This document shows positions 1 to 64,000 of a DNA stretch of 64,000 nt, one piece after another. Below the pieces are notes generated by a model. The model was not told the origin of the DNA, did not search any database, and saw nothing but the letters and a program-made list of their open reading frames with translations. The translations under genes were made by a program, and so were the position numbers. The stretch's first letter is position 1. Every line of letters starts with the position of its first letter. This stretch comes from Myxococcales bacterium (GTDB lineage Bacteria > Myxococcota > Myxococcia > Myxococcales > JAJYLH01), in the NCBI GenBank assembly GCA_021787845.1, contig JAJYLH010000006.1:1-64000 (forward strand), written 5' to 3'.

Positions 1-256
1 GCTGTGCCGAGCCCTCACGGCCCTTCGAGGGCCGGGCACGAGGGCGGTGGCAACGAGCGAGGTCCGTGGGCCCGGCCGCCTCAGGGCGAGCGGGAACGAC
101 AACCTGAGATGTCTGGATACCCAGCTTGTCGATTGCTTCGTCGCGCATGGCGATCCACGCGCGCAAAAGCTCCGGCTGAAACGCCAGCGCGGAGCCGAGC
201 GCAATCTCGCGTACGCCCAAGTCCGGAAGGATGCCTTCGAGAACTGCACTGCGAGC

Positions 257-715
257 TCAGCGGGGGAGGCCGGCCGAATAGGCGCAAATATAAGAGAAGA
301 ACGCGGGCCCACCCCATGCGAGCAGAGCGATGGCCGCCACCACGAAAAGAGGGGCGAGCGGCTTCGGCAGTTCGATTTCCGGGTCGACGCGGGGCGTCGG
401 TTCCGGCGCCGCGGGCGTCGTGCTGTTCGCAAGCAGCGCATCTCGGATGGCAAGCTCGAACAGACGAATGAAGGTCGCCGCGATCGTTGCGCCAAGCTGC
501 GTCAGCGTGCAGATCACACCGACCTCCAGGGCGATTCCCGGACGCAGACCCGGTGGCGGATGCGTCACGCTCCAGGCGGCAAACGGCCAGAATACCAGCC
601 CAACCCAAAATGCGACCAACGCCATCCGGCGCAGCCGTGCCGACCACCGGTATGAGGGCCGCCGGATCACCGGCCCCTGCTCGGCCGCCTCGGCGGAGGC
701 TTTTTCTGACTCCAC
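257..715 (-). CDS. Hypothetical membrane protein (three predicted TM segments)
   Basis: No recognised family. The 152-residue product has a charged N-terminus, hydrophobic stretches near residues 31-50, 60-83 and 122-150, and a proline-rich linker (about 96-118) before the last one. This suggests an inner-membrane protein with three helices. It lies 120 bp downstream of the envC-like gene in the same direction, so it may be the last gene of the ftsEX-envC unit or stand alone. Third-position GC is visibly lower than in the neighbours (codons TTT, TAT, ATT, GCA), which could mean an accessory or recently acquired gene. Moderately sure it is real, because shadow frames in GC-rich DNA can also look hydrophobic. 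Confidence 0.5.
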   Translation of the reverse strand: MESEKASAEAAEQGPVIRRPSYRWSARLRRMALVAFWVGLVFWPFAAWSVTHPPPGLRPGIALEVGVICTLTQLGATIAATFIRLFELAIRDALLANSTTPAAPEPTPRVDPEIELPKPLAPLFVVAAIALLAWGGPAFFSYICAYSAGLPR

Positions 716-835
716 GGGCCGACTCTACGTCTGGCCAGCCAAAGTGTCGCGCAGAGCGCCGGATCGCTGAATTGCACAATCGGCTGGGCGATTCGGCCGC
801 CCCGGGGCGGTGTCGAGCTCAACGCATCCGGCGGC

Positions 836-2029
836 TCAGGGCGCCAGCCAGCGGCCGGGGTCGAGCGCTTCGGTGCCCGAACGAATGGCGAAGTAGAGGT
901 CCGGCCCTTGGAGCGAGCCGGTGTCGCCCACCGTGCCGATGATGTCGCCCGCCTGCACCCGGTCTCCCTGCCCGACGTTCAGCGTCGCGAGGTGCCCGTA
1001 GAGCGTGTAGTAGCCCTCGCCATGGTCGAGCACGATCAGGTTTCCATAGCCGCGAAACCACCCCGCATACCCGACGATGGCCGCATACGGCGCATGCACC
1101 GGCGCGCCCATCGCCGCGCGGATGTCCACTCCCTTCTGATCGAGCACCGTCCCGAACTTCGGGTCGACGTGGCGCCCAAAAGGAACCACAATCGCGCCCG
1201 TCACCGGCATCGGCAGCGTTCCCTCTTCCGCGCCGAAGCCGCCCAGGCCCTCCGGCGTCGGCGGCAACTGCGCAATCGCCTCCAACAGACGCCGCTGGGC
1301 TCGCTTCAAGCCGGCGACGACCCGCTCGTACGACCGCCGCCGCGCGAGCACCGCCTTGAGGACCCCCTGCTCGATTCCCCGCCGCCGCCGCGCCTCCGCC
1401 GCCCGGGCGAGCGCGACCTGCTCCGCCTGCTCGTCATCCGCCTGCGCGCGCGCAACCCGCTCGCGCGCCGCCTGCGCGCCCGCCTGCGCCGTCGCCAGCG
1501 CTTTCGCCAGCTCGAGGTCCTTCCCGAGAATCCGGTCGAGCATCCGCCGCCGCCACAGGTAGTCGCCGATCGTCGGCGCCGACAGCAGCGCCCGCAGGTA
1601 CCCGGTCTCGCGCAACCGATACCGCAGGAGCAACCGGGGCCCGAGCCGCGCCGCGAGCCTCTGGCGGCGTTCGAGGATGTCCGCTTCCTCCGCCCGCGCC
1701 CGTTCCAGCGCCGCCCGCGCGAACGCCGCCTCCCGAGCCGCCGTCGCCGCGTCGGTCGCCGCCTCCTCGGCCCGCCGGTCGAGCTCGTCGAGGGTCGCCA
1801 GCGCCGTCGCTTGCCGATCGTCCACCTGCCGCAGGAACAGCTCGATCTTCCCGCGCTCGTCTTCGACCTGGCGCAGTCGCTCCGCCGGCGCCGCTTGATC
1901 CGCTCGGGCCGCCGGGGGCACCGACGCCACGAGGAGCAGCAGCGCCACCGGACGCAGCGAGCGCCATCGATGGGCCGCGGCGGCTCCCTCCCCGGGCCGG
2001 GCAGAGGTCGCATGCCATCCGCGGTTCAC
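836..2029 (-). CDS. envC: EnvC-like murein hydrolase activator (degenerate LytM/M23 domain)
   Basis: Periplasmic protein of 397 residues: an N-terminal signal peptide (to about 43), a long Ala/Arg/Glu-rich coiled coil (about 45-270) and a C-terminal LytM fold (about 280-397). The zinc-binding positions of active M23 peptidases are lost. The first His-containing motif reads QKGVD (298-302) and the HxH motif reads LYFAIR (378-383); only the His in LYGHL (343-347) remains. In E. coli EnvC the same loss marks a non-enzymatic activator of cell-wall amidases that is controlled by FtsEX. The GTG start overlaps the ftsX stop by 4 nt, which supports co-translation and this role. Confidence 0.85.
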
Positions 2030-2928
2030 GCGGCCTTCCTCATGAAACCCTGGACCGACAACGCGCTGGCAAGGGCCCCGAGAGCGGCGCCGCCGGCCAC
2101 CAAGACGAGGAGCCAGCCCGGCCCCAACGGCGCGACGGCGATGTCGCGCGCGAACCCGACGAGCGACAGCGCTTCCGGGACCACGAAGCGCTCCAACAGC
2201 GCGACGAGCACCGCCGCGAGGACGCCGCCGGCGAGGCCCTGGAACACCCCTTCGAGGACGAACGGCGCCGCGATGAAGCGATCGGTCGCGCCGACCAGGC
2301 GGAGGATTTCGATCTCGTCGCGCCGGGCGACGAGCGACAGCCGGGCGACGGCGCCGATGAAGAAGAGAGCAATCAACAGCGCCGCGCCGAACAGCGCCTC
2401 TCCTGTGGCCTTCGTCGCCTCGAGCGCCGCCTCGACCGCGGCGATGAACGACTCGCCGTCGTCCACGTCGCTCGCGAAGGGCAGCTTTCGCAGGCGCGTC
2501 GCCGCGCGATGGACCGCCGCCAGGCCCTCGTGGGCGATCGTCGCCGGCGAGAGCCGGACCTCGATGCTCGACGGCAGCGGGTTGGTCGCGAGGTCATCGA
2601 GAGCCCTCCCGGTCGACCCGAGGTCCGCCTTGAGCCGGGTGAGTGCGACGTCGGGCGGCACCAGCACCGCCGCGGCGCCCGGCCCCGCCATCCGCGCGGC
2701 CTCTTGCGCGAGCGCCGCCGTCGCCTTCACCTCGGGTCGGACGAAGACCGTGATCCGCGCCTTCGCCGCCGTCGCCTCCAACATCGACTCGACCGCCCGC
2801 GCCGCCACCCACGTCACCGAGGCGAGAAAGAGCGCCACCGCCATCGTCAGCGCCGCCACCGCCGAGCCGTAGGGGCTCGCACCGAGCGCCCGCGCCGCCT
2901 GGCCCAGATGGTAGCGAAACGCAGCCAT
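2026..2928 (-). CDS. ftsX: Cell division permease-like protein FtsX
   Basis: Four-helix inner-membrane partner of FtsE, 300 residues, within the usual FtsX range. One helix lies near residues 21-43, followed by a periplasmic loop of roughly 130 residues. Three further helices lie at about 178-200, 228-250 and 268-290. The segment [14 protein letters not shown] after the second helix is typical of FtsX/MacB permeases. FtsX passes FtsE ATP hydrolysis to the periplasmic activator that binds its large loop, here presumably the adjacent EnvC-like protein. It starts 2 nt after the ftsE stop and overlaps the next gene by 4 nt. Confidence 0.93.
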
Positions 2929-2930
2929 CG

Positions 2931-3602
2931 TCAGCGCTCCAGCACACCGTCGGCGCTCAGGCGGCCCCGGTCGAGAATCAACACGCGCTGGGCGAACTGC
3001 TCCAGCACCCGCCGGTCGTGCGTCGCCACCACCACCGTCGTGCCCCGCGCGTGGACCTGGGTGAGCAGGTCGAGGATTTCGTCCGCCCGCTCCTGGTCGA
3101 GGTTCCCGGTCGGCTCGTCGGCCAAGAGAATCGCCGGGTCGCCCGCGAGCGCGCGCGCGATGGCGACCCGCTGCTGCTCGCCGCCGGAGAGCCTGAGAGG
3201 CAGCGCTTCCGCCTTCCCCGCGAGCCCGACGTAGCGCAGAAGCGCTCCCACCTTGCGCGCCACGACGGCCGCCTCGGTCCCCAGCACCGCGAGCGGCAGC
3301 GCCACGTTGTCGAAGACGGTGCGGGTCGGCAGGAGCTTGAAGTCCTGGAAGACGACCCCGACCCGCCGCCTGAGCTGCGCGAGATCCCGCCGCTTCAAGC
3401 GCGCCACGTTCTGCCCGGCGACCAGCACCTGTCCCGCCGTCGCGAGGAGTTGCCCGAAGACCAGCCGCAAGAGCGTCGTCTTCCCGGCGCCCGAGGGCCC
3501 GGTGAGGAAGACCAGCTCGCCCTTGTCGATGCGCGCCGACACGTCGGTCAAGACCGGCGGGTCGCCCGGATAGGACACCGACACGTGGAAGAGCTGAATC
3601 AT
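2931..3602 (-). CDS. ftsE: Cell division ATP-binding protein FtsE
   Basis: ABC-type ATPase of 223 residues, the normal FtsE length. Walker A is GPSGAGKTT (35-43), the signature is LSGGEQQR (about 138), Walker B is ILLADEP and the H-loop is VVVATHD. It drives the FtsX permease at the division septum; in Proteobacteria the complex turns on peptidoglycan amidases through EnvC. It is translated just before ftsX (2-nt gap) and lies 16 bp after the conserved hypothetical gene ending at 3619, so the four genes look like one operon. Confidence 0.95.
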
Positions 3603-3618
3603 CCGGGTGGCGCCGGCC

Positions 3619-4149
3619 TCATCGCTCGAAAGGATGCGCCACGAGGTGCGCGAGAATCAGCTCGTCGATTCGCTGCACGCTACCGGCGCCGGCGACCGGC
3701 GGGGCAGTCGGGGTGCGGTAAGGGTTCTGAGAAGCGTATGGCGCGACCGGCACGACCGGCGCCGCCTTCATCCCGTCGCCGCCGATCAGCAGATCCGCCG
3801 CCTGCTGTCCGCCCGCGAGATGGCCCGGCTGGTAGACGTCCCCGCCGGTCCAGCGAGCGATTTCCGCGTCGCGCTGGCCAGAGGCGAGGCTCTTGAGCAT
3901 CCCCTTGTGCTGCTCTTCCATCCGGGAACGGATGGCGGCAGCGAGGTCGCCCGGCGGCAGCACTGCCGCCAGGTTCGTGTAGGTGCTGCGCGCCGACGCG
4001 AGGATGTTCCCGCCGAGAAAGAGGTGGGTCGTCACCTCCGCCCGCGGCAGCCCCGAATCCTCCGTTTGCACGTGGAAGAGACGACCCTGGTGCTTGAGGT
4101 TGTGGTTGAACCCGACCTGGCGCTGGCTCGGACCGCGCGCATCGCCCAT
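3619..4149 (-). CDS. Conserved hypothetical protein of the NHN...FHVQTEDSG type, first gene of the ftsEX operon
   Basis: 176 residues, no signal peptide. The N-terminal half carries a segment of the pattern VGFNHNLKHQGRLFHVQTED, then a HLFLGGNI strand and an MEEQHKGML helix. From memory, proteins with this pattern are common in deltaproteobacterial and myxobacterial genomes and have no assigned function. The C-terminal half is Pro/Ala-rich and low in complexity. It lies 16 bp upstream of ftsE in the same direction, which suggests a link to division or envelope functions, but nothing in the sequence gives a catalytic role. Confidence 0.75.
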   Translation of the reverse strand: MGDARGPSQRQVGFNHNLKHQGRLFHVQTEDSGLPRAEVTTHLFLGGNILASARSTYTNLAAVLPPGDLAAAIRSRMEEQHKGMLKSLASGQRDAEIARWTGGDVYQPGHLAGGQQAADLLIGGDGMKAAPVVPVAPYASQNPYRTPTAPPVAGAGSVQRIDELILAHLVAHPFER

Positions 4150-4391
4150 CGCCCGCCGAGGCTAGCCCAAGCGTGTGCGCCCGCTCAAGGGCAGGCTCGT
4201 TGCGTTCGACGCGGGAATCGTTCCCGCCCGCTCCTTGCCCGGGCGCCGAGGAAGAGAGAGCGGCGCATCTGAGCGGCACCACTCCAGCTTACCGACTGCC
4301 GACACGCATCGGGCGTCGCGAGGTCTCTTCCGAAGACCTCGTTCCGGGGCTAACTCCTATCCAAGACAGACTCCGTGGGCAGGCAGAGAAC

Positions 4392-4511
4392 CGCTCATCC
4401 CGAGACGTCATGAGCCGATGGCTCAGCATGTGCGATGAAAAAGGACGGTGGTTCCAGGCCGCCAGCCTGGCGTCGGGCCAGCGGCTCGATACCACCTTCT
4501 TCATGGCAGCG
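4392..4511 (+). repeat. 120-bp dispersed repeat, copy A
   Basis: Nearly identical, in inverted orientation, to 59239-59357: by eye 6 mismatches and one 1-nt gap over 120 positions, about 94% identity. The element contains GAGCC-GAT-GGCTC, then AAAAAGG, then a larger hairpin whose outer arms are GGTGGT and ACCACC and whose inner arms are CTGGC and GCCAG. It ends in CATGGCAGCG. The gap breaks every reading frame while the outer stem is kept, which favours a structured DNA or RNA element over a coding remnant. Confidence 0.8.
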
Positions 4512-4545
4512 CAGTCGAAGACGAGCGGTTCTTCGCGGCGGCGCA

Positions 4546-4565
4546 CATCCCTCGACTGCGGGATG
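4546..4565. repeat. REP-like palindrome
   Basis: CATCCC and GGGATG arms enclose TCGACTGC. The same core (TTCGACTGCG or its complement between CATCC/GGATG arms) recurs at about 12266-12290, 29920-29943 and 29970-29985, always outside genes. This matches the general form of REP sequences. Confidence 0.55.
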
Positions 4566-4638
4566 AGCGGAAATCGCCGATGCGACATGTCTTGGACAGC
4601 GGTGTCGGAGGCTGAAAGAAATACGGCGAGCTCGCGAG

Positions 4639-4838
4639 TTATCCACCTGCGATGCCGCGAAGGGCTTGTTCTTGGCGCGTTGCGGCAACCGCTGTGGACA
4701 ACAGGGCGTCGTTGTCACCCGATGGCTGTGTTTCCCGAATCGCTCGCTCGTGCACGAGCCCGGTGCGCGGACCCGGTGGCCATGCGTTTGCCATCGAAAC
4801 GCCATCGACCCCGGTGGCCCTCCCACAGGTTGCCCACA
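4639..4838. promoter_or_regulatory. Three DnaA-box-like nonamers
   Basis: TTATCCACC at 4639-4647 differs in one position from the DnaA box TTATCCACA. TTGTCCACA lies on the minus strand at 4693-4701 (also one mismatch). TTGCCCACA lies at 4830-4838 (two mismatches), inside a short tandem of CCCACAGGT. The spacing is irregular and no dnaA, dnaN or AT-rich unwinding region is present. It could be a DnaA titration or regulatory cluster, or chance. Confidence 0.3.
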
Positions 4839-5103
4839 GGTCGTCAACGGCCGCTCCCCTGTTCGACCGCCGACGATCCCCCGATCGGCGCGGTGGGAAA
4901 TCGGACGAACGACCCGCGCGGTCGAGGCTGTCCCGGAATCGCCCCGGAGCGGGACGCGATTTCGGCTCCGGCTTCGGTCGCGCCGGGACCGGTGGCGCGC
5001 GGCATTCGCGCCGCATCCTCGCCGCGGGCCGTGCTTCGCCGGGCGACGATGCCGAAGTCTCGCGTTGACCGGACGCGCGGACGCGGGCCAGACTCGCGCC
5101 CCC

Positions 5104-5874
5104 ATGCGGCGCGCCCTCGGGACGGGACTGATTCTGCTGCTCGGGATGCCGCCGGCGGCGGCCGCGGCGGGTCTGTCCGCGACGCAGATCCTCGATCAGG
5201 CGCGGAAGGAGAGCGCGCTGGGGCTCGTCGGCGCTCGGGCCACGGTAACGCTCCTGGTGGACGACGGGCACGGCACCCGGAGGGAGCGGAAGCTCACCGT
5301 CTCGGCGATAGCGCTGCCGGGGGGCGAAGTGCGCCGGCTGGTCCGGTTCGACGAGCCGGCGAGCGTTCGCGGCGTCGCGCTCCTCATCGTCGAGAAGCCC
5401 GGCGAGAGCGCCGAACGGCTCCTCTACCTGCCCGCGCAACGGCGCGTTCGCCGGGTCAGCGCCTCCGCCGGCGGCAGCCGCTTCATGCAGACCGATTTCT
5501 CCTACGCCGACCTGGACCTCGCTGGCGGCGCGGGCGACCAGAGCACGCGGCTCGCCGACCGAACCCTCGACGGCAACCCCTGCTACGTCGTCGCCACCAA
5601 GCCCGCGCACTCGCCCTACGGCGGCATCGAAACCTGGGTCGACCAGCGCACCGGGGTCACCCTCGAGGTGATCTTTCGCGACCCCTCCGGCAAGCCGGTG
5701 AAGGAGCTCGACGTCGAGAAGGTGCAGCAGATCGGCGGCCGCTGGACCGCGGTGCAGTCGGTGATGCGCACGCTCGCGACCGGCTCGAAGACCACGCTCG
5801 AGGTGGAATCGCTCGACACCCACGCCGCGCTCTCGCCGGACGACTTCACTTCCGCTGCTTTAGAGCGCTCTTGA
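5104..5874 (+). CDS. LolA-like outer-membrane lipoprotein-sorting family protein
   Basis: 256 residues with a signal peptide (MRRALGTGLILLLGMPPAAA). The mature part fits the LolA_like fold of periplasmic lipid or lipoprotein carriers (family PF17131 as I remember it). Typical features are an N-terminal TATVTLLVDDGHGTRRERKL strand pair, the stretch FSYADLDL, then GGIETWVDQRTGVTLEVIF. Relatives often sit beside RND-type exporters; none is seen here. The stop codon overlaps the TTG start of the next gene, an outer-membrane barrel, so the two are probably co-translated and may move a hydrophobic substrate between periplasm and outer membrane. Confidence 0.75.
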   Translation: MRRALGTGLILLLGMPPAAAAAGLSATQILDQARKESALGLVGARATVTLLVDDGHGTRRERKLTVSAIALPGGEVRRLVRFDEPASVRGVALLIVEKPGESAERLLYLPAQRRVRRVSASAGGSRFMQTDFSYADLDLAGGAGDQSTRLADRTLDGNPCYVVATKPAHSPYGGIETWVDQRTGVTLEVIFRDPSGKPVKELDVEKVQQIGGRWTAVQSVMRTLATGSKTTLEVESLDTHAALSPDDFTSAALERS

Positions 5875-7331
5875 GACCCGTCGCGCTCGCCGTCGCCGGC
5901 CTCCTCCTTTGCGCGCTGCCCGCGCGGGCGGTGGTGTTCGTGTCGGGCCCAACCACCGAGGCGCCCGCCCCCCACGACTGGACGACGCCGGAGGTCGGGT
6001 TCGACCTCTCGGTGCGCGCCGCGATGGACACCGCGTTCGATCAGCCGGGCGAGAACGTCGTGTCGCTCCTGAATCGGGCGCACCTTCACGTCCAGACCTC
6101 GAAAGGCTCGCTCCACCTCCGCTTGGGCCTGCGGCTCCGATGGTTTGCGACAGCGCAGTCGCTCTCCTTGGCGAAGCGTTGGAGCGAAGTCGAGCCGACC
6201 CCGGGCGAGAGCTGGGTCGCCTTCCCGGCGTTCGGCGTCGACTGGACGGCAGGGCTCCTGGACATCTCGTGGGGCGAGAACCCGGTGTTCGCGCCGGCGG
6301 ACGTGCTCACCCCGGTCGACCTGCGCGACGGACCCGCCGCCGGGCGTGACGCGCGGCTCGTCATCCCGGCGGTGCGCGCACAGAGCCGTATCGGCCTCCT
6401 CCACTGGGACGCGGCCTTCCTGCCGGTCTTCGTCCCCTCGAAGCTGCCGCTCTTCGGCAACGACTGGGGCCCGTTCGTTCCGGGGAGGGCGACGGCGCTG
6501 CCGGACCTTTCGAAGTGGGTCGACCCAACCACGCTCGCCTATTTCGATTCCGAGCCCTACGTCACCCGGTCGCCGCAGCTCGATCTGACCGCCCCCCAGG
6601 GGGGAGTGCGCCTGACCCTGCGCCCGCTGGGCCCGGCCGAGCTGTCGGTCACCTGGGCCGAGGTGTTCGACCGCCAGCCGCGCACCACGTTCTCGCCCGC
6701 GTTCGAAAGCTTCACGAGGGCGCTCTCGGGCAACGACCAGCTCGGAATGCTCGACGCCCTCCTGCGGATTCAGGAAGACGAGAGCCAGGGCATCGCGCCG
6801 CTGTCGGCCGAGTACGTGCGCACGCGGGTGTTCGCGCTCGACGGGGCGGTGTCCTCGGGGAAGCTGCGCTTCACCCTCGACGCCGGCTACTCGCCGACCC
6901 GCGTCTTCCCGACCACCGACCTGCACACGGTCCTCCATCCGCTCGCGTCGGGCGCGCTCGGGCTCGAGTACCAAGGCCCGCCGATCCTGGCGGCGGGAAT
7001 CGCGACCGACGCGGTCTTCGACGTCGGCGCGAACGAGAAGCTCCTCTACCTCGACGCCCCTGACGTAAAGCCGGAGCGCCGCACCGTGGTGCTACCGCTC
7101 CTGTACCTCGTGGGGACGGAGAAGCTCTTCGACGACCGCCTCGCGCTGACCTTGACCGCGCTGGCTTCGTCCCGGGGCGACTGGCTCGCGATGCCGCAGG
7201 CGTCCTGGGCGTTCACCGACCAGCAGACCGTCCAGGCGGGCGCGCTCCTTCTCGACGGCCCCACCGGCGGCATCGGCTGGATGTACCACCACAACGACGA
7301 GGCGTTCGTCACCTACCGCCTCGCGCTCTAG
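5871..7331 (+). CDS. Predicted outer-membrane beta-barrel protein partnered with the LolA-like gene
   Basis: 486 residues from a TTG start that overlaps the upstream TGA (TTGA). The N-terminus LRPVALAVAGLLLCALPARA is a clear signal peptide. The frame stays open far upstream to 4173, but that part lacks coding character. The mature protein alternates hydrophobic and polar residues with aromatic turns (SWGENPVFAPADVLTPVDLR, DWGPFVPG) and ends ...YHHNDEAFVTYRLAL, with a terminal hydrophobic residue, as expected for a BAM-assembled barrel. I do not recognise a named porin family with confidence. Confidence 0.7.
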   Translation: MRPVALAVAGLLLCALPARAVVFVSGPTTEAPAPHDWTTPEVGFDLSVRAAMDTAFDQPGENVVSLLNRAHLHVQTSKGSLHLRLGLRLRWFATAQSLSLAKRWSEVEPTPGESWVAFPAFGVDWTAGLLDISWGENPVFAPADVLTPVDLRDGPAAGRDARLVIPAVRAQSRIGLLHWDAAFLPVFVPSKLPLFGNDWGPFVPGRATALPDLSKWVDPTTLAYFDSEPYVTRSPQLDLTAPQGGVRLTLRPLGPAELSVTWAEVFDRQPRTTFSPAFESFTRALSGNDQLGMLDALLRIQEDESQGIAPLSAEYVRTRVFALDGAVSSGKLRFTLDAGYSPTRVFPTTDLHTVLHPLASGALGLEYQGPPILAAGIATDAVFDVGANEKLLYLDAPDVKPERRTVVLPLLYLVGTEKLFDDRLALTLTALASSRGDWLAMPQASWAFTDQQTVQAGALLLDGPTGGIGWMYHHNDEAFVTYRLAL

Positions 7332-7340
7332 GGTTTGCCC

Positions 7341-8066
7341 ATGCGTCACCCGCTCCCCTCGACAGCGCTCCTGCGAGGCATCCCGGCCTTCACCGGCTTT
7401 CCCCTCGAGGGGCGGCGCTTTCTCGCCGGCCTCGCCTTGCACAACGAGAAGGGCTGGTTCGACGCGCATCGGGAGGAGTACGAAGAGCACGTCCTCCAGC
7501 CGATGCGGGCGTTCGTGGTGGAGGCCGGCGCGCGTCTCAAGCCGAAGGTGCCGCGCCTTTGCGCCGACCCGCGGGTGGGCGGGTCGCTCTTTCGCATCGC
7601 CCGCGACATCCGGTTCTCGGCGGACAAGCGCCCCTACAAGACCTGGGCGGCGGCGCGGCTGTGGGACGGGAGCGGTCCTGGAAAGGACGTCGCCGCGGGC
7701 TTCTACATCCAGGTCGAGCCCGAGGAGGTCTGGGTGGGCGGCGGCCTCTACCGGTTCGAGGACGATCAACTGGAGCGGTTTCGCAGAGCGCTATCGGATC
7801 CGAGGGCCTTGAGAGCGTTGAAGGCGCTCCTCGGGCGCCTGTCGGACCTCGAGATCGGCGGCGAGGAGCTCAAGCGCCTTCCCCGCGGGTTCGCGCTGGG
7901 CCATCCGGCAGGCGACCTCGCCAAGCACAAGGGGCTCTACGCGGGCGCCGGGCTGCCGGCGAAAACGACCCGGTCGGCTCGGGTCCTCGACGAGGCGGTG
8001 AAGGTCTTCGAGAAGCTCGTGCCCCTCGCGGCCTGGCTGACGAAAGAGGTGGTGGTCGGCGTCTAG
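7341..8066 (+). CDS. DUF2461 family protein
   Basis: 241 residues. Conserved family features are FLAGLALHNEKGWFDAHR near the N-terminus, FRIARDIRFSADKRPYKTW in the middle, GFYIQVEPEEVWVGGGLY, and a C-terminal helix with HKGLYAG. Function unknown for the family; the product looks cytoplasmic. The ATG at 7341 is preferred over the TTG two codons upstream. It follows the barrel gene by 9 bp and may share its transcript. Confidence 0.88.
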   Translation: MRHPLPSTALLRGIPAFTGFPLEGRRFLAGLALHNEKGWFDAHREEYEEHVLQPMRAFVVEAGARLKPKVPRLCADPRVGGSLFRIARDIRFSADKRPYKTWAAARLWDGSGPGKDVAAGFYIQVEPEEVWVGGGLYRFEDDQLERFRRALSDPRALRALKALLGRLSDLEIGGEELKRLPRGFALGHPAGDLAKHKGLYAGAGLPAKTTRSARVLDEAVKVFEKLVPLAAWLTKEVVVGV

Positions 8067-8093
8067 CGGGCGAACGCTGTAACATTCGGCCCG

Positions 8094-9464
8094 ATGCGCG
8101 TTCGTCCCCCTTCGCGAAAGCTCGTTTTCGTCACGGCTTTCGTCCTCGGCGCCGCGAGCACGGCGGCCGTTTCCGCTTTCGCCCAGAGCACCGGCGCGGT
8201 CTATCCGCCGCTCAAGATCTTCGCGAAGGTGCTCGCGTACGTCGAGAACGATTACGTCGAGCCGGTCGACGAATCGAAGCTCGTCTACAGCGCCATCAAG
8301 GGCATGCTGGCGCCGCTCGACCCGCACACGGTGTTCCTCCCGCCCAACGAATACCAGGCGATGAAGGACGACACCTCGGGCGAGTTCGGCGGGCTCGGCC
8401 TGGAAATCGCCGAGAAGGCCGGGCACATCTTCGTGCTCTCGCCCGTCGACGACACCCCCGCGTCGCGGGCCGGCATCCGTCCGGGCGACGAGATCGTCGC
8501 GGTCGACGGCAAGCTGGTGCAGGGCGAGAGCGCTGCCGAGGTGTCCGCCCGGCTCAAGGGCCCGCCCGGGACCCAGGTCACCCTGACCCTGATGCGCCGG
8601 GGCTTTTCCGCGCCGCGCGACTTCCCCCTCGTTCGGGCGCAGGTCCGGCTGGTTTCGGTGAGCGGCCGGCTCGTCGGCGGCGTGGCGGTGGTGCGCATCA
8701 AGAGCTTCCAGGACGGAACGGCCGACGACCTGGGGCACCTCCTCGAGGATCTGCACGCCAAGCGGCAGCGCTTCCGGGGGCTGGTCCTCGACCTGCGCAA
8801 CAATCCGGGGGGGCTCCTGGAGGAGGGCGTCAAGGTCGCCGACCGGTTCCTCGCGACGGGCGTCATCGTCACCACCAAGGGCCGCGGCGGGCGAAACCCG
8901 GAGGTCGAATACGCGCACGTTGAGGGAACCGAGCCCGACTACCCGCTGGTGGTGCTCATCAACGGCGGCACCGCGAGCGCGAGCGAGGTCGTCGCCGGCG
9001 CCCTCCACGACCACCATCGCGCGACGCTCTTCGGCAGCACCTCGTTCGGCAAGGGCTCGGTCCAGCTCGTCATCGACTTGGACGACGGCAGCGGGCTCAA
9101 GCTCACCACCGCGCGCTACTACACCCCGAGCGGCCGCTCGATCCAGGACAACGGCATCGCTCCCGACGTCCGGGTGCAGGGAAGCGGCAGCGCTCCCGTC
9201 ATGCGGGAGAAGGACCTGACCGGCGCGATGCCGAACGACGCGCCGGGGAAGGCCGCGCGGCCGGTGGCGCTCCGAGCGGTGCTGCCCCGGCTGGAGAACG
9301 CCAAGGGCGACCGGCCGCTTCTCGCGGCGCTGGCGGCGATGCGCGAGTGGGGACGCTTCCAGGCGAAGCTCGCCCGGGCGCGCGCGCTCGAGGCCGACCC
9401 GACGGGCGTCCGGCGTGCGGCGAGCGCCGCGGGGGCATCCTCCGGGGCCGCCTCGGTCCCCTGA
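8094..9464 (+). CDS. Carboxyl-terminal processing protease (S41 family, PDZ domain)
   Basis: 456 residues: an N-terminal signal or anchor (about 12-32), a helical segment with DPHTVFLPPNEY, a PDZ domain (about 98-180) and the S41 catalytic core. The Ser-Lys dyad is visible: the nucleophile is in TASASE (293-298) and the general base is Lys320 in SFGKGSVQ. This matches CtpA/Prc-type periplasmic peptidases, which trim C-termini and often control cell-wall hydrolases. The C-terminal tail after about 390 is long and Ala/Arg-rich. Confidence 0.92.
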   Translation: MRVRPPSRKLVFVTAFVLGAASTAAVSAFAQSTGAVYPPLKIFAKVLAYVENDYVEPVDESKLVYSAIKGMLAPLDPHTVFLPPNEYQAMKDDTSGEFGGLGLEIAEKAGHIFVLSPVDDTPASRAGIRPGDEIVAVDGKLVQGESAAEVSARLKGPPGTQVTLTLMRRGFSAPRDFPLVRAQVRLVSVSGRLVGGVAVVRIKSFQDGTADDLGHLLEDLHAKRQRFRGLVLDLRNNPGGLLEEGVKVADRFLATGVIVTTKGRGGRNPEVEYAHVEGTEPDYPLVVLINGGTASASEVVAGALHDHHRATLFGSTSFGKGSVQLVIDLDDGSGLKLTTARYYTPSGRSIQDNGIAPDVRVQGSGSAPVMREKDLTGAMPNDAPGKAARPVALRAVLPRLENAKGDRPLLAALAAMREWGRFQAKLARARALEADPTGVRRAASAAGASSGAASVP

Positions 9465-9555
9465 TCCGTCGGTGGTCGGGCGCGCGAGAGAAGCGAACGG
9501 GCGGCCGGTGGGTCAGGCGATCTCCCTAGCGATTCGCTGCTATTGTGGCACCTCG

Positions 9556-11085
9556 ATGTCCGCTCCCCGTTCGCGGCTCGCCGTCGTTCTCGTCGGGCTA
9601 TCGCTGGCCGCCTCGCCCGCCCTGGGCAGACCGAAAGTGCTGCCGGTCGCCGTGTCGTTGAACCGGGACGCGCAGGCCGCGACCGCCGAGGTGGCGTACA
9701 TCCTCGAGTCGGCGGTGCGCCGCAGCCCGTGGCAGGAGTTCGTCGATCCGGTGATGCGGTTCGATCCGGACGGCGTCCAGCAGCGGCAGATCCAGAAGCA
9801 GAAGGCCGACGCCTCGATGGCGTACGGCAAGCAGAGCTACGAGAACCTGATGAACGGCCTCGGCCTGGAGAGCTTCGAGCGCGCGATCAGGACCTATGGG
9901 AACACCGCGCTGTGGGAGGACTTCGACGGCCTGGTCCAGGCCGAGGTCATGAGCATCCTCGTCCAGTGGGCCGACGACCCCGGCACGACGAAGAAACGCA
10001 TCGCCCAGCTCCTCGCCATCGCGCCGCAGGTCCGGTTTCCCCCCGACCTGACCTCGCCCGACCTCGCCACGGAGGTCGCCCGGGCCCATCGCGCCATCGC
10101 CAACGAGACCCGCTTCGGCCTCGACGTCTCCACTTCTCCCGTCGGCGCGCGCGTCTACGTCGACGGCGTCTACCGCGGCACCACCCCGACCACCGTCCGC
10201 GGCCTGCCGCCGGCCGCCCACTACGTCTCGCTCGTCGCCCCGGGCTACCAGGTCTGGCAGCGGCAGGTCGACACCCAAGCCGGCGCGACCATCACCGTCA
10301 CCCTCCACCGGGTCCCGCGCGCCAAGCCGTACCTCACCTTTCTCGGCCGCATCACCCGCGAGTTCGGGACCAACGCCGAAGTGACCTCGGGACAGGTCCT
10401 CGCCCGCGCCGCTGGCGCGGACCAGCTCTTCGTCGCCGGCGTGCGCCGGGACGCCGGCCAGCTCACCGTGACCATCCACCGCATCGCCGCCCGTGACGGG
10501 CACGTGCTCGCGAACGGCCAGGTGGTGGTGCGCGCGGACGACCCGGCTTTCGCCCACGCCATCGACGCGTTGGCGGTGCGGCTCTTGGCGACCGACCGGC
10601 CGCGGGGACCGAACGGCGAGCCGATGCCCCTGCAGACGAACCTGGACCTGACGCTGCACAAGTGGACCGACTTCACGCCGGGCGAGGTGCGCGCGGTGGT
10701 CGGGATCGGCGCCGCGGCGATCTTCGTCGCCGGCGCGGTCACCGGGCTCGTCGCCTACTCGGAGGACCAGGACCTGCGCAAGACCCCGCAGACGGACCCG
10801 ACGGTGAACCGGCGCATCTCCAGCACCTTCGACACCGCGCTCACCGCCGACATCCTGATGGGGGTGGGCCTCGTCACCGGGTGCGTCTGGGGCTGGCTGC
10901 AGTACGGCGCCCGGTACGACCAGGCGACGGACATCGCCTCTCCGCCGGTGCTCGACACGACGCCCGAGAAGCACGACAACGAGAGCGATCCCTTCGCCGG
11001 TCAGATCAGCTCGAAGCCGAGCTGGGGCCTCTATTGGCTGCCGGGCCCCGGCGGCGGTTCCGTCGGGCTTTCGGGGGACTTCTGA
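9556..11085 (+). CDS. PEGA-domain envelope protein
   Basis: 509 residues with a signal peptide (MSAPRSRLAVVLVGLSLAAS). Residues about 193-262 form a PEGA domain (FGLDVSTSPVGARVYVDGVY, then GTTPTT and LVAPGYQVW), a surface-associated beta module. A C-terminal pair of hydrophobic helices (about 376-396 and 430-450) should anchor it in a membrane. Such PEGA proteins with helical N-terminal regions are common in Myxococcota; none has a clear biochemical role. The stop overlaps the ATG of the Cys-rich lipoprotein (TGATG), so the two are coupled. Confidence 0.8.
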   Translation: MSAPRSRLAVVLVGLSLAASPALGRPKVLPVAVSLNRDAQAATAEVAYILESAVRRSPWQEFVDPVMRFDPDGVQQRQIQKQKADASMAYGKQSYENLMNGLGLESFERAIRTYGNTALWEDFDGLVQAEVMSILVQWADDPGTTKKRIAQLLAIAPQVRFPPDLTSPDLATEVARAHRAIANETRFGLDVSTSPVGARVYVDGVYRGTTPTTVRGLPPAAHYVSLVAPGYQVWQRQVDTQAGATITVTLHRVPRAKPYLTFLGRITREFGTNAEVTSGQVLARAAGADQLFVAGVRRDAGQLTVTIHRIAARDGHVLANGQVVVRADDPAFAHAIDALAVRLLATDRPRGPNGEPMPLQTNLDLTLHKWTDFTPGEVRAVVGIGAAAIFVAGAVTGLVAYSEDQDLRKTPQTDPTVNRRISSTFDTALTADILMGVGLVTGCVWGWLQYGARYDQATDIASPPVLDTTPEKHDNESDPFAGQISSKPSWGLYWLPGPGGGSVGLSGDF

Positions 11086-12149
11086 TGCGGTCGGCCGCGC
11101 TGATGGTCGGGCTGGGCCTTTTCGCCGCCGGCTGCTCGGTGGTGCTCGACACGAGCAAGACGGGGCTTCCCTGCGACCAGAACGGCAACTGCCTCGCGGG
11201 CTACGTCTGCGACGCGGCGACCAACACCTGCCAGCCGGCGAAGACCGGGCCCTGCCAGCCGGCCTGCGGACCGGGCGCGAAGTGCGAGCAGGAGAAGTGC
11301 GTCGCGAGCTGCGACGCGGACCCCTCGGTCGAAAAGAGCGGCAAGTGGCCCTGCGCGGCCGGCCAGTTCTGCTCGAACGGCCAGTGCGTGGCGCAGCAGA
11401 ACACCGGCAAGCTGGGCGACGCCTGCAGCCAGGACAGCGACTGCACCGGCGACGCCCTGGCGTTCTGCCTGAGGCCGGTCGGCGGCGGCTCCAGCATGTG
11501 CACCAAGGTCTGCGCGAACGACTCGGACTGCCAGGTCGAAAGCGCCGCCGGCGGCGGCGACGCGCCCAAGTGCACCGCGTATCCGGATGGGAACGGCCAG
11601 ACCCTCACCGTCTGCGCGCCAGCGACGTTCGTCCCCTGCCATCAGGAGAGCGACTGCGCTCAAGCTGGGCTTTCCTGCGGCTTGTACGTCGTGGACAAGC
11701 CGGTGAACCAGGCGGACACCCTCCTCGCCTGCCGGGAGCGGATGAACGGCGGGAAGTCGATCGGCGACAAGACCTGCTCGCCCGCCGCGCCCTGTCAGAA
11801 CGGGCTCTGCGAGCAGATCGACAACGTCCACGACTGGGAGTGCCTGACGCCGTGCCAAGCGGACGCCGACTGCCAGAAGACGATGCCCGCTTCTCCGCAG
11901 CCCACCTGTACCTCGATAGCGGTGGTGGACCCCGCGAGCTCCTCGACGCCGGTCCTGCGCGCGCCGGTCTGCATCCCGGGCGAGAGCCATGTCGGCGGAA
12001 CCTGTACCGGCTCCACGCCCTCCTGCGCCGCCGACGCGCCCAACTGCGTGGCGAAGACGGGCGGCACCGACGTCTGCGCCCCGCTGTGCGCGGCGGGAGC
12101 GCAGCCGTGCCCCCAGAGCCTGAGCTGCCAGGGGCAGTACTGCGAGTGA
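11085..12149 (+). CDS. Cysteine-rich lipoprotein
   Basis: 354 residues with a lipoprotein signal (MRSAALMVGLGLFAAGC; lipobox AAGC), so Cys17 is lipidated. The mature chain holds many Cys in repeated short modules of the form CxxGxxCxxxxC and DxDC (for example CSQDSDC and CANDSDC), and is predicted to be extracytoplasmic and disulfide-bonded. The same module style occurs at 51833-54385 and 59873-61132. Probably an outer-membrane or surface lipoprotein; ligand unknown. Confidence 0.8.
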   Translation: MRSAALMVGLGLFAAGCSVVLDTSKTGLPCDQNGNCLAGYVCDAATNTCQPAKTGPCQPACGPGAKCEQEKCVASCDADPSVEKSGKWPCAAGQFCSNGQCVAQQNTGKLGDACSQDSDCTGDALAFCLRPVGGGSSMCTKVCANDSDCQVESAAGGGDAPKCTAYPDGNGQTLTVCAPATFVPCHQESDCAQAGLSCGLYVVDKPVNQADTLLACRERMNGGKSIGDKTCSPAAPCQNGLCEQIDNVHDWECLTPCQADADCQKTMPASPQPTCTSIAVVDPASSSTPVLRAPVCIPGESHVGGTCTGSTPSCAADAPNCVAKTGGTDVCAPLCAAGAQPCPQSLSCQGQYCE

Positions 12150-12240
12150 CTTCGGGCTTGTGACCCGTCGCCAGCGACGCACTTCATGACCCGCTCATCC
12201 CGAGCCCCTTCGGCAAGCCCAGGATGGACTTCGTCGAAGG

Positions 12241-12343
12241 GCGAGCGGCCTAGGGCGTTCCCGCCCATCCTTCGACTGCGCTCTTCGATGAGCGGGAACG
12301 AGAAGACGCCCGGCCACGTTCAGGTCATTTGTTTCCAGCACCT
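12241..12343 (+). repeat. 103-bp dispersed repeat with REP-like hairpin, copy C
   Basis: Roughly 80% identical by eye to 29867-29968 in inverted orientation. It contains a strong hairpin (12257-12299): arms GTTCCCGCCCATC and GATGAGCGGGAAC, 12 of 13 positions paired, around TTCGACTGCG. A related half-palindrome lies just upstream (12219-12243). It sits between the convergent 3' ends of the Cys-rich lipoprotein gene and dnaK and could serve as a bidirectional terminator. Confidence 0.65.
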
Positions 12344-12438
12344 CGATGGTGCAGACTTCCGGCGGGTCATGCTAGGCCGCACGGCTCCCGGATTGCGGCA
12401 GCGCTGCCGATGGGCTTCGCGGAAGACGCGCAGGCCCA

Positions 12439-14268
<1,830 letters not shown>

Positions 14269-14337
14269 CGTGTTCCCCACCAGGCCCGAGCCGCATCTAC
14301 GCCAGCGCCGTCGACCCGCCGCCCTGGCGTCCATCAA

Positions 14338-14381
14338 CCGTCAGGAGGCCATCGATAGCACAAACGGGACCGGCCTGACGG
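14338..14381. promoter_or_regulatory. Inverted repeat in the grpE-dnaK spacer
   Basis: CCGTCAGG (14338-14345) and CCTGACGG (14374-14381) are perfect 8-bp arms around a 28-nt loop, within the 138-bp gap between grpE and dnaK. It could affect mRNA processing or the relative expression of the two genes. No T-run follows on the minus strand. Confidence 0.35.
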
Positions 14382-14406
14382 CATGCCTCAGGGAACGGGC
14401 GCAGGT

Positions 14407-15114
14407 CTAGACCTCTTCCGAGGAAGGCGCCGGAAAAGGCTCCGCCGGAAAAGGCGCGCTCGCCGGCGGCCGTTTCGCGACCGCCACCGCCGCCGGCCGC
14501 AAGAGCCGGCCGTTGAGCGTGTACCCCTTGACCAGCTCCTGCGCGACGTGGCCCGGCGGGACCTCTTCGGTCGCCAGTTCCATCAGCGCCTCGTGCCGGG
14601 CCGGGTCGAACGGCTCACCGAGCGACAAAAAGCTCTCGACCCCGAACCGGCCGAGCACGTCGCCAAGCTGCTTCAGGACGAGCTGCACGCCCTGCCGGAG
14701 CGCTCCTGTCTCCCCCGGCGCCGCCAGCGCCCGCTCCAGGTTGTCGGCCACCGGCAGCAGATCCTTCAGGAGCCGCTCGTTGGCGTAACGGACGGTCTCC
14801 TCCCGTTCGCGGCCGGCGCGCTTCTTGTAGTTGTCGAAGTCCGCCGCCACCCGGAGGTAGCGCTCGTGGGTTTCCAGCAAACGCTCCTGGGTCTGCGCCG
14901 CCCGGGAGGTCGACTCGTCGAGGAGCGCCTGCAGCTTCTCCAGGTCGCGCGCGAGACCCTGCTCGCTCTCGCCCCGCTCCTCTGCTTCGTCGCCCGAGAC
15001 GCCTTGCGGCTCGGGTCGTTCGTTCTCGCCTTCCGTGGGGGAAGAAGCGCTCTCGGCCTCGGCCGCCGCCGGGACTTCCTCGCTCACGAGCTCCGGGGAA
15101 TCGTCGTTCGCCAT
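14407..15114 (-). CDS. grpE: Nucleotide exchange factor GrpE
   Basis: 235 residues: an acidic disordered N-terminus (about 1-60), a long coiled coil (about 65-135, with LRVAADFDNYKKRAGRERE) and a C-terminal beta domain (FDPARHEALMELATEEVPPG), which is the hallmark of GrpE. It releases ADP from DnaK. It lies 17 bp after hrcA and upstream of dnaK in the classic hrcA-grpE-dnaK order. Confidence 0.95.
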   Translation of the reverse strand: MANDDSPELVSEEVPAAAEAESASSPTEGENERPEPQGVSGDEAEERGESEQGLARDLEKLQALLDESTSRAAQTQERLLETHERYLRVAADFDNYKKRAGREREETVRYANERLLKDLLPVADNLERALAAPGETGALRQGVQLVLKQLGDVLGRFGVESFLSLGEPFDPARHEALMELATEEVPPGHVAQELVKGYTLNGRLLRPAAVAVAKRPPASAPFPAEPFPAPSSEEV

Positions 15115-15131
15115 GCGGGTCGTTTCCTTCT

Positions 15132-16211
15132 CTAACCCTCGTCGAGGGTGCGCGACAGAACCTGGGCGGTATATTCTACGATAGGAATGACGCGGGCGTA
15201 GGCCATCCGGGAGGGGCCGACCACCCCGATGGCGCCGAGCGGGTCGGAGGCGCGGCCGAAAGGGGTGGCGACGACCGAGAGCCCCTGCGCGCCGGCGAAG
15301 CCCGCCTCCTCGCCGATGAAGAGGGTCAGCTCGCCCGCTTCCACCGCCTGGTCCAAGAGCTTCGCCAGCCGCTCCTTCTCCTCCAGCGCCCGGAAGAAGC
15401 CCTTGAGCTTGCCGACGTCGTCGGCCGCCGTCGCCTGGTCGATCAGCGATGACTCGCCTTCGACGACGAGCGCCGGCGCTTCCGGCTCCACCTCGGCGAC
15501 CGCCCGTTGCCCGAGCGAGAGCGCGCGACCGCTCGCCTCGTCGAGCCGCGCCCGCTCGCCCGACAGCTCCCGCGCCAACGCCTCGCGCGCCTCGAAGAGC
15601 GTGCGCGCGCCTTCGAGCAGCTCGTGGAGGTAGCGGCCGAAGCGGTCCAGCTCGTCCTGCGCAATCGGGAAATCGACCGTCAGGAGGCGGTTACGCACCC
15701 CGCCGGCGCCGGTGACCAGGACCGCGAGCACCCGGCCTTCGCGCAGGCGGATGAAGTCGATCGACCGGAAGCTCAAGTCCTCCCGCGGCCGCCAGACGAT
15801 GCCGACGTGGTGGGTGAGCGCGTGCAGGAGCCGGGGCGCGTCCTTCTCGAGCGCGTCGGGCGTCGCGCCGGCGCGGGAAGCGTCGAGCTTCTGGTCGATG
15901 AGCTCCCGCTCCTTCTCGCCGACCGGCCGGACGCGCACGAGCGCGTCGACGTAGAAGCGAAATGCCTTGTCGGTCGGGACCCTGCCGGCCGAGACGTGGG
16001 GCTTGTCCAGATACCCGAGCGCCTCCAGGTCGGCGAGCACCGAGCGGACCGAGGCGGGCGACAGGCCCATCCCCGGCTTCTGCGCCAGCGTCTGGGAAGC
16101 GACCGGGCCCCCGGTGTCGAGGTATTCCTGGATCAGCGCCCGCAGGATGCTCCGCGCGCGCGCGCCGAGGTCGTCCGCTGCCGGGGGGCGCCGCTCCAGG
16201 TCGACCTTCAC
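15132..16211 (-). CDS. hrcA: Heat-inducible transcription repressor HrcA
   Basis: 359 residues from a GTG start at 16211. The winged-helix DNA-binding domain spans about 14-85 (ILRALIQEYLDTGGPVASQT, then LSPASVRSVLADLEALGYL), followed by a GAF-like dimerisation domain ending in IGVVGPSRMAYARVIPIVEY. Both are diagnostic of HrcA. The longer frame to 16418 has no family similarity. It represses grpE and dnaK, classically through CIRCE, but I see no CIRCE consensus anywhere in the window. A short palindrome at 16281-16297, 70 bp upstream, is an alternative operator candidate. Confidence 0.93.
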   Translation of the reverse strand: MKVDLERRPPAADDLGARARSILRALIQEYLDTGGPVASQTLAQKPGMGLSPASVRSVLADLEALGYLDKPHVSAGRVPTDKAFRFYVDALVRVRPVGEKERELIDQKLDASRAGATPDALEKDAPRLLHALTHHVGIVWRPREDLSFRSIDFIRLREGRVLAVLVTGAGGVRNRLLTVDFPIAQDELDRFGRYLHELLEGARTLFEAREALARELSGERARLDEASGRALSLGQRAVAEVEPEAPALVVEGESSLIDQATAADDVGKLKGFFRALEEKERLAKLLDQAVEAGELTLFIGEEAGFAGAQGLSVVATPFGRASDPLGAIGVVGPSRMAYARVIPIVEYTAQVLSRTLDEG

Positions 16212-16280
16212 GTCCTTGAGAACCTTTCCCCAAGCTGGGCGGCAGGTGGCAACCGCTCGATCGAAGGCGGCCGGCTGCGT

Positions 16281-16297
16281 GCGTTCGCAACGAACGC
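16281..16297. promoter_or_regulatory. Palindrome upstream of hrcA, candidate operator
   Basis: GCGTTCG-CAA-CGAACGC: perfect 7-bp arms with a 3-nt spacer, in the 245-bp gap between the divergent hrcA and MCP genes. It could bind HrcA in place of CIRCE or another regulator. The position fits autoregulation, but nothing proves it. Confidence 0.35.
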
Positions 16298-16456
16298 CCG
16301 GCGCCCGGAGCGGAGGAAGATTAAGCGCGCCTGCACCGAGGACGCAAGGCACGATGGGCCGGTCGATCGTTTGACACCCTTCGGCCGTTCGCGCACAAGA
16401 TTGCCCAGCGAAGGCCACCCGAGAGCGCCGCCCCGAAAGGCCAGAAGCCTCTGTCG

Positions 16457-17839
16457 ATGCGCCAGCACACCGCGTTGCGGGAGACCGACGAGGGTCGGGC
16501 CGGACCGACCCCTCCGCCGACGCCGGACGGTAGCGCTGCTCTTCAGCTCCTGCGCCGCCGCCCCCGGTCGGCCGACCGGGTCACGCTCTTTCAGAAGATC
16601 TTCGTCGGCAACCTGATCCTGATCATCGTCTTCGTCGTCATCTTCGAGATCTACCGGCCGCAAGGACCGCCCTTCGGGATTTACAACCAGTTCTTCTTCG
16701 TCGTGCTCGCGATGGCGTTCGCGGTCGGGGTGGCCCTGGCGCTCGACCGGGTCGTCGGCCGGGTCCGGCTCTTGAACCGCAGCGCCCTCGAGATTTCCCG
16801 GGGCGACCTCTCCAAGTCGCTCAAGTTCAAGCCCGCCTTCCGCCTCGGGTTCGACGAGATCGACGAGCTCGCCGTCGGCATCGGGAACATGCAGGACAAC
16901 CTCCGGGAGCTGGTGGCGCACATCCAGAAGACCTCCACCCAGGTGGCCGACAGCGCTGCCGCCCTGATGAGCTCGACCGAGGACGTCTCCGGCTCGACCG
17001 ACGACGTCGCCCGGACGGTGACCGACATCGCCCAGGGGGCCGAGCAGCAGACGCGCCTGGTCGAGGCGGCCGAGCAGCTCATCGCCAAGATGGCCTCGCT
17101 CGTCCGGCAGAACGCGCAGCGGGCCCTGGAGGCGGCCGAGAGCTCGAAAGAGACGACCGAGGCGGTCCACGCCGGAGAACAGGCGGCGCAGACCGCGGGC
17201 GAGCGCATCCGCCGGGTGTTCGGCCAGGTCGAAGGCGCGAGCCAGATGGTCTTCGCCTTCGGCGAGAAGACCCAGGAGATCTCCAAGATCGTCGAGGCGT
17301 TCACCCGGGTCGCGCAGGCGACGAACCTCCTCGCGCTCAACGCCGCCATCGAGGCCGCCCGCGCCGGCGAGTACGGCCGCGGCTTCGGGGTCGTCGCCGA
17401 GGAGGTCCGCAAGCTCGCCGATTCGGCCGGCCAGTCGGCGGAGCAGATTTCCCGGGTGGCCGGGGAGATCTCCGAGCGCTCCCAGGGCGCGGTCGCCGCG
17501 ATGCGGGTCGGCATCGAGGAGCTGGGGGAGGGCCGCACCGAGCTCGCCCGCATCATGCGCGCGCTCTCCGACGTCGCCCGGGCGGCGCAGGCAGGCGCCG
17601 AGAAGGTGCTCCTGATCAGCGGCTCCGCTCACGAACAGCTCCAAGGCTCGGAGGGGATGGTCGCCTCGATGACCGGCATCGCCCGCTGGGCGGGCGAGAA
17701 CGCCAACGCCACCGACCAGGTCTCCCGCGCGCTGCGCGAGCAGGCCGCCACCGCCGCCCAGATGACCAGCGCCTCCCAGGAGCTGACCAACCTCTCCCAC
17801 GAGCTGCAGGCGGTCGTCTCCCATTTCAAGCTGGAGTAG
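16457..17839 (+). CDS. Methyl-accepting chemotaxis protein without a periplasmic sensor domain
   Basis: 460 residues. A cytoplasmic tail of about 45 residues is followed by two helices (about 47-66 and 79-100) joined by a loop of only about 12 residues, so there is no room for a periplasmic ligand domain. Then come a HAMP-like segment and a long signalling coil with the conserved tip [20 protein letters not shown]. The C-terminus (...VVSHFKLE) lacks a CheR-tethering pentapeptide. It probably senses membrane state or works inside an array with the che proteins encoded immediately downstream. Confidence 0.93.
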
Positions 17840-17841
17840 CG

Positions 17842-18324
17842 GTGCCGGAGGGCGAGAGCGCTATCGATCTCCAGGAGGTCGCCCGGAGAATCGCCCGGGC
17901 CATCGCCGAGGCGGAGGCGTCGCCGGCCAAGGACAAGGCTCGCTCCCTGGTGTTCCGGGTGGGCGCCTTGCGCCTGTCGCTCCCCCTGACCGCGCTCAAG
18001 GAGGTGGTCTTGCCGCCGCCCAGCCTCTCGAAGGTGCCAAGGGCTCCGGAAGCGGTGCTGGGGATCATGAACCTGCGCGGCCGGGTGGTGACGGTGGTCG
18101 ACCTCTGGCGCGCCCTGCCGCCCGAGATCGCCGGGAAGGCCGGCGCCACCCCGCCTCCCCCCGGCCAGGCCCTGGACCCGGGGCGCATCCTCCTGCTCGA
18201 CCGCCACCACCGGGAGATCGGCCTCTTCGTCCGGGCGGTGGACGGCATCGAGCCCTTGACCAGCGCTCCCTCGCCGGTCGACCCGGATGCGCTCGGACGT
18301 GCGCTCGAGTCGCTTGTCGCCTGA
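17842..18324 (+). CDS. cheW: Chemotaxis coupling protein CheW
   Basis: 160 residues from a GTG start 2 nt after the MCP stop. It has the CheW beta-barrel pattern: RSLVFRVGALRLSLPLTALKEVV, then VLGIMNLRGRVVTVVDL (the signature around NLRG) and ILLLDRHHREIGLFVRAVDGI. It links the MCP to the CheA kinase encoded further along. A 30-residue acidic N-terminal extension precedes the domain. Confidence 0.92.
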   Translation: MPEGESAIDLQEVARRIARAIAEAEASPAKDKARSLVFRVGALRLSLPLTALKEVVLPPPSLSKVPRAPEAVLGIMNLRGRVVTVVDLWRALPPEIAGKAGATPPPPGQALDPGRILLLDRHHREIGLFVRAVDGIEPLTSAPSPVDPDALGRALESLVA

Positions 18325-18421
18325 ACACCCACGAGGCGCCCAAGACAGGCGCGCGTTGGGCGTGCTACCGTCGAAATAGAGTTCCTGCTGCACCCTTTGA
18401 GGGAGGGGGCGCTACCAGGTG

Positions 18422-18802
18422 ATGGCCAACCGAGTGCTCATCGTCGACGACGCCGTCTTCATGCGCAACGTCATCCGAGACATCTTCACCGCGGGCGGCT
18501 TCGAGGTGGTGGGCGAGGCCGCCAACGGGCTCGAGGCGGTGGAGAAGTTCCGCGCGCTCAAGCCCGACCTGGTCACGATGGACATCGTGATGCCCTTCAA
18601 GAGCGGCATCGAGGCGACCCGGGAAATCGTCCAGGCCGACCAGGGCGCGGTGGTGGTGATGTGCAGCGCGCTCGGTCAGGAATCCCTGGTGATGGAGGCG
18701 ATCGAAGCCGGGGCGACCGACTTCATCGTCAAGCCGTTCAAGCAAGACGAGGTGCTCGCCATCGTGCGCAAGGTGCTGGGGGACTCGCCGGCCGCCGTCT
18801 AA
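18422..18802 (+). CDS. cheY: Chemotaxis response regulator CheY
   Basis: Single receiver domain of 126 residues: VLIVDDAVFMRNVI with the acidic pair, phosphoacceptor Asp in LVTMDIVMP, Thr/Ser in VMCSALGQ, Lys in FIVKPFK. No output domain. It is the phosphorylation target of the CheA encoded 23 bp downstream. ATG at 18422 is preferred to GTG at 18419. A 97-bp gap separates it from cheW, so a separate promoter is possible. Confidence 0.93.
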   Translation: MANRVLIVDDAVFMRNVIRDIFTAGGFEVVGEAANGLEAVEKFRALKPDLVTMDIVMPFKSGIEATREIVQADQGAVVVMCSALGQESLVMEAIEAGATDFIVKPFKQDEVLAIVRKVLGDSPAAV

Positions 18803-18825
18803 GAAGACCGCCTCATCGACCCTCG

Positions 18826-20808
18826 ATGGACCTGTCCCGCTACCTCGGCCTCTTCCTCACCGATTCCCGCGAGCACCTGAGCGGCCTCGAGACGGACGCG
18901 GTCCGGCTGGAGACGGTGCCCGCCGGAGAACGCCCCGCGCTCGTCGACCAGGTCTTCCGCCACCTCCACTCGCTCAAGGGCGCCGCCGCGACGATGGGCT
19001 TCTCGCCGGTCGCCGACCTCGCCCACGCGGCGGAGGAGCTGGTGGGTCGGCGGCGCGAAAAAAAGGAGCCCTTCGCCGCCGGCGACGTCGACCTCTTGCT
19101 CTCGGCGGCGGACGCGCTGCGGGCGATGGTGGAGGACCTCGCCGCTGAGGCGCCGGCCGTCCCGCGGCCGGACCTCGTGCAGGAGCTCGCCCGAGCGGCG
19201 GCGGCGAAGGGTTCGGTTCAACCCCCGGAACCGCTCTCGCCGACCTCGACCGCCGCCGTGCTCCGAGCGCCTGGCGCGGGGGCCGGGCCAGCCGAGGGAC
19301 CGGATGCCGAGGGGAAGCCCCCGAGGGACCCGGCAGCGCTCACGCCCACCTGTTCGGACCCGCACACCACCTTCACCGTCAAGATCTCGCCCCGGTCGGC
19401 CACCCCGGCGGCCCGGGCATTCCTGGCGCTCAGGCACCTCGAGCGGGATTGCGAGGTGCTGGCGACGATTCCCGCGGTCGAGCATCTCAAGGCCGGGCGG
19501 CTGCCGGGCGGCCGGCTGGTGGTGGTCGTCCGCGGGCGCTGCGATCTCGAGGCGCTCTCTCGCGCAGTCTCGCGGGTGCCGGAAGTGGACGGCCTCGAGC
19601 CGGGCGGCGGGCCCTTGCCGCCCGACGAGACCGCTGCCGAGCGGCCCGTGGCGGTGGCGGCGGGCGACCCGGCGGTGCGGGTTTCGGTCGAGCTGCTCGA
19701 TCAGCTCCTCGAGCTCGCGGGAGAGCTGGTGCTGCAATCGAGCCGGCTGAAGGAGGCCGTCCGGGCGCTCGCGGAATCCCGGCGCGGCACGTTGGACGGC
19801 GAGGTGGACCGGCTGCGCCTGCTCGTCAAGCGGCTCGACGCCAGCATCCTCACCGCGCGGCAGACGCCGGCTGAGCACCTCGCCGAACGGTTCCCGAGAG
19901 CGGTGCGGGACCTCTCGCGGCGGCTGGGCAAGCCGCTGGCCTTCGTCGCCGAGGGCGCCGAGACGACGCTCGACCGGGGGCTCGCCGACGCGCTCGTGGA
20001 GCCGCTCTTGCACGTCGTGCGTAACGCGGCCGACCACGGCATCGAGCCGCCAGAGGAGCGGGTCGAAAAGGGCAAGCCGGCGGCAGGGTGCCTCGGTCTG
20101 TCGGTGAAGCGCGAGCGCGACCGGGTGCTGGTGGAGCTTTCCGACGATGGCCGGGGGTTCGACCTCGAGCGGCTCAAGGCCCGGGCGGTCGAGCGAGGCG
20201 TCGTCTCGGCGGCGGACGCGGCGGCGATGGACGACGAGACCGCCCTCGAGCTCGCGTTTCTCCCGGGGGTCTCGACGACCGCCCGCGCGAGCGAGCTGTC
20301 CGGCCGCGGGGTCGGGATGGACGCGGTGCTCCGGGCGGTCGAGCAGCTCGGCGGCCGCGTCTCGCTGGAGAGCCGGACCGGTGTCGGCTCGAAGGTGCGC
20401 TTCTCCCTTCCGGCAACGGTGTCGGTGACCAACCTGCAGCTCGTCGGTCTCGGCTCGGAGATCCTCGGGCTTCCGCTGAGCCGGGTGCTCTACGCGACCC
20501 AGGCGCATGGCGGCGACGACGCCGGGGCCGAGGGCCTCCTCTTCCAGGGCGAACGGATTCCGAGCTACGCGTTGGGCAAGCTCCTCGGCCTCTGGGAATC
20601 CCGGACCGGCGGCGCCCGTCCCTACCTCGTCGTCGAGGGGGAGGGCCGCCGGGCAGCGCTGGGCGTGGACCGGTTGCTCGGCCAGGAGGAGGTCGTGCTG
20701 CGGCCGCTCGGGCCTCCCCTGGAGCGCATCTCGGGGCTCGCCGGCACCACGATTCTCGGGTCCGGCCGGCCGATTTTCGTGCTCGACGTACCCCGGCTCG
20801 TCGCGTAA
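18826..20808 (+). CDS. cheA: Chemotaxis histidine kinase CheA
   Basis: 660 residues. P1 phosphotransfer domain (1-110) with His48 in HLHSLKGAA; a Pro/Ala-rich linker (about 120-180); an unusual middle domain with FTVKISPRSATPAARAFLAL (about 185-260), which may take the P2 position; P3 dimerisation; P4 ATPase with VVRNAADHGIE (N box) and SGRGVGMDAV (G box); and the C-terminal CheW-like P5. It phosphorylates CheY. A run of seven A within a GC-rich gene (19058-19064) forms a slippery heptamer, listed separately. Confidence 0.94.
   Translation: MDLSRYLGLFLTDSREHLSGLETDAVRLETVPAGERPALVDQVFRHLHSLKGAAATMGFSPVADLAHAAEELVGRRREKKEPFAAGDVDLLLSAADALRAMVEDLAAEAPAVPRPDLVQELARAAAAKGSVQPPEPLSPTSTAAVLRAPGAGAGPAEGPDAEGKPPRDPAALTPTCSDPHTTFTVKISPRSATPAARAFLALRHLERDCEVLATIPAVEHLKAGRLPGGRLVVVVRGRCDLEALSRAVSRVPEVDGLEPGGGPLPPDETAAERPVAVAAGDPAVRVSVELLDQLLELAGELVLQSSRLKEAVRALAESRRGTLDGEVDRLRLLVKRLDASILTARQTPAEHLAERFPRAVRDLSRRLGKPLAFVAEGAETTLDRGLADALVEPLLHVVRNAADHGIEPPEERVEKGKPAAGCLGLSVKRERDRVLVELSDDGRGFDLERLKARAVERGVVSAADAAAMDDETALELAFLPGVSTTARASELSGRGVGMDAVLRAVEQLGGRVSLESRTGVGSKVRFSLPATVSVTNLQLVGLGSEILGLPLSRVLYATQAHGGDDAGAEGLLFQGERIPSYALGKLLGLWESRTGGARPYLVVEGEGRRAALGVDRLLGQEEVVLRPLGPPLERISGLAGTTILGSGRPIFVLDVPRLVA
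19059..19110 (+). other. Candidate -1 frameshift or slippage site inside cheA
   Basis: The heptamer A-AAA-AAG (19059-19065) is in the exact codon phase used in -1 frameshifting. After an 8-nt spacer comes a possible stem CGCCGCC (19074-19080) with GGCGGCG (19104-19110). Slipping would end at TGA 19146-19148 and give a product of about 107 residues containing the His48 helix but not the whole P1 domain. This may be fortuitous. Confidence 0.25.
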
Positions 20809-20841
20809 AGCATCGCGACCAGAAGCCGATGAGGGAGCTCG

Positions 20842-21405
20842 ATGGCTGAACAGGGACCGAGGGTTTCGCTCGCGGACTGGGTGGCGGCCGGGGAGCGTCA
20901 GGCCCGCAGCGCGCTGGAACGGTTGTTCGCGCCCGCCACGGTCGGTCCGAGCGAGCAGTCGTTCGAGTCGGAAGAGGCGCCGGCCCTCGCCGCCGCGTTC
21001 GAGCTCGAGGGGGCGCCGGAGGTCAAGGTCGCGTTCGTCTCGCCCGTCGAGAGCGCGCGGGCCTTGTGCGAGACGCTGCTCAAGCGGCCGGCCGCCGATT
21101 TCGATCCGCGCGCGCGCGAGGCGTTCACCGAGCTCGGCAACATCGTCGCCTCGGCGTTCTTGAACGGCATCGCAGCCGTGTCGGGCTCCCGGCTGGTGCC
21201 GACCGTGCCGGCGGCGCAGGAGCTGTCGGTCGCGGCGCTGCTCGAGTCCTTCGGGACCGAGGGCGAGCGCTCCGTCTCCCCCTTCGAGGTGCGGCTCGAG
21301 GCGGGACCCGCGCGCGGGCTGCTCGTCGCCGCCCTCGCTCCCCGGTCGATCGATCGCCTCCTGGAAGCGCTGTCGGAGAGCAGCGACTCGGAACCGGACG
21401 CGTGA
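20842..21405 (+). CDS. CheC-like CheY-P phosphatase
   Basis: 187 residues. The CheC/CheX/FliY active-site pattern E-xx-N-x(22)-P is present once: Glu97, Asn100 and Pro123 (TELGNIVASAFLNGI...TVP). The fold would be the CheC alpha/beta type. It should dephosphorylate CheY-P and terminate the signal. A good ribosome-binding site (GGGAG) precedes the ATG. It is the last recognisable chemosensory gene; the stop is 15 bp before larB. A CheX-type assignment is also possible. Confidence 0.8.
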   Translation: MAEQGPRVSLADWVAAGERQARSALERLFAPATVGPSEQSFESEEAPALAAAFELEGAPEVKVAFVSPVESARALCETLLKRPAADFDPRAREAFTELGNIVASAFLNGIAAVSGSRLVPTVPAAQELSVAALLESFGTEGERSVSPFEVRLEAGPARGLLVAALAPRSIDRLLEALSESSDSEPDA

Positions 21406-21420
21406 GCGGAGCGGAGGCGG

Positions 21421-22188
21421 ATGGAAACCGACCTGCTTGTCGAGCTGTTCGAGAAGGTGCGCGACGGCGCCTTGTGCCCCGAGGACGCGGCGCGCGAGGC
21501 GGCGGCGCTTTCGACCCGGCCGGTCGAGCATTTCGCCCGCCTCGACGCCGAGCGGCTCCGTCGGACCGGCATTCCGGAGGCGGTCTTCGCGGAGGGCAAG
21601 ACCGCCGCCGAGTGCGCCCGCCTCGCCCAGGAGCTGGACCGGCTCGGCCAGCCGGTGCTGGTGACGCGCCTGGAGGCGAGCAAGGCGAGTGCGGTCCTGG
21701 AGGCCGTGCCGGACGGGCGCTACCACGAGCGGGCGCGGCTCTTCGCCAAGGCCCGCGGGAAGGACCCGCGCTCCTTGCGGGGACCGGTGGCGGTGGTGTG
21801 CGCGGGCACGAGCGACCTGCCCTACGCGGAAGAAGCGGCCTTGACGGTGGAGACCTTGGGCCAGCCGGTGGAGCGGCTCTACGACGTCGGGGTGGCCGGC
21901 CTCCACAGGCTCCTCGAAAGCGCTCCCGCCCTGCGTCGCGCCGGAGTGTGCGTCGTGGCGGCCGGGATGGAGGGGGCCCTGCCGACCGTCGTCGGAGGGC
22001 TCGTCGACGTGCCGGTGGTCGCCGTCCCGACGCCGGTCGGCTACGGTGCGAGCCGGGGCGGCCTCGCGGCTCTCCTCGCGATGCTCAGCTCCTGCGCGCC
22101 GAACGTGACGGTCGTCAACATCGGAAACGGCTTCGGCGCGGGCGTGGTGGCGGCGCTGGCGAACCGGCTGGAGCGGAAGCAGGGCTAG
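21421..22188 (+). CDS. larB: Nickel pincer cofactor biosynthesis protein LarB
   Basis: 255 residues. The C-terminal AIR-carboxylase-like domain carries VAVVCAGTSDLPYAEEA, YDVGVAGLHR, VVAAGMEGALPTVVGG and PTPVGYGAS, characteristic of LarB (carboxylates and hydrolyses nicotinic acid adenine dinucleotide in the cofactor pathway). A perfect GGAGG ribosome-binding site lies 3 nt before the ATG. It is followed 3 nt later by larC. LarE, needed for sulfur insertion, and the client enzyme are not in the window. Confidence 0.93.
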   Translation: METDLLVELFEKVRDGALCPEDAAREAAALSTRPVEHFARLDAERLRRTGIPEAVFAEGKTAAECARLAQELDRLGQPVLVTRLEASKASAVLEAVPDGRYHERARLFAKARGKDPRSLRGPVAVVCAGTSDLPYAEEAALTVETLGQPVERLYDVGVAGLHRLLESAPALRRAGVCVVAAGMEGALPTVVGGLVDVPVVAVPTPVGYGASRGGLAALLAMLSSCAPNVTVVNIGNGFGAGVVAALANRLERKQG

Positions 22189-22191
22189 ACG

Positions 22192-23409
22192 ATGGGCCGA
22201 GACGTGCTCTTCATCGACCCGGCCGGCGGCATCGCCGGCGACATGTTCCTCGCCGCCTGCCTCGACCTCGGCGTCTCGCTCGACGACCTGAAGCGCGAGC
22301 TCTCGAAGCTCGGGCCTCTCGGGTTCGAGCTCCAAGTCCGCCGCGCGTTCGATTCCTCGATCGCCGGGCTCCACGTCGAGGTGAAGCTCGACCACGCCGA
22401 CGTTCACGAGCGAGCTTACCGGGACATCGTGCGACTCATCGACGAGAGCGGGCTGAGCGCCCAGGTCAAGGAATCCGCGAAGAGCGTCTTCCGGGTCATC
22501 GGCGAGGCCGAGGCGCACGTCCACCACAAGTCGCTGGAAGCGATTCACTTCCACGAGGTCGGCGCGATCGACTCTATCGTGGATATCTGCGGCGCTGCGG
22601 TTTGCCTGGAGCGCTTGGGCTGGCCGATAGCGCTCTCGCTACCCCCTCCGGCGGGCAGCGGCACCATCCAGACGGTGCACGGCCTGATGCCGGTGCCGGC
22701 GCCGGCGACGCTGGAGATCCTGCGCGGCCGGGGGTTGCGCCCTTCCGGTCCCGGCGAGAGGACCACCCCGACCGGGGCGGGCCTCCTCGCCGCGCTGACG
22801 GACGAGGTCGAGCGGATGCCGGAGCTGGTGGTCGAGCGCGTCGGCTACGGGGTCGGGACGAAGAGCTGGCCCGACGCGCCGAACATCGTCCGCCTGGTCT
22901 GCGGCCGGGCGGCGAAGGGGCACGGGACCGAAGCCGGTCTGCTCGTGCAGACGAACCTCGACGACGCGAGCGGACAATTGGTCGCACGGGCCATCGATGC
23001 GCTCCTGGAGGGCGGCGCCGCCGACGCCTGGGCGACGCCGGTGGTCGGGAAGAAGGGCCGGCCCGGGCTGGTCCTGAGCGCGTTGTGCGCCGAGCGCGAT
23101 CTCGAGCGCGTCCGCAAGGTGTTCGTGCGCGAGACCCCGACCCTGGGCGTTCGGGTCAGCCGCCACGAGCGGTGGCCGCTCGACCGCGAACAGCGCGAGG
23201 TCTGGACGCCCTGGGGAAGCGTTCTCGTCAAGCTCGGCCGGGAGGGCGACGAAGTCGTCAACATCGCTCCCGAGCACGACGACTGCCTCGCGCTCGCGCG
23301 CGCGCACGGGGTGCCGCTCAAGCGCGTCCTCCAAGCGGCGGTGGCGGCGGCGCAGGCGCTCTACGGCAACGCTTCTGTCCCCAAGGGGAACGACGCGACC
23401 GGCGAGTGA
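22192..23409 (+). CDS. larC: Nickel pincer cofactor biosynthesis protein LarC (nickel insertase)
   Basis: 405 residues, one continuous chain without the frameshift that splits larC into two parts in Lactobacillus. Family features: LFIDPAGGIAGDMFLAACLD at the N-terminus, VHHKSLEAIHFHEVGAIDSI with the His/Glu cluster, GRGLRPSGPG, then LVQTNLDDASGQ and a C-terminal domain. It is a CTP-dependent enzyme that loads nickel into the pincer nucleotide. Its 3' end overlaps the 3' end of the opposite-strand thpR gene by 49 bp. Confidence 0.94.
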   Translation: MGRDVLFIDPAGGIAGDMFLAACLDLGVSLDDLKRELSKLGPLGFELQVRRAFDSSIAGLHVEVKLDHADVHERAYRDIVRLIDESGLSAQVKESAKSVFRVIGEAEAHVHHKSLEAIHFHEVGAIDSIVDICGAAVCLERLGWPIALSLPPPAGSGTIQTVHGLMPVPAPATLEILRGRGLRPSGPGERTTPTGAGLLAALTDEVERMPELVVERVGYGVGTKSWPDAPNIVRLVCGRAAKGHGTEAGLLVQTNLDDASGQLVARAIDALLEGGAADAWATPVVGKKGRPGLVLSALCAERDLERVRKVFVRETPTLGVRVSRHERWPLDREQREVWTPWGSVLVKLGREGDEVVNIAPEHDDCLALARAHGVPLKRVLQAAVAAAQALYGNASVPKGNDATGE

Positions 23410-23945
23410 AGCGCGCCGTCCGGCAAGGTCTCGCTGCGAAACAGGACCACCCGCTGCACCGGGAAGCGGCCGAAGCGCGCGGCGGCATACGGCTCGAGCG
23501 CGCGGACGACGGCGCGTCCCGCCCGCCGGTCCTTCACCCGCGCGAGCGTCAGGTGCGCTCGATACGGCCGTTCTTCCGGCGCGAACCCGAGGTCGACCGC
23601 CGCCCGGTCGACCGCCGCCGCCAGCGCCCCAAGCTGCGCCGCCCCCTCGGCGACGCCCGCCCAGGCGACCCGCGGACCGCCCCGCGGGGGGAAGAAACCC
23701 GCGCCTTCGAGCGCGACCGCGAAGGGCGCGAAATCGCGCAAGCAGGGCGAAAGCGCTTGCGCCAGCCGCGACACCCGAGCCACCTCGGTCTCGCCCAAGA
23801 ACTTCAAGGTCAGATGGAGAGAGGCCGGCCGGACGAACGAAAGCGCTCGCGCCCGCGAGCCGAGCGCCGCCCGCATCTCGTCCGCGAGCTCCGCGAGCGC
23901 CCCCCGCGCCTCGGCCGACGGCTCGACCGCGATGAACGCGCGCAC
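23361..23945 (-). CDS. thpR: RNA 2',3'-cyclic phosphodiesterase (ThpR/LigT family)
   Basis: 194 residues, the normal length. The two HxTx motifs of the 2H phosphoesterase fold are present: LHLTLKFLG (about 45-53) and AHLTLARVK (about 131-139). The N-terminus MRAFIAVEPS is typical. It opens 2',3'-cyclic phosphates of RNA. It lies 16 bp downstream of dapF and is probably co-transcribed with it. Its last 49 bp overlap the end of larC on the other strand. Confidence 0.92.
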   Translation of the reverse strand: MRAFIAVEPSAEARGALAELADEMRAALGSRARALSFVRPASLHLTLKFLGETEVARVSRLAQALSPCLRDFAPFAVALEGAGFFPPRGGPRVAWAGVAEGAAQLGALAAAVDRAAVDLGFAPEERPYRAHLTLARVKDRRAGRAVVRALEPYAAARFGRFPVQRVVLFRSETLPDGALHSPVASFPLGTEALP

Positions 23946-23961
23946 CCCGGAACCCCTCCCG

Positions 23962-24795
23962 CTAGCCGGCGACGCCCTCGAACACCTTCGTCGCCGGACC
24001 GGTCATCCAGACCCGCGACGGGCCGGGAGCGACTTCGACCTCCAGCACCCCTCCCGGTAGGCGGATGGACAGCGGCTCTCCGGCAGGGGCGCGGCCGGTC
24101 AGGCAGGCCGCCACCGCCGCCGCGCAGGCCCCGGTGCCGCAGGCGAGGGTGAGGCCCGCGCCCCGCTCCCAGACCACGAGGTCGATCGAGGTCGGCCCCG
24201 ACCAGCGGGCGAAGCCGGCGTTCACCCGGTCGGGAAAGCGCGGGTGCCGCTCGATGCCGGGGCCCAGGCGCCGCGCGAGGTCCCAGAGCAACTGGTCCTC
24301 TTCGACGAACCAGACCGCGTGGGGGTTGCCCATCGAGACCGCGGTGATGGGAATCGTCCGCTCGCCCACGGTGAGCGGCACCTCGAGAGCGCTCTCGCCC
24401 TCGAAGTCGAACGGCACTTGCGGCGGCCGGAGAAGAGGCCGGCCCATGTCGACCCGGACGAGCTCTCCTCGCGCCTCGCAGGCGAGGACGCCGCGCCCGG
24501 TCTCCACCGGCCCGCCTTCCGGCCCCAGCCACCCCCGCTCGGTCGCAAGGCGCACGACGCACCTCAGGCCGTTGCCGCACATCTCGGGAACGCTCCCGTC
24601 GGGATTGCGCACGTGCATCGCGAGCGGGGCGCGCGCGCTGGGCAGGAGGGAGAGCACGCCGTCGGCGCCGACTCCGAAGTGGCGGTCGCACAACCTGGTC
24701 GCCTCGTCGGCCGGCAGCGGCGTTCCTGCCTGGCGCCGGTCGACGACGACGAAATCGTTTCCGAGCGCCTCCATCTTCACGAACGACAGCGGCAT
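23962..24795 (-). CDS. dapF: Diaminopimelate epimerase
   Basis: 277 residues. It interconverts LL- and meso-diaminopimelate for lysine and peptidoglycan synthesis. The two catalytic cysteines are visible: Cys73 in PEMCGNGLRC and Cys219 in ACGTGA. FVKMEALGNDFVVVD at the N-terminus is also diagnostic. The ATG at 24795 has AAGGA upstream; the longer frame adds only an Arg-rich leader. Confidence 0.96.
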   Translation of the reverse strand: MPLSFVKMEALGNDFVVVDRRQAGTPLPADEATRLCDRHFGVGADGVLSLLPSARAPLAMHVRNPDGSVPEMCGNGLRCVVRLATERGWLGPEGGPVETGRGVLACEARGELVRVDMGRPLLRPPQVPFDFEGESALEVPLTVGERTIPITAVSMGNPHAVWFVEEDQLLWDLARRLGPGIERHPRFPDRVNAGFARWSGPTSIDLVVWERGAGLTLACGTGACAAAVAACLTGRAPAGEPLSIRLPGGVLEVEVAPGPSRVWMTGPATKVFEGVAG

Positions 24796-25019
24796 CGACC
24801 GTCCTTGGGGGCCGCAAGAGAAGGCCGGCCCCGTTCCCGCGCCCCGAGAAGAGCGTTCGCGCGAGCGTTTTCGAACGCGAGCCCGACGCATCATCCACCG
24901 CGGCGCGAGCGCCCGGCAACCTCTCGGAGTTCGCCCGCGAAGAACAGAGCGAGGCCCGCGAACGGATTGCGCGCGCCGTCTGAAGTCGTCTACAGACGTT
25001 CCCCGAGAAGGAGGCGGCG

Positions 25020-25805
25020 ATGTCGCTCGCGTTGGGACCGCACCGGGTCGACGGGCTCTATACGGGACCGCTTCTGCTGGACGGCGGCGCTGCCTTTGGC
25101 CGAATTCCGCGGGAAGCCTGGTCGCGTCTCGCGGCGGTGGACTCGAACGGGACCGTCGCGTTCGCGCACCGGTCGCTCGTGGTGCGGACGGGCAAGCGGG
25201 TGATTCTGGTCGGAGCCGGCGGGGAGCCGGCGCGGTTCGACCAGGAGCTCGCGCGGCTCGGCCTCGGGGCGGGCGCGGTGACCGACGTGATACTCGCGCG
25301 CGTCACGCGCGACCACGCGGGCGCGCTCGTGCGCGGGGGCGAGCCGACGTTTCCCGCCGCGACCGTCCACCTGCAGCGCCGCCAGTGGGCCTGGGCGCAC
25401 CACCCCTCCGACCTGGACGAGACGCGGTATTCGCCGCCCCTCTTGGATGCGCTCGAGGCGAGCGGCCGCCTCCACCTGATCGAGGGCGAGACCGAGCTCT
25501 TCGCCGGGGTGAGCGTGATGTTGAGCGAGGGGCACACGGTCGGGCAGCAGCTCGTGCGGGTCGGCGACACCCGGTGGCTGACCTTCGCCGGCGCGCTGGT
25601 GCCGACGAGCGCGCATCTCAAGCCAGCCTGGGTGAGCGCGCTCGACCTCTATCCGCTCACCACCGTCGAAGAGAAGAAGATGCTGGTCGCGGAGACGCTC
25701 GAGGAGGACGGGATGCTCTTCTTCGAGCACGACCCGCGGGTCGCGGCAGGCCGGCTGCGTGAAGAGGAGGGCGGCATCGCTGCCGTCCCGGTGGAGCTCT
25801 CGTGA
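25020..25805 (+). CDS. Metallo-beta-lactamase-fold protein lacking the metal ligands (likely pseudo-enzyme)
   Basis: 261 residues. The overall order of motifs follows the MBL superfamily, but the zinc-binding residues have changed. HxHxDH reads ARVTRDH (93-99), the third motif reads GHTVGQ (171-176) and the conserved Gly-Asp reads FAGALVPTSAH (189-199), with Ala in place of Asp. Only three of the usual ligand positions seem kept (Asp98, His99, His172), so two-metal hydrolysis is unlikely. An excellent AAGGAGG site precedes the ATG. The stop overlaps the GTG of rlmI. A binding or structural role, or an altered single-metal site, is possible. Confidence 0.75.
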   Translation: MSLALGPHRVDGLYTGPLLLDGGAAFGRIPREAWSRLAAVDSNGTVAFAHRSLVVRTGKRVILVGAGGEPARFDQELARLGLGAGAVTDVILARVTRDHAGALVRGGEPTFPAATVHLQRRQWAWAHHPSDLDETRYSPPLLDALEASGRLHLIEGETELFAGVSVMLSEGHTVGQQLVRVGDTRWLTFAGALVPTSAHLKPAWVSALDLYPLTTVEEKKMLVAETLEEDGMLFFEHDPRVAAGRLREEEGGIAAVPVELS

Positions 25806-26968
25806 CGAGCGTGCCGAGCGTGACCTTGTCCCAGCGGGGGGTGGCGCGCCTCTCCAGCGGCCACCCGTGGATCTACCGGTCGGACGTGCGGGGGGCGGCG
25901 AGCGTCGCCGGCGGGAGCGAGGTCCGCCTCGTCGACGAGCGCGGGAAGTTTCTGGCGGTCGCGTTCTACTCGTCCAGCTCGCAGATCGCCCTGCGCGTTC
26001 TGACCCGCGACGATCGGCCGGCCGACGAGGTCGTCGCCGAGCGCTTGCGCCTCGCGGTCGAGCTGCGCGAGCGCCTCTTCCCCGGCGCGAGCGCGGTGCG
26101 CCTGGTCCACGCGGAGGGCGACCTCCTCCCCGGCCTGGTGGTGGACCGCTACGGCAAAGCGCTAGCGGTCCAGACCCTCATCCAGGCGACCGACGCGCGT
26201 CGCGAAACGCTGGTGCGCAAGCTCGTCGAGCTGACCGGCGCCACGGTGGTCGTCGAACGAAACGACGTCGCGGCGCGGCGGCACGAGGGGCTGCCGCTGC
26301 AAAAGGGCGTGCTGGTCGGCCAGCTCGACGGGCCGGTGCCCTACCGCGAAGGCGACCTCGACCTCTTTGCGAACCTGCTCGAAGGCCAGAAGACCGGAGC
26401 GTTCCTCGACCAGCGGGAGAACCGCCTTCTCGCCGGCGGGCTCGCGTTCGGGCGCGCGCTCGATTGTTTCTCGTACGCCGGCGGCTTCGCGCTGCAGCTC
26501 GCGCGCCATGCGGCGAGCGTCGTCGCGGTCGACTCGAGCGAGGCCGCGGTCGCCGAGCTCGCCGCGAACGCCGAGCAGAACGGGCTCCAGAACGTCGAGT
26601 CGGTCGTCGCCAACGCCTTCGACTACCTGCGCCAGGCCTGCGAGCGGGGCGAGAAGTTCGACCTCATCGTGCTCGACCCGCCGGCGTTCACCAAGTCGAA
26701 GGAGGCGCTCGACGGCGCGATCCGCGGGTACAAGGAGATCAACCTGCGCGCGATGCGGATGCTCCGTGCGGGAGGGCTCCTGGTCAGCTCGAGCTGCTCG
26801 TACCACGTGGACGAGGCGCGCTTCGCGGCGGTCCTGCTCGCCGCCGCCCGCGACGCCGGGCGCTCGATGCAGCTTCTCGAAAAGCGTGGCGCCGGGCGCG
26901 ACCACCCGGAGCTCATCGGCGCTCCCGAGACCCGGTACCTGAAGTGTTTCTTCTTGCGCGCGCTGTAG
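25802..26968 (+). CDS. rlmI: 23S rRNA (cytosine) methyltransferase, RlmI family
   Basis: 388 residues from a GTG overlapping the upstream stop. N-terminal PUA domain (LSSGHPWIYRSDV), an EEHEE-like region, then a Rossmann SAM-binding domain: FLDQRENR, ALDCFSYAGGFALQLA, VVAVDSSEAAV, the DPPAF motif and SSCSYHV with the catalytic Cys. This arrangement fits RlmI (m5C1962 of 23S rRNA). The family is large, so the exact target is inferred. Confidence 0.88.
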   Translation: MTSVPSVTLSQRGVARLSSGHPWIYRSDVRGAASVAGGSEVRLVDERGKFLAVAFYSSSSQIALRVLTRDDRPADEVVAERLRLAVELRERLFPGASAVRLVHAEGDLLPGLVVDRYGKALAVQTLIQATDARRETLVRKLVELTGATVVVERNDVAARRHEGLPLQKGVLVGQLDGPVPYREGDLDLFANLLEGQKTGAFLDQRENRLLAGGLAFGRALDCFSYAGGFALQLARHAASVVAVDSSEAAVAELAANAEQNGLQNVESVVANAFDYLRQACERGEKFDLIVLDPPAFTKSKEALDGAIRGYKEINLRAMRMLRAGGLLVSSSCSYHVDEARFAAVLLAAARDAGRSMQLLEKRGAGRDHPELIGAPETRYLKCFFLRAL

Positions 26969-26990
26969 CGAATCGCGTTCGTCGAAGGAA

Positions 26991-27016
26991 CCGGAGAGCT
27001 CGACGGCTCTTTTCGG
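26991..27016 (+). terminator. Putative intrinsic terminator after rlmI
   Basis: AGAGC and GCTCT arms around TCGACG, flanked by CCG/CGG and with TTTT at 27010-27013, 22 bp after the rlmI stop. It lies between the convergent rlmI and epmA genes. The U-tract is short and partly inside the outer pairing. Confidence 0.45.
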
Positions 27017-27062
27017 CTGCGTCCAGGCGGCGACAAGCCACCGGCGGCGGTCTTGCTGACCG

Positions 27063-28082
27063 TCACCGCCGCCACTCCTCGTTCGCCGGGAAGAGGAGCA
27101 CCTCGTCGATGGACTGGGCGCCGGTGAAGAGCATCGCCAGCCGGTCGACGCCCACCGCCACCCCGGCCGCCGGCGGCATCCGGCCGAGCGCCTCGAGGAA
27201 CACCTCGTCGAGCGGATAGACCTCGCGTCCGGCGGCCCGGCGCTCGTCCTGCTCCCGCTCGAACCGGCGCCGCTGCTCGACCGGATCGGTCAGCTCGGAG
27301 AAGCCGTTCGCGAGCTCGAGGCCGGCGGCGTACAGCTCGAACCGTTCGGCAACCGCGGGGTCGTCGGGCTTGACGCGGGCGAGCGCGGCGAGACGCGCCG
27401 GGTAGTCGATGAGGAACGCCGGCCGCTCTCGCCCCAGCTTCGGCTCCACCGCGCTCAAGAAGACCGCGAAGAACACGTCGTCCCAGCTCGCGGGCGCACC
27501 CGGCACGTGAAAGCCCGCGCGCCGGGCCGCATCGCGCAGCGCCTCCGCCTCCTCGAGCTGCCGTAGATCGAGACCGGTCTCGCTGAGCATCGCGTCGCGC
27601 ACGGTCACCCGGTCGAACGGCGAGGCGAGGTCGACCGGGTGTCCGTCCCATTCGAGCGCGTCGCCCTGGCCGAGCGCGCGCGCCGACTGGCGAACGACCT
27701 GCTCCACGTCGTCCATCAGCACCTCGTAGTCGGCGTTGGCGCGGTAGAGCTCGAGGAGCGTGAATTCCGGGTTGTGGGTCGGGGAGACCTCGCCGTTGCG
27801 AAACACCTTGACGAGCTGGAACGGCCGCTCCCACCCGTCCGCGACCAGGCGCTTCATCGCGAATTCGGGGCTCGTGTGCAGCCACAGCGGGCGGCCCGGC
27901 ACGTCGCCCAGCTCGGGAACGAACGCGGTCGAGAACGCCTGAATCGGCGGCTCCATCCCGGGCGCGCGCACGAGCAGCGGCGTCTCCACCTCCTCGTAGC
28001 CGAGATGGCCGAGCGCGTCCCGCAGCGCCTGGGCGAGCGCCATCCGCCGCCGGATGAGCGGGCGCTTGTCGAGGGTCGTCAC
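27063..28082 (-). CDS. epmA: EF-P--lysine ligase EpmA (lysyl-tRNA synthetase-like)
   Basis: 339 residues, the catalytic core of class II lysyl-tRNA synthetase without an anticodon-binding domain, as in EpmA/GenX/PoxA. Motifs: GYEEVETPLLVRAPGMEPP, LHTSPEFAMKRLV, VFRNGEVSPTHNPEFTLLE, ELANGFSELTDPVEQRRRF and AVGVDRLAMLF. It attaches beta-lysine to elongation factor P. Its usual partners epmB and efp are not in the window. The GTG start at 28082 fits the family N-terminus. Confidence 0.9.
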   Translation of the reverse strand: MTTLDKRPLIRRRMALAQALRDALGHLGYEEVETPLLVRAPGMEPPIQAFSTAFVPELGDVPGRPLWLHTSPEFAMKRLVADGWERPFQLVKVFRNGEVSPTHNPEFTLLELYRANADYEVLMDDVEQVVRQSARALGQGDALEWDGHPVDLASPFDRVTVRDAMLSETGLDLRQLEEAEALRDAARRAGFHVPGAPASWDDVFFAVFLSAVEPKLGRERPAFLIDYPARLAALARVKPDDPAVAERFELYAAGLELANGFSELTDPVEQRRRFEREQDERRAAGREVYPLDEVFLEALGRMPPAAGVAVGVDRLAMLFTGAQSIDEVLLFPANEEWRR

Positions 28083-28167
28083 GGGCTGGAGGACCTACCA
28101 CATCCTCGACGCGGGCGAGGCGACCGCGCGGGAAAGGTCTCGAGTCGCCTAAGCTCTCGTCCCAGCG

Positions 28168-29868
28168 ATGAAGCCGATTCTCCTGCTGGCGCTCTTCGCC
28201 GGCACCCTGTCCTGCCGCACCGTGCTCGTCAAGCCGGATCGCTCCCGCCTGCCGGGACCGCAACCGCATACCGCGACTGGCGCCCCGCGGGCTCTGGGGA
28301 CCACAATGCCTCCCGGGAGCTCGGCGCCCGCGACGACGGCGACGCCCGACGCCCGTCCGGAGATCGTGGCGCTGCGGACCCAGGCGGCGGCGGTGCTCGA
28401 GGAACAGGCCGAGCTCTACTGGCAGTCGTGGGTCTTCGGCCGGCCTCTCGACCTCGCCACCGCGTACTGCGGCCACGACTCGCTCTTCACGCCCGCCGCG
28501 GTGCGGGCCTTGCGCCAGGCGGCAGCGCAGTCGGCCGGCGACGACCAGCGCGCGTTGACCGACCTCGCGGACTACGTCGCCGGCGAGATCGTGGCGAAGG
28601 CGACCGCGGCCGACGCGGTTCGCGTCGACAAGCTGGAGAGCACGACGACGGTCACCGTCGACGACGAGCAGCACGCATGGAAGGACTTGGCCGAGCTGAT
28701 CGCCGGCGAGCCGAACGCCGAGCGGCGGGCCCACCTCTTTGCGGCAGGGCTACCGCTCCTCTCGGCTATCGCGCCTCTGGTCGAGGACCAGACCCGGCGC
28801 CGCGACCAGGCGATTCGGGCGCTCGGCTTCAGGTCGGCCGCGGCTTTCGCCGAGGAGCTGCGGGGAGCTCGCCTCGGGTCGCTCTTGACGCTCGCGCAGA
28901 CGACCCTCGACCAGACCCAGGCGCTCTACGTGAGCACGATGAACCGGCTTTCGATGCAGGACCTGGCCCTGCCGCTGTCGAAGATGCGCCAGAGCGATCT
29001 CGGCCGGCTGATGCGCTTCGGAGGGGCGGACGGAGCGTTTCCCGCGAAGGCGGTCGCGTCGATCGCCCGCGGGGTCTTCACGTCCCTCGGTACCCCTATC
29101 GCGGGGCAGAAGGGCTTGACGCTCTCCAGCGCGGCGCAGGCGCAGAAGAACCCGCTCCCGGTCTGTTTCCCGGTGGACCCGCCGGCCGACGTGCGCGTTT
29201 CGCTGGTGCCTACCGGCGGCCTCGAGTACCTGCGCGAGCTGCTCCACGAGCTGGCCCACGCCGAGCTGTACCTGCACGAACGCCAGCCGCGGTGGGAGCT
29301 CAGGATCTTGGGCGGCGACGTCTCGGTCGAAGCGACAGCGCTCCTGTTCTCCGACCTGGCCGACGACCCCGCGTTCCTGCGGACCGCGGCCGGAATGAAG
29401 GGACCGAAGCTGGAGGACCTGGTTCGCCGCGGCAACGCGCGGCGACTGCTCGGCATCCGGCGCGCGGCAGCGCGGGTCGAGTTCGAGGTCGCGCGGCTCG
29501 AGGACCGAGCGGCGCACCCGGCCGAGCTGTATCGCCGGCTGATGTCGCGTGCTTTGGGATTCGCCTTGACCGCCGACGAGTCCCGGCGGTGGGTGATCGA
29601 TCGTTCCGAGCTTGCCGGCAGCGCTGACGACCTGCGCGCGGCGCTCGCGGCGGTGCAGCTCGAGCGCGCGTTCGAGCAGCGGTTCGGCGCGACCTGGTGG
29701 CGGTCGAAGGCGGCGGGAGCGCTCTTGCAGTCCATATGGAGCCGCGGCACCCAGCCGACCGTCGACGAGCTGCTCGGCTTCGTCGGCGAGAAGGCCGTCT
29801 CGCCGGACGCCCTGGTCTCGACCCTGACGGAGAGGCTCTGGGGAGCCCCTGGGGGCGCGCGCCCCTAG
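28168..29868 (+). CDS. Lipoprotein with an M3-like zinc metallopeptidase domain
   Basis: 566 residues with a lipobox (LSC) after the signal MKPILLLALFAGTLS. The C-terminal half carries HELAH (360-364) and a candidate third ligand, Glu388, 28 residues after the first His. This is the gluzincin arrangement of the M3 peptidase and oligoendopeptidase F group. The N-terminal half is helical (EQAELYWQSWVFGRP), as in M3 enzymes. Probably an envelope-attached oligopeptidase; substrate unknown. Its stop codon lies inside the 102-bp repeat copy D. Confidence 0.75.
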   Translation: MKPILLLALFAGTLSCRTVLVKPDRSRLPGPQPHTATGAPRALGTTMPPGSSAPATTATPDARPEIVALRTQAAAVLEEQAELYWQSWVFGRPLDLATAYCGHDSLFTPAAVRALRQAAAQSAGDDQRALTDLADYVAGEIVAKATAADAVRVDKLESTTTVTVDDEQHAWKDLAELIAGEPNAERRAHLFAAGLPLLSAIAPLVEDQTRRRDQAIRALGFRSAAAFAEELRGARLGSLLTLAQTTLDQTQALYVSTMNRLSMQDLALPLSKMRQSDLGRLMRFGGADGAFPAKAVASIARGVFTSLGTPIAGQKGLTLSSAAQAQKNPLPVCFPVDPPADVRVSLVPTGGLEYLRELLHELAHAELYLHERQPRWELRILGGDVSVEATALLFSDLADDPAFLRTAAGMKGPKLEDLVRRGNARRLLGIRRAAARVEFEVARLEDRAAHPAELYRRLMSRALGFALTADESRRWVIDRSELAGSADDLRAALAAVQLERAFEQRFGATWWRSKAAGALLQSIWSRGTQPTVDELLGFVGEKAVSPDALVSTLTERLWGAPGGARP

Positions 29869-29968
29869 GTGCTGCAGACAATTGACCTGAGCATGTTCGG
29901 GCGCTTTCTCGTTCCCGTACATCCCGGGCGCAGTCGAAGGATGGGCGGGGACGCCCGGGGCCGCTCGT
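29867..29968 (-). repeat. 102-bp dispersed repeat with REP-like hairpin, copy D
   Basis: Inverted relative of 12241-12343. The core GTTCCCGTACATCC (29911-29924) pairs with GGATGGGCGGGGAC (29939-29952) in 12 of 14 positions. A second half-element, TTCGACTGCGCTCAGGGCG, follows at 29971-29989. The repeat begins on the stop codon of the metallopeptidase gene and lies between convergent genes. Confidence 0.65.
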
Positions 29969-30108
29969 GTCTTCGACTGCGCTCAGGGCGAGCGGTCCAG
30001 GACACCGCGATGGGTCGAGGTGACTCGGTTCCGGACCCTTGGCGCGGCGCCTCGACGGCACGACGCGCGTCACGGCCAGGACTCCAGGTGCCCTGCCGGT
30101 GACCGCCG

Positions 30109-31392
30109 TCAGCAGAAGTGCCGCAGGGCGAAGAGCTCTTTCGCCAGCTCGGCCCGATGGTCCGGGTGCGCGATGGAAATCAGCGCCTCACCGCGCTCGC
30201 GCAAGGTCAAGCCGTGCAGGTTGACGGCACCGTACTCGGTCACCACCCAGTGGACGTGGCCGCGGGTGGTGACGACGCCGGCGCCCGGCTTCAGGTCGAG
30301 GACGATGCGTGACGCCTGGGTTTTCTGGACCGTCGACGGCAGGGCGATGATCGGCTTGCCGCCTTCCGAGAGCGCTGCCCCCCTCATGAAGTCCATCTGC
30401 CCGCCGATGCCGGAGAAGATGCGGTGGCCGATGGAATCCGCGCACACCTGCCCGGTCAGGTCGATTTCGATCGCCGAGTTGATCGCGACGACCCGCGGGT
30501 TCTGCCGGATGAGGTGGGTGTCGTTGGTCCGGTTGCACGGGTGGAACTCGACCGTCGGGTTGTCGTGGACGAAGCGGTAGAGCCGCTCGGTGCCGCTGAT
30601 GAACGAAGTCGTCGTGCGCCCGGGGTGGATGAGCTTGAACCGGTTGGTCACCACGCCGCCGTCGATCAAGTCGACCAGCCGGTCGCTGAACATCTCGGTG
30701 TGCACGCCCAAGTCGTGCTTGTCGGAAAGCCGCGCGAGCGCCGCGTCGGGTATGGCGCCGATACCCATCTGCAGCGTCGAGCCGTCGTCCACCAGGCCGG
30801 CGATGATTTCGCCGATACGGGCGACCACGTCGCTGTGCACGGGCGCCTGGCCCACCGGCAGCGGCCGATCGGTGTGCACGAACGCGTGGACCCGCGCGAG
30901 CGGCACCACCGTGTGACCGTGCGTGCGCGGCATCTGCTCGTTGATCTCCGCGAGGACGAGGTCGGCGGAATCGACCGCCGCGCGCGCGGTGTCGACCGAG
31001 GTCCCGAGGGTGCAGTAGCCGTGCCGGTCGGGCGGCGAGAGCTGCACCAGCGCCACGTCGAGCGGCACCCGCCGGGAGGTGAAGAGCGCCGGGATGTCCG
31101 AGAGGAAGATGGGGACGAAGTCCGCTCTCCCTTCCTCGATCGGCTGCCGTAGAGGGGCACCGGTAAAGAGGGACACCGGGCGGAACTGCTGCCGGTGCTC
31201 CGCCTTCGCGAAGTCGGAGGAGCCCTCGGTGTGCAGGTGGTAGAGCCGGACGCTCTCCAGGTCGGCGCGCCGGCACAGCGCGTCGATCAGCGGAATCGGC
31301 GTCGCGGCCGCGCTGTGGACGAAGACGCGCATGCCGCTGTGGATGGCACGCACGACGTCGTCGGCGCTTTGGGCTCGGCTGGTCCAGGTCAT
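30109..31392 (-). CDS. Acetyl-CoA hydrolase/transferase family protein (4-hydroxybutyrate CoA-transferase-like)
   Basis: 427 residues, the length of the AcCoA-hydrolase/transferase family. Features: YHLHTEGSSDFAK near the N-terminus, VDVALVQLSPPDRHGYCTLG, LQMGIGAIPDAALARL, and LGVHTEMFSDRLVDL, which contains the Glu that forms the enzyme-CoA thioester in this family. It moves CoA between short-chain acids. GAGGAGG precedes the ATG. Exact substrate cannot be read from sequence. Confidence 0.9.
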   Translation of the reverse strand: MTWTSRAQSADDVVRAIHSGMRVFVHSAAATPIPLIDALCRRADLESVRLYHLHTEGSSDFAKAEHRQQFRPVSLFTGAPLRQPIEEGRADFVPIFLSDIPALFTSRRVPLDVALVQLSPPDRHGYCTLGTSVDTARAAVDSADLVLAEINEQMPRTHGHTVVPLARVHAFVHTDRPLPVGQAPVHSDVVARIGEIIAGLVDDGSTLQMGIGAIPDAALARLSDKHDLGVHTEMFSDRLVDLIDGGVVTNRFKLIHPGRTTTSFISGTERLYRFVHDNPTVEFHPCNRTNDTHLIRQNPRVVAINSAIEIDLTGQVCADSIGHRIFSGIGGQMDFMRGAALSEGGKPIIALPSTVQKTQASRIVLDLKPGAGVVTTRGHVHWVVTEYGAVNLHGLTLRERGEALISIAHPDHRAELAKELFALRHFC

Positions 31393-31495
31393 CGGCGGCC
31401 CTCCTCGGGGTTCGACGGACGGATTCCATCTTGAGCGACCGGCCCGTCACGGGCGACAGGAAATCGCTCTCGATGGCATCGAGATTCTCGAACGG

Positions 31496-32866
31496 CTAGC
31501 TCGCGTGCAGGAAGACGGTCAGCCGGTAGACGACGTCGCCGCGGACGCGCACGACGGTGACCGGCACGTCGTCGCCCGGCTTCACCACCGAGAGCAGGCG
31601 CCCGAGGCTCGCGAGGTTTGGCACGCCGTAGCGGCCGAACTGGAGGACGAGGTCGCCGGATTGCAAGCCCGCCGCGGCCGCCGGCCCCCGGCGCTCGACC
31701 GCGGCGATCGCGAGCGCTCCCTCGCCAAGACCCAGGCTTTGCGCCGCCCGGACGCCGAGCGGGGCGATGCGCAACCCGAGCCTCGCCCAGGCGAGCTCGC
31801 GGCCGTCCGGAGCGGGCAGCGCCTCGATCATCAAGCGGACCTGCCGAACGGCACCGCCGTCGCTGACCGTGATGGAGAACAGCCGGCCCGGCGGCTCCTC
31901 GAGGACCGCGACCAGCGCGTCGACCAGGGACGGGGTCGGCCGCCCGGCGACGCTCACGACCACCTCGCCCGGCCTGAGGCCCGCGCTCATCGCCGGCGAG
32001 CCCGGCTCCACCCGGGCGATCTCGATGCCGCGACGTAGAGCGGGACCGCTCTCGCCTCCCAAGTCGATGCCCAGCCGGAACCGGCCCCGCGTCTCCACCC
32101 CGAGCAGCGCGGGCAGGAACCGGCGCACCCGGTCGACCGGAATCGCGAACCCCACGTTCTGCGCGTCGGTGCGGATGGCGGTGTTCACTCCGACGAGGTG
32201 GCCCAGGATGTCCAGGAGCGGTCCCCCTGAGTTCCCGGGATTGATGGCGGCGTCGGTCTGGATGATGTCGTGGAAGGTGACGGCGTCGTTCTCCTGCAGC
32301 TCGCGGCCGAGGGCGCTGACGACGCCGGTCGTCACCGTCTGTCCGAGGCCGAGGGGGTTGCCGATGGCGATGACCGTCTCGCCGACCATCAGGTCGTCGG
32401 AGCGGCCCAGGCGCACGGCTCGGAGCGGATGAGACGGATGGACGCGGATGATCGCCAGGTCCTCGCTCGGAAGCGCCGCGATCACCCGCGCCGGTAGGAC
32501 GGTCTTGTCGGCGAAGATCACTCGGAGCGAGGTCGCCTGGGCGACGACGTGGGCGTTCGTCAGGATGTAGCCGTCGGCGTGGATCACCGCGCCCGAGCCG
32601 ACCGAGTTGGTCTTCATCCGGCGGCTGAAAGGGGTGTCGAAGAAATCGAAGAAGCCCTGGTCCTGGACCTCGACGATGCGGGTGGCGGCGACGTTGACCA
32701 CCGCCTCCCGGTTTTCGCGCACCGCCTCCACGATGGGCGTCACCCGCGGTCGCTGGGCGGGAGTGTAAGCGCCCGGCGGGTACGGCACCGGCGAGTAGGG
32801 GAGCAGCGGCTCGGCGTACGGCAGCGGTGCCAGCGCGAGCAGCAGCGGTAGCAGGACCTGGTGCAT
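31496..32866 (-). CDS. HtrA/Deg-type periplasmic serine protease with two PDZ domains
   Basis: 456 residues. Signal peptide, Pro/Tyr-rich linker, then a trypsin-like domain with the complete triad His106 (TNAHVV), Asp136 (SEDLAII) and Ser213 (GNSGGPL), followed by two PDZ regions (about 250-340 and 365-450). It degrades or chaperones misfolded envelope proteins. The ATG at 32866 with GAGGAGAG just upstream is preferred to the longer frame from 32929. DegP/DegQ/DegS subtype not resolved. Confidence 0.93.
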   Translation of the reverse strand: MHQVLLPLLLALAPLPYAEPLLPYSPVPYPPGAYTPAQRPRVTPIVEAVRENREAVVNVAATRIVEVQDQGFFDFFDTPFSRRMKTNSVGSGAVIHADGYILTNAHVVAQATSLRVIFADKTVLPARVIAALPSEDLAIIRVHPSHPLRAVRLGRSDDLMVGETVIAIGNPLGLGQTVTTGVVSALGRELQENDAVTFHDIIQTDAAINPGNSGGPLLDILGHLVGVNTAIRTDAQNVGFAIPVDRVRRFLPALLGVETRGRFRLGIDLGGESGPALRRGIEIARVEPGSPAMSAGLRPGEVVVSVAGRPTPSLVDALVAVLEEPPGRLFSITVSDGGAVRQVRLMIEALPAPDGRELAWARLGLRIAPLGVRAAQSLGLGEGALAIAAVERRGPAAAAGLQSGDLVLQFGRYGVPNLASLGRLLSVVKPGDDVPVTVVRVRGDVVYRLTVFLHAS

Positions 32867-33017
32867 TCGTCTCTCCTCGCGGCGAGCCATCCGGTTGCGC
32901 TCATGCCCCCCGAATGCGCAGCCGGCCAACGCGCCGGTCGACGCGGGAGAGCTTACCCGTCCCCCGGCCGATCGATCGCGGAGAAATGACGTCTGGCCGG
33001 CGCCCGAAACGCGAACG

Positions 33018-34985
33018 TCAGCCGGTGTTCGAGTCGACGGTGACCAGCGCGAACTTGTTGTTCGTGTGGTCGACCGCGTGGACCCGATACTTGGGCCCGA
33101 TCACCGACCGCATCCCCGCCAGCCGGTACCATTCGACGAGAATCCACTTTCGGCCCGGCGTCGCGAGAAACTCATGGAGCTGCTCGACCGTCTGGAGCTG
33201 CCGCACTTCATTACTCGAATAAAATGTCTCGCCGTGCCAGTTCATCAGATAGGCGCCGATGGGCTCGGTCGGGAGCGATTCGTGGTGGTAGACCCAGAAC
33301 AGGTCGCGCTGGGACCAATGGGGCGAGAGCTTGCGCCAGTTGTAGCTCGACTCGTAGGACGCGAAGGCCACCGCGAGCAGGGCGAGAGCGCCGACGACCC
33401 ACAGCCGGTCGTGGGGATGCTCGTGGCTCCTCTTGCGGCCGAAGGGGACGTAGACGGCGGCGAGCACCAAGAGCGGCGTGGCGGCGAAGAGGAACGTGAA
33501 CGAGCGTTGCACGTTCTGGAAGAGCAGGTCGTCGACCCAGCGGACCATCGCGAGGAAGCCCAGGTGCCAGGGGAACGGCGCCAGCGCGGGCGTCATCTGC
33601 GCGAGTGGATAGGGCCGGTCGTACTTGAAGACGAAGAGGTTGACGAGCCGCTGCGGGTACATCGTCAGGTTCTGCGCGACGAGGACGAAGAGGATGGCGC
33701 CGAGCAAGAGCGCTACCGTGTGCCCGCGCACGCCGGTCTCCAGGAGGTCCTCCAGATAGAGCGCGAAGAGAATCGCGAGCGGCGGAAGGATGGAGAACGA
33801 GTAGTGGTGGAACTTGGTCGCGGCGAGGGCGAAGAGGGCGAAAGAGGTGACGAACCAGCCGACGACGAAGAGCTTCGCCTTGTGCTGGCGGGTCAAAGGG
33901 GTGTCGGGCGGCGACGGCTGGAACACCTTCGCCAGCATTCCCGGTAGCAGCGCTATCCAGGGAAACATTCCGTAGCCGAGCTCGCGAACATAGTAAACCC
34001 AGCTCGTCACCGGGGTGGAGGTGAAGACGCCGTTGATGAACCGGTCCCGGTAGGGGTCGAAGCCCAGGCGCTTCAGGTGGTCGTGGATGATGAAGCGCTG
34101 GAACCAGGTCTTCGACTCCGAGTTGTGCCCATCGAAGAAGCCCATCGTGAAGTACCAGGGGGCCATCATCGCGAGGAAGACGAGCGTCCCGGTGATGAGG
34201 CGCATCCGCTTGAGCACCTTCCAGTCGCCGGAGAAGAGGAGGTAGCCCAGCATCGCCCCTCCTGGTAAGGCGATGCCCAACAGCCCCTTGGCGAGCGTCG
34301 ATATTCCGGCGAAGGCATAGGCCGCGTAGAGCCAGCCGTCCTGGACGTATTCCTTCTCGAACAAGGCGATCATGAGCGAGGCGCAGGAGGCGATGATGAG
34401 CGCCTCGAACGGCATGTCGACCATCACCTGCCGCGCGAGGAAGAAGTAGAGCGGGCTGGTGACGAGGATGACGCCGGTCCACACCGCCGCCCGCCGGGAG
34501 AGGGTGCGGCCAACGCCGAGGTAGGCGACGACGACGCCGAAGATCGCGGTCAGCGCAAAGATCGAGCGCACCCACCACTCGGTGGAGACGCTGATGCCGC
34601 GCGCCGGATCGTTGGTTCCCGCGAGGTGCATGCCGACGCTCATCAGCCACATCGGCAGGACCGGTTTCGAGAAGAAGTACGCGCACTGGTAGTACGGGTG
34701 GAGGTAGTCGTGGCGCACGAGCATCTCGCGCGCGACCTCGGCGTAGTGCGGCTCCCACGGGTCCCAGAAGCCCACCGCGCCCAGGTAAGGGAAGAAGATG
34801 AGCGCCGCGAAGACGGCGAGGAGCAGGACCTGCCGCGTCTCCACCGGGCGGCCGAAGAGCCATTCCGCCGGCGTCGAATCGAGCAGAATTCTCGGCGTCA
34901 GCGCCCGCCAGAGCGACGGGCGTCCGTCGTCGGGCGGCAGGGCAGCCGCTGTCCTCGGCTTCGACTCGGCTTTCGCCATCCACAC
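33018..34985 (-). CDS. GT39/ArnT-like membrane glycosyltransferase
   Basis: 655 residues, about 11-12 hydrophobic helices. The first periplasmic loop has FWDPWEPHYAEVAREM, matching the acidic catalytic loop of polyprenyl-phosphate-dependent glycosyltransferases (DxxE, then YAEIAREM in ArnT), then PYYQCAYFFSKPVLPMWL. It probably moves a sugar from a lipid carrier to lipid A, a protein or another lipid in the envelope. The C-terminal soluble domain (about 540-655) is periplasmic. Acceptor unknown; no arn genes nearby. Confidence 0.85.
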   Translation of the reverse strand: MWMAKAESKPRTAAALPPDDGRPSLWRALTPRILLDSTPAEWLFGRPVETRQVLLLAVFAALIFFPYLGAVGFWDPWEPHYAEVAREMLVRHDYLHPYYQCAYFFSKPVLPMWLMSVGMHLAGTNDPARGISVSTEWWVRSIFALTAIFGVVVAYLGVGRTLSRRAAVWTGVILVTSPLYFFLARQVMVDMPFEALIIASCASLMIALFEKEYVQDGWLYAAYAFAGISTLAKGLLGIALPGGAMLGYLLFSGDWKVLKRMRLITGTLVFLAMMAPWYFTMGFFDGHNSESKTWFQRFIIHDHLKRLGFDPYRDRFINGVFTSTPVTSWVYYVRELGYGMFPWIALLPGMLAKVFQPSPPDTPLTRQHKAKLFVVGWFVTSFALFALAATKFHHYSFSILPPLAILFALYLEDLLETGVRGHTVALLLGAILFVLVAQNLTMYPQRLVNLFVFKYDRPYPLAQMTPALAPFPWHLGFLAMVRWVDDLLFQNVQRSFTFLFAATPLLVLAAVYVPFGRKRSHEHPHDRLWVVGALALLAVAFASYESSYNWRKLSPHWSQRDLFWVYHHESLPTEPIGAYLMNWHGETFYSSNEVRQLQTVEQLHEFLATPGRKWILVEWYRLAGMRSVIGPKYRVHAVDHTNNKFALVTVDSNTG

Positions 34986-35229
34986 CCATCCTCGCGCGAA
35001 GGCGCGCGAAAGACGGCGCTTCTACCACGGCGACGGCGTCAGGCCGGCCGGCCTTTGCGCCCCGGGCGGAAGGAAGCACGCGGCCGCCGAATCGCCAGGG
35101 ACCCGCGCCGCATCTCGCGCCTCGCGGCTTGCATCCCTCGACGAGACCGCTCCGACGATCGCCTTCGTGCGGCGGCCGATTGCGAGTCGGGGCAGCCACC
35201 GCCCGCCACTTCCCTGGGCGAGGGTGCCT

Positions 35230-35448
35230 CTAGCTCTTCGGCACCGCTTCTGGTCCCTTCGCCGGCGCGGGGCAGGTCCTGAGGCCGAAGGGAAGATAGG
35301 CCGGACACACGCCGACGAGCCCGGTCAGGAGCGGCAACAGACCGATCAACCCGAAGGGCGTCTTCAGGCCGAAGAAGACCTGGGACAGCAGCACCACGCC
35401 GAGCACGACCCGCACCAGCCGATCGATCGTTCCCTCGTTGTTCCTCAT
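35230..35448 (-). CDS. DUF2892 small membrane protein
   Basis: 72 residues: MRNNEGTIDRLVRVVLGVVL, then a helix pair and CPAYLPFGLRTC. The pattern N-x-G-x-x-DR-x-x-R-x-x-x-G and the paired glycine-rich helices are those of DUF2892 (YgaP-type membrane module). Function unknown; in other proteins it accompanies rhodanese domains. The ATG at 35448 begins the family pattern exactly; longer frames run on to 35817 without similarity. Confidence 0.85.
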   Translation of the reverse strand: MRNNEGTIDRLVRVVLGVVLLSQVFFGLKTPFGLIGLLPLLTGLVGVCPAYLPFGLRTCPAPAKGPEAVPKS

Positions 35449-35608
35449 CGCCACCCTCGCCATCGCGGGAAGAGCCCGCGGCACGACGAAAGAGCCGCGT
35501 GGGCGCACGAGCGATTCGCCCAGCTGCGCCTGGCGAGCGGTCGCCTCCGCTCCGCGCGCCGGCATCCGGGCGCCGCAAGACGCGAGGACGCAGCTTGGTT
35601 CCAGTGAC

Positions 35609-36004
35609 GTGGCGCACGAGGCGGACAGCAACCCGCCGTTCGAGCGGCTGACCGTCGTCGTGGCCGACGACGACGCGGAGGTACGCGACCTGGAGACATT
35701 CCTGCTCGAGTCGGAGGAGTACCGCGTGGTCTCGGTGAGCGACGGCGATGCTGTCATCCGTGCGGTCCGCGGCGAGGCGCCCGCGTTGCTGCTGCTCGAC
35801 TTCATGCTGCCGGGCAAGGACGCGAACGAGGTGCTGGCCGAGCTTTCGCGCGACCCGGAGACCGCCCGGGTCCCGGTGCTGGTCGTCAGCGCTTACCGGG
35901 AGCTGCTCCGGCCCTTCGCGCAGGTGCGCGGGGTCATTCCGAAACCCTTCGACATCATGGAGCTGCTCGATGCCGTCCGGCGGGAATGTCCGCGACGCGC
36001 CTGA
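35609..36004 (+). CDS. Single-domain response regulator
   Basis: About 131 residues from a GTG at 35609. Receiver domain: LTVVVADDDAEVRDLE with the acidic cluster, phosphoacceptor Asp in LLLLDFMLPGKD, Ser/Ala in VLVVSAYRELL, Lys in VIPKPFDIMELL. No output domain. The frame stays open to 35438, overlapping the divergent DUF2892 gene, but that part lacks coding character. The debranching-enzyme gene starts inside its last 35 nt, so the two are likely co-translated. No cognate kinase in the window. Confidence 0.8.
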   Translation: MAHEADSNPPFERLTVVVADDDAEVRDLETFLLESEEYRVVSVSDGDAVIRAVRGEAPALLLLDFMLPGKDANEVLAELSRDPETARVPVLVVSAYRELLRPFAQVRGVIPKPFDIMELLDAVRRECPRRA

Positions 36005-38186
36005 GCTGGCGCGCCAACCGGAGGCGGTGCCGCAGAGCGGATGGCCTCTCGCCGGCCCGGAGGTCCTGCGCGCCGACGCGCCGCCCTCCGCGCGCGACAT
36101 TCGCGACGCGCTGGTGACCAAGGCCGGCGACCTCTTTCTCCTGACCGACCTGGAAGGCAACATCCCGCCGGACAATCCCAACGGGTTCGGCCTCTATCAC
36201 CGCGACACGCGGATGCTCTCGGGGTTCGAGCTGGTCGTCCAGGGACTGCGTCCGACCATCCTCTTGTCGACGACCCACGCGCACTTCCTGTCCGAGCAGG
36301 TGCTGACGAACCCCAACCTCTCCTGCAACGACGGGCGCGAGGCGCAAGAGCAGACCATCGAGATTCGGCGCTACCGCAGGCTACTCGAGAGCGGTGCCAG
36401 GGAGCGTCTGGTCTTCGAGAACTTCAATTCGTTCCCGCTCCCGTTGCTGGTGGGCTTTCGGCTCGCGGTGGACTTCGCGGACATGTTCGAGGTGCGCGGC
36501 CTCGTCGCCCATCGCGCGCTCGGCCAGCGGCAGCCGGTGCAACGCGAGCCCGGGCGGCTGACGTTTCGCTACCGCGGGCGCGACGGCGTCTCCTGCTCGA
36601 CGCGAATCGAGCTCGACCCGGAGCCCCATCGGATCGACGACGGCTTCGTCGGCTATTCCCTCGAGCTGCCGGCGCACGGCTCGCGCGCCCTCTCGATTCG
36701 GATCGACGTGCGCATCGGCGACGAGCCGGTGCGACCCAGACCGGCCCGACCGGTCCCCGCCTTTCGCGCCGACCAGACCCCGATTCACACGTCCGACGCC
36801 CTCTTCGACCAGGTCCTGCGCCAGGCCGGGCAAGACCTCGAGGCGCTCCTCAGCGGCGACGGCTCCTTCCCCGCGGCGGGCGTCCCCTGGTACGCGACCC
36901 TCTTCGGCCGCGACAGCCTCCTGACAGCGCTCCTGGTACTCTGGAGAGCTCCAGCCCTCGCGCGCGGCACCTTGCGCCTGCTCGCGAAGCATCAGGGCCA
37001 GCGAGACGATCCCTGGCGCGACGAGGAGCCCGGGAAGATTCTCCATGAGCTGCGGCGGGGCGAGCTCGCCCGGCTGGGAGAGATTCCTTTCGCGCCCTAC
37101 TATGGCAGCGTCGACGCCACGCCGCTGTGGGTGATGCTCTTGCACGACTACTACCGGACGACCGGGGACCTGGAGCTGGTCCGCGAGCTGCGCGTGCCCC
37201 TCGACAGGGCTCTCGCCTGGTGCGAGCGGTATGGAGACCTGGACGGCGACGGGCTGGTCGAATACGCCCGCCGCTCCGCCTCGGGGCTCGTCCACCAGGG
37301 CTGGAAGGATTCCTGGAACGGAATACTTCACGCCGATGGCGCACCGCCGCCGCCGCCGATTGCGCTCGTCGAGGTGCAGGGCTACGTCTTCGCCGCGCTT
37401 CACGGGGCGGCGGAGCTCTATCGGGCGCTCGGCGACGCCTTGCAGGCGGTCCGGTTGGAGCGCGAAGCGGCCCGGGTGCAGAACGCCTTCGAGGAGCGCT
37501 TCTGGTGGGCGGAAGAAGGCACCTACTACCTGGCGCTGGACGGCGAGAAGCGGCCGGTGGCCCAGGTGACTTCGAACCCGGGGCACGCGCTCTTCTCGGG
37601 CATCGTGCGGCCGGAGCGGGCGCCGTCGGTCGCGCGGCGGCTGGTGACCGACGACCTCTTTTCCGGCTGGGGCGTGCGCACCCTGTCGACCCGCGCGAAG
37701 AGCTACAACCCGACCGGCTACCACCTGGGCAGCGTCTGGCCGCACGACAACGCCCTCGCGGTCCTCGGGCTCAAGCGCTACGGCGAAGAAGACCGGGCGC
37801 TGGTGATCATCGAGGGCTTGCTGGCGGCGGCCCGCCACTTTCCCCTCTTCCGGCTGCCGGAACTGTTCTGCGGGTTTGCCAGGAGCGCTTTTGGAACCCC
37901 GGTGCGCTATCCGGTCGCCTGCAGCCCTCAAGCCTGGGCGGCAGCGGCGCCGAGCGCCTTCGTGCAGGCGATGCTCGGAATCCGCTTGCACGGCGCGACG
38001 CGGGAAGTGCGGATCATCCGGCCGCGCCTGCCGCGCTGGCTTCACTGGATGCGGGTAGAAGCGCTCTCGGTTGGCGACGCGCAGGTCGACTTGCGCTACG
38101 AACGGGTCGGCGACCACACCGCGGTCGACGTGATGGCGATTCGCGGCGACGCGCGGGTGACGTTTCTCGACCGTTGGGCGCCATGA
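35970..38186 (+). CDS. Glycogen-debranching-like amylo-alpha-1,6-glucosidase family protein
   Basis: 738 residues. The N-terminal beta domain (GDE_N_bis type) has LVTKAGDLFLLTDLEGNIPP, then GFGLYHRDTRMLSGFEL. The C-terminal (alpha/alpha)6 domain has VPWYATLFGRDSL, GLVHQGWKDSWNGI with the catalytic acids region, and YHLGSVWPHDNALAV. It should cut alpha-1,6 branch points or related alpha-glucosides. ATG at 35970 has GGAG 7 nt upstream and overlaps the response regulator; GTG at 36027 is an alternative. Confidence 0.88.
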   Translation: MPSGGNVRDAPELARQPEAVPQSGWPLAGPEVLRADAPPSARDIRDALVTKAGDLFLLTDLEGNIPPDNPNGFGLYHRDTRMLSGFELVVQGLRPTILLSTTHAHFLSEQVLTNPNLSCNDGREAQEQTIEIRRYRRLLESGARERLVFENFNSFPLPLLVGFRLAVDFADMFEVRGLVAHRALGQRQPVQREPGRLTFRYRGRDGVSCSTRIELDPEPHRIDDGFVGYSLELPAHGSRALSIRIDVRIGDEPVRPRPARPVPAFRADQTPIHTSDALFDQVLRQAGQDLEALLSGDGSFPAAGVPWYATLFGRDSLLTALLVLWRAPALARGTLRLLAKHQGQRDDPWRDEEPGKILHELRRGELARLGEIPFAPYYGSVDATPLWVMLLHDYYRTTGDLELVRELRVPLDRALAWCERYGDLDGDGLVEYARRSASGLVHQGWKDSWNGILHADGAPPPPPIALVEVQGYVFAALHGAAELYRALGDALQAVRLEREAARVQNAFEERFWWAEEGTYYLALDGEKRPVAQVTSNPGHALFSGIVRPERAPSVARRLVTDDLFSGWGVRTLSTRAKSYNPTGYHLGSVWPHDNALAVLGLKRYGEEDRALVIIEGLLAAARHFPLFRLPELFCGFARSAFGTPVRYPVACSPQAWAAAAPSAFVQAMLGIRLHGATREVRIIRPRLPRWLHWMRVEALSVGDAQVDLRYERVGDHTAVDVMAIRGDARVTFLDRWAP

Positions 38187-38220
38187 CCGCAGGGCGCGGC
38201 GGCTTCCCTGGACGAGCGGT

Positions 38221-38262
38221 CGATCAGAACGATCGGACGGATCCGACCGATCGGTCTGATCG
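38221..38262. terminator. 42-bp near-perfect palindrome between convergent genes
   Basis: Two 21-nt arms pair at 19 positions around the centre GGATCC, built from GATCGG units and followed by a further direct GATCGGTCCGATCGG. It sits 34 bp after the debranching gene and 44 bp before the end of the DUF2752 gene, the place of a bidirectional terminator. There is no T-run, so Rho-independent action is uncertain. Confidence 0.5.
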
Positions 38263-38306
38263 GTCCGATCGGCGCCCGGTGACCACGATGCTCAGCGGGG
38301 GCGCTC

Positions 38307-38720
38307 TCATCCCGCAGCGCGAGTGATGAGCAGGTACGCCCAGTTCAGCCCCACCGCGACCAAGGCCGCGATGGCGGCGACCTGCTTCTCCCGTGCCGTC
38401 AGGACGAGCACCCAGGCCCGGCGCCAGACCGACAGCCGCAGCACGACGTAAACGGCAGCAGCAGCGGCGCCGAGGCAGAGCAGCGCTCCCAGTGGGCTCA
38501 CGTGCAAGGAGGCCCCGACCTCGCCGTGGGTCAAGGCGACGAAAGCACGGGTCATCCCGCAGGTCGGACAAGGAATTCCCGCGAGATGGCGCAACGGGCA
38601 CTCGACCAGCGGCAGTCGGTCGAACGGCCAGAACCGGCCCATCAAGAGGAGCACCGCCGACAGCCCGCCCAGGGCGATCGTCAGGTCGTGCGGTCGGGCA
38701 CGCTTTCGTTCGACGCGCAT
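38307..38720 (-). CDS. DUF2752 membrane protein
   Basis: 137 residues with three hydrophobic segments. The family signature CPLRHLAGIPCPTCGMTRAF lies at about 41-60, with its three cysteines. Function unknown; often found beside TM2 or Yip1-type proteins, and here it starts 4 nt after the Yip1-family gene stop. Likely an inner-membrane protein. Confidence 0.88.
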   Translation of the reverse strand: MRVERKRARPHDLTIALGGLSAVLLLMGRFWPFDRLPLVECPLRHLAGIPCPTCGMTRAFVALTHGEVGASLHVSPLGALLCLGAAAAAVYVVLRLSVWRRAWVLVLTAREKQVAAIAALVAVGLNWAYLLITRAAG

Positions 38721-38724
38721 CGGC

Positions 38725-39606
38725 TCAAAAGCCCATCGCGTGGGTCTTCATCGCGTGCGTCAGCCACAGGACGCCGACAATCGCCGGCGCGCCGACGCAG
38801 GTGACGAGGATCGTGATCTGCCAGCCGGCCACCGCCCACACCGCGTATTTCGTCGCGGTCTGGTGGGCGTGTCGGAGGCCCACGACCTGCAGGACCGACG
38901 CCCAGAGGAGCGCGACGAACATCCCGAACGAGGAGACGACGGCGAGGATGCCCGTCGAATAGGAGTAGGCGAAGGCCTTGAACGTCGCCGTCCATCCGTT
39001 CTTCGCCTGGCCGAAAGCCATGAGCACGAGATGAGCGATGCCGGCGAGCAGGAAGAGTTGGAGGTAGGTCCCGGCCACCGCGGAGACGAGCTCCTCCGCG
39101 AAGAGGGTCCGGCTGTCCATCGCCTGGACGAGCATCGTCACCGCGTGGACCGCGCGCGGATCGACCGGCAGGGAGCCCGCGGCGGAATGGAGGAGCGCGA
39201 GCATCGAGGCCAGGTCTTGGGCGAGGCTTGCGCTCAGCAAGCGTCCCAGGACCAAACCGAGGACCTGCGGCACCGCCACGACGAGGGAGAAATAGAGCAG
39301 CGCCCCGTCCGCCCGGTCGTAGCGCATCGAGCGGAAGAACTGCTCCGGCTCGAAGAGCGAACGCTTCAAGGTCTGGCCGAGCGCCCGAAAGAAGCCCAGC
39401 TCCCGGCGCCGCTCCCACGGGATCAGCCCTTCTGGAGCGCTTTCGCCAGGTGCTTGCGCCGCCGGATCCCCAGCGGGCAGAGCCGAGCTCTCGGCGGTCA
39501 AGACCGGCTCGCGAACCACCACTTCGACGCCGCAGCCAGGGCAGCGCTGGGGGCCGAAGTCGTCGACACGAAACGTCTGCCGGCAGGCGGAACACCGTGC
39601 AAGCAT
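38725..39606 (-). CDS. Zinc-ribbon Yip1-family membrane protein
   Basis: 293 residues. An N-terminal zinc ribbon has four Cys (5, 8, 22, 25; CSAC and CPGC). A Pro/Ala linker leads to a Yip1 domain with five hydrophobic segments and the typical FFRSM-x-YDRADGALLYF entry. Common in Myxococcota; thought to act in membrane organisation but untested. In one unit with the DUF2752 gene. Confidence 0.85.
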   Translation of the reverse strand: MLARCSACRQTFRVDDFGPQRCPGCGVEVVVREPVLTAESSALPAGDPAAQAPGESAPEGLIPWERRRELGFFRALGQTLKRSLFEPEQFFRSMRYDRADGALLYFSLVVAVPQVLGLVLGRLLSASLAQDLASMLALLHSAAGSLPVDPRAVHAVTMLVQAMDSRTLFAEELVSAVAGTYLQLFLLAGIAHLVLMAFGQAKNGWTATFKAFAYSYSTGILAVVSSFGMFVALLWASVLQVVGLRHAHQTATKYAVWAVAGWQITILVTCVGAPAIVGVLWLTHAMKTHAMGF

Positions 39607-39731
39607 GGCTCTTTACGCTAAGCGACCGGCGCCCGCGCTGTCACGTTCGGCGTCTCCGGGTCGAGCGCGCCGACGCTCGCACGTTTAACTTTTCCGCTGC
39701 TCGTGGAACATTGCGCCCGGTGCGAGGTCCG

Positions 39732-40325
39732 ATGCCCGGCCGCGTCGCTTCGGCGGCGCTCCTTCTCGCGACGCTGGTCGCGCTCCCCGCGCGCGCGCGT
39801 GACGCGAGCGCGCGCACGACGCTGGAAGGCTTCGTCTGGAACACCTCGCCGGTGGCGTTGCAGACCGGGCTGGTGACCGGCGGCGGTGCCGAGATGCGGC
39901 GGCTCTTCGGCTCCCAGGGGCTCTTCTTCGGCGCCGAGCTGGCCCTCGGCCAGAGCGAGGAAGCGACGAACGACTGGGTGCTCGACGACCTGGACGGGCT
40001 CGCGAGCGTCGAGGTCGGTCTCGAGCGCACCTTCGGCGTCGGCACCTTGCGCGCCTCGTTCAGCCTCGGAACCCTCGCCGTGGAGCAGCTCGGACAGCGC
40101 GCGCAGTTCGATCGGCTGAAGGCGGCGGGCCTTCACGGCCTGACGCGCAACGCCGCAAGCATCGGCCCCTACGCCGCGGTCGACCTCGGCGCGGCGATCG
40201 CCTTTGCGGGCGCGTGGACGTTCTTCGTTCAGCTCGGTCCGGCGTTCACGGTGCAGAAAGTCGCCGGTCAGGAGCGCTCCCGGTGGCTCTTGACCAGCGG
40301 GCTCGGAGTCGGCCGTGGTTTTTAG
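39732..40325 (+). CDS. Predicted small outer-membrane beta-barrel protein
   Basis: 197 residues, signal peptide MPGRVASAALLLATLVALPA. The mature part alternates as amphipathic strands (ELALGQ, VEVGLERTFG, FFVQLGPAF) and ends in ...SGLGVGRGF with a terminal Phe, as for BAM substrates of about eight strands. No named family recognised. First gene of a four-gene overlapping envelope cluster; its end overlaps the next gene by 11 nt. Confidence 0.65.
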   Translation: MPGRVASAALLLATLVALPARARDASARTTLEGFVWNTSPVALQTGLVTGGGAEMRRLFGSQGLFFGAELALGQSEEATNDWVLDDLDGLASVEVGLERTFGVGTLRASFSLGTLAVEQLGQRAQFDRLKAAGLHGLTRNAASIGPYAAVDLGAAIAFAGAWTFFVQLGPAFTVQKVAGQERSRWLLTSGLGVGRGF

Positions 40326-41367
40326 GAGCGCTCTGGCCATCCTGGTGGCGGCGGCGCTCTCGGGCTGCGGGAGCGGTGTCGATGACCTCTCGCTCCCGCC
40401 GACGATTCTCGTCACCCTCCGCGGGCACGTCGACGTCACCCGAGTCCAGGCCGCGGCGGGCGGCCACCCGCTGAACGCGGCGCTCGTCTGGGGAGCCGAC
40501 CCGTCCCCCCTCTACCAGTTGTACGCGCTCTGCCTGAAGTACGCGTCGAACGCGGACTTGCAGCCCGCCTGCCCCGATCCGTTCGGTTTCGTCCCCAGCC
40601 AGATCGAGGCGACGACGCGGGTGAACGCCGACGGCTCGTTCGACCTGCCGCTGATCCACCTTCCCGACGCGAGGGTCTGCGTCGGGACCGCGCCGCCGCT
40701 CGTCGCGTGGGGGAGCCTGGTGGTCGCGGCGGACACCGACGGCAGCGGCACCTTCGACTTCTTCGCGCCCCGCAAGCAGGGCGAATACGGTCGCACGCCG
40801 CCCACCCTGGCCGACCGGGTCGTGGCCGCCTCGTTCTGGTCGTTGCAGAAGCCCGAGCAACGCGTCGGCTACCTCGAGGGCACCTGGAACGAAGCGATCC
40901 TCGGGCTCTTCTATCCGCTGCCCGGCTGCCCGACCCCGCGCGCCGGGTTCTCGGTCCTCACCGCGCCGGGGATGACCGTCGACGTCTCGCAGGGCAACCT
41001 CACACCGAAACCGCTGCCGGGCACCTGCACCGACGAGGTGGCGACCGAGACCGTCGAGGCGACGCCGCTATCCGGGCCGGACGGGAGGGCCTTCGCCTGC
41101 CGGCAGGTGCAGGACCGGCTGCGGGTCTCGCAGCCGCCGATGACCAGACCCGGAATCAATCCGGTCACCGGCAAGCCCGAGAAGAATTCGCCCGAGGCCA
41201 ACGACAAGCAGGCATGTCTCGACGCGACGACGCTCGCGCTGATCAGCCCCGGCGACTGCCCGACCGTGCAGCTCTATCCGCTGAAGGGGTGCGGCGACCA
41301 GCTCTCGTGCCAGACGCCTGAGTGGGACCTGACCAAGCACGTGCCGGTCTGGTGGCCATGTCACTGA
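40315..41367 (+). CDS. Hypothetical lipoprotein
   Basis: 350 residues from a GTG start inside the previous gene. Signal MVFRSALAILVAAALSGC with lipobox LSGC. The mature protein has scattered Cys (about ten) and segments such as LVVAADTDGSGTFDFFAPR that resemble a metal-binding or Ig-like loop. No family recognised. Translational coupling on both sides (11-nt and 10-nt overlaps) suggests it works with the two flanking outer-membrane proteins. Confidence 0.75.
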   Translation: MVFRSALAILVAAALSGCGSGVDDLSLPPTILVTLRGHVDVTRVQAAAGGHPLNAALVWGADPSPLYQLYALCLKYASNADLQPACPDPFGFVPSQIEATTRVNADGSFDLPLIHLPDARVCVGTAPPLVAWGSLVVAADTDGSGTFDFFAPRKQGEYGRTPPTLADRVVAASFWSLQKPEQRVGYLEGTWNEAILGLFYPLPGCPTPRAGFSVLTAPGMTVDVSQGNLTPKPLPGTCTDEVATETVEATPLSGPDGRAFACRQVQDRLRVSQPPMTRPGINPVTGKPEKNSPEANDKQACLDATTLALISPGDCPTVQLYPLKGCGDQLSCQTPEWDLTKHVPVWWPCH

Positions 41368-42233
41368 GGCGGCCGCTCGAGGTACGCGCCTTCGCCGGAG
41401 CCGGGAGGAGGCGTCCGCGCTCCGATTGGGTGGCTGGAACGCTGCTTTTTGGTTTCATCCTCGCCGCGCCGACGGTTCGGGCGGCACCGCTCGCGCCCGC
41501 CGGTTCCACGCCGGCCAAGACGAAGCCAGCGGCGAGCTCCGTCCCGCCGCCGAAAACGCCGCCGCCGAAAACGCGGGTCGAGACCGAACGCGACCTGGTC
41601 ACCGACGACCACTACGTCGTCCACCTCTCGATGCCGACCGAGAGCGATCGGAAGGCGTGGATGGAGCCCGGCCTCCGGGTGGACCTGGCCCTCGACGGCG
41701 GCCGGCTGTGGGGAAGGGCTACTGCCCCCCCGCTGACCACCATCGGCGCCCAGGTGCGCAGCCGCTACCGGTTGGACCGGCGCTGGTCGGTCTTCGCGGC
41801 GCTCCGCTACGCGGTGGTACGGGGAAGCTGGACCGGTGCCGCCTGGTCCGCCATCGTCGGGCCGCTCTTCCACCCCCTGCCGCAGATGGGGATTTCGCTC
41901 GGCGTCGGCTACGGCGGGCTCGACGTGCACCCGGCCAACGGAACCGGTTTCGCCCCACCCGGCAACACCGACTCGATCAGCCGCACCCTCGGCGACAACG
42001 AGACGATGTTCGCCTGCGCCGGCGGCGCCTGGGTCTCGCAGGCGAGCCTCGAGTACCTCGTGGTCGTCGGCCCGCTCTTCGAGACCGGCCCCTACCTGCG
42101 GGCCGACCTGCAGTGGACCGGGTGCGAGGAGACGTTCCAGAACACCGACCTGGAGACGGGCCTGCCGGCGGTCGGACGGCAATGGTGGCTCGATCGGGGC
42201 GCCGACGTCGGCTGGTGGTTCGCGTGGCGGTGA
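41358..42233 (+). CDS. Predicted outer-membrane protein
   Basis: 291 residues starting within the preceding gene. N-terminal signal-like helix (about 24-42) after a basic stretch, a Pro-rich linker (PPPKTPPPKT), then a chain of amphipathic strands: IGAQVRSRYRLDRRWSVFAA, MGISLGVGYGGL and so on, ending ...WFAWR. It looks like a small barrel with a periplasmic linker. No family recognised. It overlaps the receptor gene by 4 nt. Confidence 0.65.
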   Translation: MSLRRPLEVRAFAGAGRRRPRSDWVAGTLLFGFILAAPTVRAAPLAPAGSTPAKTKPAASSVPPPKTPPPKTRVETERDLVTDDHYVVHLSMPTESDRKAWMEPGLRVDLALDGGRLWGRATAPPLTTIGAQVRSRYRLDRRWSVFAALRYAVVRGSWTGAAWSAIVGPLFHPLPQMGISLGVGYGGLDVHPANGTGFAPPGNTDSISRTLGDNETMFACAGGAWVSQASLEYLVVVGPLFETGPYLRADLQWTGCEETFQNTDLETGLPAVGRQWWLDRGADVGWWFAWR

Positions 42234-45028
42234 CCCGACTCGCCCAGGCCGCCGCGCTGGCGGTCGCGGCCAGCCTGCTGCCCTTTCGGGTGGCGGCAGC
42301 GCAGCCGCAGGGCAATACCGCTCCCGTGGAATCCGCTCCGGCCTCGACGGCGACGCCCTCCCCGTCCGCGCCGGCGCCCGCGCTCCCGTCGGCCACGCCA
42401 CCAGCGCCAGCGAAGCCCGCCGCGAAACCGGCGTCCGCGCCCGCGGCCTCGCTGGTTCCTCCGTCGCCGCTGGGCTCGCTCCACATCCCGTACCCCAAGT
42501 CGGCGCCGCGACGCGCCTCGATGGTCACGGTGACGGTGCTCATCACCATCGGCGCCGACGGCCGCGTCTCGGCGGTCAAGCTCCTCAAGAAGGGTGGCGA
42601 GCCCTTCGACGCGGCGGTGGTCACGGGCGCGAAGAAGTTCCTCTTCCGGCCGGCGACGTTCGGCGGCCAAGCGGTCCCGGTCGCGGTGCCCTACTCGCAG
42701 ACCTTCGTTCCGCCCCCGCCACCGCCGCCGGGGGGGGCGAAAGGGCCGCCGCTCGACGCGCTGCTCGAAGGCCTGGTGATCGAGCGCGGAACGCGCGAGC
42801 CGGTCCAGAACGCGACGGTGGTGGTGCAAGACCCGCTCGGGATGCACGTCGCCGAGACCGACCAGCAGGGTCACTTCCTCTTGCCGCTGACGAGCGGGAA
42901 GAAGCTGGTGAAGATCGTGGCGGCCGATCACCGCGCTTTCCGGCGCACGGAAACGCTCGGGCACGAAGAGCACTTCCAGGTGAAGTACCTGGTCGACCGC
43001 GAGAGCTACAACCCGTACGAGTCGACGGTCGTCGGCGAGCGCGACCGGGAGACCATTTCCAAGACGACCCTGTCCGGCCGCGAAATCCACCAGCTTCCCG
43101 GCACCTTTGGCGACCCGTTCCGGGTGGTGGAAGAGCTGCCCGGCGTGACGAGCGTGATGTCGCTGCTGCCGCTGCCGATCGTGCGTGGCTCGTCGCCCGG
43201 CGACACCGGCATCTTCTTGGACGGCGTGCGGCTGCCGGCGCTGTTCCACCTCTTCGGAGGGCCCTCGGTCATCGCCCCGGAGCTCATCGACCGCATCGAC
43301 TTCTATCCCGGGGGCTTTCCGGTCAGCTACGGCGGGTACGTCGGCGGCATCATCGACGGCCGCACCGAGCGGCCCGACGATGGTCGCAGCAAGCTCGACC
43401 TCGACCTGAACCTCTTGCAGTCCGGTCTCTACGCGCAGCACCCGATTCCCGGAACCTCGATGGTGCTGACGGTCGCCGGGCGCTACGGCTATCCTGGATT
43501 GCTCCTGTCCCTCCTGACCACGGGCTTGTCCCTCGGCTACTGGGACTATCAGGCACGCCTGACAGGAGGGCACCCGGGCAGCGAGTGGTCGGTTTTCGCC
43601 TACGGCTCGGAGGATGTGCTGGCGGAGTCGCTGCCGCCGAGCACGAGCTCGACCTCCACCAGCGGTTCGACGACCGGCTCCGGCTCGACCCCGGCCAGCG
43701 GCACCGCGAAGAGCGCGAGCTCGGCCACGACCATGACCACGCTCATGAAGACGGAATTCCACCGCCTCGATCTGACCTGGAAGCTGGGCGGCGAGGACAA
43801 GTACGGTCTCTACCGCTTCGTCGCCGGCTACGACGACAGCGGCGGCGTCGGGGTCGACTTGAGCTCGGCGATGGTCGATCCGCAGGCGTCGTGGATGCTG
43901 CCTCTGTCGAAGACGCTGCGCGTGCATGCCGGCGCCGAGCTGCTCCTGCAATACGACCTCACCGGCTCCAGCACCTCGAGCGGCACCCAGACGGCGAGCT
44001 ATTTGTCAACGGTCTTCCCCGCCTCGGGCGCGCTCGCCAACGGCGGCGCGTACGTCGAGGCGCCGTGGAAGCCGAATGGGAACCTGCTCGTCACGCCGGG
44101 CGTGCGCGTCGACGGCTACACCGACAACGAGACGACCAACGACAGCGCGGGGAGCGCTCACGCGGGCCTTGGGCTGCCGGCCGGGTCGGGCTCGAGCACC
44201 AAACGCGTCTGGCAGTGGAGCGTCGACCCGCGGGTGAGCGCGCGCTGGCGGCCGCCGGGTTGGAAGAAGGTATGGCTGAAGGGCGTCGTCGGCCGCTACC
44301 ACCAGCCGCCGCGGTTCTTCATCCCCATCCCTGGAGAGTCAGAGGCACCGCTCTCGGGGGGCTTGCTCGCCTCGACCCAGTACTCGGTGGGCACCGAGGC
44401 GAGCCTGGCACCGGGCGTCGACCTCGACGTGCAGACCTACTACAACGACATGGACCCGGTCCTCTTCGACCTGAGCACGAACTCGTCGATGGCCGACATC
44501 CTCACGGTCGCGCCGACGACGCTGCCGGGCGGAACGGCCTCTGGCAATTCGTCGTCCTCGAACCCGCTCGCGGCGCTCCAGCAGAAGACGACCGGGCGCG
44601 CCTATGGTCTGGAAATCCTCCTGCGCAAGCGGGACACGTCGAGCCTGTTCGGATGGATCGCCTACACGCTCTCACGCAGCGAGCGGCACTACGCCACCGG
44701 CTGGGCGCCGTACGACTTCGACCGCACGCACATCCTGAACGCGGTGGCGGGGATACGGCTGCCACGCAACTGGGAATTCGGCGCGCGCCTGCTCCTCGAG
44801 AGCGGTACCCCTGTCACCACGACCTACGGCCGCTACAACAGCGCTCGGACGCCCTGGGATTACGAAATCGACCTGCGCATCGACAAGCGGGCGGTGTGGA
44901 ACACCTGGCTGCTCGACTTCTACGTCGACATCCTCAACGCCAGCGTCGCCCCGCAGACCGGCGGCCTCACCGAGGGCGAGCCGGTCCGCTACGTCCTGCC
45001 GACGATCGGGTTCCGCGCGCTGTTGTGA
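42230..45028 (+). CDS. TonB-dependent receptor fused to a TonB C-terminal domain
   Basis: 932 residues. Order: signal peptide (1-25), Pro/Ala-rich linker (about 26-80), a TonB C-terminal domain (about 85-165; YPKSAPRRASMVTVTVLITI and FRPATFGGQAVPV), a poly-Pro hinge, a carboxypeptidase-regulatory-like domain (about 180-255), the plug (VVGERDRETISKTTLSGREI, ELPGVTSV, FPGGFPVSYGG) and a C-terminal barrel ending ...VLPTIGFRALL. The energy-transducer domain normally belongs to a separate inner-membrane protein. Such fusions are, as I recall, seen in myxobacteria. Overlapping GTGA start; last gene of the cluster. Confidence 0.85.
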   Translation: MTRLAQAAALAVAASLLPFRVAAAQPQGNTAPVESAPASTATPSPSAPAPALPSATPPAPAKPAAKPASAPAASLVPPSPLGSLHIPYPKSAPRRASMVTVTVLITIGADGRVSAVKLLKKGGEPFDAAVVTGAKKFLFRPATFGGQAVPVAVPYSQTFVPPPPPPPGGAKGPPLDALLEGLVIERGTREPVQNATVVVQDPLGMHVAETDQQGHFLLPLTSGKKLVKIVAADHRAFRRTETLGHEEHFQVKYLVDRESYNPYESTVVGERDRETISKTTLSGREIHQLPGTFGDPFRVVEELPGVTSVMSLLPLPIVRGSSPGDTGIFLDGVRLPALFHLFGGPSVIAPELIDRIDFYPGGFPVSYGGYVGGIIDGRTERPDDGRSKLDLDLNLLQSGLYAQHPIPGTSMVLTVAGRYGYPGLLLSLLTTGLSLGYWDYQARLTGGHPGSEWSVFAYGSEDVLAESLPPSTSSTSTSGSTTGSGSTPASGTAKSASSATTMTTLMKTEFHRLDLTWKLGGEDKYGLYRFVAGYDDSGGVGVDLSSAMVDPQASWMLPLSKTLRVHAGAELLLQYDLTGSSTSSGTQTASYLSTVFPASGALANGGAYVEAPWKPNGNLLVTPGVRVDGYTDNETTNDSAGSAHAGLGLPAGSGSSTKRVWQWSVDPRVSARWRPPGWKKVWLKGVVGRYHQPPRFFIPIPGESEAPLSGGLLASTQYSVGTEASLAPGVDLDVQTYYNDMDPVLFDLSTNSSMADILTVAPTTLPGGTASGNSSSSNPLAALQQKTTGRAYGLEILLRKRDTSSLFGWIAYTLSRSERHYATGWAPYDFDRTHILNAVAGIRLPRNWEFGARLLLESGTPVTTTYGRYNSARTPWDYEIDLRIDKRAVWNTWLLDFYVDILNASVAPQTGGLTEGEPVRYVLPTIGFRALL

Positions 45029-45086
45029 GCGAAGCCTCGGCGGTGGGCCGACCGTGGCGGTACTATGCTTTTCCAGGGAGGTCCGG

Positions 45087-45683
45087 GTGCAGCCGCAATC
45101 GCAGGGGATCGAGCCGGAATCGCAGGAGATCGAGCGCTTGACGTGGCCGATCAAGCTGACGTGGGAGGACTACGTCGAGCTGCCGGAGGACGGGCGGCGC
45201 TACGAAATCATCGATGGGGAACTCTACGTGTCGCCTTCACCACGACCTCTACATCAGCGCGTCCTTTTTCGGTTGGCCGAGCAGCTTCGGGCCGGGCTCG
45301 ACGCACGCGGCTTGGGCGAGACGTTCATCGCTCCGCTCGACGTGCTCTTCGGTGTCCACGACATCATGCAGCCGGACATCCTCTTTGTGCGCCGCGACCG
45401 GCTGAACATCGTGGACGAAGAGAACGTCAAGGGCATCCCAGACCTGGTGGTCGAGATCATCTCGCCGAAGAAGCGTCGTCGCGACGCGGTCGTGAAGGCG
45501 AGAGCCTATGCGCGGCTTGGTGTGCCGGTGTTCTGGCTCGTCGACCCCGAGCTCGAGCGGCTCGAAGTCAGCCTGCTGGTCGACGGCCGGTTCGATCAGG
45601 CCATTGTGCGCCGGCGACCGGAGTCGTACGAGCCGCGCGAGTTCCCCGGGCTCGTCGTCGACCTGGAGAAGCTCTTCGCCTAG
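45087..45683 (+). CDS. Uma2 family endonuclease-fold protein
   Basis: 198 residues from a GTG with GGGAGG upstream, preferred to GTG at 45054. Uma2/DUF820 features: TWEDYVELPEDGRRYEIIDG, QPDILFVRRDRL, then PDLVVEIISPKKRRRD with the PD-(D/E)xK-type Asp, Glu and Lys, and the ending PGLVVDLEKLF. Function unknown; restriction-like nuclease fold. Often present in many copies in Cyanobacteria and Myxococcota. Confidence 0.9.
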   Translation: MQPQSQGIEPESQEIERLTWPIKLTWEDYVELPEDGRRYEIIDGELYVSPSPRPLHQRVLFRLAEQLRAGLDARGLGETFIAPLDVLFGVHDIMQPDILFVRRDRLNIVDEENVKGIPDLVVEIISPKKRRRDAVVKARAYARLGVPVFWLVDPELERLEVSLLVDGRFDQAIVRRRPESYEPREFPGLVVDLEKLFA

Positions 45684-45721
45684 CCGGAAGCGAAACCGCT
45701 GACCGCGTCCCAGTCACTGGA

Positions 45722-46690
45722 TCAGAGCACCCGCAGCTCGCCTTCGACTTCGTGCCGTTCGGTCCCGACCCGCTTGACCGCCGACGAGCGCCGGTCGCGC
45801 ACCGCGCGTTCGAGCGCGGGGTCCCAGCCGCCAAGCCGCGCGCCCGCCTCGAAGGTCGACTGGAGGAACTCCAAGAGGACGGTGCGCGGCGCCGGGGACA
45901 GCCGAACCGCGTCGTAGGGGAGGACGAACTCGCCGCGCTTGGGCTCCCAGCTCGCGGCATCGGGCCGAACGGTAGCGCTCTCGTACCCCGCCTTCGCGGG
46001 CGCGAAGTAGGCGTAGAACGCCGGCATCGCCACCACCTCGTCCCCGGCCCAGAAGCCGGCGCTGGAGACCTCGTCGTGGTAGGCCTCCTGGGTGACGAAA
46101 TCGGCGCCGGGTCTCGGCGGCGCTACCGACCCCGAGAAGCGGGTGACGCACAGGTCGAAGGCGCCCCAGAAGAAGTGCACGGGGCTGCACTTGCCGGTGA
46201 AGCGGGCTCGAAACTCCTCGAGGACGATGGCGGTGGACGCAAGCGCCCGCCAGAGGCGGTGCGCCTGGTCGCGATCGTAGGCGAAGTGGAGGCGGTCCTC
46301 GGAGAGCGGCAGCGCTTCCGAGGTGATCTCCTGCGGCCGCTCGTTGATGGTCAGCTCGAGGCCGAGCTCAAAAAGCGTCTCGAACACCTCGTCGTGGAAG
46401 TCGGCCACCGCGCAGGGCCTCAGCTCGAGCGACCGCAGCTCGTCCGCGCTGGTGCGAAACACGAGCGCGTGGCCCGTCAGGTCGAGCTCCAGCTCGAGAG
46501 TATTCCAACCGAAGGGCATCGGCGGGGTGGCGAGGCCGCGGGAAGTGACGTTGAGCGCCGAGCTCCAGAGGTGGTTGGTCGTCGGCGCCAGCGCGAGCCG
46601 AATCTTGCCGACGATCTGCGTCCACCGGTGGAGGGTCTCGAGCGTGTCTCTCAGCTCCTGGAACTTGAGCACCGGCCAGGGATTGTCCAT
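45722..46690 (-). CDS. DUF5996 family protein
   Basis: 322 residues. Segments WTQIVGKIRLALAPTTNHLW, PFGWNTLELELDL and PVHFFWGAFDLCVTRFSG are characteristic of DUF5996, a family of unknown function with a conserved His/Trp-rich core. No signal peptide or membrane segment. GGGAG precedes the ATG. Neighbours give no functional hint. Confidence 0.88.
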   Translation of the reverse strand: MDNPWPVLKFQELRDTLETLHRWTQIVGKIRLALAPTTNHLWSSALNVTSRGLATPPMPFGWNTLELELDLTGHALVFRTSADELRSLELRPCAVADFHDEVFETLFELGLELTINERPQEITSEALPLSEDRLHFAYDRDQAHRLWRALASTAIVLEEFRARFTGKCSPVHFFWGAFDLCVTRFSGSVAPPRPGADFVTQEAYHDEVSSAGFWAGDEVVAMPAFYAYFAPAKAGYESATVRPDAASWEPKRGEFVLPYDAVRLSPAPRTVLLEFLQSTFEAGARLGGWDPALERAVRDRRSSAVKRVGTERHEVEGELRVL

Positions 46691-46832
46691 CGCGGTTCTC
46701 CCGACGCGAACGGACGCTCGTCATCCTTGAAGGTGTCCACGCTTTGCGCGCGCCGGCAGCGGTCGCCCCGAGGAAGCCACGGCAAACGACCGACCGGCCT
46801 AACGCCGCCCTACTGACCGGCAGCGGAAGCGG

Positions 46833-47714
46833 TCACCCGCGCCACCCCGGCGGCGTGAAGAAGCCGTCGTCGGGCGCGCCGCCCCAGAAGGTGGGCGAGT
46901 GCCCGGCCTCGGCCATCACTCGTGAAGCGCTCGCGGCGTTGATCAATCCCTGCTGAGCGAGGCGATCGGCCATCGCGCCGAAGCTCGCCGCCCCCAGGAC
47001 GTGGCGCGACCAGGGGGCGATGCTCGAACCGTCCGGATGCCGTTCGAGACGGAGGTGGATCTCCTCGACCAGCCCGATGAGCGGAAGCGCCTCCGCCAGG
47101 CTGGACAGCTCCTGCGCCTCGCGCGGGGTCGCGCCGTGAAGCATGAGCGCGCGTCCGAGCGCCCGCGCGCGCAGGCGACCGGCCGCGACGTCGGCGAAGA
47201 GCGAATAGATGAGCGCGTCCTCCTCGACGTCGTCGCCGAAGAGGTGCAACCGGGAGCCGACCGGCATCTCGCGCGCGAGGAGCAGGAGCACGCCGAGCTT
47301 GAACGCGAGCTGGTGCCGCAGCCGCCGCGCCCCGCCCCGGGCGATGACGCGGCCGACGTCCTTGTAGGCGATGCCGTCCCACTCGATGCCGTCGAGGAGC
47401 ATCTTGCGCTCGATCGCGGGCGCGAGAATCGGCGGGCTGGCGCTGACGAAGAAGAGCGGCCGGTGCTCGTGACCGCTTGCGCCCTCCCGCAGCGCGTGGA
47501 GGAGCGCCACCGAGCCAGGCAAGGCGCGCTTGTCGACGCCGAACTCGAACGGAATCCGGGCGAGGTGCTTGAGCTGCGAGAACCGGGTGTCGAGGTAGGT
47601 CTTGTCGATGTCCCAGACGAACGCCGGCCCGGCCTCCTCCGCGGCGATCTCGCGGTCGATGACGCGCACCATCGGATAGGGGCGGCCCGTGCGCTCGCGC
47701 CGGCGAGAGCGCAT
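46833..47714 (-). CDS. HAD-like phosphatase, App1/lipid-phosphatase type
   Basis: 293 residues. Catalytic loop FVWDIDKTYLDT with Asp35 and Asp37, motif II Ser in FFVSASPP, a Lys region (AFKLG), and GDDVEEDALIYSLFADV as motif III/IV. The order and the IY...FADV ending resemble the App1/LNS2 group of phosphatidate phosphatases. It overlaps the gpsA stop by one base (TGATG) in an operon with plsB, so a role in dephosphorylating a glycerolipid intermediate is a reasonable inference, not shown. Confidence 0.7.
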   Translation of the reverse strand: MRSRRRERTGRPYPMVRVIDREIAAEEAGPAFVWDIDKTYLDTRFSQLKHLARIPFEFGVDKRALPGSVALLHALREGASGHEHRPLFFVSASPPILAPAIERKMLLDGIEWDGIAYKDVGRVIARGGARRLRHQLAFKLGVLLLLAREMPVGSRLHLFGDDVEEDALIYSLFADVAAGRLRARALGRALMLHGATPREAQELSSLAEALPLIGLVEEIHLRLERHPDGSSIAPWSRHVLGAASFGAMADRLAQQGLINAASASRVMAEAGHSPTFWGGAPDDGFFTPPGWRG

Positions 47715-48730
47715 CAGGCGAGGACCTGAGGCACGTCGCGCGCGGGCGGCAGCGTCATGAGCTGCTCCAGCGCTACCGCTGGGCTCAAGCCTTGGAAGAG
47801 CACCTCGTGGACCTTGTGGAACAGCGGCAGGTCGACGGGCCACCTCTGCGAGAGCTCCTGCACCGCTTTCGCTGTGTTCACGCCCTCCGCGACCATCCCG
47901 ATCGCGGCGAGCGCTTCCTCGAGCTTCGCCCCTTTCGCGAGCGCCACGCCGAGCTTGTGGTTTCTGGAATGCGGGCTCTCGCAGGTGACCACCAGGTCGC
48001 CGATGCCGCTCATCCCGAAGAAGGTCGACGGCTCGGCGCCCAGCGCGATCCCGAGCTTCGCCATCTCGCTGATGCCGCGGGTGATCAGCATCGCCTTGGT
48101 GTTCTCGCCCAGGCGCATCTCGTCGGCGACGCCCGCCGCGATGGCGACCACGTTCTTGAGGGCGCCGGCGAGCTCCACCCCCGCCACGTCGTCGCCGGTG
48201 AAGACCCGGAAGTCCTTCGACTGGAGCGCGCGCCGCCCCGCCTCCTGCACCCGGGGATAGCGCGAGGCGAGCACCGTCCCCGCCGGCTGCCCGCGCAAGA
48301 TCTCGGTGGCGATGTTCGGCCCGGAGAGCACCCCGAGCTGCCGGATGCAGGTCTCCTCGAGGAGGATTTCGCTCATCCGCCGGTGGGTGCCGAGCTCCAG
48401 CCCCTTGGTCCCGTGGAGGTAGACCTGGTCCGGCCGCGCCAGCTCTCCCAGCCGCCGGCTCACCTCGCGAAAGGCGTTCGACGGCACCACGATGAAGACC
48501 ACCGCGCCTTGAGCGATCGCGCGCTCCAGGTCGGTCGTCGCTTCCACCCGCGCGGAAATCTCGACCTCGCCGGTGTAGCGGCGGTTGGTGTGCGCGCTCT
48601 GGATCTCCTGCCGCTGCTCCTCGGAACGGGTCCAGAGGAGCACCTCGTGCCCGGCCGCGGCGACGAGCTGCGCGACCGTGGTCCCCCAGTTCCCGGCGCC
48701 GAGGACGACGATGCGAGACGGGTCGCTCAC
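47714..48730 (-). CDS. gpsA: Glycerol-3-phosphate dehydrogenase [NAD(P)+]
   Basis: 338 residues from a GTG overlapping the plsB-like stop (GTGA). Rossmann motif VVLGAGNWGTTVAQL, substrate-binding GALKNVVAIAAGV with the catalytic Lys, and MLITRGISEMAKLG and GIGDLVVTCESPHSRN. It makes sn-glycerol-3-phosphate for phospholipids, the direct substrate of the acyltransferase encoded upstream. Confidence 0.96.
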   Translation of the reverse strand: MSDPSRIVVLGAGNWGTTVAQLVAAAGHEVLLWTRSEEQRQEIQSAHTNRRYTGEVEISARVEATTDLERAIAQGAVVFIVVPSNAFREVSRRLGELARPDQVYLHGTKGLELGTHRRMSEILLEETCIRQLGVLSGPNIATEILRGQPAGTVLASRYPRVQEAGRRALQSKDFRVFTGDDVAGVELAGALKNVVAIAAGVADEMRLGENTKAMLITRGISEMAKLGIALGAEPSTFFGMSGIGDLVVTCESPHSRNHKLGVALAKGAKLEEALAAIGMVAEGVNTAKAVQELSQRWPVDLPLFHKVHEVLFQGLSPAVALEQLMTLPPARDVPQVLA

Positions 48731-50343
48731 GGCTCCCTCCGCGACGGCACCAGGTCGGGCGCGCCCAACAGCCCGTAACCCTCGAGCCGGTTGCGATAGT
48801 AGAAAATCAGCCGCGGGTCGCCCGGGTGCAGCCGCACCCCGCGCCGTTCGATCACCGGCTGGGTGTGATAGGTGCCGAAGCTCCTGAGCGCCTGGCGCAG
48901 CACCTCGGCGACGTCGCTTTCGGCAACCGAGCTGGAGCGCTCCAGCTTGCCGTCCCGGGCGAGCGTTGCGATTTCTCCGAGGAGCCGCTCGACCTCCCGC
49001 TCGACGTCCGCCTGCGCCAGGCTCAAGTCGTCGTTGACCGTCCGCAAGAGCCGGTAGAGGTCCATCCCCGGGTGCGCCCGCCGCAAGAGCTCGAAGACCG
49101 CGAAGGCGACGACGTGGGTCGGTTGGACCACGTTGTTCGCGCGAAACGAGCCGACGATCCGGGCGGAGAGGGCCTTGGTGTACTCGGCGTCGCGCCGGGG
49201 GTCGTCCACGAGCTCTCCGGCACCGTTCTCGAGGTACTTGGACGGGTCGAGGGGGCGGCCCTTGGGGTCGAGCGAACGGCCGGCGAGGTCGACGTCGTTG
49301 CCGAACGGGTCGAGCGGGCGCCCCACCCGCAGGTGGATGCGCAGGTCCATCTCGATGAGGCCGCGCAAGAACGCCATCCACCGCTGCCAGCGGCTGAACT
49401 CGTCGTCGATGATGATGTAGCGGTGGCGCCCGGTCTCGGCGAGGTAGTCGTCGATCAGGGTCGAGGCCTCCAAGACCAGCGGGTAGGAGAGCGTCGCGGG
49501 GACGAGAAAGACGTTCGGCTCGCTCTTCTGGCGCGCCAGGTTGTTCCGGTAGGCAGCGAGAGCGCAGCCGAGGAGCCCCTTCTTCAGGTGACGCTCGACG
49601 GCACCGGAGCGGCTACGCGTGCCGCCGGGGAAGAACAGGAGGTCCTGCCCCTCTTCCAACACCACCGTCGTGTATTCCTTGAGCGTCTCGCGGTAGAGCG
49701 GGTCGGTCTTCAGCCGGTCGACCGTGTACGCGCCCAGGTGGCGCATGAAGAAGCCGATGATCGGGTTCGAAAAGAGGTTCAAGCCCGCGCCGTAGGTCAC
49801 CGGTGGCAGCCCCATCCGAAAGATCGCGTAGCCCATCAGGACCGAGTCGAAGTTCGAGCTGTGCGTCGGAACCAGCACCACCGTGCCGAGCTTCTCCAGC
49901 GCCTTGAGCGATTCGATTTCGCCTTCCAAGACCAGGTGCTCGTCCAGGTTCGACAGCACGCTCAGCTCGCGCAGGACCCGCTGCGGCGACAGGCTCGTCA
50001 AGAGCAGGTTGAGCGCGGTCGGCAGCGCCCGGGTGGTGACCGTGTACACCCGCTCGTCGAAGTGGCCGCAAATCTCCGCCGCGTAGCGCTCGATCACCTC
50101 CTTGAGCAGCTTCGTCTGCCCCACGGGAGCGATCTTGGGCAGCTCCCGCTGGACGCGGGCGTAGAAGGCGCGGTCCGACTCCGCTCTCTCCAACCGGGAG
50201 CGCTTCAGCCGTTCGCGCTCCTGGTAGAGGGTCTCGTTGACCACCTCTTCGACCGGGCGGCCGCCGTCGAGCGCCGCCCGCGCGCGCACCCGCTCGAGCA
50301 CGCGCCCGACGACCTCGCTCTTCACCCGCTTCTCGTCCACCAT
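48727..50343 (-). CDS. PlsB-like glycerol-3-phosphate acyltransferase
   Basis: 538 residues from ATG at 50343 with AAGGAA upstream. Acyltransferase block I reads VPTHSSNFDSVL (the HX4D motif), block III reads FFPGGTRSRSG (usually FPEGTRS; Gly for Glu). A helical N-terminal domain and a long C-terminal domain (about 400-538) make it larger than PlsC, so PlsB or a related long acyltransferase is likely. It acylates G3P or lysophosphatidate; first gene of the gpsA operon. Confidence 0.82.
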   Translation of the reverse strand: MVDEKRVKSEVVGRVLERVRARAALDGGRPVEEVVNETLYQERERLKRSRLERAESDRAFYARVQRELPKIAPVGQTKLLKEVIERYAAEICGHFDERVYTVTTRALPTALNLLLTSLSPQRVLRELSVLSNLDEHLVLEGEIESLKALEKLGTVVLVPTHSSNFDSVLMGYAIFRMGLPPVTYGAGLNLFSNPIIGFFMRHLGAYTVDRLKTDPLYRETLKEYTTVVLEEGQDLLFFPGGTRSRSGAVERHLKKGLLGCALAAYRNNLARQKSEPNVFLVPATLSYPLVLEASTLIDDYLAETGRHRYIIIDDEFSRWQRWMAFLRGLIEMDLRIHLRVGRPLDPFGNDVDLAGRSLDPKGRPLDPSKYLENGAGELVDDPRRDAEYTKALSARIVGSFRANNVVQPTHVVAFAVFELLRRAHPGMDLYRLLRTVNDDLSLAQADVEREVERLLGEIATLARDGKLERSSSVAESDVAEVLRQALRSFGTYHTQPVIERRGVRLHPGDPRLIFYYRNRLEGYGLLGAPDLVPSRREP

Positions 50344-50834
50344 CGGCGTTCCTTGTGCCTCGAGAGCCGCTCTGGCCGCGCGAAAGGAGCGGCGAAGCAA
50401 AAGCCCACGAGAGCGGCTTCGTCAACCCATCCCGATCCCGTCGGCGCGCCGGACCGGCGTTGGATCCTCGGCACGTGAGCGCCAAGGGCGCGCCGTCGAG
50501 GCTTGCGGCACACCCGGCTGACGCGCGGGTTCGTATCCCGTGCGCGGGCGTCCTCGCCGTGGGGGCGTGGGGACCCGCCTCGCCAGCGGGTTCGGCTGGG
50601 CTTCACCAGCGAGGACGCCCGTGCCACCAGAGAATGGGAGCCGGGCCCGAACCTGAACGAAGGCGATACCCCGTCAACCTTGTTTTCCAGGGGTCCGACG
50701 AGGAAGGGCGCCGCACCTCCGGTGTGCCAGCGCTCCTGCCCCAAGAAACCGCTTGCGTTTCCCGTGCGACCCGTGTCAAGTCGTCGCCGGTCTGACACAA
50801 CGATGGGTGCATGCACCCCAAGAGGAGCAGGTTC
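50344..50834. other. 491-bp gap between divergent genes with a strong hairpin
   Basis: No convincing frame. It holds a 16-bp stem at 50542-50624 (listed separately) and must carry promoters for the plsB-like gene and the KGG gene, which I could not locate. Confidence 0.55.
50542..50624. ncRNA. Candidate structured RNA or hairpin element
   Basis: GCGCGGGCGTCCTCGC (50542-50557) pairs with GCGAGGACGCCCGTGC (50609-50624): 15 Watson-Crick pairs and one G-T. The 51-nt loop holds a second hairpin, ACCCGC/GCGGGT. An alternative hairpin (50523-50543, loop TTCGTAT) would compete with the left arm, which suggests a switch-like or fortuitous arrangement. No tRNA or known family fits. Confidence 0.35.
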
Positions 50835-51065
50835 ATGGCGAAGAAGGCACGAGCGGCGGGGCGCAAGCCGGCAGCGAAGACCACCGGGCTTTCGGTGGCC
50901 GAAGCAGGGCGGCTCGGCGGGCTCAAGGGCGGACGCATCGGCGGGAACAAGGTCAAGGCCGAGCGAGGCATCGAGTTCTACAAGCAGATCGGGAAGAAGG
51001 GCGGGGCCCGGGTGAAGTCGTTGATCGAGGCCGGTCGCGCCGCGATGGCGCGGGGTCGCCGGTAG
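50835..51065 (+). CDS. Small basic KGG-type stress protein
   Basis: 76 residues: a Lys/Arg/Ala-rich tail, then GRLGGLKGGRIGGNKVKAER and KKGGARVKSL. The Gly-Gly-Lys pattern matches the stress-induced KGG repeat group (GsiB/Em-like). Such proteins are hydrophilic and linked to desiccation or acid stress elsewhere. ATG at 50835 is preceded by GAGGAG. It may share regulation with the thioredoxin gene 117 bp downstream. Confidence 0.72.
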   Translation: MAKKARAAGRKPAAKTTGLSVAEAGRLGGLKGGRIGGNKVKAERGIEFYKQIGKKGGARVKSLIEAGRAAMARGRR

Positions 51066-51182
51066 TCTTCACGGCCCGTCGCGCGGCGCTCGGGGAAGAA
51101 CCGGTCCGTCCACTCCCGGCGCCGCGCGGCGAATCCGCCCGCGCGGCTTTAGGCTCCCAAGGCGTGCGAGAAGGAGCCTGCC

Positions 51183-51659
51183 ATGCCCCGTTCGAAGGGC
51201 CGCCGCGAGAAGCCGCGTCCAAGACCGAGCGCCGCCAAGAGCACCTCCGCCGCGAGCGGAGTTTTCCTGAACATCCGCGGCAAGGAGCACTTCGAAGAGG
51301 CCGTGCTCGACAGCGACCTCCCGGTGATCGTCGACTTCTGGGCGCCGTGGTGCGTGCCCTGTCGGATGATGGCGCCGGTCTTCGAGCAGGTCGCTGGCAA
51401 CTGGGTCGGCCGCGTGCGCTTCGCGAAGCTCGACACCGAAGCGGTTCCTTCGGTCGCGCAAGCCTTCCACGTCGCCTCGATTCCGACGCTGCTCGTCCTC
51501 TACCAGGGCGAGGTGGTGGACGTGAACGTCGGGGTCACCGCCGCCACCTCGCTCAACTCGATGGCGCAGCGGGTCTACGACCGGCATCTGGGCCTGGGCT
51601 TCTTCGACCGGCTCAAGCGCTCGCTCGGGTTCGGCAAGAGCGGTCAAGCTACCCGGTAG
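51183..51659 (+). CDS. Thioredoxin-family protein with WCVPC active site
   Basis: 158 residues: a basic, disordered N-terminal extension (1-28), then a full thioredoxin fold with VIVDFWAPWCVPCRMM (Cys57 and Cys60), the cis-Pro in SIPTLLVL, and a basic C-terminal tail. The WCVPC variant (WCGPC in classical thioredoxin) changes redox potential in other proteins. No signal peptide, so cytoplasmic. The stop is followed at once by AGCGCTAAAAAAG. Confidence 0.88.
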   Translation: MPRSKGRREKPRPRPSAAKSTSAASGVFLNIRGKEHFEEAVLDSDLPVIVDFWAPWCVPCRMMAPVFEQVAGNWVGRVRFAKLDTEAVPSVAQAFHVASIPTLLVLYQGEVVDVNVGVTAATSLNSMAQRVYDRHLGLGFFDRLKRSLGFGKSGQATR

Positions 51660-51832
51660 CGCTAAAAAAGACAGGCACCGGTTCCGCTTGGCGATACGAC
51701 GCTCCACCGCAGCGCTCCCGCTGATCGGGCGGATCGACCGACGGCGCGCTGGTGTCCCCGAAGGCATCCGATGGCTCGTCGAGGTGGCGGCCACCGTTGG
51801 CGAAAACGCCTGCTCCCTGCGACAATCGCCCG

Positions 51833-54385
51833 ATGCGCGCCTCAGCCGCCCTCGCGTCCGCCCTCTCGCTTCTGGCCTTCGGTTGCACGAAGGGACCCTC
51901 GGCGACCAGCGGCTGCCAGACGAACCTCGACTGCAAGAGCGGCCAGACCTGCGTCGACGGGACCTGCACCGGCACCGCGACCACCGTCGACTGCGGCAAA
52001 GAGGCCGCCTGCAACGCCGACGCGAACTGCGGCGCTAAGGGGCGCTGCGAGGGCGGCTGCTGCCTGCCCTCCTGCGCTAAGGACGAAGACTGCGGCGAGG
52101 CGATGGTCTGCCGCGAATCGGTCTGCGTCGAAGAAGGCGCGCCGTGCGTCGAGAACGCCGACTGCGCGGGCAACGTCTCCGCTCCGGTGTGCGAGGTCTC
52201 GACCGGCACCTGCGTCGGCTGCCTTAGCGACCACGACTGCCAGACCGGCCAGACCTGCTCGAACCACGGCTGCGAGACCCCGGTGACGACCGGCTGCTCC
52301 TCCGACGCGGACTGCACGCAAAACCCCGACCTGCCGCACTGCCTCATCGCGGAAGAGAAGTGCGTCGGCTGCCTCACCGACCAGCAGTGCGTCAAGCCGC
52401 CCAACGGCACCGTCACCTGCGACCCGGCGAACTTCGCCTGCCGCGACGTCTATCCCGGCTGCGGCATCGACGCCGACTGCGCCTCGAGCCCGCTCGGCAA
52501 GCACTGCGACGCTTCCACCCGCACCTGCGTCGCCTGCCTCCAGGACAGCGACTGCCCTGCCGGGCAGCACTGCACCCGCGAGCACGCCTGCCAGGCCGCG
52601 ACCGGCTGCACCCCGGGGACCTCCACCGGCTGCCCGCACGGGAAGGTCTGCCGCTCCGACCGGACCTGCGTCGAGTGCCTCTCCCCCGCCCAGTGCAAGA
52701 CGGGCCAAATCTGCCAGGCGAACCACTGCGTCGCCCGGGTCAACGGCTGCTGGGAGAAATCGATGTGCTGGGACCCGACCCCGGCCTGCGACTTGACCAC
52801 CCGGACCTGCGTCGCCTGCCGCAACGACGCCGACTGCTCGAACCGCTTCTGCGAGAACGGCACCTGCGTCAAGTGCGCGAGCGACATCGACTGCGCGGAG
52901 TCCACCTTGATCTCCCGGCCCTATTGCGACAACGGCCATTGCGAAGAGTGCCAGGGTGACGTCAACTGCTCGAATGGCCAGGTCTGCGTCGACGGCACCT
53001 GCGGGCCGGACCCGACCGACACCCCCTGCCCCGAAGACGGCGTCTGCCCCCGGCAGCTCGTCTGCACCGACCCCGACGGCGCCGGCTCCTACTGCCGCAC
53101 CCCGTGCGATCCGTACGCCGCCGGCAATCCCTGCCCCGACGGGAAGCGCTGCGCCCTCGCCTACTTCTCAGGAGGGCTGCCGCAGGGCGCCTGCGTCCCC
53201 GTCAACTCCGGCCTCCCGCAACAGGGTGCCCCGTGCAGCGTCCTTCAGCCGTGCGACGTCGGGTTGGTCTGCGTGCCCGACGGCGCCGACCAGGGCGCCT
53301 GCCGGCGGCTGTGCAACCCGAACGCCTCCTCGTCGGCCTGCGGCAGCGGTACCGCTTGTCAGGCCGTCGTCGACGTCGACCCGCTCGGCGTCCCGCACGC
53401 GGTCGGCGCCTGCTTCCCCCCCTCGCGCTACCTCGAAGCGTGCTCGTCCGACGCCTCCTGCGACGCCGGCCAGGTCTGCGCGCCGGGCCCGAACCCCCAG
53501 CTCCCGACGCAGTTTCGCAACGAGTGCACCTGGCCCGTCGGCACCCGCGGCGGCGGCGAGCCGTGCGATCGCGACACCGACTGCAAGAGCGGCCTCTGCC
53601 TCCTGGCGATGCCGGCCGGCCTCGGCGCTCAAGGCTTCTGCATGGGCGGCTGCACTTCCGACTCCGACTGCCCGGCGCGAGTCGACGCCAAGAAGGGCGG
53701 CGCCTGCGAGAGCTATCCGGTCCCCTGGCACGACCAGTCGGGCGCACCGACCACCGTCCAGCTCGACACCTGCGTCGCCCAGTGCACCGAGGACCTGGAG
53801 TGCCCGAGCGGCATGACCTGCGTCGCGGTGCCCGACGCGACCAGCACCTCTTTCGTCACCCGCTGCCAGGCGTGGACCAGCGTCCAGGCCGGCAAGGGCG
53901 GCGCGCCCTGCGCCAGCGGCGCCGACTGCCGCAGCGGCGACTGCATCATCTTCGGCTCTCGCACGGTCGGCATCTGCCAGGCGGTTTGCGGCCCCTCGGG
54001 GAACCAGAACTGCGCGGCGGGCGCGGTCTGCCCCGCCGACGGGGTGATGCAGCCGGTCCGCTCTGGCGCCTACGCCCCCGCGCCCATCTGCTGGACCCGC
54101 CCCTGCGCGACGAACGCCGACTGCGGCGCCGGCCGCGTCTGCGGCGCCCAGCTCGATCCGACGAACGCGAACGACTTCGTCCTCTCCTGCCAGCCGGCGG
54201 AAGGCTCTGGCGGCGGCGGCGCCCCTTGCACCCAGCCGACCGACTGCGCGACCAACTTCTGCGTGAGCTGGGGAAGCGGTGGGCGCTGCTTCGGCACCTG
54301 CTCCACCGGCGCCGACTGCGCCACCGGCTCCCGCTGCGCCTCCTGGTCTCAAGCGGGCGGAGCGGACGTGTGCGTCCCGCAATAG
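51833..54385 (+). CDS. Large cysteine-rich lipoprotein (850 residues)
   Basis: Lipoprotein signal MRASAALASALSLLAFGC (Cys18). The mature protein is built almost entirely of short Cys modules such as CQTNLDCKSGQTCVDGTC and CLSDHDCQTGQTC, twenty or more in number, then longer Cys loops in the C-terminal third. Likely a rod-like, disulfide-rich surface protein related to the EGF/Dickkopf-like modules found across Myxococcota. The same module type is used at 11085-12149 and 59873-61132. Function unknown. Confidence 0.82.
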   Translation: MRASAALASALSLLAFGCTKGPSATSGCQTNLDCKSGQTCVDGTCTGTATTVDCGKEAACNADANCGAKGRCEGGCCLPSCAKDEDCGEAMVCRESVCVEEGAPCVENADCAGNVSAPVCEVSTGTCVGCLSDHDCQTGQTCSNHGCETPVTTGCSSDADCTQNPDLPHCLIAEEKCVGCLTDQQCVKPPNGTVTCDPANFACRDVYPGCGIDADCASSPLGKHCDASTRTCVACLQDSDCPAGQHCTREHACQAATGCTPGTSTGCPHGKVCRSDRTCVECLSPAQCKTGQICQANHCVARVNGCWEKSMCWDPTPACDLTTRTCVACRNDADCSNRFCENGTCVKCASDIDCAESTLISRPYCDNGHCEECQGDVNCSNGQVCVDGTCGPDPTDTPCPEDGVCPRQLVCTDPDGAGSYCRTPCDPYAAGNPCPDGKRCALAYFSGGLPQGACVPVNSGLPQQGAPCSVLQPCDVGLVCVPDGADQGACRRLCNPNASSSACGSGTACQAVVDVDPLGVPHAVGACFPPSRYLEACSSDASCDAGQVCAPGPNPQLPTQFRNECTWPVGTRGGGEPCDRDTDCKSGLCLLAMPAGLGAQGFCMGGCTSDSDCPARVDAKKGGACESYPVPWHDQSGAPTTVQLDTCVAQCTEDLECPSGMTCVAVPDATSTSFVTRCQAWTSVQAGKGGAPCASGADCRSGDCIIFGSRTVGICQAVCGPSGNQNCAAGAVCPADGVMQPVRSGAYAPAPICWTRPCATNADCGAGRVCGAQLDPTNANDFVLSCQPAEGSGGGGAPCTQPTDCATNFCVSWGSGGRCFGTCSTGADCATGSRCASWSQAGGADVCVPQ

Positions 54386-54448
54386 GCAGAAGCGCTCCAG
54401 CTCGGCCGGCGGCCCGCGCCGTTTCGGATCCGAGCCGGCTCGGCGAAG

Positions 54449-54485
54449 CCCTCGACCTCGCGGGTCGGGGGGTCTTCTTTTTTTT
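54449..54485 (+). terminator. Strong intrinsic terminator after the Cys-rich lipoprotein gene
   Basis: A 9-bp stem (CCCTCGACC, loop TCGCG, GGTCGGGGG; one T-G pair) is followed by GTCTTC and eight T (54478-54485), 63 bp after the stop. This is the clearest Rho-independent terminator in the window. Confidence 0.85.
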
Positions 54486-54502
54486 GCCGATTCGCGGCTT
54501 CG

Positions 54503-54554
54503 GCAGTTTACTGCATGTTCTTCGCCAACGACTGGGAACACGGCAGTATACTGC
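54503..54554. promoter_or_regulatory. 52-bp symmetric element with two GCAGTNNACTGC palindromes
   Basis: GCAGTTTACTGC (54503-54514) and GCAGTATACTGC (54543-54554, a perfect 12-bp palindrome) are 40 bp apart centre to centre, about four helical turns. Between them TGTTC (54516-54520) and GAACA (54536-54540) form a further inverted pair. It looks like a double operator or a recombination site. It lies between convergent genes, where a promoter is not expected. Confidence 0.5.
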
Positions 54555-54693
54555 TACCCGCGATTTTCGCGAAGGAAGGGCCCCCCCGAGGGTCGGGCGC
54601 CGACGGCGGACCGGCCGAGCCGCCTGGCTCCGCCTTTGCTGATCGATTGCCTACTCGGTTGACGCCACCCGGTCCAACCGAACGCCGACCGCC

Positions 54694-54767
54694 GCTCCCT
54701 CACGGTGCGGTACTGACTTGCGCTTGCACGCAGGCGAGCCCGATCCGTACCGCGACCGTGAGGGAGC
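54694..54767. repeat. 74-bp inverted repeat (20-bp arms, 33-nt loop)
   Basis: Arms 54694-54713 and 54747-54767 pair over 20 positions with a single bulged base (right arm 21 nt). The left arm begins GCTCCCTCACGGT and the right arm ends ACCGTGAGGGAGC. The loop carries GCTTGC/GGCGAGC. It is 61 bp from the end of the alpha/beta-hydrolase gene. It could be a terminator without T-run, a small-RNA hairpin or an integron-like folded site; no evidence selects among them. Confidence 0.5.
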
Positions 54768-54827
54768 CGCATGGCCGATAAGCTCCGGTGGCATCAAGCG
54801 GACGAGCAGTTGCTGATCGACACCGCT

Positions 54828-55754
54828 CTAGCCCAGCGGGTGCGCCATCTTCGGCAAGCCCAGCCGGTCGATCAGGAACCGCTCGAGCCTCAGGCAGACG
54901 AGCTCGGGCTGCTCGACCAGCGCCGCGTGCGAGCCGCCGCGCAGCACGCACAGCTCCGCGCCGGGGATGGTCTTCGCCATCCGCTCCGACAGCCACAGCG
55001 GCGCGAACTTGTCGTGGTCAGCGCCGAAGACCAGCACCGGCACCCGGACATGCGGCAGCAGGTCCGACGCGTCGTGGTCCTGCAGATCGAACGCGAGCTG
55101 GAAGTAGGTGCCGAGGTCGACTGTCGCGAGGTGCTCGAGGTACGGCTTCATCTCCTCCGCCGGGCACAGCTTGGAGTTGACGAGCCCCAAGAGCTTCGCC
55201 GCCTCGAACACGCCCGGGGCGGTCGCGACGGCGCGCATCACCTGCTGCGCGAGGCGTGGCTGGGCGAGCGCGACCCGGCGCATCAGCTCGAGCGCCGACA
55301 CCGACCGCGGGGTGTCGAAGAACGTCTCCACCGTGTGGCCGTAGCCGCCGAGCGTCGGGACCAGGCCCCGCACCCGCTCGGGCGCGCGCCGGTAGGTCTC
55401 CAGAATCACCTGCGAGCCCAGCGAATGCCCCGCGAGCACCGCCCGGTCGAGGCCCAGATGATCCATCAGCAGGACGAGATCATCCGCGCAGGTCCCGATG
55501 CCGAAGCCGCTCTCGGGCGCCGGTCCCGACTGGCCGTGGCCCCGGTAGTCCCACACCACCACCCGATAGGCGGGGGCGAAAGCGCTCACCACGAAATGCC
55601 AGAAGAAGGTGGAGACGGCGAGGCCGTTGCAGAGGACCAAGGCCGGGCCCGAGCCTTCCGCCCGGTAGTAGAGCTGCCCGCCGTTCGGTGCCGGGCAGAA
55701 GCCCTCTCGAAGCTCGTATCCGCTGCCGCTCGGCGCCGCCGCCGCCGTTTCCAT
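54828..55754 (-). CDS. Alpha/beta hydrolase
   Basis: 308 residues. Oxyanion region LVLCNGLAVSTFFW, nucleophile elbow AGHSLGSQ with Ser111, Asp in VFGADHDKFAPLW and His in GGSHAALVEQPE, so a complete triad. A helical cap lies at about 135-215. Substrate not predictable; esterase, lipase and haloperoxidase-like relatives are possible. It starts 14 bp after the OmpA-family gene, apparently as the third gene of that operon. Confidence 0.9.
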   Translation of the reverse strand: METAAAAPSGSGYELREGFCPAPNGGQLYYRAEGSGPALVLCNGLAVSTFFWHFVVSAFAPAYRVVVWDYRGHGQSGPAPESGFGIGTCADDLVLLMDHLGLDRAVLAGHSLGSQVILETYRRAPERVRGLVPTLGGYGHTVETFFDTPRSVSALELMRRVALAQPRLAQQVMRAVATAPGVFEAAKLLGLVNSKLCPAEEMKPYLEHLATVDLGTYFQLAFDLQDHDASDLLPHVRVPVLVFGADHDKFAPLWLSERMAKTIPGAELCVLRGGSHAALVEQPELVCLRLERFLIDRLGLPKMAHPLG

Positions 55755-55768
55755 GAGCTGTCGCCTTG

Positions 55769-56842
55769 CTACTGCGCGGTGATGGTGAACTCCACCCGGC
55801 GGTTCATCGCGCGTCCGCGGGCGGTCGCATTGGTGGCAATCGGCACGGTCTCGCCGTAACCCTGCGCCGTCATCCGGTCGGGCGAGACGCCCTGGTCGAC
55901 GAGGAAGGTCCGCACCGACTCCGCCCGGTGCTGCGAGAGCCTCAGGTTGTAGGATGCCTTGCCGACCGAGTCGGTGTGGCCCTCGATGCGCACCTGGATG
56001 CGCGGATAGTCCTTGAGGACCTGGGCCACCTGGTCGAGCAGGTCGTAGGAGTCAGGCAGAATCCGGTACCGGTTGGTCGCGAAGTGGACCTGTTGCTTGA
56101 TCTCGATCTTGTGCTTCTTGAGCACCACCAGGGTGTAGATGCGCGGGCAACCCTGGTTGTCCACCGGTCCCGCCCGATGCGGGCACTTGTCGGCGAAGTC
56201 CGGCACCCCGTCGCCATCCGAGTCGATGAACGGGCAGCCCTGGTTCCAGGCGGGTCCCGGCATGTTCGGGCAGGCGTCGGTGACGTCCGGCACCCCGTCC
56301 TGGTCGTTGTCCGGGTCCGGGCAGCCGTCCTCGTCCTGGAAGCCGTCGTAGTCCTCCGGCTGCAACGGACACCGGTCGATGTCGTCCAGGATCCCGTCGT
56401 GGTCGGTGTCGAGGACCACCTTCTTCACCACCACTTTCGGCTTCGGCTTCGGCTTCGGCTTCACCACCACCCTGGGCTTGGGCTTCGGCTTCTTCTTGAT
56501 CACCAGGACCGGCTTCGGCCTCTCGATAAGCACCTTCTTCGGCGCGCACGATGCCGAGTTCGCCAGCGCGCGCTCTGCCGCCTGGCTCGCGAGCCGGATG
56601 TGCTCCTCGGCCCGGTCGGCGTTCCCCTCCTCGAGCTCCACATTCGCGAACGCCGTGTTGGCTTCCGCGATCGCGAGATCGCGCGGGGCGCAGCGCTTGG
56701 CGCCGCGCTTACGGGCCTGGTCGATGACCTTCTGGACGCCCGTGGTCTCGTCCCGCACCTGGGGACCCGCACACGAGCAGCACAAGAGCCCGGCGGCAGC
56801 GAAGCCGGTGAGCATCAGCGCCCGAGCTTTGGAGGTGCGCAT
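55769..56842 (-). CDS. OmpA-family protein with thrombospondin type 3 repeats
   Basis: 357 residues. Lipoprotein-like signal (LLCCSC), an N-terminal helical part with DLAIAEANTAFANVELEE (DUF4398-like), a Lys/Pro-rich linker (KKKPKPKPR), three or four Asp-rich calcium-binding repeats (DTDHDGILDDIDRCP and similar), and a C-terminal OmpA domain (IEGHTDSVGKASYNLRLSQH) that binds peptidoglycan. It probably ties the outer membrane to the cell wall. The ATG at 56842 gives the signal peptide; a longer frame to 57232 is a shadow. Confidence 0.92.
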   Translation of the reverse strand: MRTSKARALMLTGFAAAGLLCCSCAGPQVRDETTGVQKVIDQARKRGAKRCAPRDLAIAEANTAFANVELEEGNADRAEEHIRLASQAAERALANSASCAPKKVLIERPKPVLVIKKKPKPKPRVVVKPKPKPKPKVVVKKVVLDTDHDGILDDIDRCPLQPEDYDGFQDEDGCPDPDNDQDGVPDVTDACPNMPGPAWNQGCPFIDSDGDGVPDFADKCPHRAGPVDNQGCPRIYTLVVLKKHKIEIKQQVHFATNRYRILPDSYDLLDQVAQVLKDYPRIQVRIEGHTDSVGKASYNLRLSQHRAESVRTFLVDQGVSPDRMTAQGYGETVPIATNATARGRAMNRRVEFTITAQ

Positions 56843-56862
56843 CGGCAAGCGGCAGGGCTCCT

Positions 56863-57222
56863 CTAGAAGGCTGGCGGCTGCGCGGTCAGGGTCGCGGGAC
56901 CGGACGGCTCCGGGGACGCCGCGGGACCGGGCGGCTCGGCGGTCGCCGCGTTGAGCTTGGCCTCGTTGGCGAGCTTCTCGGCCGTGTCGCCGAAGTCGAT
57001 GGCCGGTCCGTAGCGGCCGTAGGCCTCCTCCTCGCGGGCTTTTTCCAGGTACAGCTCGGCACCGGTGTACTCGTAGACGCTCTTTTCGGCCGCGCCCGCC
57101 TGCTTCGCCTCCGCCAGCGCCGACTCCGCCGACACGATCTTCGTCCGGGCGATGAGCGCGCTGCAGCCGCTCGACAACAGCGCCGCCAAGACGAGCACCC
57201 AGAAGGAAAAGCGCGCCTGCAT
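56863..57222 (-). CDS. DUF4398-domain lipoprotein
   Basis: 119 residues. Lipobox SSGC in MQARFSFWVLVLAALLSSGC. The mature part is a DUF4398 helix pair (ARTKIVSAESALAEAKQAGA, then GAELYLEKAREEEAYGRYGP) with a Pro-rich tail. In many genomes this lipoprotein precedes an OmpA/Pal-type protein; here the gap is 20 bp. First gene of the DUF4398-OmpA-hydrolase operon. Confidence 0.88.
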   Translation of the reverse strand: MQARFSFWVLVLAALLSSGCSALIARTKIVSAESALAEAKQAGAAEKSVYEYTGAELYLEKAREEEAYGRYGPAIDFGDTAEKLANEAKLNAATAEPPGPAASPEPSGPATLTAQPPAF

Positions 57223-57505
57223 GCCGCTCCAACCCCGCTTCTGCGAGAGCGAGCCGGGAAGGGATTTCGTGGATACTCGCGAACGCGAGGTGGTGTCAAG
57301 AAGCCACCGCGACGAAAGCCCCCCGACCTACCGACCGCTCCTCAGCATCGGCGCCGCCTTTCCCGGCCGCCAGAGCCGGCCGTCGGCTTCGCGAGTCGGC
57401 GCGAACGGTCCCTCGGGGCCCCCCGCCCTCCACCGCCGGTCCCCGAGCGTCCAGCGCGCCTCGCAAGGGAGCGCGGCCGACGATGGGCAACGGCGGCGCA
57501 GCGTC

Positions 57506-57856
57506 CTAGCTGGAGCGCTTCTGCTTACCTTTCTTCGGTGCGGCCGCCTCGGGCGCGGGCGCGGGATGGGCCGTCGAGAGCTTCTCCAGGTCCGCCGCCA
57601 TCGCCGAAAGGTGTTTGAGCTTCGCCCCGTCGACGCCCCGCCCGATCAAGAGCTGGCGGTTCTCCTGCGCGAGCGGCTCGATCGCCCGCGCCAACCGGAC
57701 CGCCTGCGCCGGCGTCTGCGGAGCCGGCTCGCCCACCTGGAACTCGCGCTGCAGGTCCACGTTCCCCGGCAGCGCCCGCTTCACCGCGTCTTGAATCTCG
57801 GTCACCCGCTCGATGATCCGATCGAGCAGCAGCCGCTCTTCCGCCGACAGCGTCAC
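57506..57856 (-). CDS. Hypothetical protein
   Basis: 116 residues from a GTG at 57856 with GGGAGAG seven nt upstream, preferred over the ATG at 57904. Two helices (SAEERLLLDRIIERVTEIQD and AQAVRLARAIEPLAQENRQL) joined by a Pro-rich loop, ending in a Lys-rich tail. No family recognised. It follows the membrane-protein gene by 78 bp in the same direction. Confidence 0.6.
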   Translation of the reverse strand: MTLSAEERLLLDRIIERVTEIQDAVKRALPGNVDLQREFQVGEPAPQTPAQAVRLARAIEPLAQENRQLLIGRGVDGAKLKHLSAMAADLEKLSTAHPAPAPEAAAPKKGKQKRSS

Positions 57857-57934
57857 TTTGTCTCTCCCTTCCGCCCGGAAGTCTTCTCCGCTGCGCTCGA
57901 GCATCCGATGGAAGAAGCAAGAGCGGGAACGAGC

Positions 57935-58621
57935 TTACTCGAAGTAGCGGGCGTAGCGGGCGCGCTCCTCGGCGTCGCGCCTGCGCCGGGCGGCCGCCTC
58001 GGCCTTCGCCGCCTTGCGCCGGCCCCTTCGGACGCGACGCGCCTCGCGCCACGGCTCGAGGCTCAGCCCCACGACAGCCAGAACCCCGAAGAGCCCCAGC
58101 CAGGCGGCGGGGAGCCGAAAGAGCGCGTCGCTCACCTTGAGGACGGCGCACAACGACCAGGCGCCGAGGCCCAAGAGCGCCGCGCCGACGACCGGCGGCA
58201 GCGCCGCCGAGAGCGAGGTCGAGAAGACCCCGACCACCATCGCACAGGTGAGCCCCACTCCGAGCCGCGTCACGTCGGCGTCGATACCGACCAGCGCGCC
58301 CAGCGGTCCACCGAGGATGAACCCGACGGCAGCGCTGACGGCGAGCGTCGCGAGCCGCGGCACCGCGAGGCCGAGCGCGGCCCCGAGGACGGCCGCGATG
58401 GCGAGCGTGAGCGCTAACGGAGGCAGGCGCCCCTCCAGCTTGGCGACGACGACGTGGGCGACGAAGGCCGTGCCGGCCGCCGAGAGGACCCCGGCCGCCG
58501 GGCGGAACGCCGGCTTCCCGAGCACGAGCAGGGCCGCTCCACCGGCGGCCAGGAGCGCTCCCGCCCACACGCCCAGCGAGGCGACGACCCGCGCGGCGTC
58601 GAGGAGCGCTCCGAGAGACAT
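57935..58621 (-). CDS. Hypothetical polytopic membrane protein
   Basis: 228 residues with six to seven hydrophobic segments, each of 18-22 residues, ending in a long basic tail (RRVRRGRRKAAKAEAAARRR). The Gly/Ala-rich helix pattern resembles DUF4203-type membrane proteins, but I cannot assign it firmly. It starts 44 bp after the preceding small gene; the two probably form one transcript. Confidence 0.7.
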   Translation of the reverse strand: MSLGALLDAARVVASLGVWAGALLAAGGAALLVLGKPAFRPAAGVLSAAGTAFVAHVVVAKLEGRLPPLALTLAIAAVLGAALGLAVPRLATLAVSAAVGFILGGPLGALVGIDADVTRLGVGLTCAMVVGVFSTSLSAALPPVVGAALLGLGAWSLCAVLKVSDALFRLPAAWLGLFGVLAVVGLSLEPWREARRVRRGRRKAAKAEAAARRRRDAEERARYARYFE

Positions 58622-58665
58622 GGCGCCTCGCCAAAGCGCGCTCCTCCATCGAGCGCGGCTTCGCT

Positions 58666-58935
58666 CTAGGGATGGCCCTGCCGGAAGACGAACCAGAACA
58701 GGAGGATCAACACGACGAGGATGATGAGGCCGGTCACCACCGCCGCCCGGTCGACGTGGGTCGAGCGAGCGATGACCGCCGCTTCCGCCTTCGCCGCCTC
58801 CGAGGCCGCCGGGTCGGCGAGCACCTCTCGCGCGAGCTGGCGCGCCAGGCGGTAGTCGCCCTCCGCGAGCGCTTCTCTTGCCCGGGAGCACTCCGGGGTG
58901 CCCGGCGACGCGGGACGCTTGCGGCTGTCGGCCAT
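58666..58935 (-). CDS. Small tail-anchored hypothetical protein
   Basis: 89 residues: a basic N-terminus, a helical part (AREALAEGDYRLARQLAREV) resembling a single TPR-like hairpin, and a C-terminal membrane helix (VVTGLIILVVLILLFWFVF). No family assigned. Upstream of and probably co-transcribed with the polytopic membrane protein gene. Confidence 0.65.
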   Translation of the reverse strand: MADSRKRPASPGTPECSRAREALAEGDYRLARQLAREVLADPAASEAAKAEAAVIARSTHVDRAAVVTGLIILVVLILLFWFVFRQGHP

Positions 58936-59034
58936 CGGTCGGGTCCTGTCGGAAAAGCGCTTGCGCGAGCAGCGCCATCCCGGGTGAAACAGAGCGTCGC
59001 ACCCTAACCGACCGGCGGCAAGCGGAGCAAGCCT

Positions 59035-59247
59035 TCAGGAGGTCTCGCGGACCGGCGCAGCCAGGCTCGGCGCCGCGCGTGCCCGATCGTCCTCCCGCGG
59101 ACGAAGGTGCGGCGCGCGGTCCAGGTCCGGGTAGCCCCGTTCGCCGTGCTGGGAGGCGTCTGCGCCCTCGAGCTCCTCCTGCTCGCTCAGGCGCAGGCCG
59201 ATCGTCGCCTGGAGGAACTTCAACAGGCCGAACGAGACCGCTGCCAT
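59035..59247 (-). pseudogene. amt: Ammonium transporter C-terminal fragment
   Basis: The translation from 59247 gives VSFGLLKFLQATIGLRLSEQ, then EELEGADASQHGERGYPDL. This matches the end of Amt/AmtB: last helix, then GLRVSEEEE...GLD...HGE-x-Y. Only about 45 residues of the family remain, followed by a 25-residue tail. The upstream 350 or so residues are missing: the sequence continues directly into the 120-bp repeat copy B, whose end (CATGGCAGCG) supplies the ATG. No glnK gene or rest of amt is nearby. Confidence 0.72.
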
Positions 59248-59357
59248 GAAAAAGGCGGTATCGGCCGCTGGCCCGACGCCAGGCCGGCCGCCTCGAACCA
59301 CCGTCCTTTTTCATCGCACATGCTGAGCCATCGGCTCATGACGTCTCGGGACGAGCG
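59239..59357 (-). repeat. 120-bp dispersed repeat, copy B
   Basis: Inverted copy of 4392-4511 (about 94% identical by eye). The outer stem here reads GGTGGT with ACCGCC, so one A-T pair is replaced by G-T pairing and the stem is kept. It lies directly against the amt fragment on one side and 33 bp from the end of the DUF1566 gene on the other. Confidence 0.8.
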
Positions 59358-59390
59358 GGCGATGACCCAGGCTGGTGGGGGCGGGCCACT

Positions 59391-59876
59391 CTAGGGCAGG
59401 ACGGCGGCGGTGCGCACACAGCGGTAGGGCATCTGTTGACCGGCGCTGTGCGGTCCGGCGGTGCCATCCTCGAAGTCGACCGCCCAGTAGTTGTTGGGTT
59501 CGGCGGGATCGGCGTAGGCCGTCGAGGTCCAGTAGGGCTCCAGCTCGGTATCCGGGAAGGCGTCGGTGTCGATGGCCGGCTCGACCTGGGTGACGTCGAC
59601 CAGGGTCACGAGCTCCGCCGCCGTCGGCAGCCGCCAGCTGCTCCCGGCGACGGACTCGAGCCCTGGGCAGCTTCGCGCGGACGCGAAGTCGAGCGGGGCG
59701 TTGGTCGCCCGCTGCCAGATGAGCCCGGTCCGCCGGTCGGTCACCTCGGTGGCGGCGACCTTGTACCGCCCCTCGGGAGCGGTCGCGTGGGCCATGAGCG
59801 CTAGAGCCGAGCTCAGGAGAATCGAGAGCGCCAAGAGCCCCGCGGGCCTGGTCGCCAGTCGCTTGAACCTCATCAT
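59391..59876 (-). CDS. DUF1566 (Lcl-type) secreted protein
   Basis: 161 residues. N-terminal signal or anchor helix (about 10-30), then one DUF1566 domain: RYKVAATEVTDRRTGLIWQR, SSWRLPTAAELVTLVD and NYWAVDFEDGTAG with a terminal YRCVRT. Lcl/DUF1566 proteins are surface-exposed and adhesin-like in other bacteria. Its ATG overlaps the stop of the preceding Cys-rich DUF1566 gene by 4 nt (ATGA). Confidence 0.85.
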   Translation of the reverse strand: MMRFKRLATRPAGLLALSILLSSALALMAHATAPEGRYKVAATEVTDRRTGLIWQRATNAPLDFASARSCPGLESVAGSSWRLPTAAELVTLVDVTQVEPAIDTDAFPDTELEPYWTSTAYADPAEPNNYWAVDFEDGTAGPHSAGQQMPYRCVRTAAVLP

Positions 59877-61132
59877 CGCCTCACGCACCGGACCATGAAC
59901 CGGTCGGCGACCGGGTAGGCGCGGGTGGAACCGTCCGTGAAGTCGACCGCCCACCGGTTGTCCGTCACCGCGGGGCTCCCGGCGTCCGGCGCGCCCGCGT
60001 CGGCCTCGCCGTCCCCTCCGGGAGCGCCGCCGTCCCCCTCGCCACCGTCGGCGAGAAGCTGGGTGTGGGTGGTCGCGAGCGGGGTCGAGGTCCATTCGAG
60101 GCCCGCGAAGCAGTTGGTGGTCGCCCCGGTGGTCGGGTCGATGGAGCAGCCGTCCCGGAAGGCGTCGGTGTCGATCGCCGGATGAAACCGGGTGTAGTCG
60201 ACCAGGCTCAACAGCTCCGCCCGGGTCGGCAGCCGCCAGTCGTGGTGCCCGTCCGCGCTCGAGAGCGCGCAGGTGGTGACCGCCTGGTCGAAGGTCTCGA
60301 CGTTGTCGCTGAGCGAGCCGGCCCAGACGAGCCCGGTGTTGTTGTCGAGCACGCTCGACCCCTGGCTCGAAAAGGACATCTGGCCGGTCGGCGCCCACGC
60401 GGTCCATTCGGGATCGACCGGCTGGCAATGGGAATCGACGCACTCCTCGCCGGCGGCGCAGGGCTTGTCGCAGTCGGAGCAGTTCAGGTTGTCGTAGCGC
60501 TGGTCGATGCAGGCGCCGTGACAGACCTCGCCGGGGCAGACGCACTTGCCCTTGGCGCAGGTCTCGCTGTCGGCGCAGGCGTTCTGGCAGGTCCCGCAGT
60601 GGAGCTCGCTCGTCTGCAGGTCGACACAGTCCTGGCCGCCGCCCGCCGCCTGGCAGGCGTTCGCCGGCGGGCAGGTGCAGGCCCCGGTCTGGCAGGTTTC
60701 CAGGCCCGGGCACTGGGCGCCATCGTCGGCGATGCCGTCGCAGTCGTCGTCCGTGTCGTCGCAGGTCTCCTTCAGCGCCGTCGGAGTACAGGTGCAGGTC
60801 CGCACTCCGTTCGAGAGATCGCCGCAGTTCCACGGGTGCGCCGAGGGGCAGTCGGCGTTGGTCGTGCACTCCTTGGTGCAGCGCCCTCCGAGACCGCCGT
60901 CGTCCAGCAGGCGATTCATCGCGCAGTGGCCGCTCTCGCAGTCCGAGTCGAGAAGGCACGGCGCGAGGAAGGTGCCCGGCGCGGGACCGTTGCCACCGTC
61001 CCACGAGCCCGCGTCGTCCTGCGGGGGAAAGCCGGAGTCGCCCGAGCCGTTCGCGTTCTTCTTGCACCCGCTCGCCGCGACCAGGGCGATCGCGACGAGG
61101 GCGACGAGAAAGGATCGGCTCCGAGAACGCAT
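59873..61132 (-). CDS. Cys-rich lipoprotein with a C-terminal DUF1566 domain
   Basis: 419 residues. Lipoprotein signal from MRSRSRSFLVALVAIALVAA with ASGC lipobox. The N-terminal half has about 35 Cys in modules such as CLLDSDCESGHC and HCGTCQNACADSETC, plus a Notch/EGF-like DDTDDDCDG segment. The C-terminal part is DUF1566 (TGLVWAGSLSD, DWRLPTRAELLSLVDYTR, WAVDFTDGSTR). Likely surface-anchored. ATG at 61132 preferred to a longer Arg/Pro-rich frame. Confidence 0.85.
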   Translation of the reverse strand: MRSRSRSFLVALVAIALVAASGCKKNANGSGDSGFPPQDDAGSWDGGNGPAPGTFLAPCLLDSDCESGHCAMNRLLDDGGLGGRCTKECTTNADCPSAHPWNCGDLSNGVRTCTCTPTALKETCDDTDDDCDGIADDGAQCPGLETCQTGACTCPPANACQAAGGGQDCVDLQTSELHCGTCQNACADSETCAKGKCVCPGEVCHGACIDQRYDNLNCSDCDKPCAAGEECVDSHCQPVDPEWTAWAPTGQMSFSSQGSSVLDNNTGLVWAGSLSDNVETFDQAVTTCALSSADGHHDWRLPTRAELLSLVDYTRFHPAIDTDAFRDGCSIDPTTGATTNCFAGLEWTSTPLATTHTQLLADGGEGDGGAPGGDGEADAGAPDAGSPAVTDNRWAVDFTDGSTRAYPVADRFMVRCVRR

Positions 61133-61220
61133 CGGTCGAGGTCGCTTTCCGCCCTTCGCGCACGGCCGAGGAAGGATGGTGCTCCCGGCCCGGCGCGGGC
61201 TTGAAGGACGCATTCTAGCC

Positions 61221-61907
61221 CTACCTGCAGGGCTTCTTCGCGGGGCCGGCGACCTGGATGATGTCGTCGGCGCAGCCCTGGACGCCGCAGCTCGGCAGGC
61301 CCAGGGAGACCGCGTCGAGGTTGCGGACGCAGGCGCCGGTGGTGCAGCCGGTCTGGTCGAGGCCGTCGGGCCCCGTCGACCAGACGACGACGAAGCCGCA
61401 GGGGGCGCCGGAGGTGCCGCCGCCCAGGCCGTCGTCCGGGCGGATCAGCGCGTACATCCGGGGCCGGTCCCAGGCGTCGATGAACACCGGCGGCGTCTGG
61501 TCCTGGAGGGTGGTGTAGGTCGCGACCTTGCCCAGGTAGGGGCCGCCCCAGCAGCGCAGGCCGATGTTCCAGGAGGAGCACTGCGGCTCGTCTTGAGTCG
61601 AGCCGGGCGCAGGCCCGGGGGGAGGCGCGATGAGCGCGGTGTCGTTCAGGTTGAAGGGGGCCGGGTCGAGCTGCTGGGTCGTGTCCCAGTAGCCGGCCTC
61701 GTAGGGCCAGAAGCCGGTGTCGTTGCGAAACCGCTGGAAGGCCTCGGCGAGGATGGCGATCGAGTGCTTCTCGGCGGCTTCGCGGGCGCGCTCGTCCTGG
61801 TTCAGGACGGTGGGCAGCAAGAGGGCCGCGAGGAGGGCGATGACCCCGATGACGACGACGAGCTCGACCAAAGTGAACCCGCGACCAGCGAGGCGGCGAG
61901 CCGCCAT
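61221..61907 (-). CDS. Type IV pilin-like / pseudopilin protein
   Basis: 228 residues. Prepilin cleavage motif MAARRLAGRG|FTLVELVVVI with Glu5 of the mature protein (residue 15), then a hydrophobic helix and a soluble head with several Cys and the GspG-like stretch FQRFRNDTGFWP. The head is longer than in a major GspG. Pilin-assembly genes are absent from the window, so it must use machinery encoded elsewhere. It lies 32 bp after the TolB-like gene and 88 bp before the DUF1566 pair. Confidence 0.88.
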   Translation of the reverse strand: MAARRLAGRGFTLVELVVVIGVIALLAALLLPTVLNQDERAREAAEKHSIAILAEAFQRFRNDTGFWPYEAGYWDTTQQLDPAPFNLNDTALIAPPPGPAPGSTQDEPQCSSWNIGLRCWGGPYLGKVATYTTLQDQTPPVFIDAWDRPRMYALIRPDDGLGGGTSGAPCGFVVVWSTGPDGLDQTGCTTGACVRNLDAVSLGLPSCGVQGCADDIIQVAGPAKKPCR

Positions 61908-61939
61908 CGACCCTCCGGGGAAACGCAAGGCGCACACCG

Positions 61940-63739
61940 CTACTTCGGCGCCGGCAACGACCAGATGCCGGCGTCTTTCGGGGCCGTCTTGCTGGGGTCG
62001 CTGTCGGTCGCGACCAGGACCAGGATGCGGCCGTCACGGGCGAAGAGCGCCTGGATGACGTTGGCCTCGCCATGCTGGACCACCTTCGCCGGGCCGGCCG
62101 GGGTCGAGCCCCAGAGCACGCAGTCCGGGTACTGGCGGTCGATGAGGTCGGCTTTCGCGGGGTCCGGAGCGCCGACCGGGACCATCCAGAGCAGCGCGCT
62201 GATGCCCGGAACGGTGTGGGGGGTGAAGAGCGACCCCGGCGTCGCGTTCACGCCGAGCTTGAGCGGTGCCGCTCCTCCCGGGCGGGTGACGTAGACGTTC
62301 CCGCCGGTGATGCCCGCGCCGTCCGAGGCGATGTAGGCGAAGTGGCTGTTCTGGTCGGTGGCGTCGTTCGGGTCGACCAGGGCGACGTCGTCGGCCCGGA
62401 TGCGGGTGGCGATCTGCGTGGGCTTGAGGCCGGGGACCCCGAACTGGAGGTTTCCCGCGCCGGAGTACAAGGGCATCCCGTTCATGCTGGTCAGGTCGCT
62501 GACGACGGTCATCGCGCTGTTGGCTTTGGTCTTGGGGTCGATGGGGCCGAAGCGCACGGTGTCCCAGCCCACGTCGGAGCCGAGCGAAACCGGGTCCTGG
62601 TCGCCGAGCGCCGAGATGATCTGCGCGGTGCCGACGGCGCCGGCGCTGAACGACATGTCGCCGAAGGCGATGACCCACTTGTTGTCCGGCGAGAACTCCG
62701 GCCGCACCGAGTCCGGCGCCGGCATCAGCAACGTCGGCACCCCTTTCGCCCAAGCGTAGAGAGCGTCGCCCGAGTAGTACACGACCGTCTTGCCGTCCGG
62801 AGATACACTAGGAGCGCTCCCGCTCGCCGCGATGACGGTCGGCTCGCCGCCGCCGGTCGGTTGGGCCATCACCTTCCCGTCCGAAGTGACGTAGGCCGCG
62901 AGGGTCCCGCCGGCCGAGAGCGAGAAGTCGAGGTCGGTTCCGATGCCGTAGAGCTCGACGCTGCTCGCGATGGTGGTCTTGGAGCCGGTCTTCAGGTCGA
63001 TGGCGACGAGGTTGCCTTTCGGGTGCGCGACGCTCGCGTCGTAGGTGCAGTTGCCGCTGTCGTCGCACGACGTGCCCTGGACGAGGCCGACGAGGGCGAG
63101 GGTGCGGTCGGCGCTGAAAATCACCGCCCGCGGCGGCACGCCCACCCCGAGCTGGAGCGACTGGGTGCCGTTCGACCAGAACAAGTCGCCGGTATCGTCC
63201 GTCGAGTCGAAGTTGGCGATGAAGAGGATCTCGTCCCCCTTGGCGCCATACCAGAAGCCCTCGGCCGGCACGCCCGCGCCCTGGGGGAGGTCGACCGCCT
63301 TCCAGCCCTTGACCGGGCTCAAGTCGACGTACTCCAGCGTGCCGACGTTGTTCGCGAGGTCGGGATGCGCCAGGAACAGCGCGGTCTCCGGCCAGGTCTT
63401 CGGGTCGGGCGAGTCGTTGATGTTCGGGTCGCCCGGAGCGACGCGCACCGTCTGGGTCTCGGCAGCGTCGCTGAGGTCCGTCGCCGCCTCCGCCCCCTTC
63501 ACCAGGTAGTCGAGCTCCACGGTTCCGGAGTTGACGTCCGGCTGACCCTTTTCGGCCAGGGCGGTGAAGTCGAGGAAGCCGGAGTAGAGGTGCCGGTAGC
63601 TGCCGTCGGTCGTGAGCGCATCGGCCGGGTCGAAGGCGTGGCCGGTCAGCTTCGTCTTGCTCGAGCCGCAGGCGGCGACGAGCACGGCAGCGAGCGCCAG
63701 CCGCCCGAGCCGACCGAGGGCGCAAGGGACCTTGCACAT
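61940..63739 (-). CDS. TolB/beta-propeller-like lipoprotein
   Basis: 599 residues, lipoprotein signal ending VLVAACGSS. The mature chain has repeated strand-turn motifs of the TolB/WD40-like type (SPDNKWVIAFGDMS, SPDGKTVVYYSGDALYAW), which suggests a six- or seven-bladed propeller. Probably outer-membrane attached on the periplasmic or surface side. First gene of the pseudopilin and DUF1566 cluster. Function unknown. Confidence 0.8.
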   Translation of the reverse strand: MCKVPCALGRLGRLALAAVLVAACGSSKTKLTGHAFDPADALTTDGSYRHLYSGFLDFTALAEKGQPDVNSGTVELDYLVKGAEAATDLSDAAETQTVRVAPGDPNINDSPDPKTWPETALFLAHPDLANNVGTLEYVDLSPVKGWKAVDLPQGAGVPAEGFWYGAKGDEILFIANFDSTDDTGDLFWSNGTQSLQLGVGVPPRAVIFSADRTLALVGLVQGTSCDDSGNCTYDASVAHPKGNLVAIDLKTGSKTTIASSVELYGIGTDLDFSLSAGGTLAAYVTSDGKVMAQPTGGGEPTVIAASGSAPSVSPDGKTVVYYSGDALYAWAKGVPTLLMPAPDSVRPEFSPDNKWVIAFGDMSFSAGAVGTAQIISALGDQDPVSLGSDVGWDTVRFGPIDPKTKANSAMTVVSDLTSMNGMPLYSGAGNLQFGVPGLKPTQIATRIRADDVALVDPNDATDQNSHFAYIASDGAGITGGNVYVTRPGGAAPLKLGVNATPGSLFTPHTVPGISALLWMVPVGAPDPAKADLIDRQYPDCVLWGSTPAGPAKVVQHGEANVIQALFARDGRILVLVATDSDPSKTAPKDAGIWSLPAPK

Positions 63740-64000
63740 GGGCTACTCCTCGAAAGCGACGCCGCATCGCTCGAAGACGCCACGCCTCAAAGCCAGCCAC
63801 GACAGCGCGATCGCCGTCGCGCGCGGCGCCCGAGCCGACGCGGCCACGAGCCTATCATGGCCGCCCGGGCACGCAAAGTCACCGCGGCCTGCCCGTTGGC
63901 TTTCCCGACGATATTGCCGGAGGCGCTCCCCCGTGTTTGCACGCGGGTCCCGCCGGGTGGCCTGACCACTTTGTCTCTTTGCCTGGAACGACTCGAACAA

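What the first reader, a model, noticed from the sequence alone, without database searches (positions are those of the whole stretch)
39732..45028. Four-gene translationally coupled outer-membrane cluster of unknown function
A small barrel, a lipoprotein, a second outer-membrane protein and the TonB/receptor fusion overlap by 11, 10 and 4 nt. None of the first three belongs to a family I recognise. The arrangement suggests one envelope complex, for example an importer of a large or complexed ligand with accessory surface lipoprotein and barrels.
Basis: inference. Interest (0 to 1): 0.55.

Follow-up and report, generated by a model that had tools for sequence, protein, structure and literature searches.

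The report
Conserved TonB outer-membrane transporter operon
Four overlapping genes encode what looks like one nutrient-gate complex in the outer membrane of myxobacteria-like bacteria, and two of them are relatives of genes that elsewhere sit beside a caspase-like protease and a stress-gene switch.

Summary
In detail: A (39732-40325), B (40315-41367), C (41358-42233) and D (42230-45028) overlap by 11, 10 and 4 nt. A, B and C match no Pfam or NCBIfam family. C models confidently as an 8-stranded OmpA/OmpW-like barrel; B is a lipoprotein; D is a TonB_C + Plug TonB-dependent transporter.

The set is a conserved unit. Among 36 D-orthologue loci, C lies next to D in 33 of 33 testable, B in 28 of 32, A in 27 of 31. 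Overlaps are conserved; 19 of 34 loci carry Ton motor genes directly after D. None of 53 D-paralogue loci has A, B or C.

The surprise lies outside the window. A and B are diverged members of a module found in 11 of 11 examined loci without C and D: ECF sigma, membrane anti-sigma, exported caspase with a barrel tail (homologous to A in six), lipoprotein B. A tree splits the B family cleanly in two.

Best reading: a Ton-driven importer (C-D core) sharing an A-B outer-membrane module with a caspase signalling operon. Substrate unknown; direction inferred. TonB-fused receptors themselves are common in this phylum.

The parts
39732..40325 (+). Gene A: exported 197-aa protein, predicted small outer-membrane barrel; homologous to the C-terminal barrel of caspase-barrel proteins
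   Evidence: profile match to caspase C-terminal barrels, probability 98.8%, E 5e-17; no Pfam or NCBIfam family. No structure was predicted for A
40315..41367 (+). Gene B: lipoprotein (lipobox LSGC), 350 aa, TTR/CnaB/C2-like beta-sandwich (weak fold match) plus cysteine-rich C-terminal part ending in PxWWPC
   Evidence: overlaps A by 11 nt
41358..42233 (+). Gene C: 8-stranded OmpA/OmpW/NspA-type barrel, always next to D
   Evidence: present in 33 of 33 testable loci; overlaps B by 10 nt
42230..45028 (+). Gene D: signal peptide, Pro/Ala linker, TonB_C, CarboxypepD_reg-like, Plug, TonB-dependent receptor barrel
   Evidence: Pfam TonB_C 86-153, CarbopepD_reg_2 180-256 (below its cut-off), Plug 277-373; TonB_C and Plug in 22 of 22 orthologues scanned; overlaps C by 4 nt
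43007..43057 (+). Putative TonB box region of D (residues 260-276 of P0004)
   Evidence: pattern found in 19 of 22 D orthologues; the reading as a TonB box is recalled, not tested

Best explanation
The four genes make one outer-membrane unit built on a TonB-dependent transporter. Shown by sequence or model: D carries a periplasmic TonB_C domain, a CarboxypepD_reg-like domain and a Plug. C is an 8-stranded barrel that always accompanies D. B is a lipoprotein, and A is homologous to barrel domains that are fused to caspases elsewhere. Inferred: D is the gated pore. An ExbB-ExbD-TonB motor (next door in most relatives, on another contig in this genome) pulls on its TonB box. C docks against D in the membrane. 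B, with its beta-sandwich, calcium-type loop and many conserved cysteines, together with barrel A, forms a recognition or delivery module that brings a ligand to D, which is taken up in a Ton-dependent way. The N-terminal TonB_C of D probably helps dock or gate the Ton machinery. The A-B module is shared, by common descent, with an ECF sigma/anti-sigma/caspase operon, so its basic job is probably sensing or binding something at the outer membrane, with transport as the output in one case and signalling in the other.
For: Conserved order A-B-C-D: C in 33 of 33, B in 28 of 32 and A in 27 of 31 testable loci out of 36 (A in L110 is borderline). A, B and C are absent from all 53 D-paralogue loci. 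The overlaps are conserved. ExbB follows D directly in 19 of 34 testable loci, usually with ExbD and TonB; it is divergent in L012, and L029 has a TonB-type match only, overlapping the end of D. Pfam confirms ExbB, ExbD and TonB in L024 and L012. TonB_C and Plug are in 22 of 22 D proteins scanned. C model: eight strands, block pLDDT mostly 90-98 over the barrel, Z 18.3 over 154 residues at 3.4 A for the best row, with NspA, OmpA and OmpW tied near 17-18. All 21 B proteins have a lipoprotein-type cysteine near the start and none has Lys at +2, the mark of inner-membrane lipoproteins in M. xanthus (PMC3222651, abstract and passages). This genome has an ExbB-ExbD-TonB set on contig C118. A is homologous to the caspase barrel. 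The B tree shows two clean groups.
Against: No substrate, ABC transporter, periplasmic binding protein or metabolic gene was found to recur beside the cluster. The window and 12 other testable loci lack an adjacent Ton motor. A and B are absent in L025, L034 and L105. No physical interaction was modelled. Import is assumed from the family; Oar shows that a transporter of this superfamily can be required for secretion.
Confidence: 0.55

Rival explanations
1. The complex exports or displays something: D works like Oar, a Ton-driven secretion gate, and B (and perhaps A) is its cargo or surface-displayed product.
For: Oar of M. xanthus, with CarboxypepD_reg plus Plug, is required with a Ton system for PopC secretion (PMC6434023, passages). 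No uptake partner recurs near the cluster. In L105 and L034/L106 the C-D pair lies behind genes that by eye look like TadE/TadG pilus genes.
Against: D carries TonB_C, which is not among the domains named in the Oar study's N-terminal survey. No recurring secreted protease or other cargo gene was found. B also exists without D, so it does not need D to reach its place.
Confidence: 0.2
2. The unit is primarily a sensor: A and B detect an envelope or surface signal, and D with its periplasmic TonB_C domain passes it on, as STN-type receptors do.
For: The sister A-B module sits in an ECF sigma/anti-sigma/caspase operon in 11 of 11 loci examined. A histidine kinase and a sigma-54 regulator follow the cluster in L014, and a homologue of the regulator is near L015.
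Against: None of the 36 D-orthologue loci has the caspase or anti-sigma gene; sigma-like matches occur only in L023 and L030, at E 3e-6 and 7e-6. No STN domain is reported for D.
Confidence: 0.2
3. Four unrelated outer-membrane genes that merely share a promoter.
For: A and B can be missing, and A-B also exist elsewhere without C-D.
Against: Strict order and overlaps over many families; 0 of 53 paralogue loci carry A, B or C.
Confidence: 0.05

Closest known systems
MxcH (myxochelin receptor, NCBIfam NF038079) and other TonB_C-fused TonB-dependent receptors of Myxococcota
   Same: N-terminal TonB_C domain joined to a TonB-dependent receptor; D matches the start of the MxcH model (E 1.5e-12, residues 78-170). 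15 of 16 paralogues scanned also carry TonB_C
   Different: D scores 46.5 bits against a cut-off of 925, and only over the TonB part; no paralogue locus has A, B or C
Oar/PopC system of Myxococcus xanthus (PMC6434023)
   Same: Myxobacterial TonB-dependent transporter with CarboxypepD_reg plus Plug and a dedicated Ton system
   Different: Oar's N-terminal extension is CarboxypepD_reg, with no TonB_C named in the passages read; the C/B/A partners are specific to the cluster studied here
SusCD and BtuB-BtuG (transporter plus surface lipoprotein; BtuG paper PMC10404256 seen in a search listing only)
   Same: TonB-dependent transporter encoded with an outer-membrane lipoprotein
   Different: B has no Pfam match at all and models as a beta-sandwich with a cysteine-rich tail; two extra small barrels; different phylum
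ECF sigma / anti-sigma / caspase-barrel / lipoprotein operon of Myxococcota (found here, no name known to me)
   Same: B is homologous, with a shared PxxWWPC tail in nearly all members; A is homologous to the caspase C-terminal barrel
   Different: That operon has no C or D; the A gene studied here has no caspase domain and no sigma or anti-sigma neighbours

Membership tests
TonB-dependent transporter (gene D) | Plug domain | tested here: met
   PF07715 E 5.1e-6, 27.4 bits against a cut-off of 23.9; 22 of 22 orthologues
TonB-dependent transporter (gene D) | 22-stranded receptor barrel (PF00593) | tested here: inconclusive
   Matched in 11 of 22 orthologues, but not in the window's own D; no structure predicted for D
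TonB-dependent transporter (gene D) | TonB box and dependence on ExbB/ExbD/TonB | tested here: inconclusive
   Conserved YxPYExxVxGE-like stretch in 19 of 22; Ton genes adjacent in most relatives, on another contig here; dependence needs an experiment
MxcH myxochelin receptor | Score over the NCBIfam cut-off along the whole protein | tested here: not met
   46.5 against 925 bits, residues 78-170 only
SusCD glycan importer | SusD-family lipoprotein partner | tested here: not met
   B has no Pfam family up to E 1 and is mostly strands, not helices
BtuB-BtuG | Beta-propeller lipoprotein lid | tested here: inconclusive
   B's best structural rows are weak (Z up to 5.6) and of sandwich type; the propeller feature of BtuG is recalled
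OmpA/OmpW-type small barrels (gene C) | 8-stranded transmembrane barrel | tested here: met
   Eight strands 105-290; Z 16-18 to NspA, OmpA, OmpW and OprF
OmpA/OmpW-type small barrels (gene C) | Sequence membership in a Pfam barrel family | tested here: not met
   Only two irrelevant weak matches below cut-off
ECF sigma / caspase-barrel operon | B-family lipoprotein and A-type barrel | tested here: met
   B profile E 1e-14 to 1e-39; A against caspase barrels 98.8%, E 5e-17
ECF sigma / caspase-barrel operon | Caspase domain, ECF sigma and anti-sigma gene present | tested here: not met
   None near the window's A-B, and no caspase or anti-sigma match in any of the 36 D loci

The most novel reading that the evidence does not exclude
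A and B form a general outer-membrane recognition module of Myxococcota that has been wired to two different outputs. One is a Ton-driven transporter (C-D, this window). The other is a proteolytic signalling line in which an exported, outer-membrane-anchored caspase cuts a membrane anti-sigma factor and frees an ECF sigma factor. That would be a caspase acting as the site-1 protease of a bacterial envelope signal.
Probability: 0.25. Interest if true: 0.8.

Novelty: new variant of a known kind. Interest (0 to 1): 0.5.

Why it matters
It defines a conserved Ton-linked outer-membrane complex with three unnamed protein families, found across many Myxococcota families mainly from metagenomes. It also exposes a link that could not be seen from this window: the lipoprotein and small barrel belong to the same families as the partners of an exported caspase encoded with an ECF sigma factor and its putative anti-sigma. 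That operon occurs in single-contig genomes of the family that holds the largest Myxococcales genomes here (f4, by size Myxococcus-like), so both the shared module and the idea of a caspase-driven envelope signal could be tested with gene deletions in laboratory myxobacteria.

Tried and rejected
Pfam on neighbours of the D loci for a substrate clue: glutathione synthetase, methyltransferase, lamin-tail protein, vault protein, regulators and a multihaem cytochrome in L012 only; nothing recurs across lineages, so no substrate is proposed. Clustering of neighbours over 29 loci gave only the Ton genes and lineage-specific neighbours. Sequence search of B and C profiles against solved structures: nothing useful. 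D against solved structures: only TonB C-terminal domains. Fold search with B: no Foldseek match at E 0.001 or better. In the second look the best rows are a biofilm protein domain, a pilotin, Cna_B-type pilins, C2 domains and transthyretin (Z 5.6 and below), so 'TTR/CnaB-like' is a weak statement; no SusD or propeller row was listed, which excludes nothing. A and C are not related to each other by profile. A against the Myxococcaceae caspase tails alone was not significant; the link runs through the six other caspase tails. Literature searches found no description of this cluster or of a caspase-barrel/ECF operon; on caspase homologues and barrels listed no obvious match among the 12 of 80 papers shown; some searches gave the domain survey of 34,893 receptors with five N-terminal architectures, built on CarboxypepD_reg, STN and AMIN, TonB_C not being among the domains it used. 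The library holds open-licence papers only.

Limits: gene starts in orthologues were chosen by rule (nearest start to the upstream stop, ATG preferred). Gene-family presence was scored with my own HMMs built partly from the same loci. The genome-contig scan kept 80 of 113 confirmed places and used only two peptide patterns, so it is a lower bound. In the phylum searches only the first 7 to 15 candidates per genome were scored. One search's list is broad: a caspase match occurs in 153 of 195 genomes at E 1e-60 or better, and only loci of the top group were linked to B. For Pfam on paralogues I gave 16 of 53 loci.

Full report
Observation. A is exported, B starts with a lipoprotein signal (LSGC), C is exported, and D has a signal peptide and a Pro/Ala-rich linker (read by eye). 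Pfam finds TonB_C (86-153), a weak CarboxypepD_reg-like domain and Plug in D, and nothing above cut-off in A, B or C. NCBIfam adds that D's TonB part resembles the start of MxcH.

Conservation. A search of 60 genomes with B hit 4, the window's own (G000), G001, G002 and G004. The corresponding loci carry A-B-C-D in the same order (L007, L008) or B-C-D at a contig edge (L009). A scan of 84,980 species genomes with the D profile kept 80 places. L010-L036 (27 loci) match at 39-51% identity; L037-L089 (53 loci) at 34% or less. In a phylum search, C profiles hit 13 of 195 genomes. Merging the window, L008, L010-L036, L105 and L107-L112 gives 36 D-orthologue loci. L007, L009, L106 and L113 were dropped as duplicates of L010, L011, L034 and L025. 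C is present in 33 of 33 where D is not at a contig edge (L013, L020 and L031 not testable). B is present in 28 of 32 (absent from L025, L034, L105 and L110; L036 also not testable). A is present in 27 of 31 (absent from L025, L034 and L105, borderline in L110; L011 and L036 not testable). None of the 53 paralogue loci carries A, B or C. The overlaps at the three junctions are conserved.

Ton motor. In 19 of 34 testable loci an ExbB gene follows D, and ExbD and TonB follow where the contig goes on. L012 has the trio divergently upstream, and L029 has a TonB-type match only, in an ORF overlapping the end of D. 13 loci, the window's among them, lack it nearby; L016 and L033 are not testable. Pfam confirms ExbB, ExbD and TonB in L024 and L012. 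In the window's genome an ExbB-ExbD-TonB set lies on another contig.

Anatomy. C: AlphaFold2 with 22 sequences gives eight strands between 105 and 290, and the structural second look ranks NspA, OmpA, OmpW and a Legionella porin together at Z 17-18. B: AlphaFold2 with 21 sequences (mean pLDDT 87.5, pTM 0.83) gives a beta-rich fold. Weak rows point to a transthyretin/Cna_B/C2 sandwich over residues 31-257 (Z up to 5.6), and the C-terminal part is barely tested. B proteins hold 11-14 cysteines. A DxNxNG-type loop (calcium-type, recalled) was found by my pattern in 20 of 21, and a C-terminal WW motif, mostly WWPC, is conserved. D: TonB_C and Plug in 22 of 22, CarboxypepD_reg in 18, receptor barrel in 11. 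TonB_C fused to a receptor is not special to this cluster: 15 of 16 paralogues scanned have it.

A second life of A and B. Profile searches of 195 genomes found B in 25 and A in 13, some without C. I fetched 11 such loci (L166-L176). In 11 of 11, B lies beside an exported protein with a caspase domain, and an ECF sigma factor and a one-helix membrane protein are encoded nearby. Pfam gives the caspase domain PF00656 in the five of these proteins scanned and sigma-70 domains in the two scanned. The membrane protein resembles a putative anti-sigma-E model at E 2.4e-4 in the one scanned with NCBIfam. The caspase His and Cys are invariant in 10 of 10, and the N-termini read as Sec signal peptides (by eye). 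The tails of six of these caspase proteins align with A over 165 columns (98.8%, E 5e-17). The four Myxococcaceae tails link through them (93.4%, E 2.5e-7) but not directly to A. No caspase or anti-sigma match occurs near any of the 36 D loci; sigma matches are weak and only in L023 and L030. A 38-row tree of B proteins separates transporter-linked and caspase-linked members by one branch (support 100/98); some rows are long. One genome, G192, holds both systems (L111, L170).

Mechanism. Shown: gene order, overlaps, domains, C's barrel model, B's lipoprotein signal, and the A/B kinship with the caspase operon. Inferred: one complex; D as Ton-driven pore; C as its obligate membrane partner; A-B as a recognition module; import as direction. 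In M. xanthus inner-membrane lipoproteins tend to have Lys at +2 and matrix ones Ala at +7 (PMC3222651, abstract and passages); none of 21 B proteins has Lys at +2, which fits the outer membrane but does not say which face. Oar shows that export is possible for this superfamily (PMC6434023). I put one functional unit at about 0.85, import at about 0.6 and the recognition role of A-B at about 0.45; about 0.55 for the reading as a whole.

Known or new. The transporter kind is known; the partner families and their strict linkage appear undescribed in the searches made. I call it a new variant of a known kind. The stronger novelty, a caspase-based envelope signal sharing the same outer-membrane module, rests on gene neighbourhood and homology alone.

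Noticed in passing
L166-L176 (e.g. L172:8489-12675, L174:4627-9954): Operon of ECF sigma factor, putative membrane anti-sigma, exported caspase with a C-terminal tail (barrel-like, homologous to A in six), and B-type lipoprotein, in several Myxococcota families including single-contig genomes
   Followed up: partly
L037-L089: TonB_C fused to the N-terminus of TonB-dependent receptors is common in Myxococcota (15 of 16 scanned)
   Followed up: partly
L012:3811-7568: Divergent ExbB-ExbD-TonB genes run into a cytochrome gene with eight CXXCH motifs, beside the A-D cluster
   Followed up: no
L105 and L106 (= L034 region): C-D pair without A-B, behind genes that by eye look like TadE/TadG pilus genes
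   Followed up: no
L110:7933-11011: Reduced version: A-like, C, and a D of about 650 aa that seems to lack the TonB_C domain; no B
   Followed up: partly
L031:4090-6555: Major vault protein-like gene (MVP shoulder domain) downstream of the Ton genes in a Myxococcota MAG
   Followed up: no
L207:6550-8872 (window genome, contig C118): ExbB-ExbD-TonB set of the window's own genome, not near the cluster
   Followed up: partly
window 38307-39606 and 45054-45683: Flanking genes are ordinary: DUF2752 and Yip1 proteins on the minus strand, a Uma2-family gene downstream
   Followed up: yes
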